From the NCBI RefSeq assembly GCF_033242265.1, contig NZ_BTFW01000001.1:3307001-3371000 (forward strand): a stretch of 64,000 nt of DNA, in the 5' to 3' direction. How positions within the stretch are numbered: position 1 is the stretch's first letter; every line of letters starts with the position of its first letter. The position numbers and the translations under genes were made by a program. The stretch comes from Novosphingobium sp. IK01 (GTDB lineage: Bacteria; Pseudomonadota; Alphaproteobacteria; Sphingomonadales; Sphingomonadaceae). This document shows positions 1 to 64,000 of this stretch, one piece after another. The notes below the pieces were generated by a model that was given only the letters and a program-made list of their open reading frames with translations, ran no database searches and had not been told where the DNA came from.

Positions 1-296
1 GTCTGGTGTCGACCGGGCTGGTGTCCGGGGTCCACCTCGGCGTGAAGGGCGGGCGGACATCGGGGCTCAGGCTCGGCTATTCGCAAGTCGCCAATATCGT
101 CTACCTCCTGCGCAAGGGGACGATGCCGCGCGCGCTGGCGCGCAAGCTGCTCTGGCGCAATCTGGCCAGCAATGTCCTGCGCGCCGGGTTTCCCGAGCCG
201 CATGTCGACCGGCTGGGGCGCTTGCGGGGCAATGCCATGGCGCTCGTCGATCTCGTGCGCGGGCGGATCGACCCGCGCCGCATCGAAAGCATGTGA
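1..296 (+). CDS. Glycosyltransferase (family 2-like), C-terminal fragment
   Basis: The reading frame is open at the left edge, so only the last ~98 residues of a longer gene are visible. The fragment is basic and carries the run RLGYSQVANIVYLLRKGTMP, which resembles the C-terminal tail seen after the catalytic domain in exopolysaccharide family 2 glycosyltransferases. This is recognition from memory of similar proteins, not a domain hit. It ends at TGA 294-296, overlapping the GTG start of the next glycosyltransferase by 4 nt (GTGA), so the genes are translationally coupled. With the following GT4 and flippase it forms the tail of a surface polysaccharide cluster. No catalytic residues lie in the visible part, so the family assignment is tentative. 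Confidence 0.5.
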   Translation, partial: LVSTGLVSGVHLGVKGGRTSGLRLGYSQVANIVYLLRKGTMPRALARKLLWRNLASNVLRAGFPEPHVDRLGRLRGNAMALVDLVRGRIDPRRIESM

Positions 297-1405
297 GCGC
301 CGTGCGGCCCATCGCGTTCAATGGCAAGTTTCGCGCGGGCAAGCACAATGGCGTGTCGCGCGTGGCCGATCGCCTGATCCGCGAGGTGGACAGCCTGCTG
401 TCGCAGATGCCGCCTGACGAGCGGCCTCCTGTCCGGCTGATCGTTCCATCCGGCTGCCCGCCCGAGGAGCCCTATCGCGCGATCACCATCGAGGAAGACG
501 GCCAGGGCCCCAGCCAGAAGTGGGAGCAGCGCCGCCTGCCTCGCCTCGCGCGGGGGAGCCTGCTGGTCAATCTCGCCAATCTGGCCCCCGTCACCCACCG
601 GCCCAAGGTGCTCATGCTGCACGACGCGCAATTCTGCCGTCCCGATTGCTCCTATCCGCTGCGCCAGCGCCTCGGCTATCGGCTGCTGGCCCCGTTGATG
701 GCACGGACGAGCCGGGTGGTGCTGACGGTTTCGGACTATTCGCGGCAGGATCTCACCCGGTTCGGGGTGATCGGCTCGGGGCGTGTCGAAATCCTGCACA
801 ATGGCGCCGATCACATCCTCGAAGTGCCCGCTGACGAGCGCGCGCTGGAACGGCTGGGGCTGATCCACGGGGAATACCTGCTGATGTTCGGCAGCGTGAA
901 GGCCTACAAGAACAACCAGGTCGTGTTCGAGGCCATGGCTTTGGCCGGAGAGGCGAGCCGGGCGGGCATGGACTGGCCGCCGCGCCAGTTGGTCATCGTC
1001 GGCCCGGATCGTGCCGCGCTCGAAGCGGCGGGGCTTCACCCGCCCGAGAACACGGTCTTTGCCGGTCCCTGCAACGACAGCGTGTTGCGCGCGCTCTACG
1101 AAGGGGCGCAGGCCCTGTTGTTCCCCTCGCGCACCGAAGGCTTCGGCCTGCCCCCGGTGGAGGCGATGCTGTGCCATTGCCCGGTGATCGCGGCGCCCTG
1201 CGGCGCGGTTCCCGAAGTTTGCGGCGCGGCGGCCCTGATGGCCGACCCTGACCGGCCCGACATCTGGCTGGCGCAGATCGCCGCGCTCGACGATCCCGAA
1301 ACGCGCGCGCTGGCGGTTCGCGCGGGGCTCGCACGGGCCGGGCGCTATACCTGGGCCAATGCCGGGCGGACGCTGCTGCGCCTGCTGCTGGAGGTGGCGC
1401 GATGA
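293..1405 (+). CDS. Glycosyltransferase family 4 (GT-B fold)
   Basis: 370 residues, the usual size for a GT4 enzyme. Such enzymes transfer a sugar from a nucleotide-sugar donor to a growing lipid-linked polysaccharide at the cytoplasmic membrane face. The C-terminal half holds the typical donor-binding block RTEGFGLPPVEAM, with the E-x7-E pattern, at about residues 280-292, followed by a conserved PVIA. The N-terminal half has LMLHDAQF and a LTVSDYSR segment typical of the acceptor domain. The start is GTG at 293, inside the stop of the upstream gene (4-nt overlap). Its own stop overlaps the ATG of the flippase gene by 4 nt (ATGA). Sugar specificity cannot be read from sequence. Confidence 0.88.
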   Translation: MSAVRPIAFNGKFRAGKHNGVSRVADRLIREVDSLLSQMPPDERPPVRLIVPSGCPPEEPYRAITIEEDGQGPSQKWEQRRLPRLARGSLLVNLANLAPVTHRPKVLMLHDAQFCRPDCSYPLRQRLGYRLLAPLMARTSRVVLTVSDYSRQDLTRFGVIGSGRVEILHNGADHILEVPADERALERLGLIHGEYLLMFGSVKAYKNNQVVFEAMALAGEASRAGMDWPPRQLVIVGPDRAALEAAGLHPPENTVFAGPCNDSVLRALYEGAQALLFPSRTEGFGLPPVEAMLCHCPVIAAPCGAVPEVCGAAALMADPDRPDIWLAQIAALDDPETRALAVRAGLARAGRYTWANAGRTLLRLLLEVAR

Positions 1406-2937
1406 GGCTGGCTTCATCGGCTGCCGTTCCCGATGGCCTGATGCGCGTGGGGCTCGCTGCGCGGCTGGCCCGGTGGGCGCGCGGGGGAAGCCTGACGGCG
1501 GTGATCGCCATGGCCGCGCGGGCGAGCAGCCAGTTGGCGCTGCTCGGCGTTACGCTGGTGGCCACGCGCACGCTGATGCCCGCCGATTTCGGCGTCTTTG
1601 CCATCGCGGCGGCCTTTCTCACGCTTTCGCGCACGATGCTCTACACCGGGCCGTTCGAATATGTGCTCAAGGCACCCGAGGCCGAAGGGCCTGCCGTGGC
1701 GAGTGCGGGGCTGGCGGCCAACATGCTGGTCGCGCTGGGCTGGGTGGCGATGCTGGTGGGGCTGGGGCTGGCCGCGCCGCTGCTGTTTCGCGGGCCGGGG
1801 GTGGCGCTTTTGCTGTTCTGTCTGGCGCCCTCGAACCTTTTGGCGGCGGTGGCTGGCTGGGAAGAGGCCTTGCTGCTGCGCGGGCAAAAGGTGCGGCGCT
1901 ATTATGCGATCACCGTGGCGACCGAGATCGGCGCCGGGCTGGGGGCGGCGCTGCTGCTGCTGGCCGGGTGGGGGCTGTGGGCGCTTGTCGCGCAAGTCTA
2001 TGCGCGGCTGCTGATCTTCATCGTCGCCTACCGGATGGTGTTGACCCTGCCCGACCTGCCGCGCGCCGACCCGGAGACGACGCGCGCGGTGCTGGCCTGG
2101 TCGTGGAGCCGCTATGGCTCGATCATCGTGGGGTTTCTGGCCAATTACAGTGGCGATCTCCTGCTCGGCGCGGTCTTTTCGCCTGCTGCTTCGGGGCTCT
2201 ATCGCGCGGGCAACCGGCTGGTGACGGCGCTGGCCGACATGTTCGTGCAGCCTGCGACCCTGCTGGTGACGACAGGTCTGGCGGCAGAACATGCGCGGGG
2301 CGAACATGCAGGGGGGCAACAGGGCGCGGGAACGGGCTGGCTCAGGATGGCGGGCGTGTTCGGGGCGCTGTGCTGGCCCGCGCTGGCCGGGGTGGTGGTG
2401 GTGTCCGATCTGGTCGCGCCGCTCGTTCTGGGGCCGGCCTGGGCCGGGGCCGGGCCGATTATCGCGGTCTTTTGCCTCGCTCGCATGGCGGCCCTGCCGA
2501 TTGCCGTGGCCGGGGCCGTTCTGGTGATCGAGAACAGGCAGGATCGCGTGCTGTGGATTCAGTCGGTGGCGGCGCTCGTGACCGTGGGGCTCACGCTGGC
2601 GCTGGCCCACAAGGGGCCTTTGGCGGCGGCGCTGGCGACGGCATGCGTGGCCGTGGGCTGGGCCGGGGCGCTGGGCTGGGCGGCGTGGCAGGCGCGCCGG
2701 GGTGATGACGGGATGCTGGGTGGCGGCGCGCTGGGCGATCTCCTGCGCTTGATCGGCTGGCCCACGCTGACGACTTTCGGGCTGGCCTGGGGCGCGCGCC
2801 TTGTGGCCGGCTATTGGGGGCTGGCCCCTGCCTTCACGCTGGCACTGGTGATCGTCACGGGCCTCGTCGCCTGGGGGCTGGCGCTGCTGAGCGCACGCGG
2901 CCCCTTGCGCGCAGGGATTGCCGCACTGGCGCGGTGA
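1402..2937 (+). CDS. Wzx-like polysaccharide flippase (MOP/MATE superfamily)
   Basis: 511 residues, strongly hydrophobic, with about 12 predicted membrane segments spread over the whole length, as in Wzx/RfbX lipid-linked oligosaccharide flippases. It would move the undecaprenyl-linked repeat unit made by the adjacent glycosyltransferases across the inner membrane. The early segment around ASSQLALLGVTLVATRTL and the mid-protein segment with YGSIIVGFLANYSGDLLLG are typical of the polysaccharide biosynthesis protein family. ATG 1402 sits in the stop codon of the GT4 gene (ATGA). It is the last gene of the cluster; a hairpin followed by T-rich sequence lies just downstream. The alternative is an O-antigen exporter of the same superfamily with another substrate. 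Confidence 0.82.
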   Translation: MRLASSAAVPDGLMRVGLAARLARWARGGSLTAVIAMAARASSQLALLGVTLVATRTLMPADFGVFAIAAAFLTLSRTMLYTGPFEYVLKAPEAEGPAVASAGLAANMLVALGWVAMLVGLGLAAPLLFRGPGVALLLFCLAPSNLLAAVAGWEEALLLRGQKVRRYYAITVATEIGAGLGAALLLLAGWGLWALVAQVYARLLIFIVAYRMVLTLPDLPRADPETTRAVLAWSWSRYGSIIVGFLANYSGDLLLGAVFSPAASGLYRAGNRLVTALADMFVQPATLLVTTGLAAEHARGEHAGGQQGAGTGWLRMAGVFGALCWPALAGVVVVSDLVAPLVLGPAWAGAGPIIAVFCLARMAALPIAVAGAVLVIENRQDRVLWIQSVAALVTVGLTLALAHKGPLAAALATACVAVGWAGALGWAAWQARRGDDGMLGGGALGDLLRLIGWPTLTTFGLAWGARLVAGYWGLAPAFTLALVIVTGLVAWGLALLSARGPLRAGIAALAR

Positions 2938-2981
2938 CGAATCGCGGCGGCGCCGGATCGCTTTCCATCCAGCGAATGCTG

Positions 2982-3038
2982 TGTGTCACAGCCTCTGGCC
3001 GGAAGCGGTGACACAGCTGATTTGTTTTTGTTTTCTCT
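2982..3038 (+). terminator. Inverted repeat followed by T-rich tract after the flippase gene
   Basis: TGTGTCAC at 2982-2989 is perfectly complemented by GTGACACA at 3008-3015, with an 18-nt loop. A T-rich stretch (TTTGTTTTTGTTTTCT) runs from about 3020. This fits a rho-independent-like terminator for the polysaccharide cluster, though the loop is long and the T tract is not immediately adjacent. The same repeat could be an operator. Confidence 0.45.
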
Positions 3039-3134
3039 GGCACCGCCCCCGTTCTGGCTGGACAGGAGAATATGTCGGCAAGGCTCTTCATCGACACAAC
3101 ACGGGGCAAGGCTTGTTGCACGGCTTGCGGGGGA

Positions 3135-3155
3135 GAAGGGGCCGATGGCCCCTTC
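3135..3155 (-). terminator. Hairpin downstream of the TauD/TfdA dioxygenase gene
   Basis: GAAGGGGCC at 3135-3143 pairs perfectly with GGCCCCTTC at 3147-3155 around a 3-nt loop. It lies 12 nt past the stop of the minus-strand dioxygenase gene. There is no U-tract on the minus strand, so it may be a 3' stabilising hairpin. Confidence 0.45.
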
Positions 3156-3166
3156 GTTATCAAGCC

Positions 3167-4279
3167 TCAGGAAATCAGCCGGGGCACCGCCATGCCGCGC
3201 ACGTCGAAATGCGCGTCGGGGTGTTCGGCCCCGCCATCGCGCGGGGCGGCGCGGTGCTGGACGACGCCGTTCTTGCCGAAGCCTTCGACGACGGGGCGGG
3301 CGCCCTTGCTCGACAGCCACAGGCGCAGGAGGTGGCGGCGGCGCTGCGGCTCGGGCCAGTCCCAAAAGGTCGTGCGGGCGTGGAGCGCGGCATAGTTCGA
3401 CAGCCACTGGATGTCGCCGGGGCGGAAATCCATCTCGATGGCCATGCCCGGCTCGTAGGTGATCTCGTCGAAGAGGCGCAGCACCTCGATCTGGTCGTCG
3501 GTGAGTTTGGGCACGCCCTCGTAGTCCTGGGCAGTCAGGATATAGAGCGAGCCCGCGTACATGCTGAACACGCCCTGTTCGAGGCTGACGATGGGCGAGG
3601 TGTAGGTATCGGCGGGGGCCTCGTGATCCTGCCGGCGCCAGTCCCAGTGGAACGGCTCGAACAGCAGGGGGGCGAGGTCGGGGCGGCGGCGCAGGATCTC
3701 GTTGTAGATTTCCGCGCCCGAAACGAGGCACGAGGCCCCGCCTTCGCGCGCGCCGCGCAGGCACATCAGCGCCACGATGTCCGAACTGTCCGAATGGTAG
3801 ACCAGCTTGTCGCGCACTTTCGAGGACAGCGCGGTGGGATCGTCCATCGTCTTGTCGGAGGTGGCATAGATATGGTCGATCAGGTCGCCCATCTCGTTCT
3901 GGCGGATGGGATCGCCCATGTGCAGGCCCAGAATGTAGTAGATCGCGCTCGACAGCGCGTCGGAATAGAGATCGGCGCGCAGCCCGCGCACGAGCACGAA
4001 GCCGCGTCCGAATTCGACTTCCTGCCGCCATTCCTCGCAGGCCGTGGCGGTTTCGACGAGGGGATAATCCTCGGCTCGGACCGTGCGCAGGTCGGGGTTT
4101 TCGGCCATGAAGCGGGTGCCCAGCGCTTCGAGTTCGGCGATCTGGGCGTCTGACAGCGGATAGATCCAGTCCTGCCCCTTGCTCAGCTGGTCGCCGCGCC
4201 ATGCGGCCCGGCTGGTGATTGGCGCCAGAACGGGCGCCAGATCGGGGGAGGGGGGAGTGATCACGGACAAGGCTGGCAT
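3167..4279 (-). CDS. TauD/TfdA family Fe(II)/2-oxoglutarate-dependent dioxygenase
   Basis: 370 residues from ATG 4279. The family couples oxidative decarboxylation of 2-oxoglutarate to hydroxylation of a substrate, often with C-N, C-S or C-O cleavage. The metal-binding facial triad is visible: HSD in KLVYHSDSSD (about residues 178-187) gives the HxD pair. A distal His lies in YAALHARTTFWDW, and the later Arg of RRHLLRLWLS probably binds 2-oxoglutarate. An in-frame frame extends upstream to 4414, but the 4279 start is preceded by AAAGG, immediately adjacent and therefore tight. It runs in the same direction as the formamidase gene behind it, 160 nt apart with a terminator between. The substrate is unknown; the setting suggests an N-containing compound. 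Confidence 0.85.
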   Translation of the reverse strand: MPALSVITPPSPDLAPVLAPITSRAAWRGDQLSKGQDWIYPLSDAQIAELEALGTRFMAENPDLRTVRAEDYPLVETATACEEWRQEVEFGRGFVLVRGLRADLYSDALSSAIYYILGLHMGDPIRQNEMGDLIDHIYATSDKTMDDPTALSSKVRDKLVYHSDSSDIVALMCLRGAREGGASCLVSGAEIYNEILRRRPDLAPLLFEPFHWDWRRQDHEAPADTYTSPIVSLEQGVFSMYAGSLYILTAQDYEGVPKLTDDQIEVLRLFDEITYEPGMAIEMDFRPGDIQWLSNYAALHARTTFWDWPEPQRRRHLLRLWLSSKGARPVVEGFGKNGVVQHRAAPRDGGAEHPDAHFDVRGMAVPRLIS

Positions 4280-4377
4280 CCTTTCTGGCAGATGGTTTGG
4301 CCGATGGTTTGCCATGCTGCGCGCGGGCGGTCTTGTCGCGTGGCGCAAAAAGGTTTGGGGGCTCGGGTGATCCGAAC

Positions 4378-4412
4378 AAAAAAGGGCGCCCGGCGGCTGG
4401 TACCCGGCGCCC
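4378..4412 (-). terminator. Rho-independent terminator after the formamidase gene
   Basis: On the minus strand GGGCGCC (4412-4406) and GGCGCCC (4390-4384) form a stem that is followed directly by six Ts (4383-4378). It lies about 27 nt past the stop of the minus-strand acetamidase/formamidase gene. Confidence 0.72.
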
Positions 4413-4438
4413 ACTTTCCTGTTGCGACCCTTTTGGGC

Positions 4439-5530
4439 TTATCCGGGGTCCTTGACCACGCCACGGGCCGGGAACATGTCGCGGTTGACGCGGACATGGA
4501 CGCCCAGCGTGCCGTCGACCACCTGGGTCACGCCAAAGTCGCTGGCGACGCTCATCAGCGAATAGGCATCGTTCTTCGAAAGGCCGACCTGTTCGTCGAG
4601 CAGCCTGAGCATGTCCATCGAGGCCGATTTCATCGCCTGGTCGAGGGTGTCGCCAAAGCCGTGGACGATCCAGTGTTTTGGCGTTTCGAGCAGCGGCGAG
4701 GGGAATTCGAAATCCTTGCGCAGGATGATCTGGAACAGGCAGTTGAGCGAGCTTTCGATGGCCGTTCCCGAAATCTCGCCGTCGCCCTGGCTGACATGGG
4801 GATCGCCGATCGAGAACAGCCCGCCCTTGACCTGACACTTGTAGTACATCGTCGCGCCCGCGCCGATGCGCCAGTTGTCGATGTTGCCGCCGTGGAGGCC
4901 GGGGGGAATCGTGCTGACCGGCTCGTTCACCGCCGGGGCCACGCCCGCCGTGCCCAGATGCGGGCGGGCCGGGATGGTCACGCCGGGCAGTGCGGGCTGG
5001 CGGTCGCAGACCGGGCAATTGGTGATCGTGCCGGGAACGAGGTACTTGCCGGGAAAATCGTAGGCATAGAGCGCGCTGGCGGTCTGGGTCTGCGCGTCGA
5101 GCCGGTAGATCGTCACGCGCTCCTTCTCGTCGAATTCCTGATAGAGATGGCCCCAGTTGGCCGCCAGATTTGAACCATAGGGGTTGCGCGGCTCCATCGA
5201 GAGGTAGCGCACTTCGAGCATGTCGCCCGGTTCGGCCCCTTCGACATAGATCGGCCCGGTCATGATGTGGACGCCCGGCGCGCGGGTGGTCGGGTCGATT
5301 TCCGTAAAGATGCGCTCGACGCCTTCGTCGAACATCAGGTCGGGGGCATCGCCGGCATGGTGGGTGATCGCTTCGGCATGGACCAGATCACCGCTTTTGA
5401 TCGTGAGGGCGGGCTTGATCGAGGGCGAGAAATAGCCCCAGTGCACGGTCTCGGGCGTGGCTTTGAGAGTGTGCAGCGCGCCGGGCGCCGTTTCTGCCCG
5501 CTGCCGACCGTGATTGCAGACCAAGCTCAT
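4439..5530 (-). CDS. Acetamidase/formamidase family protein (free-standing)
   Basis: 363 residues, somewhat shorter than the ~400 of well-studied formamidases. The family hydrolyses short-chain amides such as formamide or acetamide to ammonia and the acid. Family blocks are clear: ETVHWGYF near residue 29, GGNIDNWRIGAGA near 210, GDPHVSQGDGEISGTAIE near 238, and a C-terminal LMSVASDFGVTQVVDG. It has two cysteines in NCPVCDRQ near residue 165, unlike the fused paralogue. ATG 5530 has a GAGG Shine-Dalgarno 8 nt upstream. The gene is divergent from the VOC gene across a 242-bp gap that contains a large inverted repeat. A second copy of this domain is fused to an AraC regulator at 7721-10063, which is unusual within 5 kb. 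Confidence 0.9.
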   Translation of the reverse strand: MSLVCNHGRQRAETAPGALHTLKATPETVHWGYFSPSIKPALTIKSGDLVHAEAITHHAGDAPDLMFDEGVERIFTEIDPTTRAPGVHIMTGPIYVEGAEPGDMLEVRYLSMEPRNPYGSNLAANWGHLYQEFDEKERVTIYRLDAQTQTASALYAYDFPGKYLVPGTITNCPVCDRQPALPGVTIPARPHLGTAGVAPAVNEPVSTIPPGLHGGNIDNWRIGAGATMYYKCQVKGGLFSIGDPHVSQGDGEISGTAIESSLNCLFQIILRKDFEFPSPLLETPKHWIVHGFGDTLDQAMKSASMDMLRLLDEQVGLSKNDAYSLMSVASDFGVTQVVDGTLGVHVRVNRDMFPARGVVKDPG

Positions 5531-5594
5531 GCATGTGCCTCATTGAATAGGGGACTAAACCGCGATCCTTGTCGGAGAGGGGGGCGCCCGGGTC

Positions 5595-5680
5595 TTGTTT
5601 GCGTGCGCCCTATGACTTGGCCTGCGGGAAGCACCGGGCGCGCCAGCCCCAGGCCAAGTCATGGCGCGCGCGTCAACAAA
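5595..5680. repeat. Long imperfect inverted repeat in a divergent intergenic region
   Basis: ATGACTTGGCCTG at 5612-5624 is perfectly complemented by CAGGCCAAGTCAT at 5650-5662, with a 25-nt loop. Imperfect complementarity extends outward to about 5595 and 5680 (TTGTTTGCGTGCGCC against GGCGCGCGCGTCAACAAA). It sits between the divergent formamidase and VOC genes and could be an operator, a structured leader or a mobile repeat remnant. Confidence 0.6.
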
Positions 5681-5772
5681 CGGGGCGCGCTGGCCCAAGC
5701 CGGACGCGCGGGCGCGCGCCAGAAGGCGGCCATCCTTTGCTTGTCCGCATTTCACGAAAGGGGATCGCACCC

Positions 5773-6258
5773 ATGCCCAACACGCTCATCTTCGTCGACC
5801 TGCCCAGCGATGATCCCGCCGCCGCCGCGCGGTTCTATGCCGAAGTGTTCGGCTGGCAGAACGACGAAAAGCCCGCAGGCGTCTATCACCGCATGGTTCC
5901 GGGCGGCCAGTTCCCCAACCCGGATGGCACCGACAGCCAGATCGGCAACCTCCATCTGGGCATCTTCGATGCGGCCAATGCCCGCCCCCATCCCGACAGC
6001 GCCGGGGTCGAACCCCGCGCCCTGTCCACCACGGGCCGCAAGCCGCGCATCTGGATCCTGATCAGCGACGACGACAGCGCCGAACGCATTCTGGCCGCCG
6101 CCACGCAGCGCGGGGCAAAGGAACTGTGGCGCAACCACTACTGGTCGACCTTCAACGGCTACAACCACGCCTTCGAAGACCCGTGGGGCAACGAGATCGT
6201 GCTCTGGGGCAAGGCCGGGCCGGAGCCGAAAGTTCCGGCAGACTTCACCCGCGAGTAA
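5773..6258 (+). CDS. VOC family protein (glyoxalase/bleomycin-resistance fold)
   Basis: 161 residues, the usual size for a single-chain VOC protein with two beta-alpha-beta-beta-beta modules. It opens with TLIFVDLPSDDPAAAARFYAEVFGW, a pattern typical of this fold, and ends with HAFEDPWGNEIVLWGK, which carries the usual metal-ligand Glu near the C terminus. VOC members are metal-dependent isomerases, lyases or extradiol dioxygenases, and some are simply binding proteins. ATG 5773 has GAAAGGGG about 9 nt upstream; longer in-frame readings through the inverted repeat lack such a site. It stands alone, followed by a hairpin, but lies between amide-hydrolase and oxygenase genes, so a role in the same catabolic route is plausible. 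Confidence 0.82.
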   Translation: MPNTLIFVDLPSDDPAAAARFYAEVFGWQNDEKPAGVYHRMVPGGQFPNPDGTDSQIGNLHLGIFDAANARPHPDSAGVEPRALSTTGRKPRIWILISDDDSAERILAAATQRGAKELWRNHYWSTFNGYNHAFEDPWGNEIVLWGKAGPEPKVPADFTRE

Positions 6259-6289
6259 GCGGGCGCAAGCCTGCACTCAAGAATTCGGG

Positions 6290-6322
6290 GTGCCCCGCTC
6301 AAGACCCGAGCGGGCGGGGCAC
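6290..6322 (+). terminator. Hairpin after the VOC gene
   Basis: GTGCCCCGC (6290-6298) pairs perfectly with GCGGGGCAC (6314-6322). It lies 31 nt past the VOC stop and before the Rieske oxygenase start. There is no T tract, so it may be a weak terminator. Confidence 0.5.
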
Positions 6323-6380
6323 TCTAGAAAGCCTGCGATCCTGCCTTATGCTGTGCCCCTTGCCATCAGGAGTTGAGCCC

Positions 6381-7592
6381 GTGCCTCTCGTTACCGACAG
6401 CTTCATTCGCTCGCTCGCAAGTTCGGCGGTGGATCTGGCCGATGCCCAGACCCTGCCGCCCGAATGCTATACCAGCGCGGAATTCTATGAATTCGAGAAG
6501 GAGGCGCTCTACAATCACGAATGGCTCTGCGTGGGCCGGGCCGACTGGGTGGCCAATCCGGGCGACTATTTCACCACCACGCTGGTGGGCGAGCCGGTGG
6601 TCGTGGCGCGCACGCTCGAAGGCGAGATCCGCGCGATGTCCTCGGTGTGCCAGCACCGCGCGATGCTGGTGGCCGAGGGGCATGGCAATGCGCGCGGCTT
6701 CCTGTGCCCCTACCACCACTGGAGCTATACCCTTGAGGGCAAGCTCGTCGCCGCGCCCGCGATGGGCAAGACCTGCAATTTCGACAAGGCCCGGTATGGC
6801 CTGCCCAATTTCAGGGTGGAGCTGTGGAACGGTTTCATCTTCATCAATTTCGATGCCGATGCCGCCCCGCTGGCCCCGCGCCTGACCCGGGTGGAACAGG
6901 CCATCGCCGGCTACGACCTTGCCCGTGCCGAAGGCCCGCGCCCCGACCCCGCGCCGAGCCTGCCGTGGAACTGGAAGGTCATGTTCGAGAACAACAACGA
7001 CGGCTATCATGCCAGCCGCCTGCACCACGGGCCGCTGCACGATTTCGTGCCTTCCGGGCTGGCCGAGTTTCCCGACAGCGACCCGGCCGATGGCGGCTTC
7101 TTGCGCTTCAACGGCACGCTCCATGCCGACGCCAGCTTCAACGCCACGCAAAAGGCCGTGCTACCGGTGTTTCCGGGCCTGAGAGATGAAGGGCGGATGC
7201 GGATGACTTTCGCCAATATCCCGCCCACGCTCAGCCTCGTGATGATGAGCGACATGGTGATCTACCTGATCCTGCGCCCGACCGGGCCTGAAACGCTGGA
7301 GATGGACACCGGTTTCCTGTTCGCGCCGGGCGCGATGGCCGACCCGGCCTTCGACCACAAGCTCGACATGAACATCCGCGCCTCGGGCCATATCATCGCG
7401 CAGGATCTCCATGTCGACGGCCTCGTCCAGCAGGGCCTGCGCTCGCGCTTTGCCCCGCGTGGCCGCTATTCGTGGCAGGAGGGCGCGCAAGGCCAGTTCA
7501 ACAAGTGGCTGGTCCATCGCTATGCCGCCGCCCATGCCCGGCTTTCTGCTGCGGCGCTTACGGAGGGGGCCGATCGGGTGACGGCGGCCTGA
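6381..7592 (+). CDS. Rieske non-heme iron oxygenase, alpha subunit
   Basis: 403 residues from GTG 6381, the normal size for a ring-hydroxylating-type oxygenase alpha subunit. These enzymes use electrons from a partner reductase to hydroxylate, dihydroxylate or N/O-demethylate a substrate. The Rieske [2Fe-2S] ligands are seen as CQH (about residue 89) and CPYHH about 18 residues later. The mononuclear iron site is in ENNNDGYHASRLHHG, with two His, and a C-terminal Asp/Glu region QDLHVDGLVQQGLRS. GTG is chosen because AGGAG lies 8 nt upstream; an earlier in-frame ATG at 6348 has no such site. No ferredoxin or reductase gene is nearby, so the electron donor must lie elsewhere. Confidence 0.9.
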   Translation: MPLVTDSFIRSLASSAVDLADAQTLPPECYTSAEFYEFEKEALYNHEWLCVGRADWVANPGDYFTTTLVGEPVVVARTLEGEIRAMSSVCQHRAMLVAEGHGNARGFLCPYHHWSYTLEGKLVAAPAMGKTCNFDKARYGLPNFRVELWNGFIFINFDADAAPLAPRLTRVEQAIAGYDLARAEGPRPDPAPSLPWNWKVMFENNNDGYHASRLHHGPLHDFVPSGLAEFPDSDPADGGFLRFNGTLHADASFNATQKAVLPVFPGLRDEGRMRMTFANIPPTLSLVMMSDMVIYLILRPTGPETLEMDTGFLFAPGAMADPAFDHKLDMNIRASGHIIAQDLHVDGLVQQGLRSRFAPRGRYSWQEGAQGQFNKWLVHRYAAAHARLSAAALTEGADRVTAA

Positions 7593-7607
7593 TCTGCCCT
7601 CATCCCG

Positions 7608-7642
7608 GGCCGGGCGCTGCGCAGGATTGCGCGGCCCGGCCA
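7608..7642 (+). terminator. GC-rich hairpin after the Rieske oxygenase gene
   Basis: GGCCGGGCGCTGCGCA and TGCGCGGCCCGGCC are complementary except for a small bulge, with a GGAT loop. It lies 16 nt after the stop, with no T tract. It probably separates this gene from the fusion gene downstream. Confidence 0.45.
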
Positions 7643-7720
7643 ATGGCGTAAGCTCGGGGGCAAGGCCGGTATCGAACAGTCGGCCAGTTCAGGGCCGATC
7701 ACATCGAGGGGCAGCATTCC

Positions 7721-10063
7721 TTGCGTTTCACCACCAATGCCTACCCGCGCGAGCAGCGTCAGGATGCCTGGCGCTTTGCCTTGCGCCGCGTTTCCCTTGA
7801 AGTTCAGGCGACCAGCGAAGACCTCTATGGCGAGCTGGTGAGCTTCACCAGCGGGCAGGGCATCCAGTTTGTCCGCGTGACGGGCAATGGCCAGTCCCTG
7901 GCCATCGACATGGCGCAGGAAGCGCCCAGTTTCTGGCTGGTGCTCCTGCTCGAAGGCCGGTTGAGCGCCCGGCAGGGCACCACCACCATTGACCTTGCCG
8001 AAGGCGACATCCTCTATGGCGGGGGTGCCTCGCGCACGCAGGTCGATCTGGCGGGTGAGCACCGGTTCCTGCTGGTCAAGGTGCCCCATGCGCTGCCCGC
8101 CTTGCGCTCGCGCTCGGCCTTGCCTTCGCAGATCAGCAACCTGATCGCCGACGAGGCCATCGGGCGCATGCTCTCCGCGCTGTTGCGCTCGGTCGCCGAT
8201 ACCATCGTTGACGTGTCCGACGACCAGATCCGCCCGGTCGAACTGGCCCTGCCCGAATTCATCGCGGCTACCCTGCTCGACAAGGCCCCGGTCAAGGAAC
8301 TGGGGGGCGCGGCGGGCGCGCGCGCGGCGATCCTCGAACGCGTGTTCCAGTCGATCGAGATGCGCCTGTCCGATCCCAACCTGTCGATCCACCAGATCGC
8401 CGCCGAACACCGCATCTCGCCGCGCTACCTGCAAAAACTGTTCGAGAGCGCGGGTGAGAGCTTCAGCCAGTTCGTGAAGTTCCGCCGCCTCGAACGCTGC
8501 CGCCTCGATCTGGGCAGCCCGCTCCATGCCCAGCGCTCGATTTCCGAAATCCTCTATCAATGGGGCTTCAACGACAGCGCCAGCTTCAGCCGCGCCTTTC
8601 GCGAACGCTACGCGATGAGCCCGCGCGAATATCGCAAGGTCGGCGCCTTGCCCGAGGACATGGGCGAGGCGCCCCGGCGCGGGCGCCCGAGCGCCCAGAA
8701 GGAAGGCCGCCCCGAAGAACGCGAGGACAGCGCCGCCCCCTCCACCCGCGAAGGGCTCGGCGATGTTGAGGGGCTGGTCGACGGGCTGGTCGAGGACGTG
8801 CAGGTCGATGCCGCGCGCGGCGTGCGCCACCATGCCCTGCCGGTCCGTCCCGACACGATCCACTGGGGCTATTTCAGCAAGACCCTCAAGCCCGCGCTCG
8901 AAGTCTGCTCGGGCGACTATGTGACCGTCGAGACGCTCACCCACCACGCCAACGACGACGCCGAACGCATGATCGACGGCGATCCGGCCGCCGAGGCGAT
9001 CTATCGCTGGACAGCAGAAGGCAAAGTGATCGACCGGCGCGGGGCGGGGCCGCTCGATGCTTCGGTGGTCGGGCGCGGGCCGGGCGAGGGCTTTGGCGTC
9101 CACATCTGCACCGGGCCCATCGCCATTTCGGGGGCCGAGCCGGGCGATGTCGTGCAAGTGCGCATCCTCGACATCGACCCGCGCCCCAGCCGCAACCCGC
9201 GCTTTGCCGGGCGCGCCTTTGGCAGCAACGTGGCGGCCTATTGGGGCTTCCACTATGCCGAACTGCTCACCGAACCCAAGCCGCGCGAGGTGATCACGAT
9301 CTACGAGATCGAGAAGGGCGCCGGGCTGCCGGTCGCCCATGCGGTCTACAACTATCGCTGGACGCCCCAGACCGACCCTTCGGGGGTGATCCACCCGATG
9401 TACGATTATCCGGGCGTTCCGGTCGATCCCGAGACGACCGAGAAGAACTTCAACGTCCTGCGCGACATCGAGATTCCCGTGCGGCCCCATTTCGGGGTGG
9501 TGGCGCTGGCGCCCGCCCATTCCGATCTGGTCGATTCGGTTCCCCCCGCCAATTTCGGCGGCAATATCGACAACTGGCGGCTGGGGCCGGGGGCCAGTGT
9601 GTTCCTGCCCGTGGCGGTGCCCGGCGGCCTCCTGTCGCTGGGCGATCCCCATGCCAGCCAGGGCGATGGCGAGCTGTGCGGCACGGCCATCGAATGCTCG
9701 ATGACGGCGGTGATCCAGGTGATCCTGCACAAGGCCAAGGCCGCCGCGCCCCATGTGCGCGAGCTGGACTATCCGATGATCGAGACGCCCACCGAATACG
9801 TGATTCTGGGCTTTTCCAACCCGGACTATTTGCGCGAGCTGGGCGGCAAGGCGCAGAGTGAGGTCTACAAGCGCTCGTCCATCGACGCGGCCATGCGTGA
9901 CGCTTTCCGCAAGGCCCGCCGCTTCCTGATGACCATCCGCGACCTGAGCGAGGACGAGGCGATCTCGCTGCTCTCGGTGGGGGTCGATTTCGGGATCAGC
10001 CAGGTCGCCAATGGCAACTGGGGCGTCCATGCGGTGATCAGCAAGGCCCTGTTTACCAACTGA
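7721..10063 (+). CDS. AraC-family regulator fused to an acetamidase/formamidase domain
   Basis: 780 residues in one unbroken frame. Residues 1-200 resemble the cupin-like ligand domain of AraC_binding_2 regulators. Residues about 201-307 are a complete AraC two-HTH domain (LSIHQIAAEHRISPRYLQKL and SISEILYQWGFNDSASFSRA, ending MSPREYRK). Residues 308-363 are a charged linker rich in Arg, Glu and Pro with a GLVDGLVED repeat. Residues 364-780 are a full-length acetamidase/formamidase domain with DTIHWGYFSK, FGGNIDNWRLGPGAS and GDPHASQGDGELCGTAIE. The start is TTG 7721, with GAGGGG 9 nt upstream; no earlier start is apparent. A GTG at 8798 (residue 360) could allow separate translation of the amidase, but its ribosome site is poor. 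The architecture suggests a regulator that also hydrolyses its ligand or a related amide; that is inference. Confidence 0.88.
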   Translation: MRFTTNAYPREQRQDAWRFALRRVSLEVQATSEDLYGELVSFTSGQGIQFVRVTGNGQSLAIDMAQEAPSFWLVLLLEGRLSARQGTTTIDLAEGDILYGGGASRTQVDLAGEHRFLLVKVPHALPALRSRSALPSQISNLIADEAIGRMLSALLRSVADTIVDVSDDQIRPVELALPEFIAATLLDKAPVKELGGAAGARAAILERVFQSIEMRLSDPNLSIHQIAAEHRISPRYLQKLFESAGESFSQFVKFRRLERCRLDLGSPLHAQRSISEILYQWGFNDSASFSRAFRERYAMSPREYRKVGALPEDMGEAPRRGRPSAQKEGRPEEREDSAAPSTREGLGDVEGLVDGLVEDVQVDAARGVRHHALPVRPDTIHWGYFSKTLKPALEVCSGDYVTVETLTHHANDDAERMIDGDPAAEAIYRWTAEGKVIDRRGAGPLDASVVGRGPGEGFGVHICTGPIAISGAEPGDVVQVRILDIDPRPSRNPRFAGRAFGSNVAAYWGFHYAELLTEPKPREVITIYEIEKGAGLPVAHAVYNYRWTPQTDPSGVIHPMYDYPGVPVDPETTEKNFNVLRDIEIPVRPHFGVVALAPAHSDLVDSVPPANFGGNIDNWRLGPGASVFLPVAVPGGLLSLGDPHASQGDGELCGTAIECSMTAVIQVILHKAKAAAPHVRELDYPMIETPTEYVILGFSNPDYLRELGGKAQSEVYKRSSIDAAMRDAFRKARRFLMTIRDLSEDEAISLLSVGVDFGISQVANGNWGVHAVISKALFTN

Positions 10064-10064
10064 T

Positions 10065-10103
10065 TTGCGGAAGGCCCCGGCTCAAGGTCGGGGCCTTCCG
10101 CAA
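10065..10103. terminator. Perfect 15-bp hairpin between convergent genes
   Basis: TTGCGGAAGGCCCCG (10065-10079) pairs perfectly with its complement at 10089-10103 across a 9-nt loop. It lies between the convergent AraC-amidase and SDR genes and can serve both. There is no long T tract. Confidence 0.65.
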
Positions 10104-10115
10104 GGGGTGGCGGCT

Positions 10116-10961
10116 TTATGATCCGGCCACTTCCGGCTCGGCGGCAATCGAGAGGGTCAGGTCCTTCCACTGCGCGATCTGGGCTTCGAGCCCGGCAAAT
10201 TCATGCTCGGCATAGTGCAGCGCGTCTTCGCCCAGCAGCAGCAGCAGGGGCGGCTCGGGCGCGTCGAGCGCGGTCAGGATCGCTTGCGCGGCGCGTTCGG
10301 GGGAGCCGGGCTCGTGGCCGTGCTTGTCCTGCAAGACGGCCCGCGCGACATGGGCGGTCTGGGCATAGTCGGCAATCACCGGTTCCGCGCCGGGCAGGCG
10401 CGTGGCGGCAAAGGCCGTGCGCATGCCGCCGGGCGCCACGTTGGTCACCCTGATCCCCAGCGGCGCCACTTCCTGTGCCAAAGTCCGCCCGAGGCATTCG
10501 AGCGCGAACTTGGTCGCCCCGTAAAGCCCGGTGCCGTGCCAGGCCGCCAGCCCCGAAACCGAGGTCACGTTGACGATATGCCCGGCGCGGCGCGCGCGCA
10601 TGGCGGGCAGCACGGCCTTGATCACCGCCATCGGCCCCAGCACGTTGACCGCAAAAAGCGCGCGCGCGTCCTCAAGGCTGGTTTCCTCGATCGCCCCGGT
10701 AAATCCGCGCCCGGCATTGTTGACGACATAGTCGAGAGGCCCGACCAGACCTTGCGCGGTGCGCACGACCACCTGCACGGCGGCCTCGTCGGTCACGTCG
10801 AGCTTCATCGCATGGGCGCGGCCCGGCGCGAGCGCGGCAAAGGCCTGCGCATCGGCCTGCGCACGCACGGTGCCCACGACAGTATCGCCGCGCGCCAGTG
10901 CCGCGCGGGCCAGAGCCAGCCCGAGGCCCGAGCTCGTACCGGTGATGAACCAGTTTGCCAT
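10116..10961 (-). CDS. Short-chain dehydrogenase/reductase (SDR)
   Basis: 281 residues from ATG 10961, a typical classical SDR length. It would reduce or oxidise a carbonyl/alcohol using NAD(P). The Rossmann motif TGTSSGLG is at residues 6-13, the NNAG block is in VVNNAGRG, the catalytic Ser lies in VTSVSG, and the active-site YGATK follows. The start is set by AAAGGA about 8 nt upstream of ATG. Longer in-frame readings to 11093 are not supported by a ribosome site. It is divergent from the RutA-like monooxygenase gene over a 236-bp gap holding an inverted repeat. The substrate is unknown; a role in the same catabolic block is inferred from position only. Confidence 0.88.
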   Translation of the reverse strand: MANWFITGTSSGLGLALARAALARGDTVVGTVRAQADAQAFAALAPGRAHAMKLDVTDEAAVQVVVRTAQGLVGPLDYVVNNAGRGFTGAIEETSLEDARALFAVNVLGPMAVIKAVLPAMRARRAGHIVNVTSVSGLAAWHGTGLYGATKFALECLGRTLAQEVAPLGIRVTNVAPGGMRTAFAATRLPGAEPVIADYAQTAHVARAVLQDKHGHEPGSPERAAQAILTALDAPEPPLLLLLGEDALHYAEHEFAGLEAQIAQWKDLTLSIAAEPEVAGS

Positions 10962-11044
10962 GCAGGATTTCCTTTGTTTCGTGCCTCTGTTTCTTGGGCG
11001 TGTCGGCGGGCTGTAGGGCAGCGGGCAAGAGGCTGTCTTGGCGG

Positions 11045-11085
11045 GGCGCGCATGGAATTGTCGCAAGCTGCGCTTCATGCGCGCG
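11045..11085. promoter_or_regulatory. Inverted repeat in the SDR / RutA-like divergent region
   Basis: GGCGCGCATG (11045-11054) is perfectly complemented by CATGCGCGCC (11076-11085), with 21 nt between. Its position between divergent genes makes it a candidate operator, possibly for the AraC-amidase or the Lrp regulator. No binding evidence exists. Confidence 0.35.
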
Positions 11086-11197
11086 CCGTTCAACGCTTCG
11101 GGCGCGGACAGACAAGAAGGGAGCCTTCGCGCATCCTAGCTTGCCTGCGATCCCGCCCGTCGCCACATATCCTTTCCACGCTTATCATGGACCCGTC

Positions 11198-12328
11198 ATG
11201 ACCGATACGATCCCCCAGGTTGCCCCGTTCGACCTTCCGTCCGACACCGGCGGGCGCGACATCGGCATTTTCATGCCCATGGCCAATGGCGGCTGGATCA
11301 TCTCGAAGAATTCGCCCCGGCTCGACGGTTCGTACGACTACAACCTCAAGGTCGCGCAGATGGCCGATGCCATGGGCCTCGACTTCATCATGGCGATGGC
11401 CAAGTTCAAGGGCTTTGGCGGCGAAATCGAGCATTGGGAATCTTCGCTCGACAGCCCGATGATGATGGCGGGCCTTGCCCAGGCGACCAGCCGCGTGCGG
11501 GTCTGGGCGACGATCCACACCCTGCTGCAAAACCCGGCGGTGGCTGCCAAGATGATCGCCACGCTCGACCAGATCAGCCATGGCCGCGCCGGGCTCAATG
11601 TGGTGACGGGCTCCTACAAGGACGAGTTCGCCCAGATGGGGGCCTGGCCCGAAGGCGTCGACCACGACGAGCGCTATGTTCTGGCGACCGAATGGATCGA
11701 GGACATCAAGCGCCTGTGGAGCGAGGAGCGCGTGACCGCGAAGGGCAAGTATTTCACGCTGGAGGACTGCACCTCGCGGCCCAAGCCCGAAAAGCGCCCG
11801 TTCCTCGTCTGTGCGGGCACCTCGAAGGCGGGCATCCGCTTCACCGCCGATCACATGGATGCGCTGTTTCTGGCGGGCAACGGCCTCGACGAACTGGTCG
11901 CCAATACCCACAAGGCCAAGGCCGATGCCCTCGCGCTGGGCCATGCCATCCGCACCTATTCGATGATGATCCTGGTCATCGGCGAGACCGACGCAGAGGC
12001 CGAGGCGATGGTGCAATCCTATCGCAAGGGCCTCGACGAGGGAACCTTGCGCGGCATGTTGCGCGCCTATGGGATGCTCGATGCCGAGATCGGCAAGGAG
12101 AACGATTTCACCCGCAAGGCGCGCTCGGCGCTGATGGCCCCGCATGTGGCCGGTTCGCCCGAAACCGTGCTGGCGCGCCTGACGGAGATTTTCGAGAAGA
12201 CCGCGCTCGACGGGCTCATGGTGATTTTCCCCGATTACCTCGCGATGCTGCCGGTCTTTGCACAAAAGATCCTGCCGGTGCTGCGCGCGCGCTTTCCCGG
12301 CAAAGTGAAGGTCGCGGCTGATGTCTGA
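11198..12328 (+). CDS. RutA-like LLM-class flavin-dependent monooxygenase
   Basis: 376 residues from ATG 11198. It belongs to the bacterial luciferase-like monooxygenases and looks most like RutA, the FMN-dependent pyrimidine oxygenase that opens uracil at an amide C-N bond. Shared features are DIGIFMPMANGGWIISKNSP near the start, a GFGGEIEHW block, and a LNVVTGSYKDEFAQMG segment. The overall length is close to RutA (~360-380). It needs reduced FMN from a flavin reductase. The next gene, overlapping by 8 nt, resembles RutB, so the two probably act in sequence. No other rut genes (rutC-G) are nearby, so the substrate may not be uracil. The upstream ribosome site is weak. Confidence 0.82.
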   Translation: MTDTIPQVAPFDLPSDTGGRDIGIFMPMANGGWIISKNSPRLDGSYDYNLKVAQMADAMGLDFIMAMAKFKGFGGEIEHWESSLDSPMMMAGLAQATSRVRVWATIHTLLQNPAVAAKMIATLDQISHGRAGLNVVTGSYKDEFAQMGAWPEGVDHDERYVLATEWIEDIKRLWSEERVTAKGKYFTLEDCTSRPKPEKRPFLVCAGTSKAGIRFTADHMDALFLAGNGLDELVANTHKAKADALALGHAIRTYSMMILVIGETDAEAEAMVQSYRKGLDEGTLRGMLRAYGMLDAEIGKENDFTRKARSALMAPHVAGSPETVLARLTEIFEKTALDGLMVIFPDYLAMLPVFAQKILPVLRARFPGKVKVAADV

Positions 12329-12986
12329 CCAGACGCTGCCCCATGTCGGGGCCCCCGGCGCGATGATCGCGCCCGCGCGCACGGCGCTGGTGGTGGTCGA
12401 CATTCAGGTCGATTTCGCCGCGCCCGAGGGTGTCGTCGGCCAGTGCGGGGTCGACATGGGCGTGGCCGAACGCGTGATCGACCGGATCGAGCCGCTGATC
12501 GCGGCGGCACGCCGGGCCGGGGTGACGGTCGCGTTCCTGCGCGTGATGACCCGGCCCGAGAGCGACAGCCACGCGCTGCGCACGCTGATGGAGCGGCGCG
12601 GCACCCCCGGCGCCGAGGCGATCTGCCGGATCGGCAGCGGGGGCGAGGCCTATTACCGGGTCGCTCCGCAGCCCGGCGACATCGAGGTGGGCAAGCTTGC
12701 CTATTCGGGCTTTTCGGGCACGGACTTCGACCAGCAGTTGCGCGCGCGCGGGATCGACACGCTGGTGATGACCGGGCTGACCACCGATTGCTGCGTGGAT
12801 TCGACCACGCGCGACGCTTTCCATCACGACTATCACACGTTCGTCGTGTCCGACGCCTGCGGCGCCTTCGACGAAGGGCTGCACCTTTATGCGCTCAAGG
12901 CCATGGCCGAGCATTGCTCGCTCCTCGTCGAGAGCGAGGCCGTGCTGGCCGCATGGGGGGCGCTGCCTGTCGAGGTGGCGGCTTGA
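12321..12986 (+). CDS. RutB-like isochorismatase-family cysteine hydrolase
   Basis: 221 residues. Members of this alpha/beta fold hydrolyse amides or ureides by a Cys-Lys-Asp triad. The triad positions are visible: Asp in VVVDIQVDFAAPEG, Lys in VGKLAYSGFSGTDFD, and Cys in TGLTTDCCVDSTTRDA. The YSGFSGT run and the pairing with a RutA-like gene point to RutB, the ureidoacrylate amidohydrolase, as the nearest well-known relative. ATG 12321 overlaps the monooxygenase stop by 8 nt, implying translational coupling. The product may therefore hydrolyse the ring-opened product of the preceding enzyme. Nicotinamidase-type or biuret hydrolase activity is an alternative. Confidence 0.83.
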   Translation: MSDQTLPHVGAPGAMIAPARTALVVVDIQVDFAAPEGVVGQCGVDMGVAERVIDRIEPLIAAARRAGVTVAFLRVMTRPESDSHALRTLMERRGTPGAEAICRIGSGGEAYYRVAPQPGDIEVGKLAYSGFSGTDFDQQLRARGIDTLVMTGLTTDCCVDSTTRDAFHHDYHTFVVSDACGAFDEGLHLYALKAMAEHCSLLVESEAVLAAWGALPVEVAA

Positions 12987-13029
12987 CCCTGTTTCTTCCC
13001 CGATCCTTCCGGCAAAAGGCCTCCAGTCG

Positions 13030-14244
13030 ATGCGTATCGTGATCTTGGGCGCTTTTTCCGCGCTTTATTTCCTGCTCATGGCGTCCACGTTCAATTCGCT
13101 GGGGCAGGTCCTGCCGATGATCGTGGCCGACCTCCACCTGACCTGGGCGCAGGCGGGAATGGGCTTTACCGTGCTGGGGATTGCCTGCGGGGCGGCCAGT
13201 CTGGTGCCGGCGGCGGTGATTCGGCGGTTCGGGGTGGCGGTGACGCTGCTGGCGGGCATGGTCCAGCTGATTGCGGGCTTCATCGCGCTCGCGTGGATGC
13301 AGGGCGTGGGCATGTACCTGCTGGGCACGCTGCTGCTGGGCCTTGGGTTCTGTTTCTGCGGGACGATCCCGGCGGTCGATGCCATCGGCAATGCCTTCGA
13401 GGGGCGCCGGTCGAGCGCGATCGGCTTCTATTTCACCGCGGGCAATATCGGCGCGGTGACCGGCCCGCTCACGTTCTATGCGATCCATGCAAGCACGGGG
13501 GACTGGCGGCTCTATTGGCTGGCCTGCGCCGCCGGGGCGCTGGTGCTCGGGCTGTTCGCGGCGGTGGTCTGCGGGCGCTATGAACGCATGGCCGGCGCGA
13601 TCCACGGGGCCGCCGGTCAGGAAGGCCAGACGGCGAGTGAGGGCTGGAGCGCGCGTGCGGCGCTGGGCACATGGCAGTTCTGGATCGTCGTGGCGGCCTA
13701 TACGGCCTGCCTGCTGATCAACACGACCGTCCATTCGTTCGCCTACCAGCACATGCTCGAACATGCGATTTCGCCCGAAAAGGCCACCGGCTTCATCTCG
13801 GCGGCGGCTTTCGTGGCGGCGGTGGCGGCGGCGCTGGCGGGGGTGGCCGGGCAGAAGGTCGATGCGCGGCGCCTGACGGTGCTGGCGCTGATGGGCTCGG
13901 CCTTTTCCTCGCTGGCGCTGGTGCTGCCGCTCTCGGACATGGCGCTCGGCTTCTTCGCGCTCACGTTCGGGATTGGCATCGGGGTGTCCACGGTGGGGAC
14001 GGCGCTCCTGCTGCGCAACTGGTTCGGCGGGCGCGCGGGGCTTGAACTCTATTCGGTGATGACCGTGGTTTCGACCTCGGCGGCGCTGGGGCCGAGCATC
14101 GGGGGCCATCTGCATGACACCATCGGCAGCTTCGTGCCCAATTTCCTCGGTCAGGCGGGGATCGGCATCCTCGTCGCGCTGGTCGTGGGGCTGGCCCGCG
14201 CCCCGGTGGCGCGCGGGGCGCAAGGGGATGCGCTGGCGGCCTGA
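13030..14244 (+). CDS. MFS transporter
   Basis: 404 residues with about 12 hydrophobic segments, the normal major facilitator size. It follows the RutB-like gene by 43 nt on the same strand, so uptake of the compound attacked by the RutA/RutB-like pair is a reasonable guess. The first segment opens at ILGAFSALYFLLMAS and the conserved loop 2-3 region carries RRFGVAVTLLAG. ATG 13030 is preferred, with AAAGG about 12 nt upstream; the frame upstream to 12889 overlaps the previous gene and reads as arginine-rich shadow sequence. The direction of transport and the substrate cannot be told from sequence. Confidence 0.85.
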   Translation: MRIVILGAFSALYFLLMASTFNSLGQVLPMIVADLHLTWAQAGMGFTVLGIACGAASLVPAAVIRRFGVAVTLLAGMVQLIAGFIALAWMQGVGMYLLGTLLLGLGFCFCGTIPAVDAIGNAFEGRRSSAIGFYFTAGNIGAVTGPLTFYAIHASTGDWRLYWLACAAGALVLGLFAAVVCGRYERMAGAIHGAAGQEGQTASEGWSARAALGTWQFWIVVAAYTACLLINTTVHSFAYQHMLEHAISPEKATGFISAAAFVAAVAAALAGVAGQKVDARRLTVLALMGSAFSSLALVLPLSDMALGFFALTFGIGIGVSTVGTALLLRNWFGGRAGLELYSVMTVVSTSAALGPSIGGHLHDTIGSFVPNFLGQAGIGILVALVVGLARAPVARGAQGDALAA

Positions 14245-14260
14245 AAGGCTTCAGGCCGCC
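14235..14260. terminator. Hairpin between convergent MFS and Lrp genes
   Basis: GGCGGCCTGAA (14235-14245) pairs perfectly with TTCAGGCCGCC (14250-14260), with a 4-nt loop. The stem includes the MFS stop codon and lies 5 bp beyond the Lrp stop, so it may serve both genes. There is no T tract. Confidence 0.55.
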
Positions 14261-14265
14261 TCCTG

Positions 14266-14736
14266 TCAGGCCCCGTGTTCGAGGATCGTTTCCATCGCCA
14301 CATAGGTCGAGGTGCTGGCCACGTTGGGCAGGCTCGAAATCTGCTCGCCCAGCACCCGGCGATAGGCCAGAATGTCGGCGGTGCGGATCTTGAGCAGGTA
14401 GTCGAAGTGGCTGGCGATCATGTGGCACTCCTCCACTTCCTCGACCTGAAGGACCGCGCGGCGGAAGGCTTCGAGGGCCTTTTCGCGGGTGTCCGACAGC
14501 TTGACTTGCGTGAAGGCGATATGGGCCAGCCCCAGCTTCTGGGGATCGACCACTGCGCGAAAGCCCCGGATCACCCCTGAATCGAGCAGCCGCTTGAGTC
14601 GCACCTGACAGGGTGTCTTGCTCAGTCCCACGCGGCGGGCCAGTTCGTTGATGCTCAGCCGCCCGTCGACGCGCAGTTCGTCGACGATCCGGTGGTCGAT
14701 GCGGTCGAGCGCGAGGGCCGGTTCAGGCGTGGTCAT
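14266..14736 (-). CDS. Lrp/AsnC-family transcriptional regulator
   Basis: 156 residues, the normal Lrp/AsnC length. The N-terminal winged HTH is at about residues 10-60 (DRIDHRIVDELRVDGRLSIN then LARRVGLSKTPCQVRLKRL). The RAM ligand/oligomer domain follows, with FDYLLKIRTAD near residue 110. The SKTPC-type recognition helix resembles PutR/BkdR-like members that respond to amino acids; this is by resemblance only. ATG 14736 overlaps the stop of cydC by 4 nt (ATGA), so the gene is translationally coupled to the cydDC operon. That is an unexpected place for an Lrp regulator and hints at a role in controlling cyd genes or thiol/amino-acid export. Its start at ATG 14736 is fixed by the overlap. 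Confidence 0.88.
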   Translation of the reverse strand: MTTPEPALALDRIDHRIVDELRVDGRLSINELARRVGLSKTPCQVRLKRLLDSGVIRGFRAVVDPQKLGLAHIAFTQVKLSDTREKALEAFRRAVLQVEEVEECHMIASHFDYLLKIRTADILAYRRVLGEQISSLPNVASTSTYVAMETILEHGA

Positions 14737-16373
14737 GCTGGCACGCCTTCCATTTCTGGGGCCGGGCTGGTGCTCGGCGTGGCCAGATCGACCACCCTGT
14801 CGCCCGCCAGCGCGGCCATGGCCGGGCGGTGGCTGACAAGGACCAGCCCGGTGCCCGTGCGCGCCAGCCAGCCATCGAGGCGGGCGATCACGGTGGCTTC
14901 GGTCGCCGGGTCGAGGCCCTCGCTCGGTTCGTCGAGCACGAGCCAGGGCTTGCCCGCCAGCAGCGCGCGGGCGAGCACGAGGCGGCGCTTCTGCCCGCCC
15001 GAGAGCCTTGCCCCATCGCCGCCCAGCCAGGTGTCGAGGCCTTCGGGCAGGGCGCGCACCACGTTGTCGAGCGCGGCGACGCCCAGCGCATCCCACAGCG
15101 CGCCTTCAGGCAGGCCGGGGCGGGCGAGCAGGAGGTTGTCGCGCACGCTTCCGGCGATCAGGGTGCTGTCCTGTCCGGCCAGCGCGAAAGCCGGGCGCAG
15201 CGCGGCCAGTCCCAGCGCGCGCGGATCGTGGCCATCGACGGCGAGCGGCTGGGGGCAATCGCGGCGCAGGCCGACGAGCGTTTCGACCAGCCGGGTCTTG
15301 CCCGCGCCCGAAGGGCCGCCCACGCGCACGCGCTGGCCTGCTGTCACGGTCAACCCGGCGAGGGTGAGGGTGGGGTGTTCGGACAGGGCAACGGCAGGGG
15401 AGGCGGCGGCAGTCGCTTGCGCGCTGTCGAGGGCGGCGATGCGCTCCTGCGCGGCGCGCAGGCGGTGGGCGCGCATGTCGATCATCGTCAGCCCGGCCCA
15501 GGGTTCGAGCGCGGCCATCGCGGCCAGCAGCGCGAGCGCCAGCAGCGGGATCGAAGGCGGCTGTGCGCGCATGTGCGCGACCAGCACGAGGCCCAGCGGC
15601 ACGAAACCGGCCAGCACGGTCTGGGTGGCGGTCATCATGGCCTGCGCGCGGGCCAGATCGTGGCGGGCGGCCTCGTGCGCGGCGGCAAGGCCTTCGAGGT
15701 GGGTCGAGAGCGCCGGGCCCATGTCGTAGACCGCAATATCGGCGCAAGGACCGGCAATGTCGGCATAATCGGCCAGCAGCGCTTCGTGGGTGGCCGCTGC
15801 GCGGTCTTCGGCTCCGGGCAGCATGGCGCGGGCCATCCCGCGCCCGGCCAGCCGCATCGCGACCAGCCCGGCGCCCACGACCAGCGGCCCGCCCCAGCCG
15901 ATCACGGCGCTCGCGCCCAGGCCGATGAGCGCGGCGGCCCAGGCGCCGGTGGTCGCCACGCGGCGGATCACCGCGTCTTCGAGCGCATCGACATCGGCGC
16001 CCAGCCGGGTGGCGAGGGTGCCGCTGCGCCCGGCGGCATCGCCGCCCAGCGCGCTGGCCGCCACGCGGCGGAACAGCCCGGTGCGCACCTCGGCCAGCGC
16101 AAAGAGCGCGGCGCGGTGGCCGAGCATGCGCTCGCCATAGCGCGTGCCCGTGCGCAGGATCGCCGCCGCGCGCACCGCGGCGCTGGGGATCAGGTAGTTG
16201 AAGCCTTGCGCCGCGACCGGCCCGGCGAGCCCCGCCAGCGCGGCCCCGGCGAGGAACCAGCCGGCAATCGCCAGCAGGCCCACGCCCGCCAGCGCGGCCA
16301 GCATCGCGCACAGGATTGCAAAACGGACGGTACGGGCCTGACCGGCCAGCGCTTCGCGCAGCAGCGGGATCAT
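14733..16373 (-). CDS. cydC: CydC-like ABC transporter subunit (thiol/heme exporter CydDC)
   Basis: 546 residues: an N-terminal six-helix transmembrane domain, then an ATPase domain. Walker A is GGPSGAGKTRL near residue 330, the signature LSGGQKRR near 450, and Walker B LVLDEPSEGLD near 470. CydDC exports cysteine/glutathione to the periplasm and is needed to assemble cytochrome bd. ATG 16373 is chosen because it overlaps the cydD stop by 4 nt (ATGA); a longer in-frame reading begins at 16403 inside cydD. It shares its end with the Lrp gene. Location next to cydABX supports the assignment over a generic ABC exporter. Confidence 0.87.
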   Translation of the reverse strand: MIPLLREALAGQARTVRFAILCAMLAALAGVGLLAIAGWFLAGAALAGLAGPVAAQGFNYLIPSAAVRAAAILRTGTRYGERMLGHRAALFALAEVRTGLFRRVAASALGGDAAGRSGTLATRLGADVDALEDAVIRRVATTGAWAAALIGLGASAVIGWGGPLVVGAGLVAMRLAGRGMARAMLPGAEDRAAATHEALLADYADIAGPCADIAVYDMGPALSTHLEGLAAAHEAARHDLARAQAMMTATQTVLAGFVPLGLVLVAHMRAQPPSIPLLALALLAAMAALEPWAGLTMIDMRAHRLRAAQERIAALDSAQATAAASPAVALSEHPTLTLAGLTVTAGQRVRVGGPSGAGKTRLVETLVGLRRDCPQPLAVDGHDPRALGLAALRPAFALAGQDSTLIAGSVRDNLLLARPGLPEGALWDALGVAALDNVVRALPEGLDTWLGGDGARLSGGQKRRLVLARALLAGKPWLVLDEPSEGLDPATEATVIARLDGWLARTGTGLVLVSHRPAMAALAGDRVVDLATPSTSPAPEMEGVPA

Positions 16374-17995
16374 GCCGCGATCTCCCATCCGGTGACCGGA
16401 CACAGGGTGGTGGCCATGGCGATCAGCGCCGGATCGTGGCTGGCAACGACGACCATGCGTTCCCGTGCAGCCTGTGCCAGAACGGTTCGCACGCGCGCGG
16501 CGCTGTCCTCGTCGAGATCGGCGGTGGGTTCGTCGAGCATCAGCATCGGGCGTCCTGAAAGCAGCGCGCGGGCCAGCGCCAGCCGCCGCCGCTCGCCGCC
16601 CGAGAGGCCTGAACCGCGATGGTCAATCACCATGTCGAGCCCGCCGCGCCGCGCCAGCATCGGCCCGAGGCCAAGGCTTTCGAGGCAGGCGGTCATCGCC
16701 GGGGTATCCACTTGAGGGCCCGTGGTGAGCGCCTCGCGCAAAGTGCCGGGCAGGAACACGGCCTGCTGGCCCGCCCAGCCGATGGCCGGATTGAGCGATC
16801 CGGGGGCAAAACTTGCGCCATCGACGGCAATCGTGCCGCCCGCGATCGGCACCTGACCGATCAGCGCGCCCAGCAGCGAGCTTTTGCCCGCGCCCGTGGG
16901 GCCGGTCACCGCGTGAAGGCCCGGCATGGCCCAGGCCCAGTTGAGCGGGCCGATGCGCGTGCCGTCGGGATGGGCGAGAATCACGCCCTGTCCCTGCCAG
17001 AGGCGGGGGGCGGGAATCGGCTCGGGCAGGGCGCAGACACGCGCGCATTCGGCCCGCATGGCGGCGGTGGCAGCCTCGCCGGTCTGCTTTTCGTGATAGG
17101 CAGCCGCGAGGCGGCGCAGGCCGAGGGTGAATTCGGGCGCGAGCGCGAGGGCATAGAACGCGCGGCCCAGAGTCAGGTGTTCGGGCGCGGGGAAGGGGAG
17201 CAGGTTCAGCAGCGAAAAACCGCAGTAGACCGCCACGAGGGCAACCCCGAGCGCGGCGAAGAATTCGAGAATGGCGCTCGATGTGAAGGCCAGCGCGAGG
17301 ACCGCCATCGTGCGGCTGGCCACTTCGCGCGCGCCCTGTCCCAGATGGCGCGCGATGCGGTCTTCCGCGCCGAGCGAAAGAATCGTCGGGAGAGTACGGA
17401 TACGGTCAATAAAAAGACCCGAAAGTCTTGAAAGTGCTGTATGATGCGCTTGCGCCCGACGCGCGGTGGCACTACCGGCCAGGATCATCCCGATGATGAA
17501 GGGAGGCAGCGTGGCAAGCATGATCAATGCGCAAACCCAACTGGCCGGAGCCACTGCTGCGACCACCAGAAGCGGAACCACCCCGACCGCCCCGCGCAGG
17601 GGCAGGAAACGGGCGACAAGGCCTTCGCCCGCCGCCACCGATTCCACGGCCAGATGCATGTCTTCGCCGATCAGGCGTCCGCGCGTGCGTCGCGTGGGCA
17701 ACAGGGCCGGAAACAGATGCTGACGCCAGGCCGTCTTGGCCCGCGCCGCAGCGGCCTGCCCGGCCAGGGCCGCGCTGGCCTGTGCCAGCGCACGCCAGAG
17801 CGAACCGGCCAAAAACAGCACGCAAACCACGGCAAGGGGAGAGTGGGATGCGATAAAAGACGCCAAACTTTGATCGAGGGCAAGGCCGAGGCCGAGCGCG
17901 ACGGGTATGGCGCCGAGGCATTCTGCCACCCACCACAGCGTGGCCCGTCCATCGGGGCGCGGACGAAAGGACGAAGGCATGGCACGCTCGATCAT
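16370..17995 (-). CDS. cydD: CydD-like ABC transporter subunit
   Basis: 541 residues. It is the partner half-transporter of CydC, with a membrane domain of about 300 residues and an ATPase domain with Walker A GPTGAGKSSL, signature LSGGERRRLALARALL and Walker B LMLDEPTADLD. The pair exports thiols across the inner membrane for cytochrome bd maturation. Start choice is open: ATG 17995 or ATG 17980 (residue 6), neither with a strong ribosome site. It is the first gene of the minus-strand operon and is divergent from cydA over 117 bp that contain a palindrome. This close linkage of cydDC and cydABX is the main evidence that it is CydD. Confidence 0.86.
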   Translation of the reverse strand: MIERAMPSSFRPRPDGRATLWWVAECLGAIPVALGLGLALDQSLASFIASHSPLAVVCVLFLAGSLWRALAQASAALAGQAAAARAKTAWRQHLFPALLPTRRTRGRLIGEDMHLAVESVAAGEGLVARFLPLRGAVGVVPLLVVAAVAPASWVCALIMLATLPPFIIGMILAGSATARRAQAHHTALSRLSGLFIDRIRTLPTILSLGAEDRIARHLGQGAREVASRTMAVLALAFTSSAILEFFAALGVALVAVYCGFSLLNLLPFPAPEHLTLGRAFYALALAPEFTLGLRRLAAAYHEKQTGEAATAAMRAECARVCALPEPIPAPRLWQGQGVILAHPDGTRIGPLNWAWAMPGLHAVTGPTGAGKSSLLGALIGQVPIAGGTIAVDGASFAPGSLNPAIGWAGQQAVFLPGTLREALTTGPQVDTPAMTACLESLGLGPMLARRGGLDMVIDHRGSGLSGGERRRLALARALLSGRPMLMLDEPTADLDEDSAARVRTVLAQAARERMVVVASHDPALIAMATTLCPVTGWEIAA

Positions 17996-18019
17996 ATTCT
18001 AAAGCCACTTATTGTTAAC

Positions 18020-18033
18020 TGCTACTTGTAGCA
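18020..18033. promoter_or_regulatory. Palindrome between cydD and cydA
   Basis: TGCTAC-TT-GTAGCA is a perfect 6-2-6 inverted repeat in the 117-bp divergent region. It is 25 bp from the cydD start and 80 bp from the cydA start. It is a candidate operator; it does not match an Fnr box. Confidence 0.4.
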
Positions 18034-18112
18034 AGCGTGGTCCGGGCGCTTCCCAGCTGGCCCAATAAGCCCGACAGACCCGGATTGCACGCCCAACTTG
18101 AGGACAACCGCC

Positions 18113-19678
18113 ATGGATTTGGCTGTCGTTGAATTGTCCAGGCTTCAGTTTGCGCTGACAGCCATGTACCACTTCCTGTTCGTACCGCTCACGCTTGGGC
18201 TGTCGTTCATGCTGGTCATCATGGAATCCATCTATGTGATCACCAAGCGGCCCATCTGGCGGATCATCACCCGTTTCTGGGGCAAGCTGTTCGGCATCAA
18301 CTTCGTGCTCGGGGTCGCGACGGGCCTGACCATGGAGTTCGAGTTCGGCACCAACTGGGCCTACTACTCGCACTACGTGGGTGACATCTTCGGTGCGCCG
18401 CTGGCCATCGAAGGTCTGATGGCCTTCTTCCTTGAAGCCACGATGGTTGGCGTGATGTTCTTCGGCTGGGATCGCCTGAGCCGGGTGCAGCACCTGTTCG
18501 TCACCTTCCTGACCGCACTGGGCACCAACCTGTCGGCCCTGTGGATTCTGGTCGCCAACGGCTGGATGCAGCACCCCGCCGGTGCCGCGTTCAATCCCGA
18601 AACGATGCGCATGGAAGTGACCGACTTTTCGGCCGTGCTGTTCAACCCCGTGGCGCAGGCCAAGTTCGTCCACACCGTGTCCGCCGGCTATGTCTGCGGC
18701 GCGACGTTCGTGATGGGCGTTTCGGCCTGGTACATGCTCAAGGGCAAGTACACCAATATCGCGCGCCGCTCGATGATGGTTGCTGCCGCCTTCGGTCTGG
18801 CCTCTTCGCTCTCGGTCGTCGTTCTCGGTGACGAAAGCGGCTATGCCCTTTCCGACAACCAGAAGATGAAGCTGGCCGCGATCGAAGCCATGTGGGAAAC
18901 CGAAAAGGCTCCCGCTGCGATCACCGCCTTCGGTCTCCCCGACAACGATGCCCACGTCACCCATGCGGCGATCAAGATTCCCTACCTGATGGGCCTGATC
19001 GGTACGCGTTCGCTCAGCGGCGAAGTGACCGGTATCCGTGAACTCGTCCTGCGGGCCGACGAACGCATCCACAGCGGCGTGATCGCCTATGATGCGGTCG
19101 AAAAGCTCAAGGTCAACCGCAACGACATGGCCGCCCGTGCCGCTTTCGAGGCGCACAAGGCCGACATCGGCTATGCCCTGCTGCTCAAGCGTGAAGTGGC
19201 CGACCCGCGTCAGGCCAACGACCAGCAGATCATGGCTGCCGCATGGCGCACCGTGCCCAACGTGACCGCGATGTTCTTCCTCTTCCGTGGCATGGCCCTC
19301 ATCGGCTTTGGCTTCATCGCCTTCTTCGCCATCGCTTTCTGGCGCGCCTCGGCTTGCCAGTTCAGCTCCACCTGGTTCCTCAAGCTGGCCGTCTGCATGA
19401 TTCCGCTGCCCTGGCTGGCGATTGAATCGGGTTGGGTCGTGGCTGAAATCGGCCGTCAGCCCTGGGCCGTCGATGGCGTTCTGCCCACTTTCCTTGGCGC
19501 GTCCTCGCTGACCGTGCCGCAGATCTGGGCAACCATCGTGGGCTTTACCGCGCTCTATGGTACGCTGGCGGTGATCGAAGTGCGCCTCATGCTCGCCTCG
19601 ATCCGCAAGGGTCCGATCGAGCATGCGCCTGATGCCGACCACCACGACGCGGGCTTTGCCCCGGTTCCGGCTGAATAA
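18113..19678 (+). CDS. cydA: Cytochrome bd ubiquinol oxidase subunit I
   Basis: 521 residues, matching the E. coli-type long form. CydA binds hemes b558, b595 and d and oxidises quinol while reducing oxygen with high affinity. The hallmark GRQPW is present near residue 447 (EIGRQPWAVDGVLP). The quinol-binding Q-loop begins at KLAAIEAMWETEKAPAA and is long, as in L-type bd-I oxidases. Several hydrophobic helices are visible. ATG 18113 has GAGGA 8 nt upstream. cydB follows after 13 nt and cydX after that, forming cydABX. Divergent from cydDC, its assembly transporter. Confidence 0.97.
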   Translation: MDLAVVELSRLQFALTAMYHFLFVPLTLGLSFMLVIMESIYVITKRPIWRIITRFWGKLFGINFVLGVATGLTMEFEFGTNWAYYSHYVGDIFGAPLAIEGLMAFFLEATMVGVMFFGWDRLSRVQHLFVTFLTALGTNLSALWILVANGWMQHPAGAAFNPETMRMEVTDFSAVLFNPVAQAKFVHTVSAGYVCGATFVMGVSAWYMLKGKYTNIARRSMMVAAAFGLASSLSVVVLGDESGYALSDNQKMKLAAIEAMWETEKAPAAITAFGLPDNDAHVTHAAIKIPYLMGLIGTRSLSGEVTGIRELVLRADERIHSGVIAYDAVEKLKVNRNDMAARAAFEAHKADIGYALLLKREVADPRQANDQQIMAAAWRTVPNVTAMFFLFRGMALIGFGFIAFFAIAFWRASACQFSSTWFLKLAVCMIPLPWLAIESGWVVAEIGRQPWAVDGVLPTFLGASSLTVPQIWATIVGFTALYGTLAVIEVRLMLASIRKGPIEHAPDADHHDAGFAPVPAE

Positions 19679-19691
19679 GGAGTAGAGTGAG

Positions 19692-20840
19692 ATGCATATC
19701 CCGCTCGATTATGAAACCATGCGCCTGATCTGGTGGGCGCTGCTGGGCGTGCTGTTGATCGGCTTTGCCCTGACCGATGGCTACGATCTGGGCACGGCTG
19801 CGCTGCTGCCCTTCGTGGGCCGCAACGACGAGGAACGCCGCCAGGTGATCAATTCGATCGCTCCGCACTGGGAAGGCCACCAGGTGTGGCTGATCCTGGG
19901 CGCTGGCGCGATCTTCGCGGCCTGGCCGTTCGTCTATGCGGTCAGCTTCTCGGGCTTCTACCTTGCCATGTTCCTGGTCCTGGCCTCGCTGATCCTGCGT
20001 CCGGTGGCCTTCAAGTACCGCTCGAAGAAGCCCGATCCGGCTTGGCGCACGCGCTGGGACTGGGCGCTCTTCGTGGGCGGCTTCGTGCCCGCGCTGGTCT
20101 TCGGCGTGGCGGTCGGCAATGTCCTGGTGGGCGCGCCCTTCCGTCTCGATAGCGACCTGCGCATGATCTACGAAGGCAGCCTGCTGGGCCTGTTCACGCC
20201 CTTCACCCTGCTCGCCGGGCTGCTCTCGGTGGCCATGGTGGTGCTGCACGGGGCTGGCTGGCTGGCCGTGAAGGTCGAAGAAGGTCCGGTGGCCCAGCGC
20301 GCCCGCGCCTATGGCCGTATCGCCGCGATTGCCACGCTGGTGCTCTTTGCACTGGGCGGTGTCATGGTCGCCAAGACCGGCATGGGCATGAAGCTGGTCG
20401 GCACGGTCGATACCATGGGCCCGTCGAACCCGCTGATGAGCCACAGCGAAGCGGCTGCTGGCGCATGGATGGCCAATTATGGCCTGCATCCCTGGATGAT
20501 CCTGGCGCCCGTGCTCGGCTTTGTCGGGCCGCTGGTGGCGCTGGCGGGTATCGGTCGCCGCGCGGCATGGATGAACTTCGGCGGCACGGCGCTGGCCACG
20601 GTCGGCATCATCGCCACCGTCGGTCTGAGCATGTTCCCCTTCATCCTGCCTAGCTCGATCGACCCCAACTCGAGCCTGACGGTGTGGAACGCCTCGTCCA
20701 GCCACCTCACGCTGTTCATCATGCTGATCTGCACGATCATCTTCCTGCCGCTGATCCTGATCTACACGGCGTGGGTGATGAAGGTGATGGGTGGCCGCGT
20801 GACGCTGGCGCAAGTGCGCACCAACCCCGACTTCTACTGA
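19692..20840 (+). CDS. cydB: Cytochrome bd ubiquinol oxidase subunit II
   Basis: 382 residues, the typical CydB length, with about eight membrane helices. CydB is the heme-free partner that stabilises CydA in the inner membrane. The N-terminal WWALLGVLLIGFALTDGYDL (19 of these residues hydrophobic or polar-neutral) and the EGHQVWLILGAGAIFAAWP block are characteristic. AAGGAG lies about 9 nt before ATG 19692. It follows cydA by 13 nt and precedes cydX by 17 nt. Confidence 0.97.
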   Translation: MHIPLDYETMRLIWWALLGVLLIGFALTDGYDLGTAALLPFVGRNDEERRQVINSIAPHWEGHQVWLILGAGAIFAAWPFVYAVSFSGFYLAMFLVLASLILRPVAFKYRSKKPDPAWRTRWDWALFVGGFVPALVFGVAVGNVLVGAPFRLDSDLRMIYEGSLLGLFTPFTLLAGLLSVAMVVLHGAGWLAVKVEEGPVAQRARAYGRIAAIATLVLFALGGVMVAKTGMGMKLVGTVDTMGPSNPLMSHSEAAAGAWMANYGLHPWMILAPVLGFVGPLVALAGIGRRAAWMNFGGTALATVGIIATVGLSMFPFILPSSIDPNSSLTVWNASSSHLTLFIMLICTIIFLPLILIYTAWVMKVMGGRVTLAQVRTNPDFY

Positions 20841-20857
20841 GACAGGGAGACAAGACG

Positions 20858-20968
20858 ATGTGGTATTTCTCCTGGGTTCTCGGCCTCGGCCTGGCCGTCG
20901 GTTTCGGCGTGATCAATGGCCTCTGGCACGAGTTCAACTCGCCGGTGGACGACGATCCGGCCATCTGA
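20858..20968 (+). CDS. cydX: Cytochrome bd small subunit CydX
   Basis: 36 residues: one membrane helix starting MWYFSWVLGLGLAVGFGVI, then an acidic tail ending DDDPAI. The MWYF-W-LG start is the CydX signature, and the size matches E. coli CydX (37 residues). CydX stabilises the heme site of the oxidase. AGGGAG lies about 9 nt before ATG 20858. Position right after cydB confirms it. Too short for a usual ORF cut-off, so easily missed. Confidence 0.95.
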   Translation: MWYFSWVLGLGLAVGFGVINGLWHEFNSPVDDDPAI

Positions 20969-20990
20969 CCGGTTTCGTGATGATCCTTTG

Positions 20991-21029
20991 AAAAAAAGGC
21001 CGGGGAAGGTATCCTTCCCCGGCCTTTTT
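20991..21029. terminator. Strong rho-independent terminator after cydABX
   Basis: A 12-bp perfect stem (GGCCGGGGAAGG / CCTTCCCCGGCC, 20998-21009 and 21013-21024) with a 3-nt loop and TTTTT after it. The seven As before it make it work in both directions, for cydABX and the convergent LacI-family gene. Confidence 0.9.
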
Positions 21030-21067
21030 CGTGCCCCGGCGTTTTATGTGTCTGTTGCGGTCTGGCT

Positions 21068-22093
21068 TCAGGGGCGGGTGGAGCCGCGCACGACAAGGCG
21101 GACGGGCACGCGCTGCGTGGCCGGTTTCTCGCCCGCGATCATGGCCAGCAGCCGTTCGACCAGCAGCGAACCGGCGACCTCGAAGTCGGATTCGACGGTG
21201 GTGAGCGGCGGCGTCGACCAGGCCCCGGCGCGCACGCCGTCGAAGCCCACCACGCCGATCTGGTCGGGCACGACATAGCCCCGGCTGGCCAGTTCCTTGA
21301 GCGCGCCCAGCGCGATCTCGTCGCTGACCCCGAACAGGCCGTCGAACGGACGCCCGCTGTCGATCAGCGCGGCAGTGGCCAGGCGTCCCTGTTCCTCGCG
21401 GGGCAGGCCGCGCTCGATGCGCTGGAGCACGGGTTCGAGGCCCGCGCTCTTCATCGCCGCGGCATAGCCGTCGTAGCGTTCCTTGAACTGGCGCTGGGGC
21501 GAGGTTTCCGAGCCCAGGCAGACGATCTGCCGATAGCCGCGCACGAGCATGTGGCGCGTGGCGAGCGTCGCCCCGGCGTGGTTGTCGCTGCGCACCCACG
21601 GGAAGCTGTCGTGCGTGGCGCCCCAGCAGACCCAGTTGCTGCCCTCGGGCAGGCTGCCGAAATAGTCCCAGGCGGCGGTGTTCTCGCTCGTGCCGATGAC
21701 GATCATGCCGTCGGCCTTGCGGCGTTCCTGATAGTGGCCCCAGAAATTGGTCTCGCTGTCCTGAAAGGAGACGAGCACTTCGTAGCCGCGCGCCGAGGCT
21801 GCCGCGCAAGTGCTGCCCAGCAGCGCGTAGTAGAACGGGTTGAGGTCCTTGCGGTCCTGTCCGGGGCGGCAGACCATGACCACCGCGAGCGTGCCGGTCT
21901 TGCCCCGGCGCAGGCGGGCGGCGTTCTCGTCGACCTGATAGTTGAGCTTGCGCGCCGCTTCCATCACCCGCTGGCGGGTGGGGGCGCTGATCGAGGGGTC
22001 GCCGGCCAGCGCGCGGCTGACCGTGGATTGGCTCACGCCCGCCGCTTCGGCGACGTCGAACGAGGTTACGCGGGTAAGACGCCTTTCGGCCAT
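21068..22093 (-). CDS. LacI/GalR-family transcriptional regulator
   Basis: 341 residues, the standard LacI-family length. The N-terminal HTH is at residues 10-40 (TSFDVAEAAGVSQSTVSRAL), followed by the hinge helix NYQVDENAARLR. The rest is a periplasmic-binding-protein-like sensor domain, with VVGFDGVRAGAWSTPPLTTV near the end. Such proteins repress sugar uptake or breakdown genes until a sugar binds. No sugar gene is close, so its target is not visible here. It is convergent with cydX and is followed, after 26 nt downstream of the next gene's end, by gloB on the same strand. Confidence 0.92.
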   Translation of the reverse strand: MAERRLTRVTSFDVAEAAGVSQSTVSRALAGDPSISAPTRQRVMEAARKLNYQVDENAARLRRGKTGTLAVVMVCRPGQDRKDLNPFYYALLGSTCAAASARGYEVLVSFQDSETNFWGHYQERRKADGMIVIGTSENTAAWDYFGSLPEGSNWVCWGATHDSFPWVRSDNHAGATLATRHMLVRGYRQIVCLGSETSPQRQFKERYDGYAAAMKSAGLEPVLQRIERGLPREEQGRLATAALIDSGRPFDGLFGVSDEIALGALKELASRGYVVPDQIGVVGFDGVRAGAWSTPPLTTVESDFEVAGSLLVERLLAMIAGEKPATQRVPVRLVVRGSTRP

Positions 22094-22119
22094 GGTCGGT
22101 TCTCTTCTCGGTCGGCGCT

Positions 22120-22917
22120 CTAGCGGAAGCTGTCTTTGGCTGCGCGCAAGGCGGCAAAGGTGGCCACGGCATCGCCGCCGCCCCAGCGGGCCTGCAAGGC
22201 CGGATCGTCGGCCCGCAGGAAAGGATTGGTGGCTGCCTCGCGCGCCAGCACCGTGGGAACGGTGGGTAGGCCTTGTGCGCGCCGCGCTTCCACTTCGCCT
22301 GCATAGGCGATCAGCGCGGCGTTGTCAGGATCGGCGTGGAGGGCAAAGCGGGCGTTGCTGGCGGTATATTCGTGGGCGCAATAGACGCGGGTGGCCGCAG
22401 GCAGGGCCTTGAGCCGCGACAGGCTGTCCCAGAACTGGACGGGGGTTCCCTCGAACATCCGGCCACAGCCCAGCGCGAACAGGGAATCGCCCACGAAAGC
22501 CAGAGTGCCGGTCGTTCCGTCAGCCAGCGGCACGTCGTCGAAGACATAGGCGACATGGCCGAGCGTGTGGCCGCCCACGGCCAGCACGCGGATGGTGAAG
22601 GCGCCAAGCGTCACCGTGTCGCCGCCTTCGCGCGTGCCGTCGACGGTACGCGTAACCCCTGCGATTTTGGGGGCATCGATGGCCGGGGCGGTGATCGTCG
22701 CGCCCGTGGCCGCGGCAATCGCGGCATTGCCGCCGGCGTGATCGGCGTGCCAGTGGGTGTTCCAGATCTGGGTGATGGTCCAGCCGCGCCGGGCGGCTTC
22801 GTCCAGATAGACCCCGGCGTCGGGCGTATCGATGCACACGGTTTCGCCGCTCGCACTGTCGTGCACGAGATAGCCGTAGTTGTCCGACAGGCAGGCAAAC
22901 TGGTGAATTTCGATCAT
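22120..22917 (-). CDS. gloB: Hydroxyacylglutathione hydrolase (glyoxalase II)
   Basis: 265 residues of the metallo-beta-lactamase fold. The enzyme hydrolyses S-lactoylglutathione to lactate and glutathione, completing methylglyoxal detoxification. The metal motif THWHADHAGGN is at residues 54-64 (usual THHHxDH), a third His is in VGGHTLGH, and CAHEYTASN carries a further ligand. The C terminus with NPFLRADDP is typical of GloB rather than other metallo-hydrolases. ATG 22917 begins MIEIHQFACLSDNYG, a normal GloB start. Confidence 0.94.
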   Translation of the reverse strand: MIEIHQFACLSDNYGYLVHDSASGETVCIDTPDAGVYLDEAARRGWTITQIWNTHWHADHAGGNAAIAAATGATITAPAIDAPKIAGVTRTVDGTREGGDTVTLGAFTIRVLAVGGHTLGHVAYVFDDVPLADGTTGTLAFVGDSLFALGCGRMFEGTPVQFWDSLSRLKALPAATRVYCAHEYTASNARFALHADPDNAALIAYAGEVEARRAQGLPTVPTVLAREAATNPFLRADDPALQARWGGGDAVATFAALRAAKDSFR

Positions 22918-23061
22918 CGCCCCGCTCCTGGCCCCTTGGCTGGGCCTTATTCCCCGTCCGGCGCTGTCAGGCAGCCGGTGGGTTCCTCATAGCGCAAATG
23001 CTGCAAAGCAAAAGCCTGTGAGGAGCCCTGAGCGTGCGGGTTTGCCGGGGCGGCGCGAAAT

Positions 23062-23658
23062 TCAGCCCTGTGCGACGGGTGCGGGGGCAGTGATGTGGGC
23101 GAGGGCTGCGACATGGGCAAAGGCCGCGCGGGCCCCGGCGATGGCCTGCGCTTCCTCTTCGGGAGACAGGGGCAGGGCGTCGAGCACCTCGACAAAGGCG
23201 CGCCAGTGGGCGGCGGGGCCTTCCTGCGCCGGGGCCAGATGGCGTGCGCCGAATGTATCGGACAGGCCTATCCGCGCGACCAGCTTGCGCAGCACCGCCG
23301 CGCCCAGATTCGAGCCTTCGGCGACATAGAGCCAGCCGAGGGCGGTGGCGAAAGGGAGCGATCCGTCGAAGGCGGGCGCGGCGGGCACGGGTGTCAGCCC
23401 CAGATCGGCCAGATCCTGTTCGAGCAGCGGCAGGCGGCGGCGCGCGGCAAGGCCGGGGAAGGCCGCGCCAAGCGCGCGATCGGCATAGAGCGCGTCGATA
23501 TCGCGGTGGAACGCGTGCTGCATGGTCAGGAACGGGGCATAGCCTGCGAGGCTGGCGAAGCTGTCGCGGTCCATCAGCGCCTTGTCGAGCGTGGCGTGGG
23601 CCTCGTGGGTGGCGTCGCGCAGGCGCTGGACGCGCGAGGGCGTGGAGGAAGCAGTCAT
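23062..23658 (-). CDS. Biliverdin-producing heme oxygenase-like protein
   Basis: 198 residues, the usual length for bacterial heme oxygenase. The enzyme opens heme to biliverdin, iron and CO. The start segment RLRDATHEAHATLDKALM carries the His expected as proximal heme ligand, and GWLYVAEGSNLGAAVL matches the distal-helix Gly-rich block. No bacteriophytochrome gene is adjacent, which such enzymes often accompany, so iron recovery or heme turnover is more likely. ATG 23658 is chosen over upstream in-frame starts that read proline/arginine-rich sequence. Confidence 0.82.
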   Translation of the reverse strand: MTASSTPSRVQRLRDATHEAHATLDKALMDRDSFASLAGYAPFLTMQHAFHRDIDALYADRALGAAFPGLAARRRLPLLEQDLADLGLTPVPAAPAFDGSLPFATALGWLYVAEGSNLGAAVLRKLVARIGLSDTFGARHLAPAQEGPAAHWRAFVEVLDALPLSPEEEAQAIAGARAAFAHVAALAHITAPAPVAQG

Positions 23659-23810
23659 GCCCGTGATGTAGGGATTGCCGGGCCCCAAAGCGAGGGGCGC
23701 GGGCAGCAAAAAGGCCCGCCGGACAAGCCGGGCGGGCCCTTTCGTGTTGGTGGCCATGAAAGCCAGCCGGGGCGAACCCCGGCTGAATCTCAGGATCAGC
23801 CGGAAGTCTC

Positions 23811-25511
23811 TTAGCCGCGGGCCTTGAGAGCTTCGCCGAGGATGTCGCCGAGCGAAGCGCCCGAGTCCGACGAACCGTACTGTTCCACCGCTTCCTTTTC
23901 TTCGGCCAGCTGGCGGGCCTTGATCGAGAAGTTGGGCTTCTTCGAACGGTCGAAGCCGGTGACCATGGCGTCGATCTTCTGACCGACCTGGAAGCGGTCG
24001 GGGCGCTGTTCGTCGCGGTCGCGACCCAGGTCCGAACGCTTGATGAAGCCGGTGGCGCCATCGTCGCCAGCCTGAACTTCGAGGCCGCCGTCACGCACTT
24101 CGAGCACGGTCACGGTCACGACTTCGCCGCGACGCAGCGAACCCGAGGTGGCCACGCCGCCAGCAGCCGGAGCGCCCTTTTCGAGCTGCTTCATGCCAAG
24201 GCTGATGCGTTCCTTGTCGACGTCCACGTCGAGGACCACGGCCTTGACCTGCTCACCCTTGCGGTGGAGGGCCAGCGCGTCTTCACCCGAGATGCCCCAG
24301 GCGATGTCCGACATGTGAACCATGCCGTCCACGTCGCCATCGAGGCCGATGAACAGACCGAATTCGGTCGCGTTCTTGACTTCGCCTTCGACGATCGAGC
24401 CAACCGGGTGCTTTTCGGCGAAAGCTTCCCAGGGGTTCTGCTGGGCCTGCTTGAGGCCGAGGCTGATGCGGCGCTTGTCGCTGTCGACTTCGAGCACCAT
24501 GACGTCGACGCCCTGGCTGGTCGAAACGATCTTGCCGGGGTGGACGTTCTTCTTGGTCCACGACATTTCCGAAACGTGCACCAGGCCTTCGATGCCCGGT
24601 TCGAGTTCGACGAAGGCGCCGTATTCGGTGATGTTGGTGACAGTGCCGTGCAGCTTGGCGCCGACCGGGTACTTGGCGGCAACGCCATCCCAGGGATCGC
24701 TTTCAAGCTGCTTCATGCCCAGCGAGATGCGCTGCGTGTCCTGGTTGATGCGGATGATCTGGACGCGCACGGTGTCGCCGATGGCGATCACTTCCGAGGG
24801 GTGGTTGACGCGCTTGTAGCTCATGTCGGTGACATGGAGCAGGCCGTCGATGCCGCCCAGGTCCACGAACGCACCGTAGTCGGTGATGTTCTTGACCACG
24901 CCGTCGATGATCTGGCCTTCCTTGAGGTTCTGGATCAGGCCCGAGCGCTGTTCGGCGCGGGTTTCTTCCAGAACGGCGCGGCGCGAAACCACGATGTTGC
25001 CACGGCGGCGATCCATCTTGAGGATCTGGAAAGGCTGCGGCATGTCCATCAGCGGGGTCACGTCGCGCACGGGGCGGATGTCGACCTGCGAGCCGGGCAG
25101 GAAGGCTACGGCGCCGTCGAGGTCGACGGTGAAGCCACCCTTCACGCGGCCGAAGATCACGCCTTCAACGCGCTTGCCTTCGCCGAATTCGGCTTCGAGC
25201 TTGTCCCAGGCGGCTTCGCGGCGGGCGCGGTCGCGCGACAGCATGGCTTCGCCGTCGGCGTTTTCAACGCGGTCCACGAACACTTCGACTTCGTCGCCGA
25301 CCTTGAGGCCGTGCGGCTGGCCGGGGGCGGCGAATTCGCGCAGGGCCACGCGGCCTTCGCTCTTCAGGCCCACGTCGATGACGGCCTTGTCGTTTTCGAT
25401 GGCGGTAACGGTGCCCTTGACCACGCGGCCTTCAAAGCCACCGTTGGCGGCAGCGCCGAGCGTTTCGTCAAGCAGCGCGGCGAAATCGTCGCGCGTCGGG
25501 TTGGTCGACAT
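23811..25511 (-). CDS. rpsA: 30S ribosomal protein S1
   Basis: 566 residues from ATG 25511. S1 helps bind and unfold mRNA on the small subunit. Repeated S1 (OB-fold) domains can be followed: VVKGTVTAIENDKAVIDVG, GVIFGRVKGGFTVDL, GVVKNITDYGAFVDLGG, GTVTNITEYGAFVELEPG, GEVKNATEFGLFIGL and a weaker sixth, VTVTVLEVRDGGLEV. AGGAAG lies 10 nt before the start. The codon set is noticeably narrower than in the neighbours, as expected of a highly expressed gene. A 324-bp untranslated stretch precedes it. Confidence 0.97.
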   Translation of the reverse strand: MSTNPTRDDFAALLDETLGAAANGGFEGRVVKGTVTAIENDKAVIDVGLKSEGRVALREFAAPGQPHGLKVGDEVEVFVDRVENADGEAMLSRDRARREAAWDKLEAEFGEGKRVEGVIFGRVKGGFTVDLDGAVAFLPGSQVDIRPVRDVTPLMDMPQPFQILKMDRRRGNIVVSRRAVLEETRAEQRSGLIQNLKEGQIIDGVVKNITDYGAFVDLGGIDGLLHVTDMSYKRVNHPSEVIAIGDTVRVQIIRINQDTQRISLGMKQLESDPWDGVAAKYPVGAKLHGTVTNITEYGAFVELEPGIEGLVHVSEMSWTKKNVHPGKIVSTSQGVDVMVLEVDSDKRRISLGLKQAQQNPWEAFAEKHPVGSIVEGEVKNATEFGLFIGLDGDVDGMVHMSDIAWGISGEDALALHRKGEQVKAVVLDVDVDKERISLGMKQLEKGAPAAGGVATSGSLRRGEVVTVTVLEVRDGGLEVQAGDDGATGFIKRSDLGRDRDEQRPDRFQVGQKIDAMVTGFDRSKKPNFSIKARQLAEEKEAVEQYGSSDSGASLGDILGEALKARG

Positions 25512-25835
25512 GAAATAGTCTTCCTGTTTCGATGTTTCCGGCCAGGCGGTTGTCTCCGCCGGTCTTTTCTCCGCATGCCTGCCCCATGCAGGATGCGGGC
25601 CAAAAGGGCCGATCTGCCCATGCGGGCCGGATGCCCACGCAGGCATTCCCCCGATTACGCAAGGGAACCGGGCGCGCTTAGGCTCACGAGGTCCGAAATG
25701 CAAGAAAAACCCTATGGCGCGGCGCGGGAAACGATGGTTTCCTTTGCGCAAGGTCAAGGCGCCACCACGGCGCCGATTCTAATGAATTGGTCATATCAAG
25801 CGACCATCATCGTCCGGACCTTGGGAGACGAAGCA
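25512..25835. other. 324-bp divergent intergenic region (rpsA / GNAT)
   Basis: No convincing gene. It must contain the rpsA promoter (minus) and the GNAT gene promoter (plus). On the rpsA side several GC-rich repeats (GGGCC, CATGC) could fold into a structured leader. In other bacteria S1 regulates its own leader; whether that occurs here cannot be told. Confidence 0.5.
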
Positions 25836-26387
25836 ATGACCCAGCCTGCCCCTACTCCTGCGCCCAATCTGGCCCAGATCGCCCGTGCGGTGACCGTTCC
25901 GACCCGCAGCGGCGTGACGCTCAGCGTCCGTCAGGCCTTTGCCGAGGACGAGCACGCGCTGGCCGTGTTCTTCGATGCGGTCCTTCCCGAAGACCGCCGC
26001 TTCCGCTTTCTGGCCGCTGCCGGCCACCTCGACCATGATCGCCTCGCGCCGATGACCCATGTCGATCACTGGCGCACGGAAAGCTTCCTGGCCTTCGATC
26101 AGGCGACCGGCGAGCTTGTCGCTTCGGCGGTGCTGGCCTGCGACGCCGAGATGGAAACCGGCGAAGTGGCGATCTCGGTGCGCGGCGACTATCGCGGGCG
26201 CGGCGTGGGCTGGGGCATGCTCAACCTTGTCGCCGCCGAGGGCGAGCGCCGCGGCCTTACGCGGGTGATCGCGATCGAGGATCGCGCCAACCATGCCGCG
26301 ATCGAACTGGAAAAGGATTGCGGCTTCGTGGCCCATGGCGTGGAGGGCGACCCCCACATCGTCATGCTCGAAAAGACGCTGCGCTGA
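25836..26387 (+). CDS. GNAT-family N-acetyltransferase
   Basis: 183 residues. GNAT enzymes transfer an acetyl group from acetyl-CoA to an amine. The acetyl-CoA pyrophosphate loop is GDYRGRGVGWGML, about residues 128-140, matching Q/R-x-x-G-x-G/A. The start MTQPAP at 25836 has GGGAG about 9 nt upstream. An earlier in-frame ATG at 25782 lacks a ribosome site. The C terminus DCGFVAHGVEGDPHIVMLEK fits the family. It resembles the GNAT modules found in protein-acetyltransferase-like proteins, but its substrate is unknown. Confidence 0.86.
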   Translation: MTQPAPTPAPNLAQIARAVTVPTRSGVTLSVRQAFAEDEHALAVFFDAVLPEDRRFRFLAAAGHLDHDRLAPMTHVDHWRTESFLAFDQATGELVASAVLACDAEMETGEVAISVRGDYRGRGVGWGMLNLVAAEGERRGLTRVIAIEDRANHAAIELEKDCGFVAHGVEGDPHIVMLEKTLR

Positions 26388-26404
26388 CCTTTTTGGCCTG
26401 AATT

Positions 26405-27838
26405 TCAGGCCAGTCTTGCCAGCAGGTCGCGCGCGAAGGCAGAAAGGGTGTCGTCGCGCGCGCCCATGATCACGATACGGTCATCAGCACGGGTGCCGGA
26501 GCGGGCGAGGGCGAGCAGCCTTTCGCCCGCTGTGGCGCGGTCACCGATGTGTTCGGCATGGCCGCCGTGGTCGTTGATCAGGCCGACGATCCGTTCCGAG
26601 CCCTGGGTGCGGTCCACCGTGCCGCCGAAATAGACCGGATCGGTCAGGATCACGCGGTCTTCCGCGCCCAGTCGCGTGGCGAAGACTTCGGCCAGTTCCG
26701 CGCCCATCTGGCGCAGCGGGCCATAGCCATGGGGCTGGAACAGCGCGAGCACGCGGCCCGGATGGGCCTTGAGCGTGGCGAGCGTGGCGGCCACCTTTTC
26801 CGGGTTGTGTCCGAAATCGTCGATCACGGTCACGCCAGAGGCGCTCGTGCCCACGATGTCGAACCGGCGGGCAAGGCCCGCGAACGTGCCCAGCGCGGCG
26901 GCGGCCTGCGCCAGCGGAACCCCCAGCGCACTGGCGGCGGAAAGGGCGGCCAGCGCATTGGCGAGGTTGTGGCGGCCCGGCACCTTGAGGGCGAGGGGGG
27001 CGGTGGAACCATCGCGGCGGTCGATGACCGTGGCGGCAAGGCTGGTCGGCCCTTCCACGATGCTTTCGGGCAGCGCGCTGATCATCGCCTCGGGCGCAAA
27101 GCCGAAGGTGATCGCCGCGCGGGCGCGCGGGCGCAGGGCGAGGCTCTCTGCGTCGTCGGCATTGAGCACGGCGACGGGTGCAGCGGCGAGGAAATCGCCA
27201 AACAGGACACGCAGTTCCTCAAGGCTTTTGTGATCGAGGCTCACATTGTTGAGCACGGCCACGCGCGGGCGGTAGAGCGCGATCGAGCCGTCGCTCTCGT
27301 CCACTTCCGACACGAACACGCCGCCCTGACCAACTCGTGCCGAGGCAAACGGCGCGTCTGCACTCGCAAAATTCTTCATCACCGCGCCGTTCATGATCGT
27401 GGGATCGCGCTCCAGCGCGGTCAGGATCCAGCCGATCATGCCGGTCACGGTCGACTTGCCACTGGTTCCGCCCACGGCCACGCCGCAATCGGCGGCGTTG
27501 AACAGCCGCGCGAGCAGTTGCGCGCGCGACAGCCGCGCACAGCCCAGTTCGCGGGCGCGGACCACTTCGGGCACGGTGTCTTCGACGGCGGCAGAAGCTA
27601 CCAGTGTCTGGCGCGGATCGGCCAAGCCGCTGCCGTCCTGCGGGAACAGGGTGAAGCCCAGGCTTTCGAGCCAGGCGAACTTTTCGGGGCTGCGGCCCTG
27701 ATCGCGCCCCCGGTCGGACCCCGAAACTTGCGCGCCCGCCCCCTTGAGGATCAGCGCGAGGGGCAACATGCCCGATCCGCCGATGCCGCAGAAAAACCAG
27801 GGATGGGCGGTGAGCGGCTCGGCAGTCTGGGTGGTCAT
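26405..27838 (-). CDS. Mur ligase (MurC/Mpl type)
   Basis: 477 residues with the three-domain Mur ligase layout. The N-terminal Rossmann segment is FFCGIGGSGMLPLAL, and the ATP loop is GGTSGKSTVTG near residue 120. Metal and substrate regions are SEVDESDGS and NVSLDHK, and a C-terminal Rossmann part holds VIDDFGHNPEKVAAT. The family joins an amino acid or peptide to UDP-N-acetylmuramate. The G-I-G-G-S-G-M start is like MurC; the gene lies outside any mur/fts cluster, so a recycling ligase (Mpl) or a MurC paralogue are both possible. ATG 27838 is preferred to a longer frame. Confidence 0.78.
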   Translation of the reverse strand: MTTQTAEPLTAHPWFFCGIGGSGMLPLALILKGAGAQVSGSDRGRDQGRSPEKFAWLESLGFTLFPQDGSGLADPRQTLVASAAVEDTVPEVVRARELGCARLSRAQLLARLFNAADCGVAVGGTSGKSTVTGMIGWILTALERDPTIMNGAVMKNFASADAPFASARVGQGGVFVSEVDESDGSIALYRPRVAVLNNVSLDHKSLEELRVLFGDFLAAAPVAVLNADDAESLALRPRARAAITFGFAPEAMISALPESIVEGPTSLAATVIDRRDGSTAPLALKVPGRHNLANALAALSAASALGVPLAQAAAALGTFAGLARRFDIVGTSASGVTVIDDFGHNPEKVAATLATLKAHPGRVLALFQPHGYGPLRQMGAELAEVFATRLGAEDRVILTDPVYFGGTVDRTQGSERIVGLINDHGGHAEHIGDRATAGERLLALARSGTRADDRIVIMGARDDTLSAFARDLLARLA

Positions 27839-27904
27839 GGCGCAAGGCCCTACAGGAATTGGGGCGGCAGTGACAAGACGGGCCCCTCCGTCAGGCCTGC
27901 GGCC

Positions 27905-28015
27905 TGCCACCTCCCCATTGCATGGGGAGGATCAAACCCCGGCCTTGCTGATCCTCCCCATGCAATGGGGAGGGGGACCGCCCGCGATAGCGGGTGGTGG
28001 AGGGGAATGGACGCC
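27905..28015. repeat. Dispersed intergenic repeat with 25-bp perfect inverted repeat
   Basis: CCTCCCCATTGCATGGGGAG continues as a 25-nt arm (27910-27934) and is perfectly complemented at 27949-27973. Each arm is itself a short palindrome. It is followed by GGGGGACCGCCCGCGATAGCGGGTGGTGGAGGGG, a motif I recognise as common between genes of alphaproteobacteria (that is from memory, not a search). It lies between divergent genes and is probably a REP-like or MITE-like element. Confidence 0.65.
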
Positions 28016-28042
28016 AGACGCAAGCCCCCCTACGAACACCCC

Positions 28043-28879
28043 ATGATCCACATCGCCGTTTGCGCCCCATCCACCCCGTTTACCCGCGACGATGCCGCGC
28101 GCGTGGAAGCGCTCGTTGGGCAAGTTCCCGGCCTGTCCATCGCCTTCCACGACCAGTGCTTTGCCAGCGAGGGCCATTTCGCCGGAAGCGACGCCCTGCG
28201 CCTCGCGGCTTTCGTCGAATGCGCCAATGATCGGGCGGTCGATGCGGTATGGTTTGCGCGCGGCGGCTATGGCGCGGGGCGGATCGCGCAGGATGCGATG
28301 GGGCGGCTGGGAGCGGCGGCGTGCGGCAAGACCTATCTGGGCTATTCGGATGGCGGCGTGCTGCTGGCCGCGCTCTATCGCGCCGGGATCGGGCGGCCCG
28401 TCCATGCGCCGATGCCGGTCGATCTGCGCCGGGCCGGGGGCGAGGCGGCGGTGCGGCGCGTGCTCGACTGGCTGGCGGGTGATCCGCAGGGGCTGGAGCC
28501 TTCGCTGGTGAGCGAGGCACGGCCCGTGGTCGCCTTCAACCTGATGACGCTCGCGATGATCATGGGCACCCCGGTCATGCCGGATCTGGCCGGGCATGTC
28601 GTGATGGTCGAGGAAGTGAGTGAGCACGATTATGCCGTCGACCGGCTGCTGTTCCATGTGACGGCGGGCCTGCAACAGGCGGGGGCTGCCGGACTGCGGA
28701 TCGGCAGGGTCAGTCAGGTGCCTGAAAACGATAGGCCTTTTGGCTTTTGCGTCGATCAGATGGTACGCCACTGGTGCGACAGGACCGGGCTGGCCTTTCT
28801 GGGCCGGGCCGACATCGGGCACGATGCCGATAACCGGATTGTCCCCTTCGGGGTTGCAGGACGGGCGCGGGGTCAATAG
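28043..28879 (+). CDS. LD-carboxypeptidase (peptidase S66, MccF/LdcA-like)
   Basis: 278 residues. S66 enzymes remove the terminal D-amino acid from murein tetrapeptides during recycling, or cleave microcin-type conjugates. The catalytic Ser is in GYSDGGVLLAAL, near residue 104, and the Glu and His of the triad appear in VMVEEVSEHDYAVDRLLFH. It starts MIHIAVCAPSTPFTRDDA, a normal start of the family. It is divergent from the Mur ligase gene across the dispersed repeat; a shared role in cell-wall recycling is a reasonable inference. It precedes fabD by 51 nt on the same strand. Confidence 0.85.
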   Translation: MIHIAVCAPSTPFTRDDAARVEALVGQVPGLSIAFHDQCFASEGHFAGSDALRLAAFVECANDRAVDAVWFARGGYGAGRIAQDAMGRLGAAACGKTYLGYSDGGVLLAALYRAGIGRPVHAPMPVDLRRAGGEAAVRRVLDWLAGDPQGLEPSLVSEARPVVAFNLMTLAMIMGTPVMPDLAGHVVMVEEVSEHDYAVDRLLFHVTAGLQQAGAAGLRIGRVSQVPENDRPFGFCVDQMVRHWCDRTGLAFLGRADIGHDADNRIVPFGVAGRARGQ

Positions 28880-28930
28880 GGCCGCGCGAGTTTTTTGAGA
28901 TCGCCAGCTTTTTTACGGAGTCATTTCACC

Positions 28931-29869
28931 ATGCGGGCATTCGTTTTTCCGGGGCAGGGTAGCCAGAAGGTGGGCATGGGCGCCGAACTCGCCGCTGCCA
29001 GCCCCGCCGCGCGCGAAGTGTTCGAGGAAGTCGACGACGCGCTGGGCCAGAAGCTGTTCGAGATCATGACGCAAGGGCCCGACGAGGCGCTGACCCTGAC
29101 CGAGAACGCCCAGCCCGCGATCATGGCCCATGCCATTGCCGTGCTGCGCGTGCTTGAAAAGGAAGGCGGCATCGCGCTGGCCGACAAGGCCGATTTCGTC
29201 GCCGGGCACAGCCTTGGCGAATATACCGCGCTTTGCGCCGCCGGGGCTTTCTCGCTGGCCGATACCGCGCGCCTGCTCAAGCTGCGCGGGCGTTCGATGC
29301 AGGCTGCCGTGCCGGTGGGCGAGGGCGCCATGGCCGCGCTGCTGGGCGCCGACATCGAGAAGGCGACGGCGCTGGCCGATGCCGCCGCGCAGGGTGAAGT
29401 CTGCACCGTGGCCAACGACAACGACCCCGGTCAGGTCGTCCTTTCGGGCCACAAGGGCGCGATCGAGCGCGCGGTGGCCATGGTCAAGGACTTCGGGATC
29501 AAGCGCGGCGTGCTGCTGCCGGTTTCCGCGCCGTTCCACTGCCCGCTGATGCAGCCTGCCGCCGATGCCATGGCGCAGGCGCTGGCCGCCACCCCGCCGC
29601 AGGCCTTCCGCGTGCCGCTGTTCGCCAATGTCACCGCTGCGGTGGTGACCGATCCGGCGCAAGTCCAGGCGCTGCTGGTCGAGCAGGTGACGGGCCGCGT
29701 GCGCTGGCGCGAAAGCGCGATCGCGATGAAGGAAGCGGGCGTCGAAGCCTTCGTCGAACTGGGCGGCAAGGTGCTCGCGCCGATGATCACCCGCTCGGCG
29801 GGCGCGGATCTGGCCGTCACCAGCGTGATCACCATGGCCGACATCGAGGCGCTGGCCAAGGGTCTGTGA
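28931..29869 (+). CDS. fabD: Malonyl-CoA:ACP transacylase
   Basis: 312 residues, standard FabD length. It loads malonyl groups onto acyl carrier protein for fatty acid synthesis. The start MRAFVFPGQGSQKVGMG contains the conserved PGQGSQ, and the catalytic serine lies in VAGHSLGEYTAL near residue 93. The second catalytic His is in SAPFHCPLMQPA. GGAG lies 10 nt before ATG 28931. fabG follows 55 nt downstream, the common fabD-fabG order. Confidence 0.96.
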   Translation: MRAFVFPGQGSQKVGMGAELAAASPAAREVFEEVDDALGQKLFEIMTQGPDEALTLTENAQPAIMAHAIAVLRVLEKEGGIALADKADFVAGHSLGEYTALCAAGAFSLADTARLLKLRGRSMQAAVPVGEGAMAALLGADIEKATALADAAAQGEVCTVANDNDPGQVVLSGHKGAIERAVAMVKDFGIKRGVLLPVSAPFHCPLMQPAADAMAQALAATPPQAFRVPLFANVTAAVVTDPAQVQALLVEQVTGRVRWRESAIAMKEAGVEAFVELGGKVLAPMITRSAGADLAVTSVITMADIEALAKGL

Positions 29870-29924
29870 TTGTCCGGCGCGGCGGGGCCGGGGGCTCCTG
29901 CCGCGCTCATTCGGAGCAAAATGT

Positions 29925-30689
29925 ATGGAAAACCGTCTTTTCGACCTGACCGGCATGACCGCGCTGGTCACCGGCGCTGCCGGTGGCATCGGCTCGGCGA
30001 TCAGCCACGCGCTGGCCCGCCAGGGTGCCCGCCTTGCCCTTTCGGGCACGAATCCGGGCAAGCTGGAAGCCTTCCGCGATGAACTCGTCGTGGCCTATGG
30101 GCAGGACCATGTCGCGTTGCCGTGCGACCTGTCGAATGCCGAACAGGTCGAGCAGCTCGTCCCCTCGGCGCTGGCCGCGCTGGGCAAGATCGACATTCTC
30201 GTCAACAATGCCGGGATCACCCGCGACAACCTCGCCATGCGCATGAAGGACGAGGAATGGGACGCGGTGATCCGCGTGAACCTCGAAGCGGCCTTCCGCC
30301 TGATGCGCAGCGCGACCAAGCCGATGATGAAGGCCCGCTTTGGCCGCATCATCTCGGTCACCAGCGTCGTGGGCGCGACGGGCAACCCCGGTCAGGTCAA
30401 CTATGCGGCGGCCAAGGCCGGCCTTGTCGGCATGTCGAAGAGCCTCGCGCAGGAACTGGCCAGCCGCAATGTCACCGTCAACTGCGTGGCCCCCGGCTTC
30501 ATCCGCACCGCGATGACCGACGTGCTGCCCGACGCCCAGAAGGAGGCGCTCAACGCCCGTATCCCGATGGGCCGCATGGGCGAGGGCCAGGATATCGGCG
30601 CGGCGGTTGCCTATCTCGCCAGCAAGGAAGCCGGTTACATGACCGGCCAGACCCTGCATGTGAACGGCGGCATGGCGATGTTTGCATGA
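29925..30689 (+). CDS. fabG: 3-oxoacyl-[ACP] reductase
   Basis: 254 residues, an SDR enzyme reducing 3-oxoacyl-ACP with NADPH. Rossmann motif TGAAGGIGSA, NNAGITRDNL, catalytic Ser in VTSVVGATGNPGQ and YAAAKAG are all present. The NAGITRDNL and GQVNYAAAKAG runs are typical of FabG rather than of other SDRs. GGAG is 9 nt before ATG 29925. Its stop overlaps the start of the following small exported protein by 4 nt (ATGA). Confidence 0.95.
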   Translation: MENRLFDLTGMTALVTGAAGGIGSAISHALARQGARLALSGTNPGKLEAFRDELVVAYGQDHVALPCDLSNAEQVEQLVPSALAALGKIDILVNNAGITRDNLAMRMKDEEWDAVIRVNLEAAFRLMRSATKPMMKARFGRIISVTSVVGATGNPGQVNYAAAKAGLVGMSKSLAQELASRNVTVNCVAPGFIRTAMTDVLPDAQKEALNARIPMGRMGEGQDIGAAVAYLASKEAGYMTGQTLHVNGGMAMFA

Positions 30690-31219
30690 GGCCTGCCGGG
30701 TGGGTGCTGCTTGGCGCGGCGTCGGGGCTGCTTGCCCCGGCGACCGTTCTGGCGCGCCCGCCCGAGGTCATGGCCTGCGCGGTCAAGGCCGCGCCGCCGG
30801 GCATCGAGGAGCGCGTGGCCGACGCGCTCCTGACGCCCGGTACGCCCGCCTCGAATGCGACACAGGCCGATGTGCGGGCGATCACCGATGCCTGTGCCTA
30901 TGATCAATTGCTGACCATGCCCCAGCACGAGGCCTATTTTTCCTATTCGTGGGGCCGCATGGGCCGCGACGCGCTCGACGCGCGGCTGGCTGCCGAGGGG
31001 ATCGGCAGCGCGGTGATCGACCGCGCGCTCGACATTGGCCCGGGCAATACCAACAACCCGGCCGCCGAGGTAACGAAGGGCGACTTGCGGATCGTGGGCG
31101 AGGCGCTCGACGCGGCGGGCAAGGCCCAGGCGAGCGTGACCAGCCGGGGCTGGCAACTGATCACCGCCTGGATCACCGCCACCGCGATGATGTTCAGCGG
31201 CCAGCGCGATCTGGAGTGA
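30686..31219 (+). CDS. Exported hypothetical protein coupled to fabG
   Basis: 177 residues. ATG 30686 overlaps the fabG stop (ATGA), so it is probably translationally coupled. The N terminus, MRPAGWVLLGAASGLLAPAT followed by VLARPPEV, is a signal peptide; cleavage after VLA is likely. The mature part has two Cys (MACAV, DACAY) that could pair in the periplasm, and a C-terminal hydrophobic segment (WQLITAWITATAMMFSG). I do not recognise a family. The next gene is dnaN, 259 bp away. Confidence 0.72.
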   Translation: MRPAGWVLLGAASGLLAPATVLARPPEVMACAVKAAPPGIEERVADALLTPGTPASNATQADVRAITDACAYDQLLTMPQHEAYFSYSWGRMGRDALDARLAAEGIGSAVIDRALDIGPGNTNNPAAEVTKGDLRIVGEALDAAGKAQASVTSRGWQLITAWITATAMMFSGQRDLE

Positions 31220-31265
31220 CCGGGCCCCTGACGGCCGGACAATCCCGTATTATTTGCAAGTTTTG

Positions 31266-31281
31266 GTGCATTTTATGCACA
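31266..31281 (+). promoter_or_regulatory. Palindrome with a DnaA-box-like sequence upstream of dnaN
   Basis: GTGCAT-TTT-ATGCAC (31266-31280) is a perfect inverted repeat, and TTATGCACA (31273-31281) matches the DnaA-box consensus TTATNCACA. It lies about 200 bp before dnaN. One box alone is weak evidence. Confidence 0.35.
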
Positions 31282-31478
31282 GATTCACCATTCCCCCTTA
31301 TGCCGAGCCTTGTCGGCAGGCCATGCCGCGCTAAGAAAGATGGTCCGAAACGCGCGAACGGCCACTCTTCCGTGGCTTGGAGTCGTGCAACCAAACCCGG
31401 ACGGCGCCTGCCCGTCCAGCTTCGGTTCCTCCGGTTTTGCCGTGGGGGCCGGGATCGACACTGGGGATCGAGACGAGA

Positions 31479-32597
31479 ATGAAGGCGACCATCGAACGCG
31501 CGACGCTGCTGCGCTGCCTGTCCCATGTCCAGTCGGTTGTCGAACGCCGCAACACCATTCCCATCCTCTCGAACGTGCTGATCGAGGCTTCGGCGGACAA
31601 TTCGGTGCGCCTGATGGCGACCGACCTCGACCTCCAGATTGTCGAGTCGATGCCTGCCGTCACGGTCGAGGCGCCCGGCGCGATCACCGTTTCGGCCCAC
31701 CTCCTGTTCGACATCGCGCGCAAGCTGCCCGATGGCTCGCAGGTGAGCCTGGAAACCGCCGACAACCGCATGGTCGTCAAGGCCGGGCGCAGCCGCTTCC
31801 AGCTGCCCACCCTGCCGCGCGATGATTTCCCGGTGATCGTGGAAGGCGACCTGCCGACCAGCTTCGAGATCCCCGCGCGCGTGCTGGCCGAACTGATCGA
31901 CCGCACCCGTTTCGCGATCTCGACCGAGGAAACCCGCTATTACCTCAACGGGATCTTCTTCCACGTCGCCGACGACGTGCTCAAGGCTGCGGCCACCGAC
32001 GGCCACCGCCTTGCGCGCTATACGCTGGCCCGCCCCGAGGGCGCCGAGGGGATGCCTGACGTGATCGTGCCGCGCAAGTGCGTGGGCGAGTTGCGCAAGC
32101 TGCTCGAAGAAGTGCTCGACACCAATGTCCTGCTCGACCTTTCGGCCAGCAAGGTGCGCTTCACGCTGGGCGGCGAACATGGCGTCGTGCTGACCAGCAA
32201 GCTGATCGACGGCACGTTCCCCGACTATACCCGCGTGATCCCGACTGCCAACGACAAGCTGCTGCGCCTCGATCCGCGCAGCTTCTACGAAGCGGTGGAC
32301 CGCGTGGCGACGATCGCCACGGAAAAGACCCGCGCGGTCAAGATGGCGCTCGAAACCGACCGAGTGACGCTCTCGGTGACCAGCCCCGACAACGGCACTG
32401 CTGCCGAAGAACTCCCCGCCGACTACACCTCGCAGGGCTTCGAGATCGGCTTCAACGCCAATTACCTGAAGGACATCCTCAGCCAGATCGACGGCGATCT
32501 GGTCGAGCTTCATCTGGCCGATGCCGGAGCGCCCACGCTGATCCGCAAGGACGACAAGGCCTCGGCGCTCTATGTGCTGATGCCGATGCGCGTGTAA
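31479..32597 (+). CDS. dnaN: DNA polymerase III beta subunit (sliding clamp)
   Basis: 372 residues, the standard clamp length. It forms the ring that holds Pol III on DNA. The start MKATIERATLLRCLSHVQSV and TIPILSNVLIEA are typical of the first domain, DGHRLARYTL of the second and the C-terminal ALYVLMPMRV of the third. ATG 31479 is chosen by homology-like start (basic, then IER); an upstream in-frame reading to 31377 adds a proline-rich piece with no ribosome site. It is not next to dnaA or recF here. Confidence 0.97.
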   Translation: MKATIERATLLRCLSHVQSVVERRNTIPILSNVLIEASADNSVRLMATDLDLQIVESMPAVTVEAPGAITVSAHLLFDIARKLPDGSQVSLETADNRMVVKAGRSRFQLPTLPRDDFPVIVEGDLPTSFEIPARVLAELIDRTRFAISTEETRYYLNGIFFHVADDVLKAAATDGHRLARYTLARPEGAEGMPDVIVPRKCVGELRKLLEEVLDTNVLLDLSASKVRFTLGGEHGVVLTSKLIDGTFPDYTRVIPTANDKLLRLDPRSFYEAVDRVATIATEKTRAVKMALETDRVTLSVTSPDNGTAAEELPADYTSQGFEIGFNANYLKDILSQIDGDLVELHLADAGAPTLIRKDDKASALYVLMPMRV

Positions 32598-32621
32598 GCG
32601 CCGCTGCGCCAAAGGAAATGC

Positions 32622-32655
32622 AAAGGGCCTCCCCGGCAGACGGGGAGGCCCTTTT
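32622..32655. terminator. Strong bidirectional terminator (dnaN / hutD)
   Basis: A 14-bp perfect stem AAAGGGCCTCCCCG / CGGGGAGGCCCTTT (32622-32635, 32641-32654), 5-nt loop, ending in TTTT. It lies between convergent dnaN and hutD. Confidence 0.9.
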
Positions 32656-32659
32656 GCTT

Positions 32660-33193
32660 TCAGGCAGGGTTCGGGCAGGCAGGGTTCGGGGTGAACGTCA
32701 CCAGCAGGGCCGGGCCATCGTGGCGCAGATCCTGCGTGACGACCACGCAGTCTCCGGCGCCGAGCCTGATGCCGTCGCAGGTCTGGTCTTTCAGCGCCAC
32801 GAGAAAGCGGTCGGGCGCGCCCGTTACCACAGACCCGTGGGTCAGGCGCTCCATCGACACCGTGCAGGCGCCGCGCCGGACCATGGCGTTGAGATCGCGC
32901 ACCGGGCCGCCGAGCGGGGTGCCGTGCACGGGCCGGGTCGCATCGAAGCACAGCGGCGCAGAGGCGGCGTCGAGTTCGGCGGCGAGACCTTCCCCGACAA
33001 GCGACAGCCTGCCGTCGAGCACTGCCAGCGTGCGCTCGATGCCCGGAAAGGCCGAGAACGGCCCGGCCTGTTCGACCGTGGCCATGCTCAGCCGCCAGAT
33101 GAAATCGTTCATGCCCGCGCCCGGCGGGAAGACGGCGATCTCGCGCGTTGTCCCCCCGCCGTTTTTCCATGCCATGGCCCGCATCCGGGTCAT
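32660..33193 (-). CDS. hutD: HutD family protein
   Basis: 177 residues of the HutD/Ves cupin family. HutD is a small accessory of histidine utilisation, thought to limit toxic build-up of pathway intermediates; its exact role is not settled. The conserved MAWKNGGGTTREIAVFPPG is at residues 7-25 and FIWRLSMATVEQAGPFSAFP follows. ATG 33193 has GAAAG about 8 nt upstream. A GTG at 33214 that overlaps the hutU stop is an alternative start, adding seven residues. It is last in hutIHGUD. Confidence 0.9.
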   Translation of the reverse strand: MTRMRAMAWKNGGGTTREIAVFPPGAGMNDFIWRLSMATVEQAGPFSAFPGIERTLAVLDGRLSLVGEGLAAELDAASAPLCFDATRPVHGTPLGGPVRDLNAMVRRGACTVSMERLTHGSVVTGAPDRFLVALKDQTCDGIRLGAGDCVVVTQDLRHDGPALLVTFTPNPACPNPA

Positions 33194-33210
33194 GGGGATC
33201 ACTTTCGGGC

Positions 33211-34878
<1,668 letters not shown>

Positions 34879-34882
34879 GGGC

Positions 34883-35695
34883 TCAGCCCTCCGGGTGGGC
34901 GAAGGCCAGCGCGGCCTTCAGGATGGTTTGCAGGGTCGCGATCAGCGGGGCCGCGTGTGGCCCGTCATAGGCGGTCGGCCAGTTGGCGGGGGTGGGTTCG
35001 TCCGGCTCGTCCATGTAGCCGCGGATCGCCAGTTCCATCTGGATCGCGTGGACGCCGCGTTCGGGGCGGCCATAGTGGCGCGTGGTCCACCCCCCGCGGA
35101 ACCGGCCATCGACGACGTGGCTGTGGCCCGATTGGGCGCAGACTTCGGCAATCGCCTCGCGCAGGTCGGGCGCGCAAGTTTGCCCGCCATTGGTGCCGAT
35201 GTTGAACTGCGGCAACTCGCCCTCGAACAGGCGCGGGACATGGCTGCGGATCGAATGCGCGTCATAGAGCACGACGCGGCCATGGCGGGCGCGCAGGCGG
35301 GCGATTTCGGCTTCGAGCGCTGCGTGATACGGATCGAACCAGCGCGCACGGCGGCGGGCGATCTCGGCCTCGTCAGGCACCGCACCTGCATAGAGCGGCT
35401 CGCCATCAAAGGTCGTGGTCGGGCACAGTTCGGTCGTCGCCTGCCCCGGATAGAGCGAGGCGCCCGAAGGATCGCGGTTGCAATCAATGACCGAGCGCGA
35501 AATGCCCGTGGCGACCAGTGTCGCGCCAAGATCGGCGGCAAAGGCGTAGACCTGATCGACCCACCAGTCGGCATCGCGGCGGGCGAGCCAGGGCGAAACG
35601 AATGTGTCGCCCACATCGGCAAGGCCACTGCCGACATGGGGAAAGGCGACGACGAGCGGCGCCTCCCCGCGATGGATGGTCAGCCAGTCGTTCAT
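34883..35695 (-). CDS. hutG: N-formylglutamate amidohydrolase
   Basis: 270 residues. It hydrolyses N-formylglutamate to glutamate and formate. [15 protein letters not shown] near residue 13, [20 protein letters not shown] near 70 and [14 protein letters not shown] near 145 are the conserved blocks of the FGase family. ATG 35695 overlaps the hutH stop by 4 nt. Its presence with HutF means histidine is degraded by the five-step route via formylglutamate. It is not of the arginase-like HutG type that releases formamide. Confidence 0.95.
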
Positions 35696-37221
35696 GCCAC
35701 GCCCGGCAGGGTGGCGCCCGTGCCGCCAAGCAGCGCACCCGAACGGATCAGGCCATTGGCCGCTTCCATGTCGGGGTGGAAATGGCGGTCGTCTTCCAGT
35801 GTCGGGACAATCGCGCGCAAGGTGGCGCGTGCGGCTTCGAGCGGGGTGCTCGACGCCAGCGGGGCGTGGAAATCGATGCCCTGCGCGGCAGCCAGAAGCT
35901 CGATTCCCAGAACGGCAGTGGCATTTTCCGCCATGTCGAGCAGGCGGCGCGCGCCATGGGCGGCCATCGAGACGTGATCTTCCTGATTGGCCGAGGTGGG
36001 GATCGAATCGACGCTGGCCGGATAGGCGCGCTGCTTGTTCTCGCTCACCAGCGCGGCGGCGGTCACTTGCGGGATCATGAAGCCCGAATTGAGGCCGGGG
36101 CGCGGGGTGAGGAACGCGGGCAGGCCCGACAGCGCCGGGTCGACCAGCATGGCGATGCGGCGCTCGGCAATCGAGCCGATTTCGCAGATGGCCATGGCGA
36201 TCATGTCGGCGGCAAAGGCGACCGGCTCGGCATGAAAGTTCCCGCCCGAGAGCGCTTCATCGGTTTCGGGGAAGATCAGCGGGTTGTCCGAAACGCCATT
36301 GGCCTCGATTTCGAGGGTGGTGGCGGCCTGACGCAGGACATCGAGCGCGGCGCCCATCACCTGCGGCTGGCAGCGCAGGCAGTAAGGGTCCTGCACGCGC
36401 GCGTCGCCTTCAAGATGGCTGGCGCGGATCGCGCTGCCCGCCATCAGCCCGCGCAGCGCATCGGCCACCGCGATCTGGCCAGCGTGGCGGCGCAAGGTAT
36501 GGATGCGCGGATCGAACGGCGTGTCGGAGCCCTTGGCCGCCTCGGTCGAGAGCGCGCCGGTGACGAGGGCGGAGCGGAACAGCAGTTCGGCCTCGAACAG
36601 CCCGGCCAGCGCATTGGCGGTGGAGAACTGCGTGCCGTTGAGCAGGGCAAGGCCCTCCTTGGGGCCAAGCCGGATCGGGGCCAGCCCGGCCTGTTCGAGG
36701 GCCTGTGTGGCGGGCAGGCGCACGCCATCGACGATGATGTCGCCCACGCCGATCATCGTGGCGGCCATGTGCGAGAGCGGGGCAAGATCGCCGCTCGCGC
36801 CGACCGACCCTTGCGCGGGCACCACCGGGGTCAGCCCGCGCGCCAGCATGGCTTCGAGCAGGGCGACCGTTTCGGGGCGCACGCCCGAGGCGCCCTGCGC
36901 GAGGCTGGCGAGCTTGAGGCCCATCATCAGGCGGATCACCGGCACCGGCGAGGGCGCGCCCGTTCCGGCGGCGTGGCTGAGCACGATATTGCGCTGGAGC
37001 GTGGCCAGATCCTCGTCGCCGATGCGCACGCTGGCCAGTTTGCCAAAGCCGGTGTTGATGCCATAGACCGGCTCGCCCCGGGCCAGAATGCGTTCGACCG
37101 CAGCGGCGCTTTCCGCCACGCGCGGCGCGCAGGCCGGATCGAGGGACGCTGCCGCCCCGCGATAGAGGTCACGCCACTGCGCCAGCGAAACGGCGCCGGG
37201 CACGAGCAGGATCGAATTCAT
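35692..37221 (-). CDS. hutH: Histidine ammonia-lyase
   Basis: 509 residues. It deaminates histidine to urocanate. The MIO-forming Ala-Ser-Gly lies in [14 protein letters not shown] near residue 143, and the usual [13 protein letters not shown] follows. ATG 37221 overlaps the hutI stop by 4 nt, and its own end overlaps hutG by 4 nt. The tight overlaps show one operon with hutI upstream. Confidence 0.97.
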
Positions 37222-38432
37222 TGTCCACTCCAGATGCGGGCATGGAGCGGATTGAACCCCATGCGGTAAACCAGTTCGGCGGGGCGCTCGATGTCCCAGA
37301 TGGCAAGGTCGCAGCGCTTGCCGGCCTCCAGCGTGCCCCGGTCGGCCAGCAGGCCCAGCGCGCGGGCGGCATGGGCCGTCACCCCGGCCAGGCACTCGGC
37401 CACGGTCAGGCGGAATAGTGTTGCGCCCATGTTCATCGTCAGCAGCAGCGAGGTCAGCGGCGACGTGCCCGGATTGCAGTCGGTCGCCAGCGCGATGGGC
37501 ACGCCCGCCGCGCGCAGGGCGGCGACCGGGGGCAGCCGGGTTTCGCGCACGAAGTAATAGGCGCCGGGCAGCAGCGTCGCCACGGTGCCCGCGCGCGCCA
37601 TCGCGGCAATACCCGCCGCGTCGCAATGTTCGAGGTGATCGGCCGAGAGCGCGCCATGACGGGCCGCCAGCGCCGCGCCGTGCAGATTGGAAAGCTGGTC
37701 GGCATGGAGCTTGACCGGCAGGCCATGGCGCGCGGCGGCCTCGAACATCCGGGCGGTCTGTTCGGGGCTGAAAGCGATGCCCTCGCAAAAGGCATCGACC
37801 GCATCGGCAAGGCCCTGCTGCGCCACGCGGGGCAGCACTTCGTCGCACAGCAGCGCGATATAGCCATCGGCATTGCCCGCAAATTCGGGGGGCAGGGCAT
37901 GGGCGCCCAGAAATGTCGTGCGGATCGAGACCGGGCGCGCCGCGCCCAGCGCGCGTGCGGCGCGCAACATGCGGATTTCGCTCGTCCCATCGAGGCCATA
38001 GCCCGATTTGACCTCGACCGTCGTGGCCCCTTCGGCGATCAGCGCGTCGAGGCGGGGCAGGGCGCTGGCGACAAGATCGTCCTCGCTCGCCGCGCGGGTG
38101 GCGCGCATGGTCGAGACGATGCCGCCGCCGCCCCGGGCGATTTCTTCATAGGACGCGCCTTCGAGGCGCATCTCGAACTCGGCGGCGCGGTCGCCGCCGT
38201 GGATCAGGTGGGTGTGGCAATCGATCAGGCCCGGCGTGATCCAGCGGCCCGCGCAATCGACGATCTCCCGCGCGTCGAGCGCCGGGGCATCGGCCGCAGG
38301 CCCGGCATAGACGATCCGGCCATCCCTGGCCGCGATCACGCCGTTGTCCACGGCGCCGATGTCGCCTGCACCGGTTGCCGCCCCCTTCATCGTGGCAAGC
38401 CGGGCGTTTTTCCAAATCGTATCGGTGAGCAT
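37218..38432 (-). CDS. hutI: Imidazolonepropionase
   Basis: 404 residues, an amidohydrolase with a metal site. It opens imidazolone propionate to formiminoglutamate. Metal ligands are visible in [19 protein letters not shown] and the Asp of [30 protein letters not shown] is a typical HutI run. ATG 38432 is chosen because the frame further upstream runs into the operator region. It is the first gene of hutIHGUD and divergent from hutF. Confidence 0.97.
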
Positions 38433-38491
38433 GCCTGGCGCGATCCCCGGTGCGTGTCGTGTTGCGTGGTGATTGCACCGTTCCAAAATAA

Positions 38492-38501
38492 TGTATAGAC
38501 A
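38492..38501. promoter_or_regulatory. HutC-like operator between hutI and hutF
   Basis: TGTATAGACA has TGT/ACA half-sites (TGT-ATAG-ACA) like the published TGTATA-GACA-type targets of HutC. It lies in the 121-bp divergent region, between the two operons that HutC would repress in the absence of urocanate. Binding is inferred. Confidence 0.6.
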
Positions 38502-38553
38502 AAAAGAGAGGGCAGGCGCAAATTTCTGCGTCAACCGGGTGAGTGTCTTGGCC

Positions 38554-39908
<1,355 letters not shown>

Positions 39909-39912
<4 letters not shown>

Positions 39913-40628
39913 CCATGCCGCTGCACGAACGCATCCGGTCTGATTTCGAGGGGCGGATACTGGGCGGGGCGCTGGCGCCCGGTGATCGGCTGCCGACCGA
40001 GCAGGACCTGATGCAGGACTATGGCTGCTCGCGCATGACCGTGAACAAGGCGCTGTCCGCGCTGGCCGGGGCGGGCCTGATCGACCGGCGCAAGCGCGCG
40101 GGCACGTTCGTGGCACGCCCGCGCGTGCATTCGATGGTGCTCGACGTGCCCGACATCGCCGCGCAAGTGCGCGAGCGCGGGCAGGACTATGCGTTTCGCC
40201 TGCTGCGCCGCCGGGTCCGGCCTGCGGTTGCCGACGAGCAGGAGCGTCTGCTGGCGGGCGGGGGCCTGCTGATGCAGGTCGACGGGCTTCATCTGGCCGA
40301 TGGCGCGCCGCTGGGGGTGGAGTTCCGCCTGGTGAGCGCGCAGGCCGTGCCCGATATTGTCGAGGCCGATCTCGACACGGTCGCACCCGGCACATGGCTG
40401 TTGCAGCACGTGCCCTGGACCGAGGCCGAAACCCGCATTTCCGCCGTGGCCGCGCGGGGCGAGGAGGCCGAATATCTGGGCGTGGCGACAGGGACGGCGT
40501 GCCTGTGTGTCGAGCGGTGGACGTGGCGCGGGCCCGAGCGGATCACCTATGTGCGGCAGGTGTTTCCGGGCGAGGCCTACGACATGGTGGCCCGCTTCGG
40601 ACCGGCATCATCGGGCGCGATGGCCTGA
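39909..40628 (+). CDS. hutC: GntR-family histidine utilisation repressor
   Basis: 239 residues. HutC binds hut operators and is released by urocanate. The N-terminal winged HTH is at about 5-70 ([20 protein letters not shown] then [20 protein letters not shown]). The C-terminal UTRA ligand domain includes [19 protein letters not shown] near 160. GTG 39909 has GGAGAG 9 nt upstream and overlaps the hutF stop, so it is preferred to ATG 39915. The UTRA motif and place at the hut locus make HutC secure. Confidence 0.94.
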
Positions 40629-40768
40629 GCGCGCCGGGGCCGTGGTTCCTTTGGGTCTTGGCCGAAAATGACCGGCCCCTTGCGGGGCACTCCCTATGCC
40701 GCAGTGCGAAAGCCGTTGACCAGGCGATGCCTACACTTGCCCCGACTTTTGAAAAAGGGCAGCGGATC

Positions 40769-42211
40769 ATGGGACTCTCCCAGCAGGACGTCGACAAGAA
40801 GTTGGCGTTCTTCAATATTACGGCTGACGATGTGGCGCGTTTCGCGCAGATTACCAAAGTCATGAACACCGTTGCGGTGCCTGCGCTCGACCGTCTCTAC
40901 GAGCGGATTGGTGCAACGCCGGAAACCGCGCGCTTCTTCAGTTCCCGTCAGGCCATGACCCATGCCCGCGACAAGCAGGTCGAACACTGGAACGCGATGT
41001 TCTCGGGCGCACCGGGGGCTGATTATGTAGGCCGTGCGCAGCGCATCGGCGATGTCCATGCGCGGATCGGTCTGGAGCCGGGCTGGTATATCGGGGCCTA
41101 TGCTTCGGTGCTCGACGAGGTGATCGTGCGTTTCCTGTCGGGCGGGATCGGTCTGGGGCGCAAGCGGCGGGCAGAGGCCGTGGCGAGTCTGGTGAAAATG
41201 GCGCTGCTCGACATGGAAGTGGCGCTCTCGGCCTATTTCGAGGCCGAAGATGCCAAGCGCGTGGCGGTGATCCGCGATGTCGGCCATGCCGTGCAGATGA
41301 TGACCGAGGGCGATTTCACCGTCCCGGTCAGCGGGCTGCCCCCTGCCTATGCCGGGCTCGAACACGACCTGGAGACGATGCGCGGCAAAGTCAGCGATGC
41401 CTTGCGCGAAGTGGCCAGTACCTCGCGCGCGGTCGACATGGGCGCGCAGGAAATCCGGCAGGCTTCCGACGATCTGGCCCACCGCACCGAACAGCAGGCG
41501 GCCAGCCTTGAGGAAGCTTCGGCGGCGATCACCACGCTGGCCAGTGCCGTGCGAAGTACGGCCAACGATGCGACCAACCTTCATGGTGCGGTGCAGGAAG
41601 CCCATGGCGACGCCGAACAGGGCGGCAGTGTCCTTGAAGATGCGGTCAGGGCGATGAACGACATTCACCGTTCGGCTTCCGAGATCGGCAAGATCATCGC
41701 GGTGATCGACGGGATCGCCTTCCAGACCAACCTTCTGGCGCTCAATGCCGGGGTCGAGGCCGCGCGCGCCGGGGATGCCGGGCGCGGCTTTGCGGTTGTT
41801 GCCACCGAAGTGCGCGCGCTGGCCCAGCGTTCGGCCGATGCCGCGCTCGACATCAAGAAACTGATCAGTGAAAGCTCCGAGCAGGTCGAGCGCGGGGTGA
41901 CGCTGGTGGGCCAGACCGGCGAGACCTTCGAGCGAATCGTCAACCGCGTGGGCGAGATCGCCGGGCTGGCCAGCGGCATTGCCGCCGGATCGCAAAGCCA
42001 GGCCACCAATATCCAGCAAATTCACGAGACCGTGCACGATCTCGACCTGATGACCCAGCAGAACGCGGCGATGGTCGAGCAGGCGACCGCAGCCGCGCGC
42101 AGTCTGGCCGGAGAGGCCGACCGCATGGCCAATCTCGTGTCGCATTTCCGTCTCGAAGCGCAGTCTTCCGCCCCGCGCAAGGCGCTGGCCGCCCCGCGCC
42201 GGGCTGCCTGA
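40769..42211 (+). CDS. Globin-coupled methyl-accepting chemotaxis protein (HemAT-like)
   Basis: 480 residues with no membrane helix. Residues about 1-170 are a sensor globin: [20 protein letters not shown] carries the proximal-His motif (His about residue 97), as in HemAT. Residues 175-235 are a connecting helical region and about 250-470 the MCP signalling domain with the highly conserved tip [20 protein letters not shown]. It should bind oxygen through heme and signal to CheA in the cytoplasm. ATG 40769 has AAGGG about 10 nt upstream; ATG 40727 is an alternative. No che gene is in the window. Position behind hutC may be chance. Confidence 0.9.
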
Positions 42212-42244
42212 GGGGAGAGGGCAGAGCACCCGTCGGGATCGGGC

Positions 42245-42299
42245 GCACAGGCAGGTGCCAGAACCGCCCCGACCGGGATGCGCTGGCACCTGCCTGTGC
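42245..42299 (+). terminator. Perfect 16-bp inverted repeat after the globin MCP
   Basis: GCACAGGCAGGTGCCA (42245-42260) is exactly complemented at 42284-42299 across a 23-nt loop, 33 nt past the stop. TTTTT occurs 13 nt further on. It may be a terminator or a regulatory hairpin. Confidence 0.5.
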
Positions 42300-42408
42300 T
42301 GATTCTGGGCGTTTTTGCTCCATTTCGGGATTAATGCCCTGCCGATTTCCGGCCTTGGCAGGGGTGTGCTTAACGCTTTTTCAAAGCCCCCGGGGCCATC
42401 GTGCGGAC

Positions 42409-45090
42409 ATGGCAGACGTATCCGCTGAACAGACCAAACCCGATCCGCAGCCCGCCGCTGATCTTCAGCAGGCCGAGCGCCGCGATTACGGGCGTACGCA
42501 GCGCAGGCGCGAGCGTATGCCGTCCAGTCATGCGCCCGCACTGCGCAAGGGCGTGCGCATGATCGCCCGCGAATGGCCGCAGATGGCCTTGCCGATGGCG
42601 CTGGGGCTGGCGGGACTGGGCGTTTCCAATGGCATGCCCGACGGGACCGTGATGTCGCTGGGAACCACCAGCGTGCTGCTCGCGCTGCTCGGGCTTCTGG
42701 CGGTGCGGGTCGAAAGTGGCGGATTGCTGCGCGGCACGGCGCCGCGCATGGTCATGATGGTTCTGGCCGTGGGCATGCCGATGGTCCTGTTCGGGGCCGC
42801 GATCGGCCATTGGGCGACCATGGGCAGCCTGCCCTGGCTTCAGGGGCTGGCCCTGCTGGTCACGGTTTCCCTGCTGGCGACGGTGTTCGAGAGCGGGCAA
42901 CTGGCCGGGGTGCTGGTGGCGCAAGTGGCGATCTGGGCCGGGGTGGCCTGTGCGGCCAGCCGCGTGGGCGGGATGGTCACGCTCGCGATCGGGGTGGTGG
43001 TGTCGGTGGCGGCCTATTTCCGCCAGCGCGAGATCGAGCAGCGCGAGCGCGAGGCTGCCGAGATCGAGACCCGCATCCAGACCCGTGCGCAGGAGATTCT
43101 CGCCGATTACGAGGAAACCGGACAGGGCTGGTTCTGGGAGACCGACCGGCGCGGGCAGATCACCTATCTGTCGCGCCCGGTGGCCCAGATTCTCGGGCGT
43201 TCGGTCGAAAATCTCATTGGACGGCCCTTTTTCGAGCTGTTCAACCTGGCCGATCAGGCCGGGGAAGGGGAGCGCACGCTGGCTTTCCATCTCTCGGCTC
43301 GCGCCAGCTTTGCCGAACTGGCCGTGCGCGCGGCTACCGACATGGAAGAGCGCTGGTGGCAGATCAATGGCCGCCCGACCTATGACACGTTCAACAATTT
43401 TCAGGGCTTCCGCGGTTCGGGCACCGACCTGACCGAAAAGCGCCGCTCGGCTGAACATGCCACGCGGCTGGCCCAGTTCGATTCGCTCACCGGCCTGTCC
43501 AACCGGCTGCGCATGTCGCAGACGCTGGAGAAGATCCTTGTCGCGCCGCAGATCCAGCATCGCGCCTGCGCGGTGTTCCTGCTCGACCTCGACCGCTTCA
43601 AGCAGGTCAACGACACGCTCGGCCATCCGGCGGGGGACGCACTGCTCAAGCAGGTGTCGCAGCGCCTCGAACGCGCGATCGGCACGGTGGGCCGGGTCGG
43701 CCGTCTGGGCGGCGACGAGTTTCAGGTGATCATTCCGGGCAAGATCGAGCGCGAGCAGCTCGCCTATCTGGCCGGTCAGGTGATCGAGCAGCTCTCGGCG
43801 CCCTATTCGATCGAAGGCAGCCGGGTGATGATCGGGGCTTCGGTCGGCATTGCCGTCTCGCCCGAAGACGGGGTGACCAGCGAGGCGCTGATCCGCAACG
43901 CCGACCTTGCGCTCTATGCGGCCAAGGATGGCGGGCGCGGGCGCTATCACTTCTATGCCGCCGACCTGCACAGCGACGCGCAGGAACGCCGCCAGCTTGA
44001 AGACGACTTGCGCGATGCGCTCGCCCATGGCGGCCTTGAGATGTTCTACCAGCCCGTGGTCCACACCGCGACCGAGCGGATCACCGGGTTCGAGGCGCTG
44101 TTGCGCTGGAAGCACCCGCGGCACGGCTATATCTCGCCCGCCCGGTTCATCCCGATTGCCGAGGATACCGGCATGATCGCGGCCATCGGCGAATGGGCGC
44201 TGCGCACGGCTTGTCAGGACATGGCCCACTGGCCGCAAGACGTGCGCGTGGCTGTCAACGTCTCGCCCTTGCAGTTCGCCAATCCGGCGCTGCCCTCGAT
44301 CGTCACTTCGGCGCTGGCCCATGCGCAAGTGGAGGCCTCGCGGCTCGAACTGGAAATCACCGAAAGCGTGTTCCTCAACAACGACGAGGGCACCGACCAG
44401 ATGTTCAAGCAGCTCAAGGCCATCGGCGTGCGCCTCGCGCTCGACGACTTCGGCACGGGCTATTCGAGCCTTGGCTATCTGCGCTCGGCGCCCTTCGACA
44501 AGATCAAGATCGACCAGTCCTTCGTGCGCGGGGCGACCCAGCCGGGCAGCCGCAATGGCGCGATCATCGCCTCGATCGTCAGTCTGGCCGAGGCGCTGGG
44601 CATGGAAACCACCGCCGAAGGCGTGGAGACCCACGACGAACTCGATCTCGTGCGCGCGCTGGGATGCAGCCACGTCCAGGGCTATATCTACGAGCGCCCG
44701 CTTTCGGCGGCCAATGCCACCGAACGTCTGGCCACCGGGCTGGTCGCCGTGGCGCAAGGGCCGCGTTCGGCGCGTGCCAGCCGTCAGGCGATGCTGCGCA
44801 AGGTCGTGCTCGAACATGGCGGGCACAGCTACAACGGGGTGATCCGCAACCTCTCGCTGACCGGCGCGCTGGTCGAGGGGCTGTGGAACGTGCCGGTGGG
44901 AACGGTGTTTCGCATCCAGTTGGCCGATGGCCATGTCGTCTCGGGCACCTGCAAGTGGAGTAACGACGACCGCATGGGGGTCGAGTTTACCGAGCCGCTC
45001 AAGGCCGGGGACGACGGACGCATCGCGGTGGTCCAGATCAGGCCGCCCGCACCGCTGCCCGACCGCTCGATGCAGCGCAAGGTCGGCTGA
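42409..45090 (+). CDS. PAS-GGDEF-EAL-PilZ cyclic-di-GMP protein
   Basis: 893 residues from ATG 42409. Order: basic N terminus; membrane region about 55-205; PAS-like region about 230-350; GGDEF about 360-520 with the intact RLGGDEFQVI; EAL about 530-780 with FEALLRWKHP, ITESVFLNN, LALDDFGTGYSS and ETTAEGVET; and a C-terminal PilZ domain with RNLSLTGALVEG. It may make and break c-di-GMP and also bind it through PilZ. No RxxD I-site is seen before GGDEF, so product inhibition may be absent. The triple c-di-GMP arrangement with own PilZ is uncommon. It affects motility or biofilm, like its chemoreceptor neighbour. Confidence 0.9.
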   Translation: MADVSAEQTKPDPQPAADLQQAERRDYGRTQRRRERMPSSHAPALRKGVRMIAREWPQMALPMALGLAGLGVSNGMPDGTVMSLGTTSVLLALLGLLAVRVESGGLLRGTAPRMVMMVLAVGMPMVLFGAAIGHWATMGSLPWLQGLALLVTVSLLATVFESGQLAGVLVAQVAIWAGVACAASRVGGMVTLAIGVVVSVAAYFRQREIEQREREAAEIETRIQTRAQEILADYEETGQGWFWETDRRGQITYLSRPVAQILGRSVENLIGRPFFELFNLADQAGEGERTLAFHLSARASFAELAVRAATDMEERWWQINGRPTYDTFNNFQGFRGSGTDLTEKRRSAEHATRLAQFDSLTGLSNRLRMSQTLEKILVAPQIQHRACAVFLLDLDRFKQVNDTLGHPAGDALLKQVSQRLERAIGTVGRVGRLGGDEFQVIIPGKIEREQLAYLAGQVIEQLSAPYSIEGSRVMIGASVGIAVSPEDGVTSEALIRNADLALYAAKDGGRGRYHFYAADLHSDAQERRQLEDDLRDALAHGGLEMFYQPVVHTATERITGFEALLRWKHPRHGYISPARFIPIAEDTGMIAAIGEWALRTACQDMAHWPQDVRVAVNVSPLQFANPALPSIVTSALAHAQVEASRLELEITESVFLNNDEGTDQMFKQLKAIGVRLALDDFGTGYSSLGYLRSAPFDKIKIDQSFVRGATQPGSRNGAIIASIVSLAEALGMETTAEGVETHDELDLVRALGCSHVQGYIYERPLSAANATERLATGLVAVAQGPRSARASRQAMLRKVVLEHGGHSYNGVIRNLSLTGALVEGLWNVPVGTVFRIQLADGHVVSGTCKWSNDDRMGVEFTEPLKAGDDGRIAVVQIRPPAPLPDRSMQRKVG

Positions 45091-45136
45091 GCCGGTCAGC
45101 ACATGAGCAGCAGCACATGAGCAGCAGGAGATAAGA

Positions 45137-45176
45137 AGGGCCGGGTGTTGAAAAACGCCCGGCCCTGTTCGTTTTT
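45137..45176 (+). terminator. Rho-independent terminator after the GGDEF-EAL-PilZ gene
   Basis: AGGGCCGGG (45137-45145) pairs with CCCGGCCCT (45158-45166), 12-nt loop, followed by GTTCGTTTTT. Just before it AGCACATGAGCAGC occurs twice in tandem. Confidence 0.8.
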
Positions 45177-45237
45177 GCCCCCTGTTTGGCGCATCGTGCG
45201 TGATGACAGGGGCATGACGGCCTGCTAACGGCGCACC

Positions 45238-47040
<1,803 letters not shown>

Positions 47041-47113
47041 GGCCCGGTTCGGGCGCGGCTGGAGCGATGTGACGGAAAAAAACGGGGAACCTGATCCCCG
47101 TGCCTCTGGTTGA

Positions 47114-47146
47114 GGGCTGCAAGACGTGCTTCGTGCAGCCCTTTTT
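47114..47146 (+). terminator. Rho-independent terminator after lepA
   Basis: GGGCTGCA (47114-47121) pairs with TGCAGCCC (47134-47141), followed at once by TTTTT. It occupies the 5' end of an upstream in-frame extension of the MscS gene, showing that the MscS start lies further on. Confidence 0.85.
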
Positions 47147-47157
47147 CAGGAGGCTTC

Positions 47158-48834
47158 TTGCTTCGTGTTTCTCCGTTTCGTTCGCTGACCCGCGCCGCTG
47201 GCGTGCTGGTCGTCTGGCTGGCCCTGTTGATGGGGCTTGGGTTGACCGGGCTGGGGGGCGCGCCTGCCGCGCTGGCAGCCTCCAACGCGCTGACGGTCAC
47301 CGCCACTGCGGCCACCGCGACCACCCCTGCCGTCCCGACCGACCCGTTTGGCCGCGACAATCCCCGCTCGGCGGTCTCGGGCCTGATCGATGCCCTTGGC
47401 CAGCGCGATTACGACCGGGCGGCCCACTACATGGCCGTGCGGCTCGATGATCCGCGTCTGGCGCGCGGCGCGGCCGTGCTGGCCCATCGCCTGCAAGCCC
47501 TGCTCGATCGGGGCGGTACGCTCAAGTCGTTCGGCGCACTTTCGAGCGATCCGGCGGGCGATCTCAACGACGATCTGGCGCTCGACCGCGAAGACGTGGG
47601 CACGATCACCGTGAACGGTGATCAGGTGCCTGTCCTGCTCGCGCGCAGCGCACCGGGCGCTGCTGCGGCAACGGGCGCCGCGGTCTGGCGCGTGGCGCCC
47701 GAAACCCTCTCCGCGCTGGCCGTTGCCCATATTCCGGTGGCCAAGGGGAGCGCCCATGCCGCTCACACTGCGTGGATGGTGGCCGGGGCGCCGCTGGCGG
47801 ACTGGGCGCTGTTGCTGGGGCTGGCGGCGGCCAGCTATGCGGTTCTGCGTCTGGCGGCCACGCTGGTTCTGGTCATCGCCCGCAAGGTCATGGCGCGGCA
47901 TCAGGAAAATCCGGTCTACCGGTTCATCCAGGTCGGGCTCTCGCCGCTCAGCCTGTTCCTGTCGGTCATGCTGTTCTTCATCTGGGCTGAAAAGCTGCCC
48001 GTGGCGATTGTCGCCCGGCAGACGCTGCTGCGCTATGCGGGCATTGTGGCGCTCGTGGCGCTGGTGTGGTTTGCGCTGCGCCTGATCGACGCGGTGGCCG
48101 AAGTGATCATTGCGCGGATGCGCAGCCGCCAGCGCCGTCAGGTGCTTTCGGTGATCACGCTGCTGCGTCGCGCGGCCAAGATCCTGCTGCTCGCCTTCAC
48201 CGCCGTTGGCGTGCTCGACACGTTCGGCATCAACGTGACGACCGGCATCGCGGCTCTGGGTATCGGTGGTATCGCGCTGGCGCTCGGCGCGCAGAAGACG
48301 GTCGAGAACCTCGTGGGCAGCGTCACCGTGATCATCGACCAGCCGGTGCAGGTGGGCGATTTCTGCAAGGTGGGCACGGTTTCGGGCACGGTCGAGGATG
48401 TCGGCATCCGTTCGACCCGCATCCGCACCAACGACCGCACGCTGGTGACCATCCCCAATGGTGATTTCGCCTCGCGGCAGATCGAGAACTACGCCACGCG
48501 CGACCGCTTCCTGTTCAACCCGACCATCGGCATTGCTTATGGCCAGAGCGCGGCCAAGGTTCGCCGCGCGGTGGAGATCGTGCGCGAGACGCTGCTGGGC
48601 AACGAGGGGATCATCCACGAAGGCCTGCGCGCGACGCTGACCAACATGGGCGACAGTGCGCTGACCATCGAGGTCTGGTCCTATCTGGCCGGTCCCGATT
48701 ACGGCAATGCGATGCAGGTGCGTCAGGACGTTCTGCTCACGGTTATGGAGCGCTTCGAGGCTGAGCAGATCACTCTGGCCCAGCCGACCAGCCCGGTGGT
48801 GGTCGTGCAGGACGGGACTCTGGCTCCGACCTGA
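47158..48834 (+). CDS. MscS-family mechanosensitive channel
   Basis: 558 residues, larger than E. coli MscS (286). TTG 47158 is taken as start because AGGAGG lies 4 nt upstream and the frame before it runs through the lepA terminator; the spacing is short. Residues 1-40 are a signal peptide, followed by a periplasmic region and several membrane helices. The pore helix/TM3 GIAALGIGGIALALGAQKTV is at about residue 365, followed by GSVTVIIDQPVQVGDFCKVG and the cytoplasmic beta domain. The product should release solutes upon membrane tension. The large N-terminal extension is typical of bigger MscS-like channels. Confidence 0.88.
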   Translation: MLRVSPFRSLTRAAGVLVVWLALLMGLGLTGLGGAPAALAASNALTVTATAATATTPAVPTDPFGRDNPRSAVSGLIDALGQRDYDRAAHYMAVRLDDPRLARGAAVLAHRLQALLDRGGTLKSFGALSSDPAGDLNDDLALDREDVGTITVNGDQVPVLLARSAPGAAAATGAAVWRVAPETLSALAVAHIPVAKGSAHAAHTAWMVAGAPLADWALLLGLAAASYAVLRLAATLVLVIARKVMARHQENPVYRFIQVGLSPLSLFLSVMLFFIWAEKLPVAIVARQTLLRYAGIVALVALVWFALRLIDAVAEVIIARMRSRQRRQVLSVITLLRRAAKILLLAFTAVGVLDTFGINVTTGIAALGIGGIALALGAQKTVENLVGSVTVIIDQPVQVGDFCKVGTVSGTVEDVGIRSTRIRTNDRTLVTIPNGDFASRQIENYATRDRFLFNPTIGIAYGQSAAKVRRAVEIVRETLLGNEGIIHEGLRATLTNMGDSALTIEVWSYLAGPDYGNAMQVRQDVLLTVMERFEAEQITLAQPTSPVVVVQDGTLAPT

Positions 48835-48915
48835 AGGCCAGCCCATAGTTTGGCTTTCCGGGGCTTAATCAAATCGCCCTGTCCCGGCGGGGGCGCCTTG
48901 TGCCAAAGGCGCCCC

Positions 48916-49842
48916 ATGAGCAAGCCGTCCCCCATGCAGAGCGCCACGCTGACCCATCTCCAGCGCCTTGAGGCCGAGGCGATCCACATCATGCGCGAAG
49001 TCGTGGCCGAGGCCGAACGCCCGGTCATGCTCTATTCGGTGGGCAAGGACAGTGCGGTCATGCTCCACCTCGCGCGCAAGGCGTTCTATCCCGCGCCCCC
49101 GCCGTTCCCGCTGCTCCATGTCGATACGACGTGGAAGTTCAAGGCGATGTACGATCTGCGCGACCGCATGGCCCGCGAAAGCGGCATGGACCTGCTCGTC
49201 TACCAGAACCCGGAAGCCAAGGCGCGCGGGATCAACCCGTTCGACCATGGCAGCCTCCACACCGACATGTGGAAGACCGAAGGGCTCAAGCAGGCGCTCG
49301 ATCTCTATGGCTTCGACGCGGCCTTCGGCGGCGCGCGCCGCGACGAGGAAAAGAGCCGCGCCAAGGAACGCATCTTCAGCTTCCGCACGGCCAGCCACGG
49401 CTGGGACCCCAAGAACCAGCGCCCGGAGCTGTGGAGCCTCTACAATGCCCGCAAGAACAAGGGCGAATCGATCCGCGTCTTCCCGATCTCCAACTGGACC
49501 GAGCTGGACATCTGGCAGTACATCCATCTGAACGACGTGCCGATCGTGCCGCTCTATTTTGCCGAAGAACGCCCGACGGTGGAGCGCGACGGCATGTTGC
49601 TGATGGTCGACGATGAACGCTTTCCGTTGAAGCCGGGCGAAACCCCGGTGATGCGCTCGATCCGCTTCCGCACGCTCGGCTGCTATCCGCTGACCGGGGC
49701 TGTCGAAAGCACGGCGCAGACTTTGCCCGAAGTGATCCAGGAAACCCTGCTCACCACCACGTCCGAGCGCCAGGGCCGCGCCATCGACAAGGACGCGGGC
49801 GGTGCGGGCATGGAAGTGAAAAAGCAGCAGGGGTATTTCTGA
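48916..49842 (+). CDS. cysD: Sulfate adenylyltransferase subunit 2
   Basis: 308 residues. With CysN it makes adenosine 5'-phosphosulfate from sulfate and ATP. The PP-loop motif [11 protein letters not shown] is near residue 50, and [20 protein letters not shown] follows. ATG 48916 has AAAGG about 7 nt upstream. Its stop overlaps the cysNC start by one base. First gene of a sulfate assimilation operon. Confidence 0.97.
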
Positions 49843-51779
49843 TGAGCGAGACCACCCTTCAGGACGAGCCGGTCTACGTCACCGACGCGCTCATTGCCGA
49901 AGACATCGACGCCTACCTCGAAACCCACCAGCACAAGACGATGCTGCGGTTCATCACCTGCGGGTCGGTGGACGACGGCAAGTCGACGCTGATCGGGCGG
50001 CTGCTCTATGATTCCAAGATGATCTTTGAAGATCAGCTGGCCGCGCTCGAAAGCGATTCGAAGAAAGTGGGCACGCAGGGCCAGGCGATCGACTTCGCGC
50101 TGCTGGTCGATGGCCTGGCCGCCGAGCGCGAGCAGGGCATCACCATCGACGTGGCCTATCGCTTCTTCAACACCGAGAAGCGCAAGTTCATCGTCGCCGA
50201 TTGCCCCGGCCACGAACAGTACACGCGCAACATGGTCACCGGCGCCTCGACCGCCGACCTTGCCGTGATCCTGATCGACGCGCGCAAGGGCGTGCTCGTC
50301 CAGACGCGCCGCCATTCCTACCTGTGCCACCTGCTGGGCATCCGCAACATCGTGCTGGCGGTCAACAAGATGGATCTGGTCGATTACAGCCAGGCCCGTT
50401 TCGACGAGATCGTCGCCGATTACGCCGCCTTTGCCGCCAGCATCGGCATCGAGAGCTTCACTGCGATGCCGATCTCGGGCTTTGCGGGCGACAATGTGAC
50501 CAGCACCTCGGCCAACACGCCGTGGTACACCGGCCCCTCGCTGATCGCGCATCTCGAAACGGTTGATGTGCTGTCCACCCGCGATCAGGCGCGGCCCTTC
50601 CGCATGCCGGTGCAGTGGGTCAACCGTCCCAACCTCGATTTCCGTGGCTTTGCCGGGCTGATCGCGTCGGGTTCGATCCGTCCGGGCGACGCCGTGCGCG
50701 TGCTGCCCTCTGGCAAGACCAGCACGGTTGCGCGGATCGTCACGCTGGAGGGCGACCTCGACGTGGCCGTGGCCGGGCAATCGGTCACGCTGACTTTTGC
50801 CGACGAAATCGACTGCTCGCGCGGCGATGTGATCGCGCTGGCCGACAATCCGCCCCAGGCCGCCGACCAGTTCGAGGCGAGTCTCGTGTGGATGGCCGAC
50901 GAGGCCCTGACGCCGGGCCGGGCCTATTGGCTCAAGCTGGCCACGCAGACCGTTTCGGCGACCGTGCGCGCGCCCGAATATGTCGTCAACGTCAACACGA
51001 TGGAGCATCTGGCGGCCAAGACGCTGGAATTGAACGCCATCGGCGTGGCCGAAGTTGTCACCGACAAGCCGCTGGTGTTCGAGGCCTATGACGAAAGCCG
51101 CACGCTCGGCGGTTTCATCCTGATCGACAAGATCACCAATGCGACCGTTGCGGCGGGCATGCTGCGCCACAGCCTGCGCCGCGCGCAGAACGTCCACTGG
51201 CAGGCGCTCGACGTGTCACGCACGGCTCATGCCGCGCTCAAGATGCAGCAGCCCGCAGTGCTGTGGTTCACCGGGCTTTCGGGCTCGGGCAAGTCGACCA
51301 TCGCCAATCTGGTCGAGAAGAAGCTCCACGCGCTGGGCAAGCATACGTTCCTGCTCGATGGCGACAATGTGCGCCACGGGCTCAACAAGGATCTGGGCTT
51401 CTCCGACGCCGACCGCATCGAGAACATCCGCCGCGTGGGCGAAGTGGCCAAGCTGATGACCGATGCCGGGCTCATCGTGCTGACCGCCTTCATCAGCCCG
51501 TTCCGCGCCGAACGCGAACTGGTGCGCGGCCTGCTGCCCGCAGGCGAGTTCATCGAGGTCTTCATCGACACCCCGCTCGCAGAGGCCGAGAAGCGCGACG
51601 TGAAGGGCCTCTACAAGAAGGCCCGCAGCGGGGAACTGAAGAACTTCACCGGCATCGACAGCCCCTACGAACGTCCTGAAAACCCTGAAATCCGGGTCGA
51701 CACCACGCGCGAAACCCCCGAAGAAGCCGCCGAGCGGATCGTCGAGCGCGTGATCGGCGCCTGGATGCCGACGATCTGA
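49842..51779 (+). CDS. cysNC: Bifunctional sulfate adenylyltransferase subunit 1 / APS kinase
   Basis: 645 residues. The N-terminal CysN GTPase has [25 protein letters not shown] and NKMDLVD; its beta-barrel domains follow to about residue 440. The C-terminal CysC domain has Walker [13 protein letters not shown] and [20 protein letters not shown]; it phosphorylates APS to PAPS. The fusion is known in many proteobacteria. It starts one base into the cysD stop. cysQ follows 30 nt later, which removes PAP, the by-product of PAPS use. Confidence 0.97.
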
Positions 51780-51809
51780 CCCGGACGCATCAAAAGGGGG
51801 GGAATGAAC

Positions 51810-52544
51810 ATGGACGATGTGGCACTCGCGCGCTTCCTCGCGCAGGAAGCCGGGCGCATCCTGATGGATCTGCGCGCGGCGGGCATGCACGAGGGCAAGG
51901 CCTTGGGCGCGCAGGGCGATGTGCTGGCCAATGCCTTCCTGATGGAGGCCCTCGCGCAACACCGCCCCGACGATGGCGTGCTCAGCGAGGAAACCGCCGA
52001 CACGCCCGCGCGCCTCTCGAAAGAGCGGGTGTGGATCATCGACCCGCTCGACGGCACCCGCGAATATGGCGAGGGCCGGGCAGACTGGGCGGTCCATGTC
52101 GGCCTGAGCGTGGGCGGCAAGGCCGCGCTGGGCGCCGTGGCGCTGCCGGGGCTCGACCTTGTGCTCGACAGTGCCGCGCCGCCTGCGCTGCCCCCGATGG
52201 CCCCCGTGCCGCGCCTGCTGGTCAGCCGCTCGCGCCCCGCGCGCGAGGCGGTCACCGTGGCACAGGTTCTGGGCGGCGAGCTGGTGCCGATGGGCAGCGC
52301 TGGGGCCAAGGCCATGGCCGTCGTGCGCGGCGAGGCGGAAATCTACCTTCATTCGGGCGGCCAGTACGAATGGGACAATTGCGCGCCCGTGGCCGTGGCG
52401 GCGGGGGCAGGCTTGCATGTCTCGCGCATCGACGGTTCGCCGCTGGTCTACAACAATGCCGACACCTGGCTGCCCGACCTGCTGATCTGCCGCCCGCAAT
52501 GGGCGCAACGCGTGCTTGAGGAAGTTGCCAGAATCGGCAATTGA
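51810..52544 (+). CDS. cysQ: 3'(2'),5'-bisphosphate nucleotidase CysQ
   Basis: 244 residues of the inositol-monophosphatase fold. It hydrolyses PAP or PAPS and so controls the sulfate pathway. Metal and active site motifs are EETAD, WIIDPLDGTREYGEGRADWA and the C-terminal YEWDNCAPVAVA. ATG 51810 has GGGGGG 7 nt upstream; ATG 51804, two codons earlier, is so close to the same site that it is less likely. Same-strand and 30 nt behind cysNC, so probably cotranscribed. Confidence 0.9.
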   Translation: MDDVALARFLAQEAGRILMDLRAAGMHEGKALGAQGDVLANAFLMEALAQHRPDDGVLSEETADTPARLSKERVWIIDPLDGTREYGEGRADWAVHVGLSVGGKAALGAVALPGLDLVLDSAAPPALPPMAPVPRLLVSRSRPAREAVTVAQVLGGELVPMGSAGAKAMAVVRGEAEIYLHSGGQYEWDNCAPVAVAAGAGLHVSRIDGSPLVYNNADTWLPDLLICRPQWAQRVLEEVARIGN

Positions 52545-52585
52545 TGCGCTGCAACATTTTTTTGCGGCATCTTTTCGAGGGCATG

Positions 52586-53077
52586 ATGATCGATCCCAGG
52601 CATTTCCGTACCGTTCTTGGCGCCTATCCGACCGGTGTCTGCGTGATCACCTCGGTCGATGCCCAGGGCGCGCGCACCGGGCTGGTGGTGGGCTCGTTCA
52701 CCTCGATTTCGCTCGATCCGCCGCTCGTCGGCTTCTTCCCCGACAAGCGCTCGTCCTCGTGGCCGCGCATTGCCGCCACGGGCCGCTTCTGCGTCAACGT
52801 GCTGGGCGCCGACCAGCTCGACTTGTGCCGCCACTTTGCCTCGCGCGCCGACGACAAGTTTGCCGAACTGGCCCATGGCCACAGCCCCTCGGGATTGCCC
52901 CTGCTCGACAATGCGCTGGCCTGGATCGATTGTTCGATCGAGCGCGTGGACGACGTGGGCGATCATTTTCTGGTGGTGGGCGCGGTCGAGGCGATGGATG
53001 CCCGGATGGAGGGCACCCCGCTGCTGTTCTTCCGCGGGCAGTATCACGATGCGGTGGAAATCGCGCAAGGCGTCTGA
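52586..53077 (+). CDS. Flavin reductase-like protein (RutF/HpaC family)
   Basis: 163 residues of the split-barrel flavin reductase family, which reduces FMN or FAD with NAD(P)H to feed two-component monooxygenases. Typical runs: PTGVCVITSVDAQGARTGLVVG and SFTSISLDPPLVGFFPDKRS. Start choice among TTG 52541, ATG 52583 and ATG 52586 is open; the last is chosen with GAGGG 4-5 nt upstream. It is 42 nt behind cysQ. It could serve the RutA-like enzyme 40 kb away, but that is inference. Confidence 0.8.
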   Translation: MIDPRHFRTVLGAYPTGVCVITSVDAQGARTGLVVGSFTSISLDPPLVGFFPDKRSSSWPRIAATGRFCVNVLGADQLDLCRHFASRADDKFAELAHGHSPSGLPLLDNALAWIDCSIERVDDVGDHFLVVGAVEAMDARMEGTPLLFFRGQYHDAVEIAQGV

Positions 53078-53440
53078 CTTGGAGTATCTGTCCGGCAGCA
53101 TCCGCCCGACAGCATCCGCCCGACAGCATCCGCCCGACAGCATCCACGCGGCGCGCACCTTGTTTTCGCCCAATAGAAATGTCTGGGTTTTCTGGAAATT
53201 TCTGTCCGGTTGACTTCGGTCAAAGCCGGGCCGCCGACAAGAGGCTAGAGCGGTACTCGCCCGGAGGGGACAGGTTCTCTTGACCCGGAACCCTGTTCGT
53301 TTCGCGTGATTTCTCCCCAACTCGGGCGGCCAGCCTCGCGGCGCCGCCCCCCTTTTCCGGGGGGGGTGGGACATTCTGTCGCCCCGTATCCGTGCAAGTT
53401 GCGATTGTGGCAGGGCGGACATGGTGCTAATTGATAGCTC
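53078..53440. other. 363-bp intergenic region upstream of the Fnr gene
   Basis: Contains 3.5 copies of a 14-bp tandem repeat (listed separately) and a GC-rich, G-rich stretch near 53350. The Fnr promoter must lie here. A TTGAT at 53430-53434 lacks a matching second half-site. I see no gene. Confidence 0.5.
53097..53145 (+). repeat. 14-bp tandem repeat, 3.5 copies
   Basis: AGCATCCGCCCGAC is repeated head-to-tail at 53097-53110, 53111-53124 and 53125-53138, with a partial copy to 53145. The copies are identical. It lies 20 nt after the flavin reductase stop. Repeat number may vary between strains. Confidence 0.85.
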
Positions 53441-54139
53441 ATGTCTTCTTGTGAAACCTGCGTTGTACGCAATCGCGCCATTTGCGCGGGCCTCGACAAT
53501 CAGGAAATTCTTGCGCTCAATGCACTCGGGCGACGGCGCAGTGTGTCTGCCGGTGAGCCGCTCATCTGGGAGGATGACGATTCCCTGCTGGTCGCCAATG
53601 TGATCGAGGGCGTCCTCAAGCTCACTTCGAGCACCGAGGACGGGCGCGAGCAGATCGTGGGTGTGGCCTATCCGTCCGATTTCATTGGCCGTCCTTTCGG
53701 GCAGACCAGCAAGGCGAGCGTGGTTGCGCTGACCGATGCACGCGTCTGCGTGTTCTCGCGCAACGATTTCGACCGTTTCGCGCGCAGCCATCCCGAACTT
53801 GAACACAAGCTGCTCGAACGCACGCTGGCCGAACTCGACCGTACGCGCTCGTGGATGATGCTGCTGGGCCGCAAGACCGCGCCCGAGAAGATCGCCACCT
53901 TCCTGCTCGAAATGTCGGACCGTCTGGCCGAATCCGGCCACACCCCGATCACGCGTGGCCCGGCCACGCGCTTCACGCTGCCTTTCTCGCGCCAGCAGGT
54001 GGCCGACGTGCTGGGCCTCACCATCGAGACCGTCAGCCGCCAGTTCACCAAGCTGAAGAACGAGGGCGTGATCGATCTCCCCGCGCGCCGCGATGTCGAA
54101 ATCCTCGACCGTCCGGCGCTGCTGGCTCTGGCTGGCTGA
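53441..54139 (+). CDS. Fnr/FixK-type oxygen-responsive regulator
   Basis: 232 residues of the Crp/Fnr family. Cysteines C4, C7 and C15 form the C-x2-C-x7-C cluster of FnrL/FnrN, and C103 in RVCVFSR is the likely fourth ligand of an oxygen-sensitive [4Fe-4S] cluster. The sensor barrel spans about 20-130, the dimer helix about 130-160, and the HTH FSRQQVADVLGLTIETVSRQ has the E-x-x-S-R that reads TTGAT. It should activate low-oxygen genes; an Fnr box lies upstream of ccoN. ATG 53441 starts MSSCETC. It is separated from ompW and cco by 0.5-1.6 kb. Confidence 0.9.
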   Translation: MSSCETCVVRNRAICAGLDNQEILALNALGRRRSVSAGEPLIWEDDDSLLVANVIEGVLKLTSSTEDGREQIVGVAYPSDFIGRPFGQTSKASVVALTDARVCVFSRNDFDRFARSHPELEHKLLERTLAELDRTRSWMMLLGRKTAPEKIATFLLEMSDRLAESGHTPITRGPATRFTLPFSRQQVADVLGLTIETVSRQFTKLKNEGVIDLPARRDVEILDRPALLALAG

Positions 54140-54174
54140 CCAGGGGGCAGGGCCCTCTCCGTTTCATGGGAGCG

Positions 54175-54331
54175 CCCCGGATCAAGTCTGGGGCGACGCA
54201 CAATCGGCATACCGATTGGGGTTACCCGGATTGGGGTGAGGGGCCTTGTTGCCCTGCCGCGATCAAGGCCGGCAAACCCGGAGCCGGGCAATCAAAAAGC
54301 CACGCATCGCCGTCCCGGACTTGATCCGGGG
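54175..54331. repeat. Inverted pair of GGACTTGATCCGGGG-type repeats
   Basis: CCCCGGATCAAGTC at 54175-54188 is perfectly complementary to GACTTGATCCGGGG at 54318-54331. The spacing (about 130 bp) is large. Sequences of this type recur between genes in sphingomonads (from memory). Confidence 0.6.
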
Positions 54332-54576
54332 CCCTCCACTGGCCGTCAGGACCAGTCCATCCGGGCTGGCCCGGTCAGGCAAGGAGCCTGCGCCCTCTCG
54401 CTCAAAGCGCACAAACAACCAACAGGCGGGCCAAACCAGGGGATCCCAGACCCTGGCTTGACCCGCCTGAAGCCTGCCACACGACGGATGCGGCGGGCTT
54501 GTCCGGTCAGAGCGGTTTGCGGTCCGACTGCTTCGGACCACCGCTCCAGATTTTGTTGTGCCCCTGTCCCCAAGGC

Positions 54577-54596
54577 GCCGGGTGTTTCCACCCGGC
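54577..54596 (-). terminator. Hairpin downstream of the OmpW gene
   Basis: GCCGGGTG (54577-54584) pairs with CACCCGGC (54589-54596) around a 4-nt loop, 22 nt past the OmpW stop on the minus strand. There is no T tract. Confidence 0.45.
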
Positions 54597-54618
54597 TTGG
54601 GAACGCGTGGGGCGTCTG

Positions 54619-55407
54619 TCAGAAGCGGAAGGCCAGACCGGCGCTCAGCACCCACGGATCGAGGGTGTGGTGCGTGGTCAGGGCTTCGGTGCCGTTGGCG
54701 GTGTAGAAGTGGGCAGTGGTGTCGACCCAGTACTTCTTGGCGTCGAGCGAGAAGCTCAGGCCCTGCTTGTTGAGCGGGATGTCGATACCGGCCTGAACCA
54801 CGCCACCGGCGTTGTTGTTCATGTGGACACGGGTGGCACCCAGAGCCTGGGCCGTCGCGCCAGCGCGTTCGTCGATGTAGAAGAACCACGCGCCACCGGC
54901 ACCGATATAGGGCTTGAGGCCGAAGGGCAGGTTGAAGTGATACTTCGCGGTCAGCGTCGCGGGCAGGATCATCACGTGGTCGACCAGCGCGGCACCAGCC
55001 AGCGCGCCGGTGCCGGTCACGTGGTGCGAGGTGAAGCAGCAGATCGTTTCGACCGAGATGTTCGGCTTGATGAAGTATTCGATCGCCAGGGTGGGCGTCG
55101 CCGTGTTGTTGTTGACGTCGGTCTGCGAACCGGCGGGCAGGCCGATCAGGTCCTTGCGGACTTCGGTGATCTTGCCCTTCGCCAGAACGGCGGTGTAGAA
55201 CAGCTTCACCTGCCACTTGCCGGGACGGGCCGGGACGGCGTGGGTGGAGTCGACAGCAGCGGTTTCCGCCGGGACAGCCGCAGCTTCCGCAGTGGCGGGG
55301 GCATCGCTGGCCAGAGCAGCATCAGAGGCCGTGTCGGCCATCGCGGGGGCTGCAAACGCCAGGGCCAGAGCCGCAGCACCAAGAGCGTTGCCAAGAACCT
55401 TCTTCAT
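54619..55407 (-). CDS. OmpW-family outer membrane protein
   Basis: 262 residues. OmpW is an eight-stranded outer membrane barrel forming a small hydrophobic channel. Signal peptide MKKVLGNALGAAALALAFAA with AMA cleavage, then an Ala/Thr-rich linker and the barrel. YHFNLPFGLKPYIGAGGAWF is the classic OmpW strand segment, and it ends in F as outer membrane barrels do. An unusual pair of cysteines (VETICCF) is present. GAGGAAG is 5-6 nt before ATG 55407. In E. coli ompW is Fnr-regulated; here it lies between fnr and cco, which hints at the same. Confidence 0.9.
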   Translation of the reverse strand: MKKVLGNALGAAALALAFAAPAMADTASDAALASDAPATAEAAAVPAETAAVDSTHAVPARPGKWQVKLFYTAVLAKGKITEVRKDLIGLPAGSQTDVNNNTATPTLAIEYFIKPNISVETICCFTSHHVTGTGALAGAALVDHVMILPATLTAKYHFNLPFGLKPYIGAGGAWFFYIDERAGATAQALGATRVHMNNNAGGVVQAGIDIPLNKQGLSFSLDAKKYWVDTTAHFYTANGTEALTTHHTLDPWVLSAGLAFRF

Positions 55408-55792
55408 TAGATCTTCCTCGCCAATTCAGGCCTGGGACTATCCGGGCCTAGCCTCATCGGGCACCGCCCAGGCGGCCTGCCCCTCGCAGGCACCGTCCCC
55501 TCCGGCGTTGAAGTCGTAATGGGGCCCAGTGCGATTCGCTTCATTGACGCAACGCAAAATTGAAACATCCGGCGTCAGACTTTGGACCAATAGGGTCACC
55601 AGTCGGGTTATTTGACTCGCATCAATGCAGTCTGTTCCTTAATATTGCACTGCGAAATGCTTGGAGTATTTTAAGACCCGAAGATCTCGTCGGCGACTTA
55701 AAAGCACATAAAAACAAGTATCTGGAGTGATTTTTGATCCGATTTCGCCGGGTCTGCGATTGCTTTGGTAACGACATGGAAGGGAAGGGTCC
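55408..55792. other. 385-bp divergent region between OmpW and ccoN
   Basis: No gene seen. Holds an Fnr box at 55612-55625 and a weaker TTGAC-like match near 55544. The promoters of the minus-strand OmpW and plus-strand cco genes must lie here. It is more AT-rich than the flanks. Confidence 0.55.
55612..55625 (+). promoter_or_regulatory. Fnr/Anr box upstream of ccoN
   Basis: TTGAC-TCGC-ATCAA fits the Fnr consensus TTGAY-N4-RTCAA and lies 168 bp before the ccoN start, in the same region as the Fnr gene. It is also close to the divergent OmpW gene. Confidence 0.72.
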
Positions 55793-57445
55793 ATGGAACA
55801 GGTTCTCGTGCGCGCCGGGCTTTGGTTCGGCGCGCTTATCTTGGCGGTGGTCGCCTGCGCGATGGCGCTCGACCGTGGCTATGCGATTCACATGGCGATC
55901 TGCGCATTGGCGGCAGGGCTCGCATTGTGGTTTACAATCAGTGGCAAGAGCGTCGATGCAGCGGTTCGGGGCATGCTGCGGATGCCCGATCAGGGGCGCT
56001 ATGACGACGACCCGATCCGCTGGGCGGTCATCGCCACGGTGTTCTGGGGGATCGCCGGGTTTTCCGCCGGGCTGTGGATCGCCCTGGAGCTGACCTGGCC
56101 CCAGCTCAATTTCGGGCTGGAATGGATCAACTTTGGCCGCCTGCGCCCGCTGCACACTTCGGCGGTTATTTTTGCGTTCGGCGGCAATGCCCTGATCGGC
56201 ACCTCGCTCTATGTCGTGCAGCGCACCTGCCGCGCGCGGCTGGCCTTTCCCGGCCTCGCGCGCTTCGTGTTCTGGGGCTATCAGCTGTTCATCGTGCTGG
56301 CGGCGACCGGCTACCTGCTCGGGATCACCCAGGGTAAGGAATATGCCGAACCGGAATGGTACGTAGACCTCTGGCTGACGATCGTCTGGGTGGCCTATCT
56401 GGCGGTCTTTGTCGGCACCATCGTCAAGCGCAGCGAGCCGCATATCTACGTGGCGAACTGGTTCTACCTCTCGTTCATCCTGACCGTGGCGATGCTCCAC
56501 ATCGTCAACAACCTGAACATTCCGGTCAGCGTGTTCGGCTCGCACTCGGTGCCGGTCTTTGCCGGTGTGCAGGGCGCGCTCGTGCAGTGGTGGTATGGCC
56601 ATAACGCGGTGGGCTTCTTCCTGACCGCGGGCTTCCTGGGCATGATGTACTACTTCGTGCCCAAGCAGGCCGAGCGGCCGGTCTATTCGTACCGCCTGTC
56701 GATCATCCACTTCTGGGCGCTGATCTTCCTCTATATCTGGGCCGGTCCCCACCACCTTCACTATACCGCGCTGCCCGACTGGGCGCAGACGCTGGGCATG
56801 GTGTTCTCGGTCATGCTGTGGATGCCCAGCTGGGGCGGCATGATCAACGGCCTGATGACGCTCAACGGCGCCTGGGACAAGATTCGCACCGATCCGATCA
56901 TGCGCATGCTGGTGATGAGCCTCGCGTTCTATGGCATGAGCACGTTCGAGGGTCCGATGATGAGCATCAAGTTCGTCAACTCGCTCTCGCACTATACCGA
57001 CTGGACCATCGGCCACGTCCACTCGGGCGCGCTGGGCTGGAACGGCATGGTGACCTTCGGGGCGCTCTACTATCTCGTCCCGCGCCTGTGGGGCCGCAAG
57101 CGGCTCTATTCGCTGCGCATGGTCAACTGGCACTTCTGGTGCGCGACGCTGGGCATCGTGTTCTATGCCGCCTCGATGTGGGTGGCGGGCATCACGCAAG
57201 GCCTGATGTGGCGCGAATACGGGCCCGACGGCTATCTGGTGAACAGCTTTGCCGAAACGGTCGCCGCGCTGCACCCGATGTATGCCCTGCGTGCCTTTGG
57301 CGGGCTGCTCTACCTGACGGGCGGGGTGATCATGGTGATCAACGTGGTGCGCACCATCCGGGGCGACCTGCGCGAGGAAGCGCCCATGACCGACGCCGCC
57401 TTCGATCCTGAAAAGGACCGTCCGATCCTGGCCCAGCCGGCCTGA
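55793..57445 (+). CDS. ccoN: cbb3-type cytochrome c oxidase subunit I
   Basis: 550 residues, about 12 membrane helices. CcoN holds the low-spin heme b and the heme-copper centre that reduces oxygen. Conserved blocks: [40 protein letters not shown] (His ligands), [15 protein letters not shown] and [18 protein letters not shown] 55793 has GGAAGGG 6-7 nt upstream. First gene of ccoNOQP, followed by ccoGHIS. High oxygen affinity fits an Fnr-controlled locus. Confidence 0.97.
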
Positions 57446-57475
57446 TCCCGCAGCGAAGAGACAGGAACCCAAGAC

Positions 57476-58219
57476 ATGTCCAGCATTGTCGAGCGTCACA
57501 AGACGCTGGAGCGCAATGTCACCCTGCTGGCGATCTTCGCCTTCGTTGCGGTGACGATCGGCGGGATCGTGGAAATCGCCCCGCTGTTCTGGATCGACAA
57601 CACGGTCGAGAAGGTGGAGGGGATGCGCCCCTATACCCCGCTCGAACAGGCCGGGCGCGACATCTATGTCCGCGAGGGCTGCTATGTGTGCCACAGCCAG
57701 ATGATCCGTCCGTTCCGCGACGAGACCGAACGCTATGGCCACTACAGCCTCGCGGCCGAATCGATGTACGACCACCCGTTCCAGTGGGGCTCGAAGCGCA
57801 CCGGGCCCGATCTGGCCCGCGTGGGCGGCAAGTATTCGGATGAATGGCACGTCCAGCATCTGAAGGACCCGCGTTCGGTCGTGCCTGAATCGATCATGCC
57901 GACCTACCAGTTCCTCGCCGGGCGCAAGCTGGAGGCCGGGAACATGACCACCGAACTCCAGACCCTGCACACCACCGGCGTGCCCTACACGCCCGAGCAG
58001 ATGGCCAAGGCCAACGCAGACCTGCTCGCCCAGGCCGACCCGGACAACGCGGGCGATTTCGCCACGCGCTGGCCGACCGCGCAAGTGCGTGACTACGACG
58101 GCGATCCCAAGACCGTGACCGAGATGGACGCGCTCGTCGCCTATCTCCAGATGCTCGGCACGCTCGTCAACGTGAACGCCCCTGCCGCGCAGGAGCAATC
58201 GGGGGAGAAGGGCCAGTGA
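57476..58219 (+). CDS. ccoO: cbb3-type cytochrome c oxidase subunit II
   Basis: 247 residues, a membrane-anchored c-type cytochrome. The N-terminal helix is at about 15-40 and the single heme motif [18 protein letters not shown] near residue 65. Met ligand probably in [10 protein letters not shown]. It passes electrons from CcoP to CcoN. Its stop overlaps the GTG start of ccoQ by 4 nt. Confidence 0.97.
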
Positions 58220-58377
58220 GCACTTACGACTTCCTGCGTCACTTTGCCGACAGCTGGGCGCTCGTGGTGATGGCCGCGATTTTCCTGGGCCTGTGCATCT
58301 GGCCGTTCCGCCGCGGGGGCAAGGCCTCCGGTCAGGAAGCGGCCGCTTCGATCTTCACGGAGGATCACGATGGCTGA
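58216..58377 (+). CDS. ccoQ: cbb3-type oxidase small subunit CcoQ/FixQ
   Basis: 53 residues with one membrane helix ([17 protein letters not shown]) and a hydrophilic tail, as in CcoQ. GTG 58216 overlaps the ccoO stop by 4 nt, and its stop TGA 58375-58377 overlaps ccoP by 8 nt. CcoQ stabilises the oxidase. The gene is short and easy to overlook. Confidence 0.93.
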
Positions 58378-59293
58378 CAAGCATATCGATGAGGCAACCG
58401 GCGTTGAAACCGTCGGCCACGAATGGGATGGCATCGAGGAACTGAACAATCCGCTGCCGCGCTGGTGGTTGTGGTCGTTCTATGCCTGCATCGCCTTCGC
58501 GGTCGGCTATGCGGTGGCCTATCCGGCGCTGCCGGGGTTGCATTCGGCAACGCCGGGCGTGCTGGGCTGGAGCAGCCGTGGCGCGCTTGCCAAGGATCTG
58601 AAGGAAGCCGAGGCGGCGCGCGCGCAAGTGCGGGCGGCTATCGCGGCGACCCCGATCGAGCAACTGGGCAATGATCCCAAACTGCTGCGCGCGGCCATCG
58701 AGGGCGGGGCGGCGGCCTTCAAGCAGAACTGCGTGCAGTGCCACGGCGCGGGCGCGGCTGGCTCGAAGGGCTATCCCAACCTCAACGACGACGACTGGCT
58801 GTGGGGCGGCGACATCGCCACCATCCACCAGACGCTCGAACACGGCGTGCGCTATCCGGGCGACGAGGAAACCCGGATGAGCCAGATGCCCGCCTTCGGG
58901 CGCGACGGCATCCTGACCCCGGCGCAAGTGCAGGATGTGGTCAGCCATGTCCGCGTGATCAGCGGCCAGGAAAAGCCCAGCGCCTCCTCGACGCGCGGCG
59001 CGCAGATCTTTGCCGACAACTGCGCGGCCTGCCATGGCGAGAGCGGCGAGGGCAACCGGGCGGTGGGCGCACCGCGTCTGTCCGACCACATCTGGCTCTA
59101 TGGTGGTGATCGCGCCACGCTCACCCAGACCGTCACCAATGCCCGCCAGGGGGTGATGCCGGCATGGGGGCAGCGGCTCGATCCGGTCACTGTCAAGATG
59201 CTGGCGGCCTATGTCCATTCGCGCGGGGGCGGTGAAGCCCTTCCCGAACAGGCCGCCGCCGAGCCGTCTGACAACCAGCAGCCCGCACCTTAA
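58370..59293 (+). CDS. ccoP: cbb3-type oxidase diheme subunit III
   Basis: 307 residues. One N-terminal membrane helix (about 32-54) anchors two cytochrome c domains, with CVQCH and CAACH. It accepts electrons from soluble cytochrome c. The NNPLPRWWLWSFYACIAFAV start is typical of CcoP. ATG 58370 lies inside ccoQ. Cotranscribed with ccoNOQ and followed by ccoG after 21 nt. Confidence 0.97.
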   Translation: MADKHIDEATGVETVGHEWDGIEELNNPLPRWWLWSFYACIAFAVGYAVAYPALPGLHSATPGVLGWSSRGALAKDLKEAEAARAQVRAAIAATPIEQLGNDPKLLRAAIEGGAAAFKQNCVQCHGAGAAGSKGYPNLNDDDWLWGGDIATIHQTLEHGVRYPGDEETRMSQMPAFGRDGILTPAQVQDVVSHVRVISGQEKPSASSTRGAQIFADNCAACHGESGEGNRAVGAPRLSDHIWLYGGDRATLTQTVTNARQGVMPAWGQRLDPVTVKMLAAYVHSRGGGEALPEQAAAEPSDNQQPAP

Positions 59294-59314
59294 CAGCAGA
59301 AAAGCGAAAGCATC

Positions 59315-60838
59315 ATGTCCAGCGATCCCAAGCTCAAGCTGGTCCCTGCCAGCGCCTCGCCTTCGGGGGAGTCCCCGGAGGCCCCGCTCTATGCCAGGCG
59401 CGAGCCGGTCTGCCCGAGCAAGGTTGAAGGACGCTTTCGCCGCTTCAAGTGGGCGGTCATGGCTTTTTGCCTGATCGTCTACTGGGGCACGCCCTGGGTC
59501 CGCTGGGATCGCGGACCCTGGGCGCCCCATCAGGCGGTGCTGGTCGATCTGGCCCATCGCCGCTTCTACATGTTCGGCATCGAGATCTGGCCGCACGAGT
59601 TCTATTTCGTGGCGGGCCTGCTGATCATGGCCGGGATCGGCCTGTTTCTGGTGACGAGCGCGGTGGGGCGGGCCTGGTGCGGCTATGCCTGTCCGCAGAC
59701 GGTCTGGACCGACCTGTTCCAACATGTCGATCGGCTGGTAGAGGGCGACCGCAATGCCCAGCTGGCCCTTGCGCGCGGGCCGTGGACGGCGAAAAAATGG
59801 GCCAAGCGGCTGACCAAGTGGGCCATTTTCCTCGCCATCAGCTTTGCCACGGGCGGCGCGTGGATCTTCTATTTCGAGGATGCGCCGACACTCAATCACG
59901 AATTCTGGACGGGGCAGGCCCCTGTCGTGGCTTATGCGACCGTTGCTGTGCTGACCTTCACGACCTTCTGGCTCGGCGGGTTCATGCGCGAGCAGGTCTG
60001 CGTCTACATGTGCCCCTGGCCGCGCATCCAGTCGGCCATGCTCGACGAAAAGTCGCTGATCGTCACCTACAAGGACTGGCGCGGGGAACCGCGCGGCTCG
60101 CTCAAGCAGGCCCAGCGCCTGCCCGGTGCCGTGGGGGATTGCATCGATTGCAAGCAGTGCGTGGCGGTCTGCCCGACCGGCATCGACATTCGCGAGGGCG
60201 CGCAGATCGGCTGCATCACCTGCGGGCTGTGCATCGACGCCTGCGACCGGGTGATGGGGCAGGTGGGCCGGGAACGCGGGCTGATCGACTATTGCACGCT
60301 GGAGGATGCCGAGCAGGAACGCGCGGGCGCCGCGCCCCGGCGCCTGCTCCATGCCATCCTACGTCCGCGCACGCTGGTCTATCTGGGCGTGTGGAGCGCC
60401 ATCGGGCTGGGCCTGCTGTTCATGCTGGGCGAGCGCAGCCGTCTCGACCTTTCGGTCGCGCGTGACCGCAACCCGGAATTTGTCCAGTTGTCCGACGGAT
60501 CGGTGCGCGACGGGTTCACCATCAAGCTGCGCAACATGGAAGGCCGCCCGCGTGCAACGCGGCTGAGCCTCGACGGCCTGCCCGAAGGGCGCATCTATAC
60601 CGACGAGATGGAAGCCTCGGCCGCGCGCACGTCGCTGGCGTTCACCGTGCCGGCGGACACCACGGAGCGCCTGCGCGTCTATGTCGTGGTGCCCGAGAAG
60701 GCCGCCCGTCCGCAATCGTTTGCCTTCCGGCTGGAAGCGCAGGCCGCAGACGGACAGGAGGCTGCGGGCGACCGCGTGAAGACCGAATTTGCCGCTCCGG
60801 CCGCCGCCTTGAGCCCGGTGGATGGCGCCCCGCAATGA
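59315..60838 (+). CDS. ccoG: Cytochrome c oxidase accessory protein CcoG (FixG, RdxA-like)
   Basis: 507 residues. A polyferredoxin needed for cbb3 assembly, thought to reduce copper. Membrane helices are at about 48-68, 90-110, 165-185, 195-215 and 350-370. Iron-sulfur motifs CIDCKQCVAVCPTG and CITCGLCIDACD lie near 273-310, with WCGYACPQTVW and YMCPWPRIQ as additional conserved Cys. An Ig-like C-terminal domain follows. It begins ccoGHIS behind ccoP. Confidence 0.95.
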   Translation: MSSDPKLKLVPASASPSGESPEAPLYARREPVCPSKVEGRFRRFKWAVMAFCLIVYWGTPWVRWDRGPWAPHQAVLVDLAHRRFYMFGIEIWPHEFYFVAGLLIMAGIGLFLVTSAVGRAWCGYACPQTVWTDLFQHVDRLVEGDRNAQLALARGPWTAKKWAKRLTKWAIFLAISFATGGAWIFYFEDAPTLNHEFWTGQAPVVAYATVAVLTFTTFWLGGFMREQVCVYMCPWPRIQSAMLDEKSLIVTYKDWRGEPRGSLKQAQRLPGAVGDCIDCKQCVAVCPTGIDIREGAQIGCITCGLCIDACDRVMGQVGRERGLIDYCTLEDAEQERAGAAPRRLLHAILRPRTLVYLGVWSAIGLGLLFMLGERSRLDLSVARDRNPEFVQLSDGSVRDGFTIKLRNMEGRPRATRLSLDGLPEGRIYTDEMEASAARTSLAFTVPADTTERLRVYVVVPEKAARPQSFAFRLEAQAADGQEAAGDRVKTEFAAPAAALSPVDGAPQ

Positions 60839-60875
60839 TGCCCCTCATGATCCCGCAGGCAGGAGCCGCAGGCCG

Positions 60876-61382
60876 ATGACCCAGTCTGTTGAAGGCCATT
60901 CCACGCATGGTTCCATCGCGCGCAGGCGCCCACCGCGCGCGTTTACCGGACGGCACATGGCGGTCATTCTGGTCACGTTCTTTGGCGTGGTGATCGCGGT
61001 CAATGTGCTGATGGCGCGGCTGGCCAGTGCGACGTTCGGCGGGACGGTGGTCGAGAATTCCTATGTCGCCAGCCAGCATTTCAACGGCTGGCTCGACGAG
61101 GCACGCGCGCAACGCAAGCTGGGCTGGAAGGGCGCCCTCGCGCGCGGAAGCGATGGCGGGCTGGAGGTGGTACTGTCTGACGCGCAAGGGCGCGCGCTCG
61201 AAGGGGCGCGCGTGACGGCGCTGGCCGAGCATCCGCTGGGCCTGCGCGACGATATCGCGGTTACGCTCCATGCGGTGGGGGCCGGGCGTTATGAGGCAAG
61301 GCTGCCTGCCGGGCGCTGGCGGATCAAGCTGACGGTGCGTCATGGCGGCGCGCTCTGGCGCATGGTCGGAGATGTCGCATGA
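60876..61382 (+). CDS. ccoH: FixH/CcoH family protein
   Basis: 168 residues. A small membrane-anchored protein of cbb3 assembly. One helix at about 29-50 (HMAVILVTFFGVVIAVNVLM), then a periplasmic beta domain with FGGTVVENSYVASQHFNGWL as the FixH hallmark. ATG 60876 is preferred (AGGAG about 13 nt upstream; spacing long); in-frame reading to 60822 overlaps ccoG. The stop overlaps ccoI by 4 nt. Confidence 0.88.
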   Translation: MTQSVEGHSTHGSIARRRPPRAFTGRHMAVILVTFFGVVIAVNVLMARLASATFGGTVVENSYVASQHFNGWLDEARAQRKLGWKGALARGSDGGLEVVLSDAQGRALEGARVTALAEHPLGLRDDIAVTLHAVGAGRYEARLPAGRWRIKLTVRHGGALWRMVGDVA

Positions 61383-63562
61383 GCCGGGTGGCAAGTCTGG
61401 AGCCGGGCGCAGGCGGGGGCGGGGCTGAAACTGGCGCGCCGGTGCAGACCGCGCTGTCGGTGCCGGGCATGCATTGCGCGGGCTGCATGGGCAAAGTCGA
61501 GCGGGCGCTTGCCGCCGTGCCGGGGGTAGAGGCCGCCCGCGCCAACCTGACCGCGCGCAGCGTGGGGGTCGTCCACGATCCGCAGGTCGGCGTGCCCGCG
61601 CTGGTCGAGGCGCTGGCCGGGGCCGGATTTGCCGCCCAGCCCCGTGCGAGCGTGACCGATCAGGCCCCTTCGGCGGTGCGGCCCCTGCTCGCGCCGCTGG
61701 CCGTGGCGGGCTTTGCCTGCATGAATGTCATGCTGTTGTCGGTCAGCGTGTGGTCGGGGGCAGGGGGCGCCACGCGCGACCTGTTCCACTGGCTTTCCGC
61801 GCTCATCGGGGTTCCGGCGATTGTTTATGCCGGGCGTCCGTTCTTCGCTTCGGCGTGGAGCGCGCTGCGGCGCGGGCGGACCAACATGGACGTGCCGATC
61901 TCCATCGGGGTCACGCTGGCGACCGCGCTCTCGTTCTATGAAACGGTGACCCACGGGGCCGAAGCCTGGTTCGACGGCACCCTGATGCTGCTGCTGTTCC
62001 TGCTGGCGGGCCGCGCGCTCGACGCGATGATGCGCGACCGCGCCCGCGCCGGGGTCGATGCCCTGCTGCGTCAGGCCGCGCCCGGCGCGATGGTGGTGAG
62101 CGAGGCGGGCGTGCTCGACTGGGTGGCGGCCGCCGATCTGGCGCCGGGCATGGTCATGCGCGTGGCGGCAGGCGAACGGCTGGCTGCCGATGGCGTGGTC
62201 GTGGCGGGCACCAGCCGCCTTGATCGCTCGCTGTTGACCGGCGAAAGCGCGACGGTCGCTGCCGGGCCGGGCGAGAGCGTCCATGCCGGTACGCTCAATG
62301 TCGAGGCGCCGCTCGACGTGCGGGTTCTGGCGATTGGCGAGGATACCGCGCTGGCCGAGATCGCGCGGTTGATGGAGGCCGCCGGACAGTCGCGCTCGCG
62401 CTATGTACGCATCGCCGACCGGGCCTCGCGGCTCTATGCCCCGGCGGTTCACAGCCTTGCCGCGCTCACGTTTGCCGGATGGATGCTGGCCGGGGCCGGG
62501 TTCTATCATGCGCTGGTCATCGCGATTGCGGTGCTGATCATCACGTGCCCTTGCGCGCTCGGGCTGGCCGTGCCGGTGGCGCAAGTCGTGGCGGCGGGCG
62601 CGCTGATGAAGCGGGGCATTCTCGTCAAGGACGGCTCGGCCCTCGAACGGCTGGCCGAAGTGGACCGCGCGCTGATCGACAAGACCGGTACGCTTACCCA
62701 AGGACGCCCGGTGCCCGACCCGGCGGCGATTGCCGCGCTGGGCGGGACGGAAGCGGGCATTGCCCTCGCGCTTGCCAGCCACAGCCGCCATCCGCTCTCG
62801 CAGGGGCTGGCCCAGGCGCTCGCCGCGCGCGGGGTGCGGGCCGAGCCGCTCGACGCGGTGGAGGAAGTCGCCGGGCGGGGCATGAGCGCGACATGGAACG
62901 GGATGCCAGTCTCGCTCGGGCGTCCAGCCAGTTCGACAGGCGGCATGGCCGCCGCGCTGGCCATTGGCAGCGATCCGGTGCGGCTGATCGGCTTTTCCGA
63001 TGCCTTGCGCCCCGATTGCGCGGCGGCACTGGCTGCGCTCGGCAAGCTGGGCATCGAATGCTCGATCCTCTCGGGCGATACGACCGAGGCCGTGTCTGCC
63101 GTGGCGCGGGCCACCGGACTGACCGCGCAGGCCAATGCCTCCCCGCAGGACAAGCACGAGGCCATCGCGCGGCTTGAGCAGGCCGGGCGCCATGTGCTGA
63201 TGGTGGGCGATGGGCTCAACGATGGGCCCGCGCTGGCCGCGGCCCATGCCTCGATCGCGCCGGGCAGCGCCAGCGATGTCGGGCGGCAGGCCGCCGACGT
63301 GGTGTTCACCGCCGGTTCGCTCATGGCCCTGCCGCGCAGTGTTCGCATGGCGCGGCGCACGATGCGCGTGGTGCGGCAGAATTTCGCGATGGCGATTGCC
63401 TACAACCTGCTGGCCGTGCCGCTGGCCATGGCCGGGCTGGTCACGCCGCTGATCGCGGCGGTGGCGATGTCGACATCCTCGCTGATCGTGGTGGCCAATT
63501 CGCTGCGGCTTTCACTGGGCGGGGCGTCGGGGAATGACGCCGGGAAAGAGGGGCGGGCATGA
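61379..63562 (+). CDS. ccoI: Copper-translocating P-type ATPase CcoI (FixI)
   Basis: 727 residues. It exports copper for the cbb3 oxidase copper centre. The N-terminal heavy-metal domain GMHCAGC is at about 30-36; TGES loop LLTGESATV; transmembrane ion site ITCPCALGLAVP; phosphorylation DKTGTLTQG; hinge MVGDGLNDGPAL. ATG 61379 overlaps the ccoH stop by 4 nt and its end overlaps ccoS by 4 nt. Confidence 0.95.
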   Translation: MSRVASLEPGAGGGGAETGAPVQTALSVPGMHCAGCMGKVERALAAVPGVEAARANLTARSVGVVHDPQVGVPALVEALAGAGFAAQPRASVTDQAPSAVRPLLAPLAVAGFACMNVMLLSVSVWSGAGGATRDLFHWLSALIGVPAIVYAGRPFFASAWSALRRGRTNMDVPISIGVTLATALSFYETVTHGAEAWFDGTLMLLLFLLAGRALDAMMRDRARAGVDALLRQAAPGAMVVSEAGVLDWVAAADLAPGMVMRVAAGERLAADGVVVAGTSRLDRSLLTGESATVAAGPGESVHAGTLNVEAPLDVRVLAIGEDTALAEIARLMEAAGQSRSRYVRIADRASRLYAPAVHSLAALTFAGWMLAGAGFYHALVIAIAVLIITCPCALGLAVPVAQVVAAGALMKRGILVKDGSALERLAEVDRALIDKTGTLTQGRPVPDPAAIAALGGTEAGIALALASHSRHPLSQGLAQALAARGVRAEPLDAVEEVAGRGMSATWNGMPVSLGRPASSTGGMAAALAIGSDPVRLIGFSDALRPDCAAALAALGKLGIECSILSGDTTEAVSAVARATGLTAQANASPQDKHEAIARLEQAGRHVLMVGDGLNDGPALAAAHASIAPGSASDVGRQAADVVFTAGSLMALPRSVRMARRTMRVVRQNFAMAIAYNLLAVPLAMAGLVTPLIAAVAMSTSSLIVVANSLRLSLGGASGNDAGKEGRA

Positions 63563-63735
63563 CCTCGCTGGCCTTCCTGATCCCGATTGCGCTGGGTCTG
63601 GGGCTGCTGGGGCTGGCGGCCTTTTTCTGGGCGTTGCGCAAGGGGCAGTTCGTCGACCTCGACGGGGCCGCCGCGCGCATCCTGATCGATGACGAGGACG
63701 AGGTAAGCGACGGCTCGGGGAGGCCTGCCCAGTGA
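63559..63735 (+). CDS. ccoS: cbb3-type oxidase assembly protein CcoS
   Basis: 58 residues. One N-terminal helix LAFLIPIALGLGLLGLAAFF followed by the CcoS signature WALRKGQFVDLDGAA and an acidic tail. It is needed for cofactor insertion into CcoN. ATG 63559 overlaps the ccoI stop by 4 nt. Only 177 bp, so easily missed. Confidence 0.95.
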   Translation: MTSLAFLIPIALGLGLLGLAAFFWALRKGQFVDLDGAAARILIDDEDEVSDGSGRPAQ

Positions 63736-63745
63736 GGTCTGCACG

Positions 63746-64000
63746 GTGAGGCGCGAGCGACGCCTCGGGATCATTGCGGCAGCCTCGCTGGTGGCGGTCG
63801 GGCGGCTTGCGCTTCCCGCGCCGGTTCAGGCGCAGGACGGGACCGTTCCGGGGATCGCCGTGCCGGTCTGTGGCGAGCCGGGGCATTTTGTCGTGCTGGG
63901 GACGGCAGGGCGCGCGAAGATTGGCGGGCGGGGCGGGACGCCTGCCCGGAAACCGGGCGATTCCGGCCCCGCGCCGTGTTGCACGATTTGCCATAGCGCA
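63746..64000 (+). CDS. Exported CxxCH-containing protein (partial at right edge)
   Basis: Frame open to the window end; 85 residues visible from GTG 63746. Residues 1-30 look like a signal peptide (basic RRERR, then a hydrophobic run to PAPVQAQ). The mature part has VPVCGEPGHFVVLG and ends CCTICHSA, with a CxxCH. It may be a DUF2946-like protein or a small c-type cytochrome; only its full length will tell. It lies 10 nt after ccoS, so it is probably cotranscribed. Confidence 0.5.
   Translation, partial: MRRERRLGIIAAASLVAVGRLALPAPVQAQDGTVPGIAVPVCGEPGHFVVLGTAGRAKIGGRGGTPARKPGDSGPAPCCTICHSA

Follow-up and report, generated by a model that had tools for sequence, protein, structure and literature searches.

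Enzymes that also control transcription are exemplified by the trigger enzymes PutA, BirA, and NadR, which combine both functions in one protein, as proposed here for a fusion protein from Novosphingobium sp. IK01. In Ada, an AraC-type helix-turn-helix is joined to an O6-methylguanine-DNA methyltransferase. Transcription factors with a metabolic enzyme are few; to our knowledge, none of AraC type carries an amide hydrolase, and we know of no trigger enzyme composed of AraC plus amidase. The initial annotation of the 64,000-nucleotide stretch of DNA analyzed here (the window) had described such a one-polypeptide fusion as having no known characterized counterpart. As far as the literature was searched, judged by title and start of abstract, no paper on an AraC-amidase fusion was found; the domain pair as such, however, is already visible in database-given names. 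The gene and the parts of its product are as follows (window coordinates):

7706..7711, + strand: putative Shine-Dalgarno sequence GAGGGG, read from the sequence, nine bases ahead of the TTG
7721..10063, + strand: gene for the AraC-amidase fusion, 780 aa, from TTG to TGA (open frame, Pfam, full-length homologues)
7721..8641, + strand: regulator half of AraC type (residues 1-307), comprising an N-terminal sensor domain and two helix-turn-helices (Pfam, model)
8642..8809, + strand: disordered, fast-evolving linker, residues 308-363 (pLDDT <50 for 314-366)
8678..8689, + strand: RGRP, conserved linker element (RGxP), residues 320-323 (comparison of fused loci)
8810..10060, + strand: 3b9t-type acetamidase/formamidase domain, residues 364-780 (Pfam, phmmer, Foldseek, near-invariant polar residues)

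The start residue is common to the close relatives P0004, P0009, and P0030 (MRFTTNAYP). A full-length fusion without internal stops was present in 20 of 397 genomes of the family, and the fusion was found in 4 of 385 genomes of the class, the own genome included in each count. Among 561 confirmed loci in named genomes, the best 80 all had an uninterrupted frame. The survey of relatives that had been suggested thus showed that the fusion is kept and that no frameshift occurs in the 20 family and 80 named loci, and the single-frame AraC-amidase protein is real. It is found in the culture-collection strain Novosphingobium capsulatum NBRC 12533, and the 80 best among the 561 named loci range from Novosphingobium to Caulobacter, Hyphomonas, Parvibaculum, Aliiglaciecola, and Paraburkholderia; by organism name, the fused named loci fall in what we take to be three proteobacterial classes. 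The lists of the best 80 and best 120 relatives are the top of longer lists and favor close relatives. Genes at loci L045 and L069-L071 were called by longest open reading frame, L047 was poorly called, the fusions at L065 and L035 were started late, and L023, L024, L026, and L058-L060 were excluded (wrong strand or read past a stop).

The regulator half contains HTH_18 at residues 226-306 (65.9 bits, Pfam cut-off 33.6), which provides the two helix-turn-helices typical of the AraC/XylS family. The claim of a complete AraC-type ligand and DNA-binding region held for the latter part; the sensor part, by contrast, stayed below threshold in the window copy (AraC_binding_2, 19.9 bits, Pfam cut-off 27) and rests on the structure model and on relatives, PF14525 being present in many of the best 120 from the database. 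The first fold match was CuxR (5nla, Foldseek TM 0.55 on target, rmsd 14.8). The best NCBIfam match, FeaR, scored 125.9 bits, so far below its cut-off of 199 that the protein does not classify as FeaR and the inducer is not readable from sequence. An AlphaFold2 model of the fusion (mean pLDDT 83.0, pTM 0.55) revealed two mostly confident domains, the relative placement of which it does not fix. Values of pLDDT <50 were seen for linker residues 314-366 and for the amidase stretches 442-450, 454-456, 510-513, 516-519, and 651-653.

The amidase half belongs to the FmdA_AmdA family, as judged by PF03069 in two stretches (100.3 bits, Pfam cut-off 27) and by the conserved motifs GGNxD and GDxHAxxGDxE. 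Residues 368-778 match PDB entry 3b9t (phmmer E 4e-174; Foldseek E 7e-55, TM 0.92 on target, 59% identity). In the title of this entry, the protein is a 'predicted' acetamidase/formamidase. The score for NCBIfam FormamaseFmdA (66.5 bits) was far below the cut-off of 500 bits; hence, the protein does not classify as an FmdA formamidase proper, and the amidase substrate is not readable from sequence. Among the best 80 of 561 named loci, H409, D412, H461, D476, H590, N615, D617, D642, H644, D649, and E651, eleven polar residues picked from invariant alignment columns, were identical in 80/80, and E658 was kept in 79/80. In 108 stand-alone relatives, 196 columns were fixed; 143 of these were kept in 142 fused rows, and the remaining 53 were not fixed there. 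The fused set comprised 142 of 143 rows (P0030 was dropped because the frame changes within its amidase half), and the stand-alone set comprised 104 of the best 120 rows plus four locus rows, leaving out rows outside 405-505 aa, rows with AraC motifs, and four rows that fell within the clade of fusions. The conserved motif residues and the 143/196 kept columns weaken a pseudoenzyme reading, and the fused amidase is presumably active. Pfam matches to both halves and the uninterrupted frames in relatives bear out the earlier view that the halves are intact and do not meet at a pseudogene junction. By amidase domain, 28 fused rows grouped in a single clade (support 100/98) that also took in four stand-alone rows. 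A twin-arginine motif (loose pattern) was present in 83/84 stand-alone relatives of 465-500 aa among the matches listed; with the regulator replacing this Tat region, the fusion should be cytoplasmic. The 20 family genomes and G716 each encode one 3b9t-type amidase, the fused copy, and one stand-alone second amidase (FmdA2). Genome G217 also has a third, weaker amidase stretch.

The linker comprised 55-88 residues (134 parsed of 143 fused rows). RGxP was found in the linkers of 80/80 fused loci (best 80 of 561 named) and in 2/101 stand-alone AraC relatives (rows P0251-P0362, 101 of 112 parsed; the eight best rows, mostly pieces of fusions, were left out). The form RGRP occurred in 109/134 parsed fused rows. 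Its second arginine is kept in the window copy and in 54/80 named loci and is replaced by L, S, K, or W in 26/80. An AT-hook as the general role of RGRP is weakened by these replacements (26/80 named loci, 25/134 parsed rows). A bacterial Arg-rich DNA-binding motif is reported for WhiB3 (PMC10245118).

The fusion lies within a conserved catabolic cluster that includes Rieske, LigB, RutA/RutB-like, SDR, MFS, and second amidase genes. In the window, the following genes surround it:

3167..4264, - strand: TauD/TfdA-type dioxygenase
4439..5530, - strand: FmdA2, a second, stand-alone amidase with 46% identity to the domain in the fusion
5773..6258, + strand: small glyoxalase-fold protein, 161 aa (Pfam match on homologue L036:1799-2284)
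6381..7592, + strand: Rieske oxygenase alpha subunit (carnitine monooxygenase as the nearest solved structure)
10116..10961, - strand: short-chain dehydrogenase (SDR)
11198..12328, + strand: RutA-like flavin monooxygenase (below RutA cut-off)
12321..12986, + strand: RutB/biuret-hydrolase-like amidohydrolase (below RutB cut-off)
13030..14244, + strand: MFS transporter

PDB matches of the glyoxalase-fold protein were weak only, and LigB was nearest to YgiD and DOPA dioxygenases. Naming the pathway from the nearest matches of the Rieske, LigB, RutA-like, and RutB-like proteins was discarded, as these do not fix a substrate.

Upstream regions of the cluster genes share a probable operator, the direct repeat CTTG-N7-GCGCMC-N6-TTG with a 22-bp step. 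The discovery set consisted of 16 loci picked for holding the cluster; L037, L047, L050, and L051 were left out. The predicted sites in the window are:

5594..5619, + strand: exact match, 63 bp upstream of the FmdA2 start
5674..5699, - strand: exact match, 74 bp upstream of the glyoxalase-Rieske-fusion genes
11037..11062, + strand: partial site limited to CTTG-N7-GCGC, 75 bp ahead of the SDR start
11091..11116, - strand: exact match, 82 bp upstream of the RutA-like gene

The core CTTG-N7-GCGC was present in 42/105 upstream regions; in one shuffled set, the most frequent dyad reached 12. Among 47 half sites, a cluster gene lies on the expected side for 42, 25 of which sit 50-79 nt before the start codon; in one-sided regions, half-site orientation agrees in 26/31. 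The own genome (3.77 Mb) contains four exact full sites versus one for the reversed-pattern control: three at the cluster and one at 1.484 Mb between LigB and MFS genes, i.e. 1.8 Mb off and beside pathway genes missing from the cluster at the fusion. An exact site was found in 15/20 family loci, and in 23 fused genomes 27/33 exact sites, spread over 16 genomes, were ≤15 kb from the fusion. Eight named 20-kb loci gave exact sites in four and none in four (three Burkholderiales, one alteromonad). Near the fusion, no exact site was present in 3/19 core genomes (G057, G193, G234) or in the more distant alphaproteobacterial fusions G133, G217, G753, and G435. The pattern is not free of chance matches: the reversed control gave 9 exact matches versus 29 in the 22 other fused genomes, and 11 versus 22 in the own genome with one mismatch allowed. 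These sites at cluster genes lend support to the proposed regulatory link between the fusion and its neighbors.

From these data, the fusion is probably a bifunctional regulator-enzyme that combines a pathway activator with an active 3b9t-type amidase. The N-terminal half would act as an AraC/XylS-type activator, binding the direct-repeat operators approximately 60-80 bp upstream of the cluster genes with the promoter-proximal half-site at about the position expected for a -35 element. When a pathway compound is present, the regulator half would turn on transcription of the nitrogen-compound catabolic cluster. The C-terminal half would be a cytoplasmic, catalytically intact amidase hydrolyzing an amide from this pathway; its substrate presumably belongs to the pathway encoded by the cluster. 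The fusion gene is located downstream of the glyoxalase and Rieske genes, with a predicted operator ahead of them, so activation would increase regulator and enzyme levels at once. A self-limiting switch, as suggested in the initial annotation, is plausible, and only tentatively do we extend the proposal to it. In such a self-extinguishing one-protein switch, the amidase half would degrade the amide that induces the regulator half of the same protein, or the direct precursor of that amide; the regulator, encoded in an operon that it activates itself, would amplify the response and also time its end, and RGxP in the free linker would carry an inter-domain signal or add a minor-groove DNA contact.

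A plainer reading, in which both halves work and are joined only genetically for co-expression, with no mechanistic coupling, is a credible possibility to which we give less than even weight. The long, disordered, and variable linker and the sensor region retained in the regulator half are in line with it, and a stand-alone AraC relative adjoins FmdA2 in G781, G778, L042, and others, so such genes can be neighbors. A clear precursor with a separate AraC gene beside a separate 3b9t-type amidase gene was not met in a non-systematic look at the loci seen here. The join is nevertheless kept across the three proteobacterial classes with RGxP in 80/80, and few separations were seen. It appears unlikely that a different regulator uses the operator and that the fusion has other targets. 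Exact sites occur also in clusters without the fusion that have a stand-alone AraC regulator (L069 one, L072 one, L075 two), so the operator marks a regulator lineage rather than the fusion, and 7/16 discovery loci have a stand-alone cluster-10 AraC relative in addition. Nine of the 16, the window included, have none in the 20 kb read, and eight of these nine have at least one exact full site. Moreover, the fusion is the only AraC-type gene among the window cluster genes (3167-14244), the sites follow the cluster even where it is split in two, and direct-repeat sites with a 22-bp step suit AraC-type regulators.

An improbable reading takes the amidase domain as a sensor or oligomerization module without useful catalysis. 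In G753 and G435, a second 3b9t-type amidase, this one stand-alone, is encoded immediately upstream of the fusion, and in G778 and G784 one lies a few kb off, so that the fused copy might be available for sensing there; against this stand the invariance of the motif residues across fused loci and the fused copy being the sole one of its type in 21 genomes. That the cell makes two separate proteins, by linker cleavage or an internal start, is very unlikely. The linker is disordered and charged, and GTG codons lie in frame at 8798 and 8822, but the unbroken frame in the 20 family and 80 named loci read and the comparison of start sites speak against it. A free C-terminal product from GTG 8798, envisaged in the initial annotation, found no backing, with a start codon at the equivalent offset in 0/19 parsed relatives (19 of 23 loci parsed, the window among the four unparsed). 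The nearest conserved valine codon, V368 (GTG 8822 in the window copy), is GTG in 12/19 and otherwise GTT (2), GTA (1), Ile (2), Gln (1), or Ala (1), and no conserved Shine-Dalgarno sequence was seen ahead of it in these relatives. An internal translation start for a free amidase was therefore rejected, neither start codon nor ribosome site being conserved. A sequencing, assembly, or frameshift artefact has a negligible probability: no support for it was found, and the identical architecture in independent isolate genomes refutes it.

The bifunctional regulator-enzyme proposed here is widespread in proteobacteria, together with a predicted operator, which ties together scattered genes of a nitrogen-compound pathway, and a predicted regulon. 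It offers a direct case for asking whether one regulator can both detect its signal and degrade it. With FeaR/AraC_binding_2-type regulators, it shares the best NCBIfam match of its regulator half and differs in scoring below the FeaR cut-off and in carrying an enzyme domain. The Tat-signal acetamidase/formamidase 3b9t from Methylobacillus flagellatus is 59% identical over the amidase domain; it is a stand-alone protein, whereas the fusion has a regulator where stand-alone relatives have the twin-arginine motif. Like Ada, the fusion unites an AraC-type DNA-binding region with an enzyme domain in one polypeptide (weak helix-turn-helix similarity, 19 bits), whereas Ada carries another enzyme, lacks an N-terminal sensor domain of AraC type, and works in DNA repair instead of catabolism.

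The frame at 7721-10063 (+) ran unbroken over 780 codons. Pfam analysis placed HTH_18 at residues 226-306 of the AraC-type regulator half and split FmdA_AmdA over two stretches; AraC_binding_2 was a sub-threshold match. FeaR was the top NCBIfam model for the regulator half with a score that fell short of its cut-off; the enzyme half scored far under the formamidase cut-off; thus, the families are clear and the specific names are not. The closest solved relative of the enzyme half was 3b9t (residues 368-778, E 4e-174). An AlphaFold2 model built on a 66-row alignment (mean pLDDT 83.0, pTM 0.55) gave two mostly confident domains; pLDDT was <50 in the linker (314-366) and in five short segments within the amidase domain, including one at the motif (651-653). 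The top Foldseek match was 3b9t (TM 0.92 on the target, 59% identity), and the first match of the regulator half was CuxR (5nla, TM 0.55 on the target, rmsd 14.8). An antisense 836-aa open frame (window 7520-10030, −) spans almost the whole fusion gene and probably results from codon bias at high G+C.

The fusion is no one-off accident in the Novosphingobium sp. IK01 genome. Full-length copies without internal stops were found in 20 of 397 genomes of the Sphingomonadaceae (own counted), the other 19 being 53-77% identical to the window's copy, and such copies were present in 4 of 385 genomes of the class (own counted). A single frame of at least 700 aa was found in all of the best 80 of 561 confirmed loci, all from named genomes; their titles include Novosphingobium, Sphingomonas, Sphingobium, Asticcacaulis, Caulobacter, Hyphomonas, Parvibaculum, Aliiglaciecola, Paraglaciecola, Nevskia, Burkholderia, Caballeronia, and Paraburkholderia, which we take to span three classes. 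The nearest named species among the matches listed was Novosphingobium capsulatum (99% for one metagenome-derived record, 92-93% for NBRC 12533). Both domains were in the precomputed Pfam lists of all of the best 120 of 3109 protein matches, one of which is already named 'transcriptional regulator, AraC family with acetamidase/formamidase activity' by its source.

A tree of 63 amidase domains grouped the 28 from fusions in one clade (support 100/98) with four stand-alone rows inside: P0222 is a database 'partial', P0125, which begins inside linker-like sequence, and P0129, which has no signal motif, may be fragments, and P0146 (421 aa, without signal motif) may be a true unfused descendant that arose by secondary separation. 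Among 43 regulator halves, three stand-alone rows stood among fused ones and two fused rows sat on long branches, one of which (P0132) fell among the stand-alones; this tree still allows a single origin. A loose twin-arginine pattern matched 83 of 84 listed stand-alone amidases of 465-500 aa and 0 of 16 listed rows of ≤440 aa. Close stand-alone amidases look mostly exported, and the regulator would have taken the place either of an exported amidase's signal sequence or of the first part of a short cytoplasmic amidase. The linker is 55-88 residues long (134 parsed of 143 fused rows). Its conserved element, RGxP, occurred in 80/80 named loci (the best 80 of 561) as RGRP (54), RGLP (11), RGSP (5), RGKP (5), or RGWP (5), and in 2 of 101 parsed stand-alone AraC relatives (of 112), one of the two being a partial record whose tail resembles that of the fusions. 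AT-hooks have RGRP as their core; an AT-hook is not claimed here because the second arginine is not kept.

The fusion sits inside a conserved catabolic cluster, comprising in the window, in order, a TauD-type dioxygenase, the second, stand-alone amidase FmdA2, a small glyoxalase-fold protein, a Rieske oxygenase, and the fusion, followed by an SDR, a RutA-like monooxygenase, a RutB-like hydrolase, and an MFS protein. Extra members in other genomes were a LigB extradiol dioxygenase, an amidohydrolase, a PfkB kinase, and further TauD, SBF, and TonB proteins. In an alteromonad (L161), the fusion was surrounded by much of this gene set, and amidase genes were the only recognised ones beside it in three Burkholderiales loci (L159, L160, L166). 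The cluster looks like one for the breakdown of a nitrogen-containing compound, probably an aromatic or heterocyclic one. A 465-aa protein (L041:8499-9896), present in nine of the compared loci, matched no Pfam or NCBIfam model at the thresholds applied.

In the 20 family genomes and G716, the fused copy was the sole amidase of its own type, accompanied by one more distant FmdA2, which lay ~27 kb away in G057; G217, also a fused genome, had a third, weaker FmdA-family stretch (2945015-2945581), ~5 kb from a lone exact match to the operator described below (G217:C1:2939811). In G753 and G435, a stand-alone amidase of the fused type directly preceded the fusion. Two loci with this arrangement were:

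L065:8588-12291, fusion and directly preceding stand-alone 3b9t-type amidase
L066:8213-11844, fusion and directly preceding stand-alone 3b9t-type amidase

L065 has a solute-binding protein and an ABC transporter upstream (Pfam), and the neighbours in L066 belong to the same clusters, a different setting with the same fusion architecture.

CTTG-N7-GCGC was found in 42 of 105 regions upstream of cluster genes from 16 loci, compared with a maximum of 12 for any dyad in one shuffled set. Alignment of the sites gave a longer direct repeat, CTTG-N7-GCGC-MC-N6-TTG, with a step of 22 bp. The whole own genome held four exact copies (reversed control pattern: one match); with one mismatch allowed, 22 matches stood against 11 for the reversed control, so only exact matches are telling. 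Three copies lie in the window, and the fourth belongs to a second pathway piece:

5594-5619, + strand, exact predicted operator
5674-5699, − strand, exact predicted operator
11091-11116, − strand, exact predicted operator
G000:C1:1481003-1485562 (L077:11004-15562), TauD, amidohydrolase, LigB, and MFS genes with the same operator

The fourth site, adjoined by a one-mismatch site, is 1.8 Mb off between a LigB gene and an MFS gene (73% and 61% to the respective cluster members); the MFS start was set where its relatives start, as the longest ORF covers the site. The amidohydrolase and TauD adjoining this LigB are cluster members absent from the window. In N. capsulatum NBRC 12533 (L164), both gene sets are contiguous in one stretch, with two exact sites beside FmdA2/glyoxalase, one beside SDR/RutA-like, and two inexact sites (one and two mismatches) between LigB and MFS. 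The arrangement of genes and sites in L164 is independent support for a single regulon marked by the motif.

The 23 fused genomes had 33 exact sites, of which 27, spread over 16 genomes, were no more than 15 kb from the fusion. The 22 other than the own gave 29 matches versus 9 for the reversed control, and 18 other genomes searched gave 11 versus 2; six of these 11 were in three genomes having the cluster and a stand-alone AraC relative (G639 four, G764 one, G733 one), three of the four in G639 being one sequence at contig ends. A cluster gene was on the expected side of 42 of 47 half sites, 25 of the 42 being 50-79 nt ahead of its start codon, and in one-sided regions 26 of 31 had the same orientation. 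Viewed from the gene, the order CAA-N6-GKGCGC-N7-CAAG suggests an activator site placed beside a promoter. Counting against direct assignment of the operator to the fusion are exact sites in three cluster loci with stand-alone AraC relatives (L069, L072, and L075, a short contig whose genome carries the relative on another contig), several distant fusions without an exact site, and a second, stand-alone AraC relative in 7 of the 16 discovery loci. Most simply, this AraC lineage would bind the predicted operator with or without an amidase. In the window the binder would be the fusion, because the cluster genes (3167-14244) yielded no second AraC-type gene.

The sequences show a single frame with two domains that are intact and conserved, a cluster that is likewise conserved, and a specific repeated site. 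From these, the fusion would bind the operator, activate the cluster, and regulate its own gene, and its amidase half would catalyse and may either remove or make the inducer. An activator and an active amidase in one protein is the reading we consider probable. The stronger proposal of the initial annotation, a self-limiting switch that senses a compound, turns on the genes, and destroys it, is plausible but less likely. The main rival is plain co-expression of regulator and amidase without coupling, which shares both activities with the activator-plus-amidase reading, so that the odds of the two overlap.

An active amidase half is consistent with its conservation. Eleven polar motif residues picked from invariant columns of the 66-row alignment (H409, D412, H461, D476, H590, N615, D617, D642, H644, D649, E651) were identical in 80/80 named loci, the best 80 of 561, and E658 in 79/80; these invariant polar residues are putatively catalytic, and the literature matches listed included no active-site paper. 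A set of 108 stand-alone relatives had 196 fixed columns, of which 143 remain fixed in 142 fused rows; many changes in the remaining 53 are conservative, and some (e.g. 507, 584, 600, 611, 764) could alter specificity. With small differences, GGNxD and GDxHAxxGDxE are common to the fusion and the solved relatives 3b9t, 5ubu, 2f4l, 3tkk, and 2ii1.
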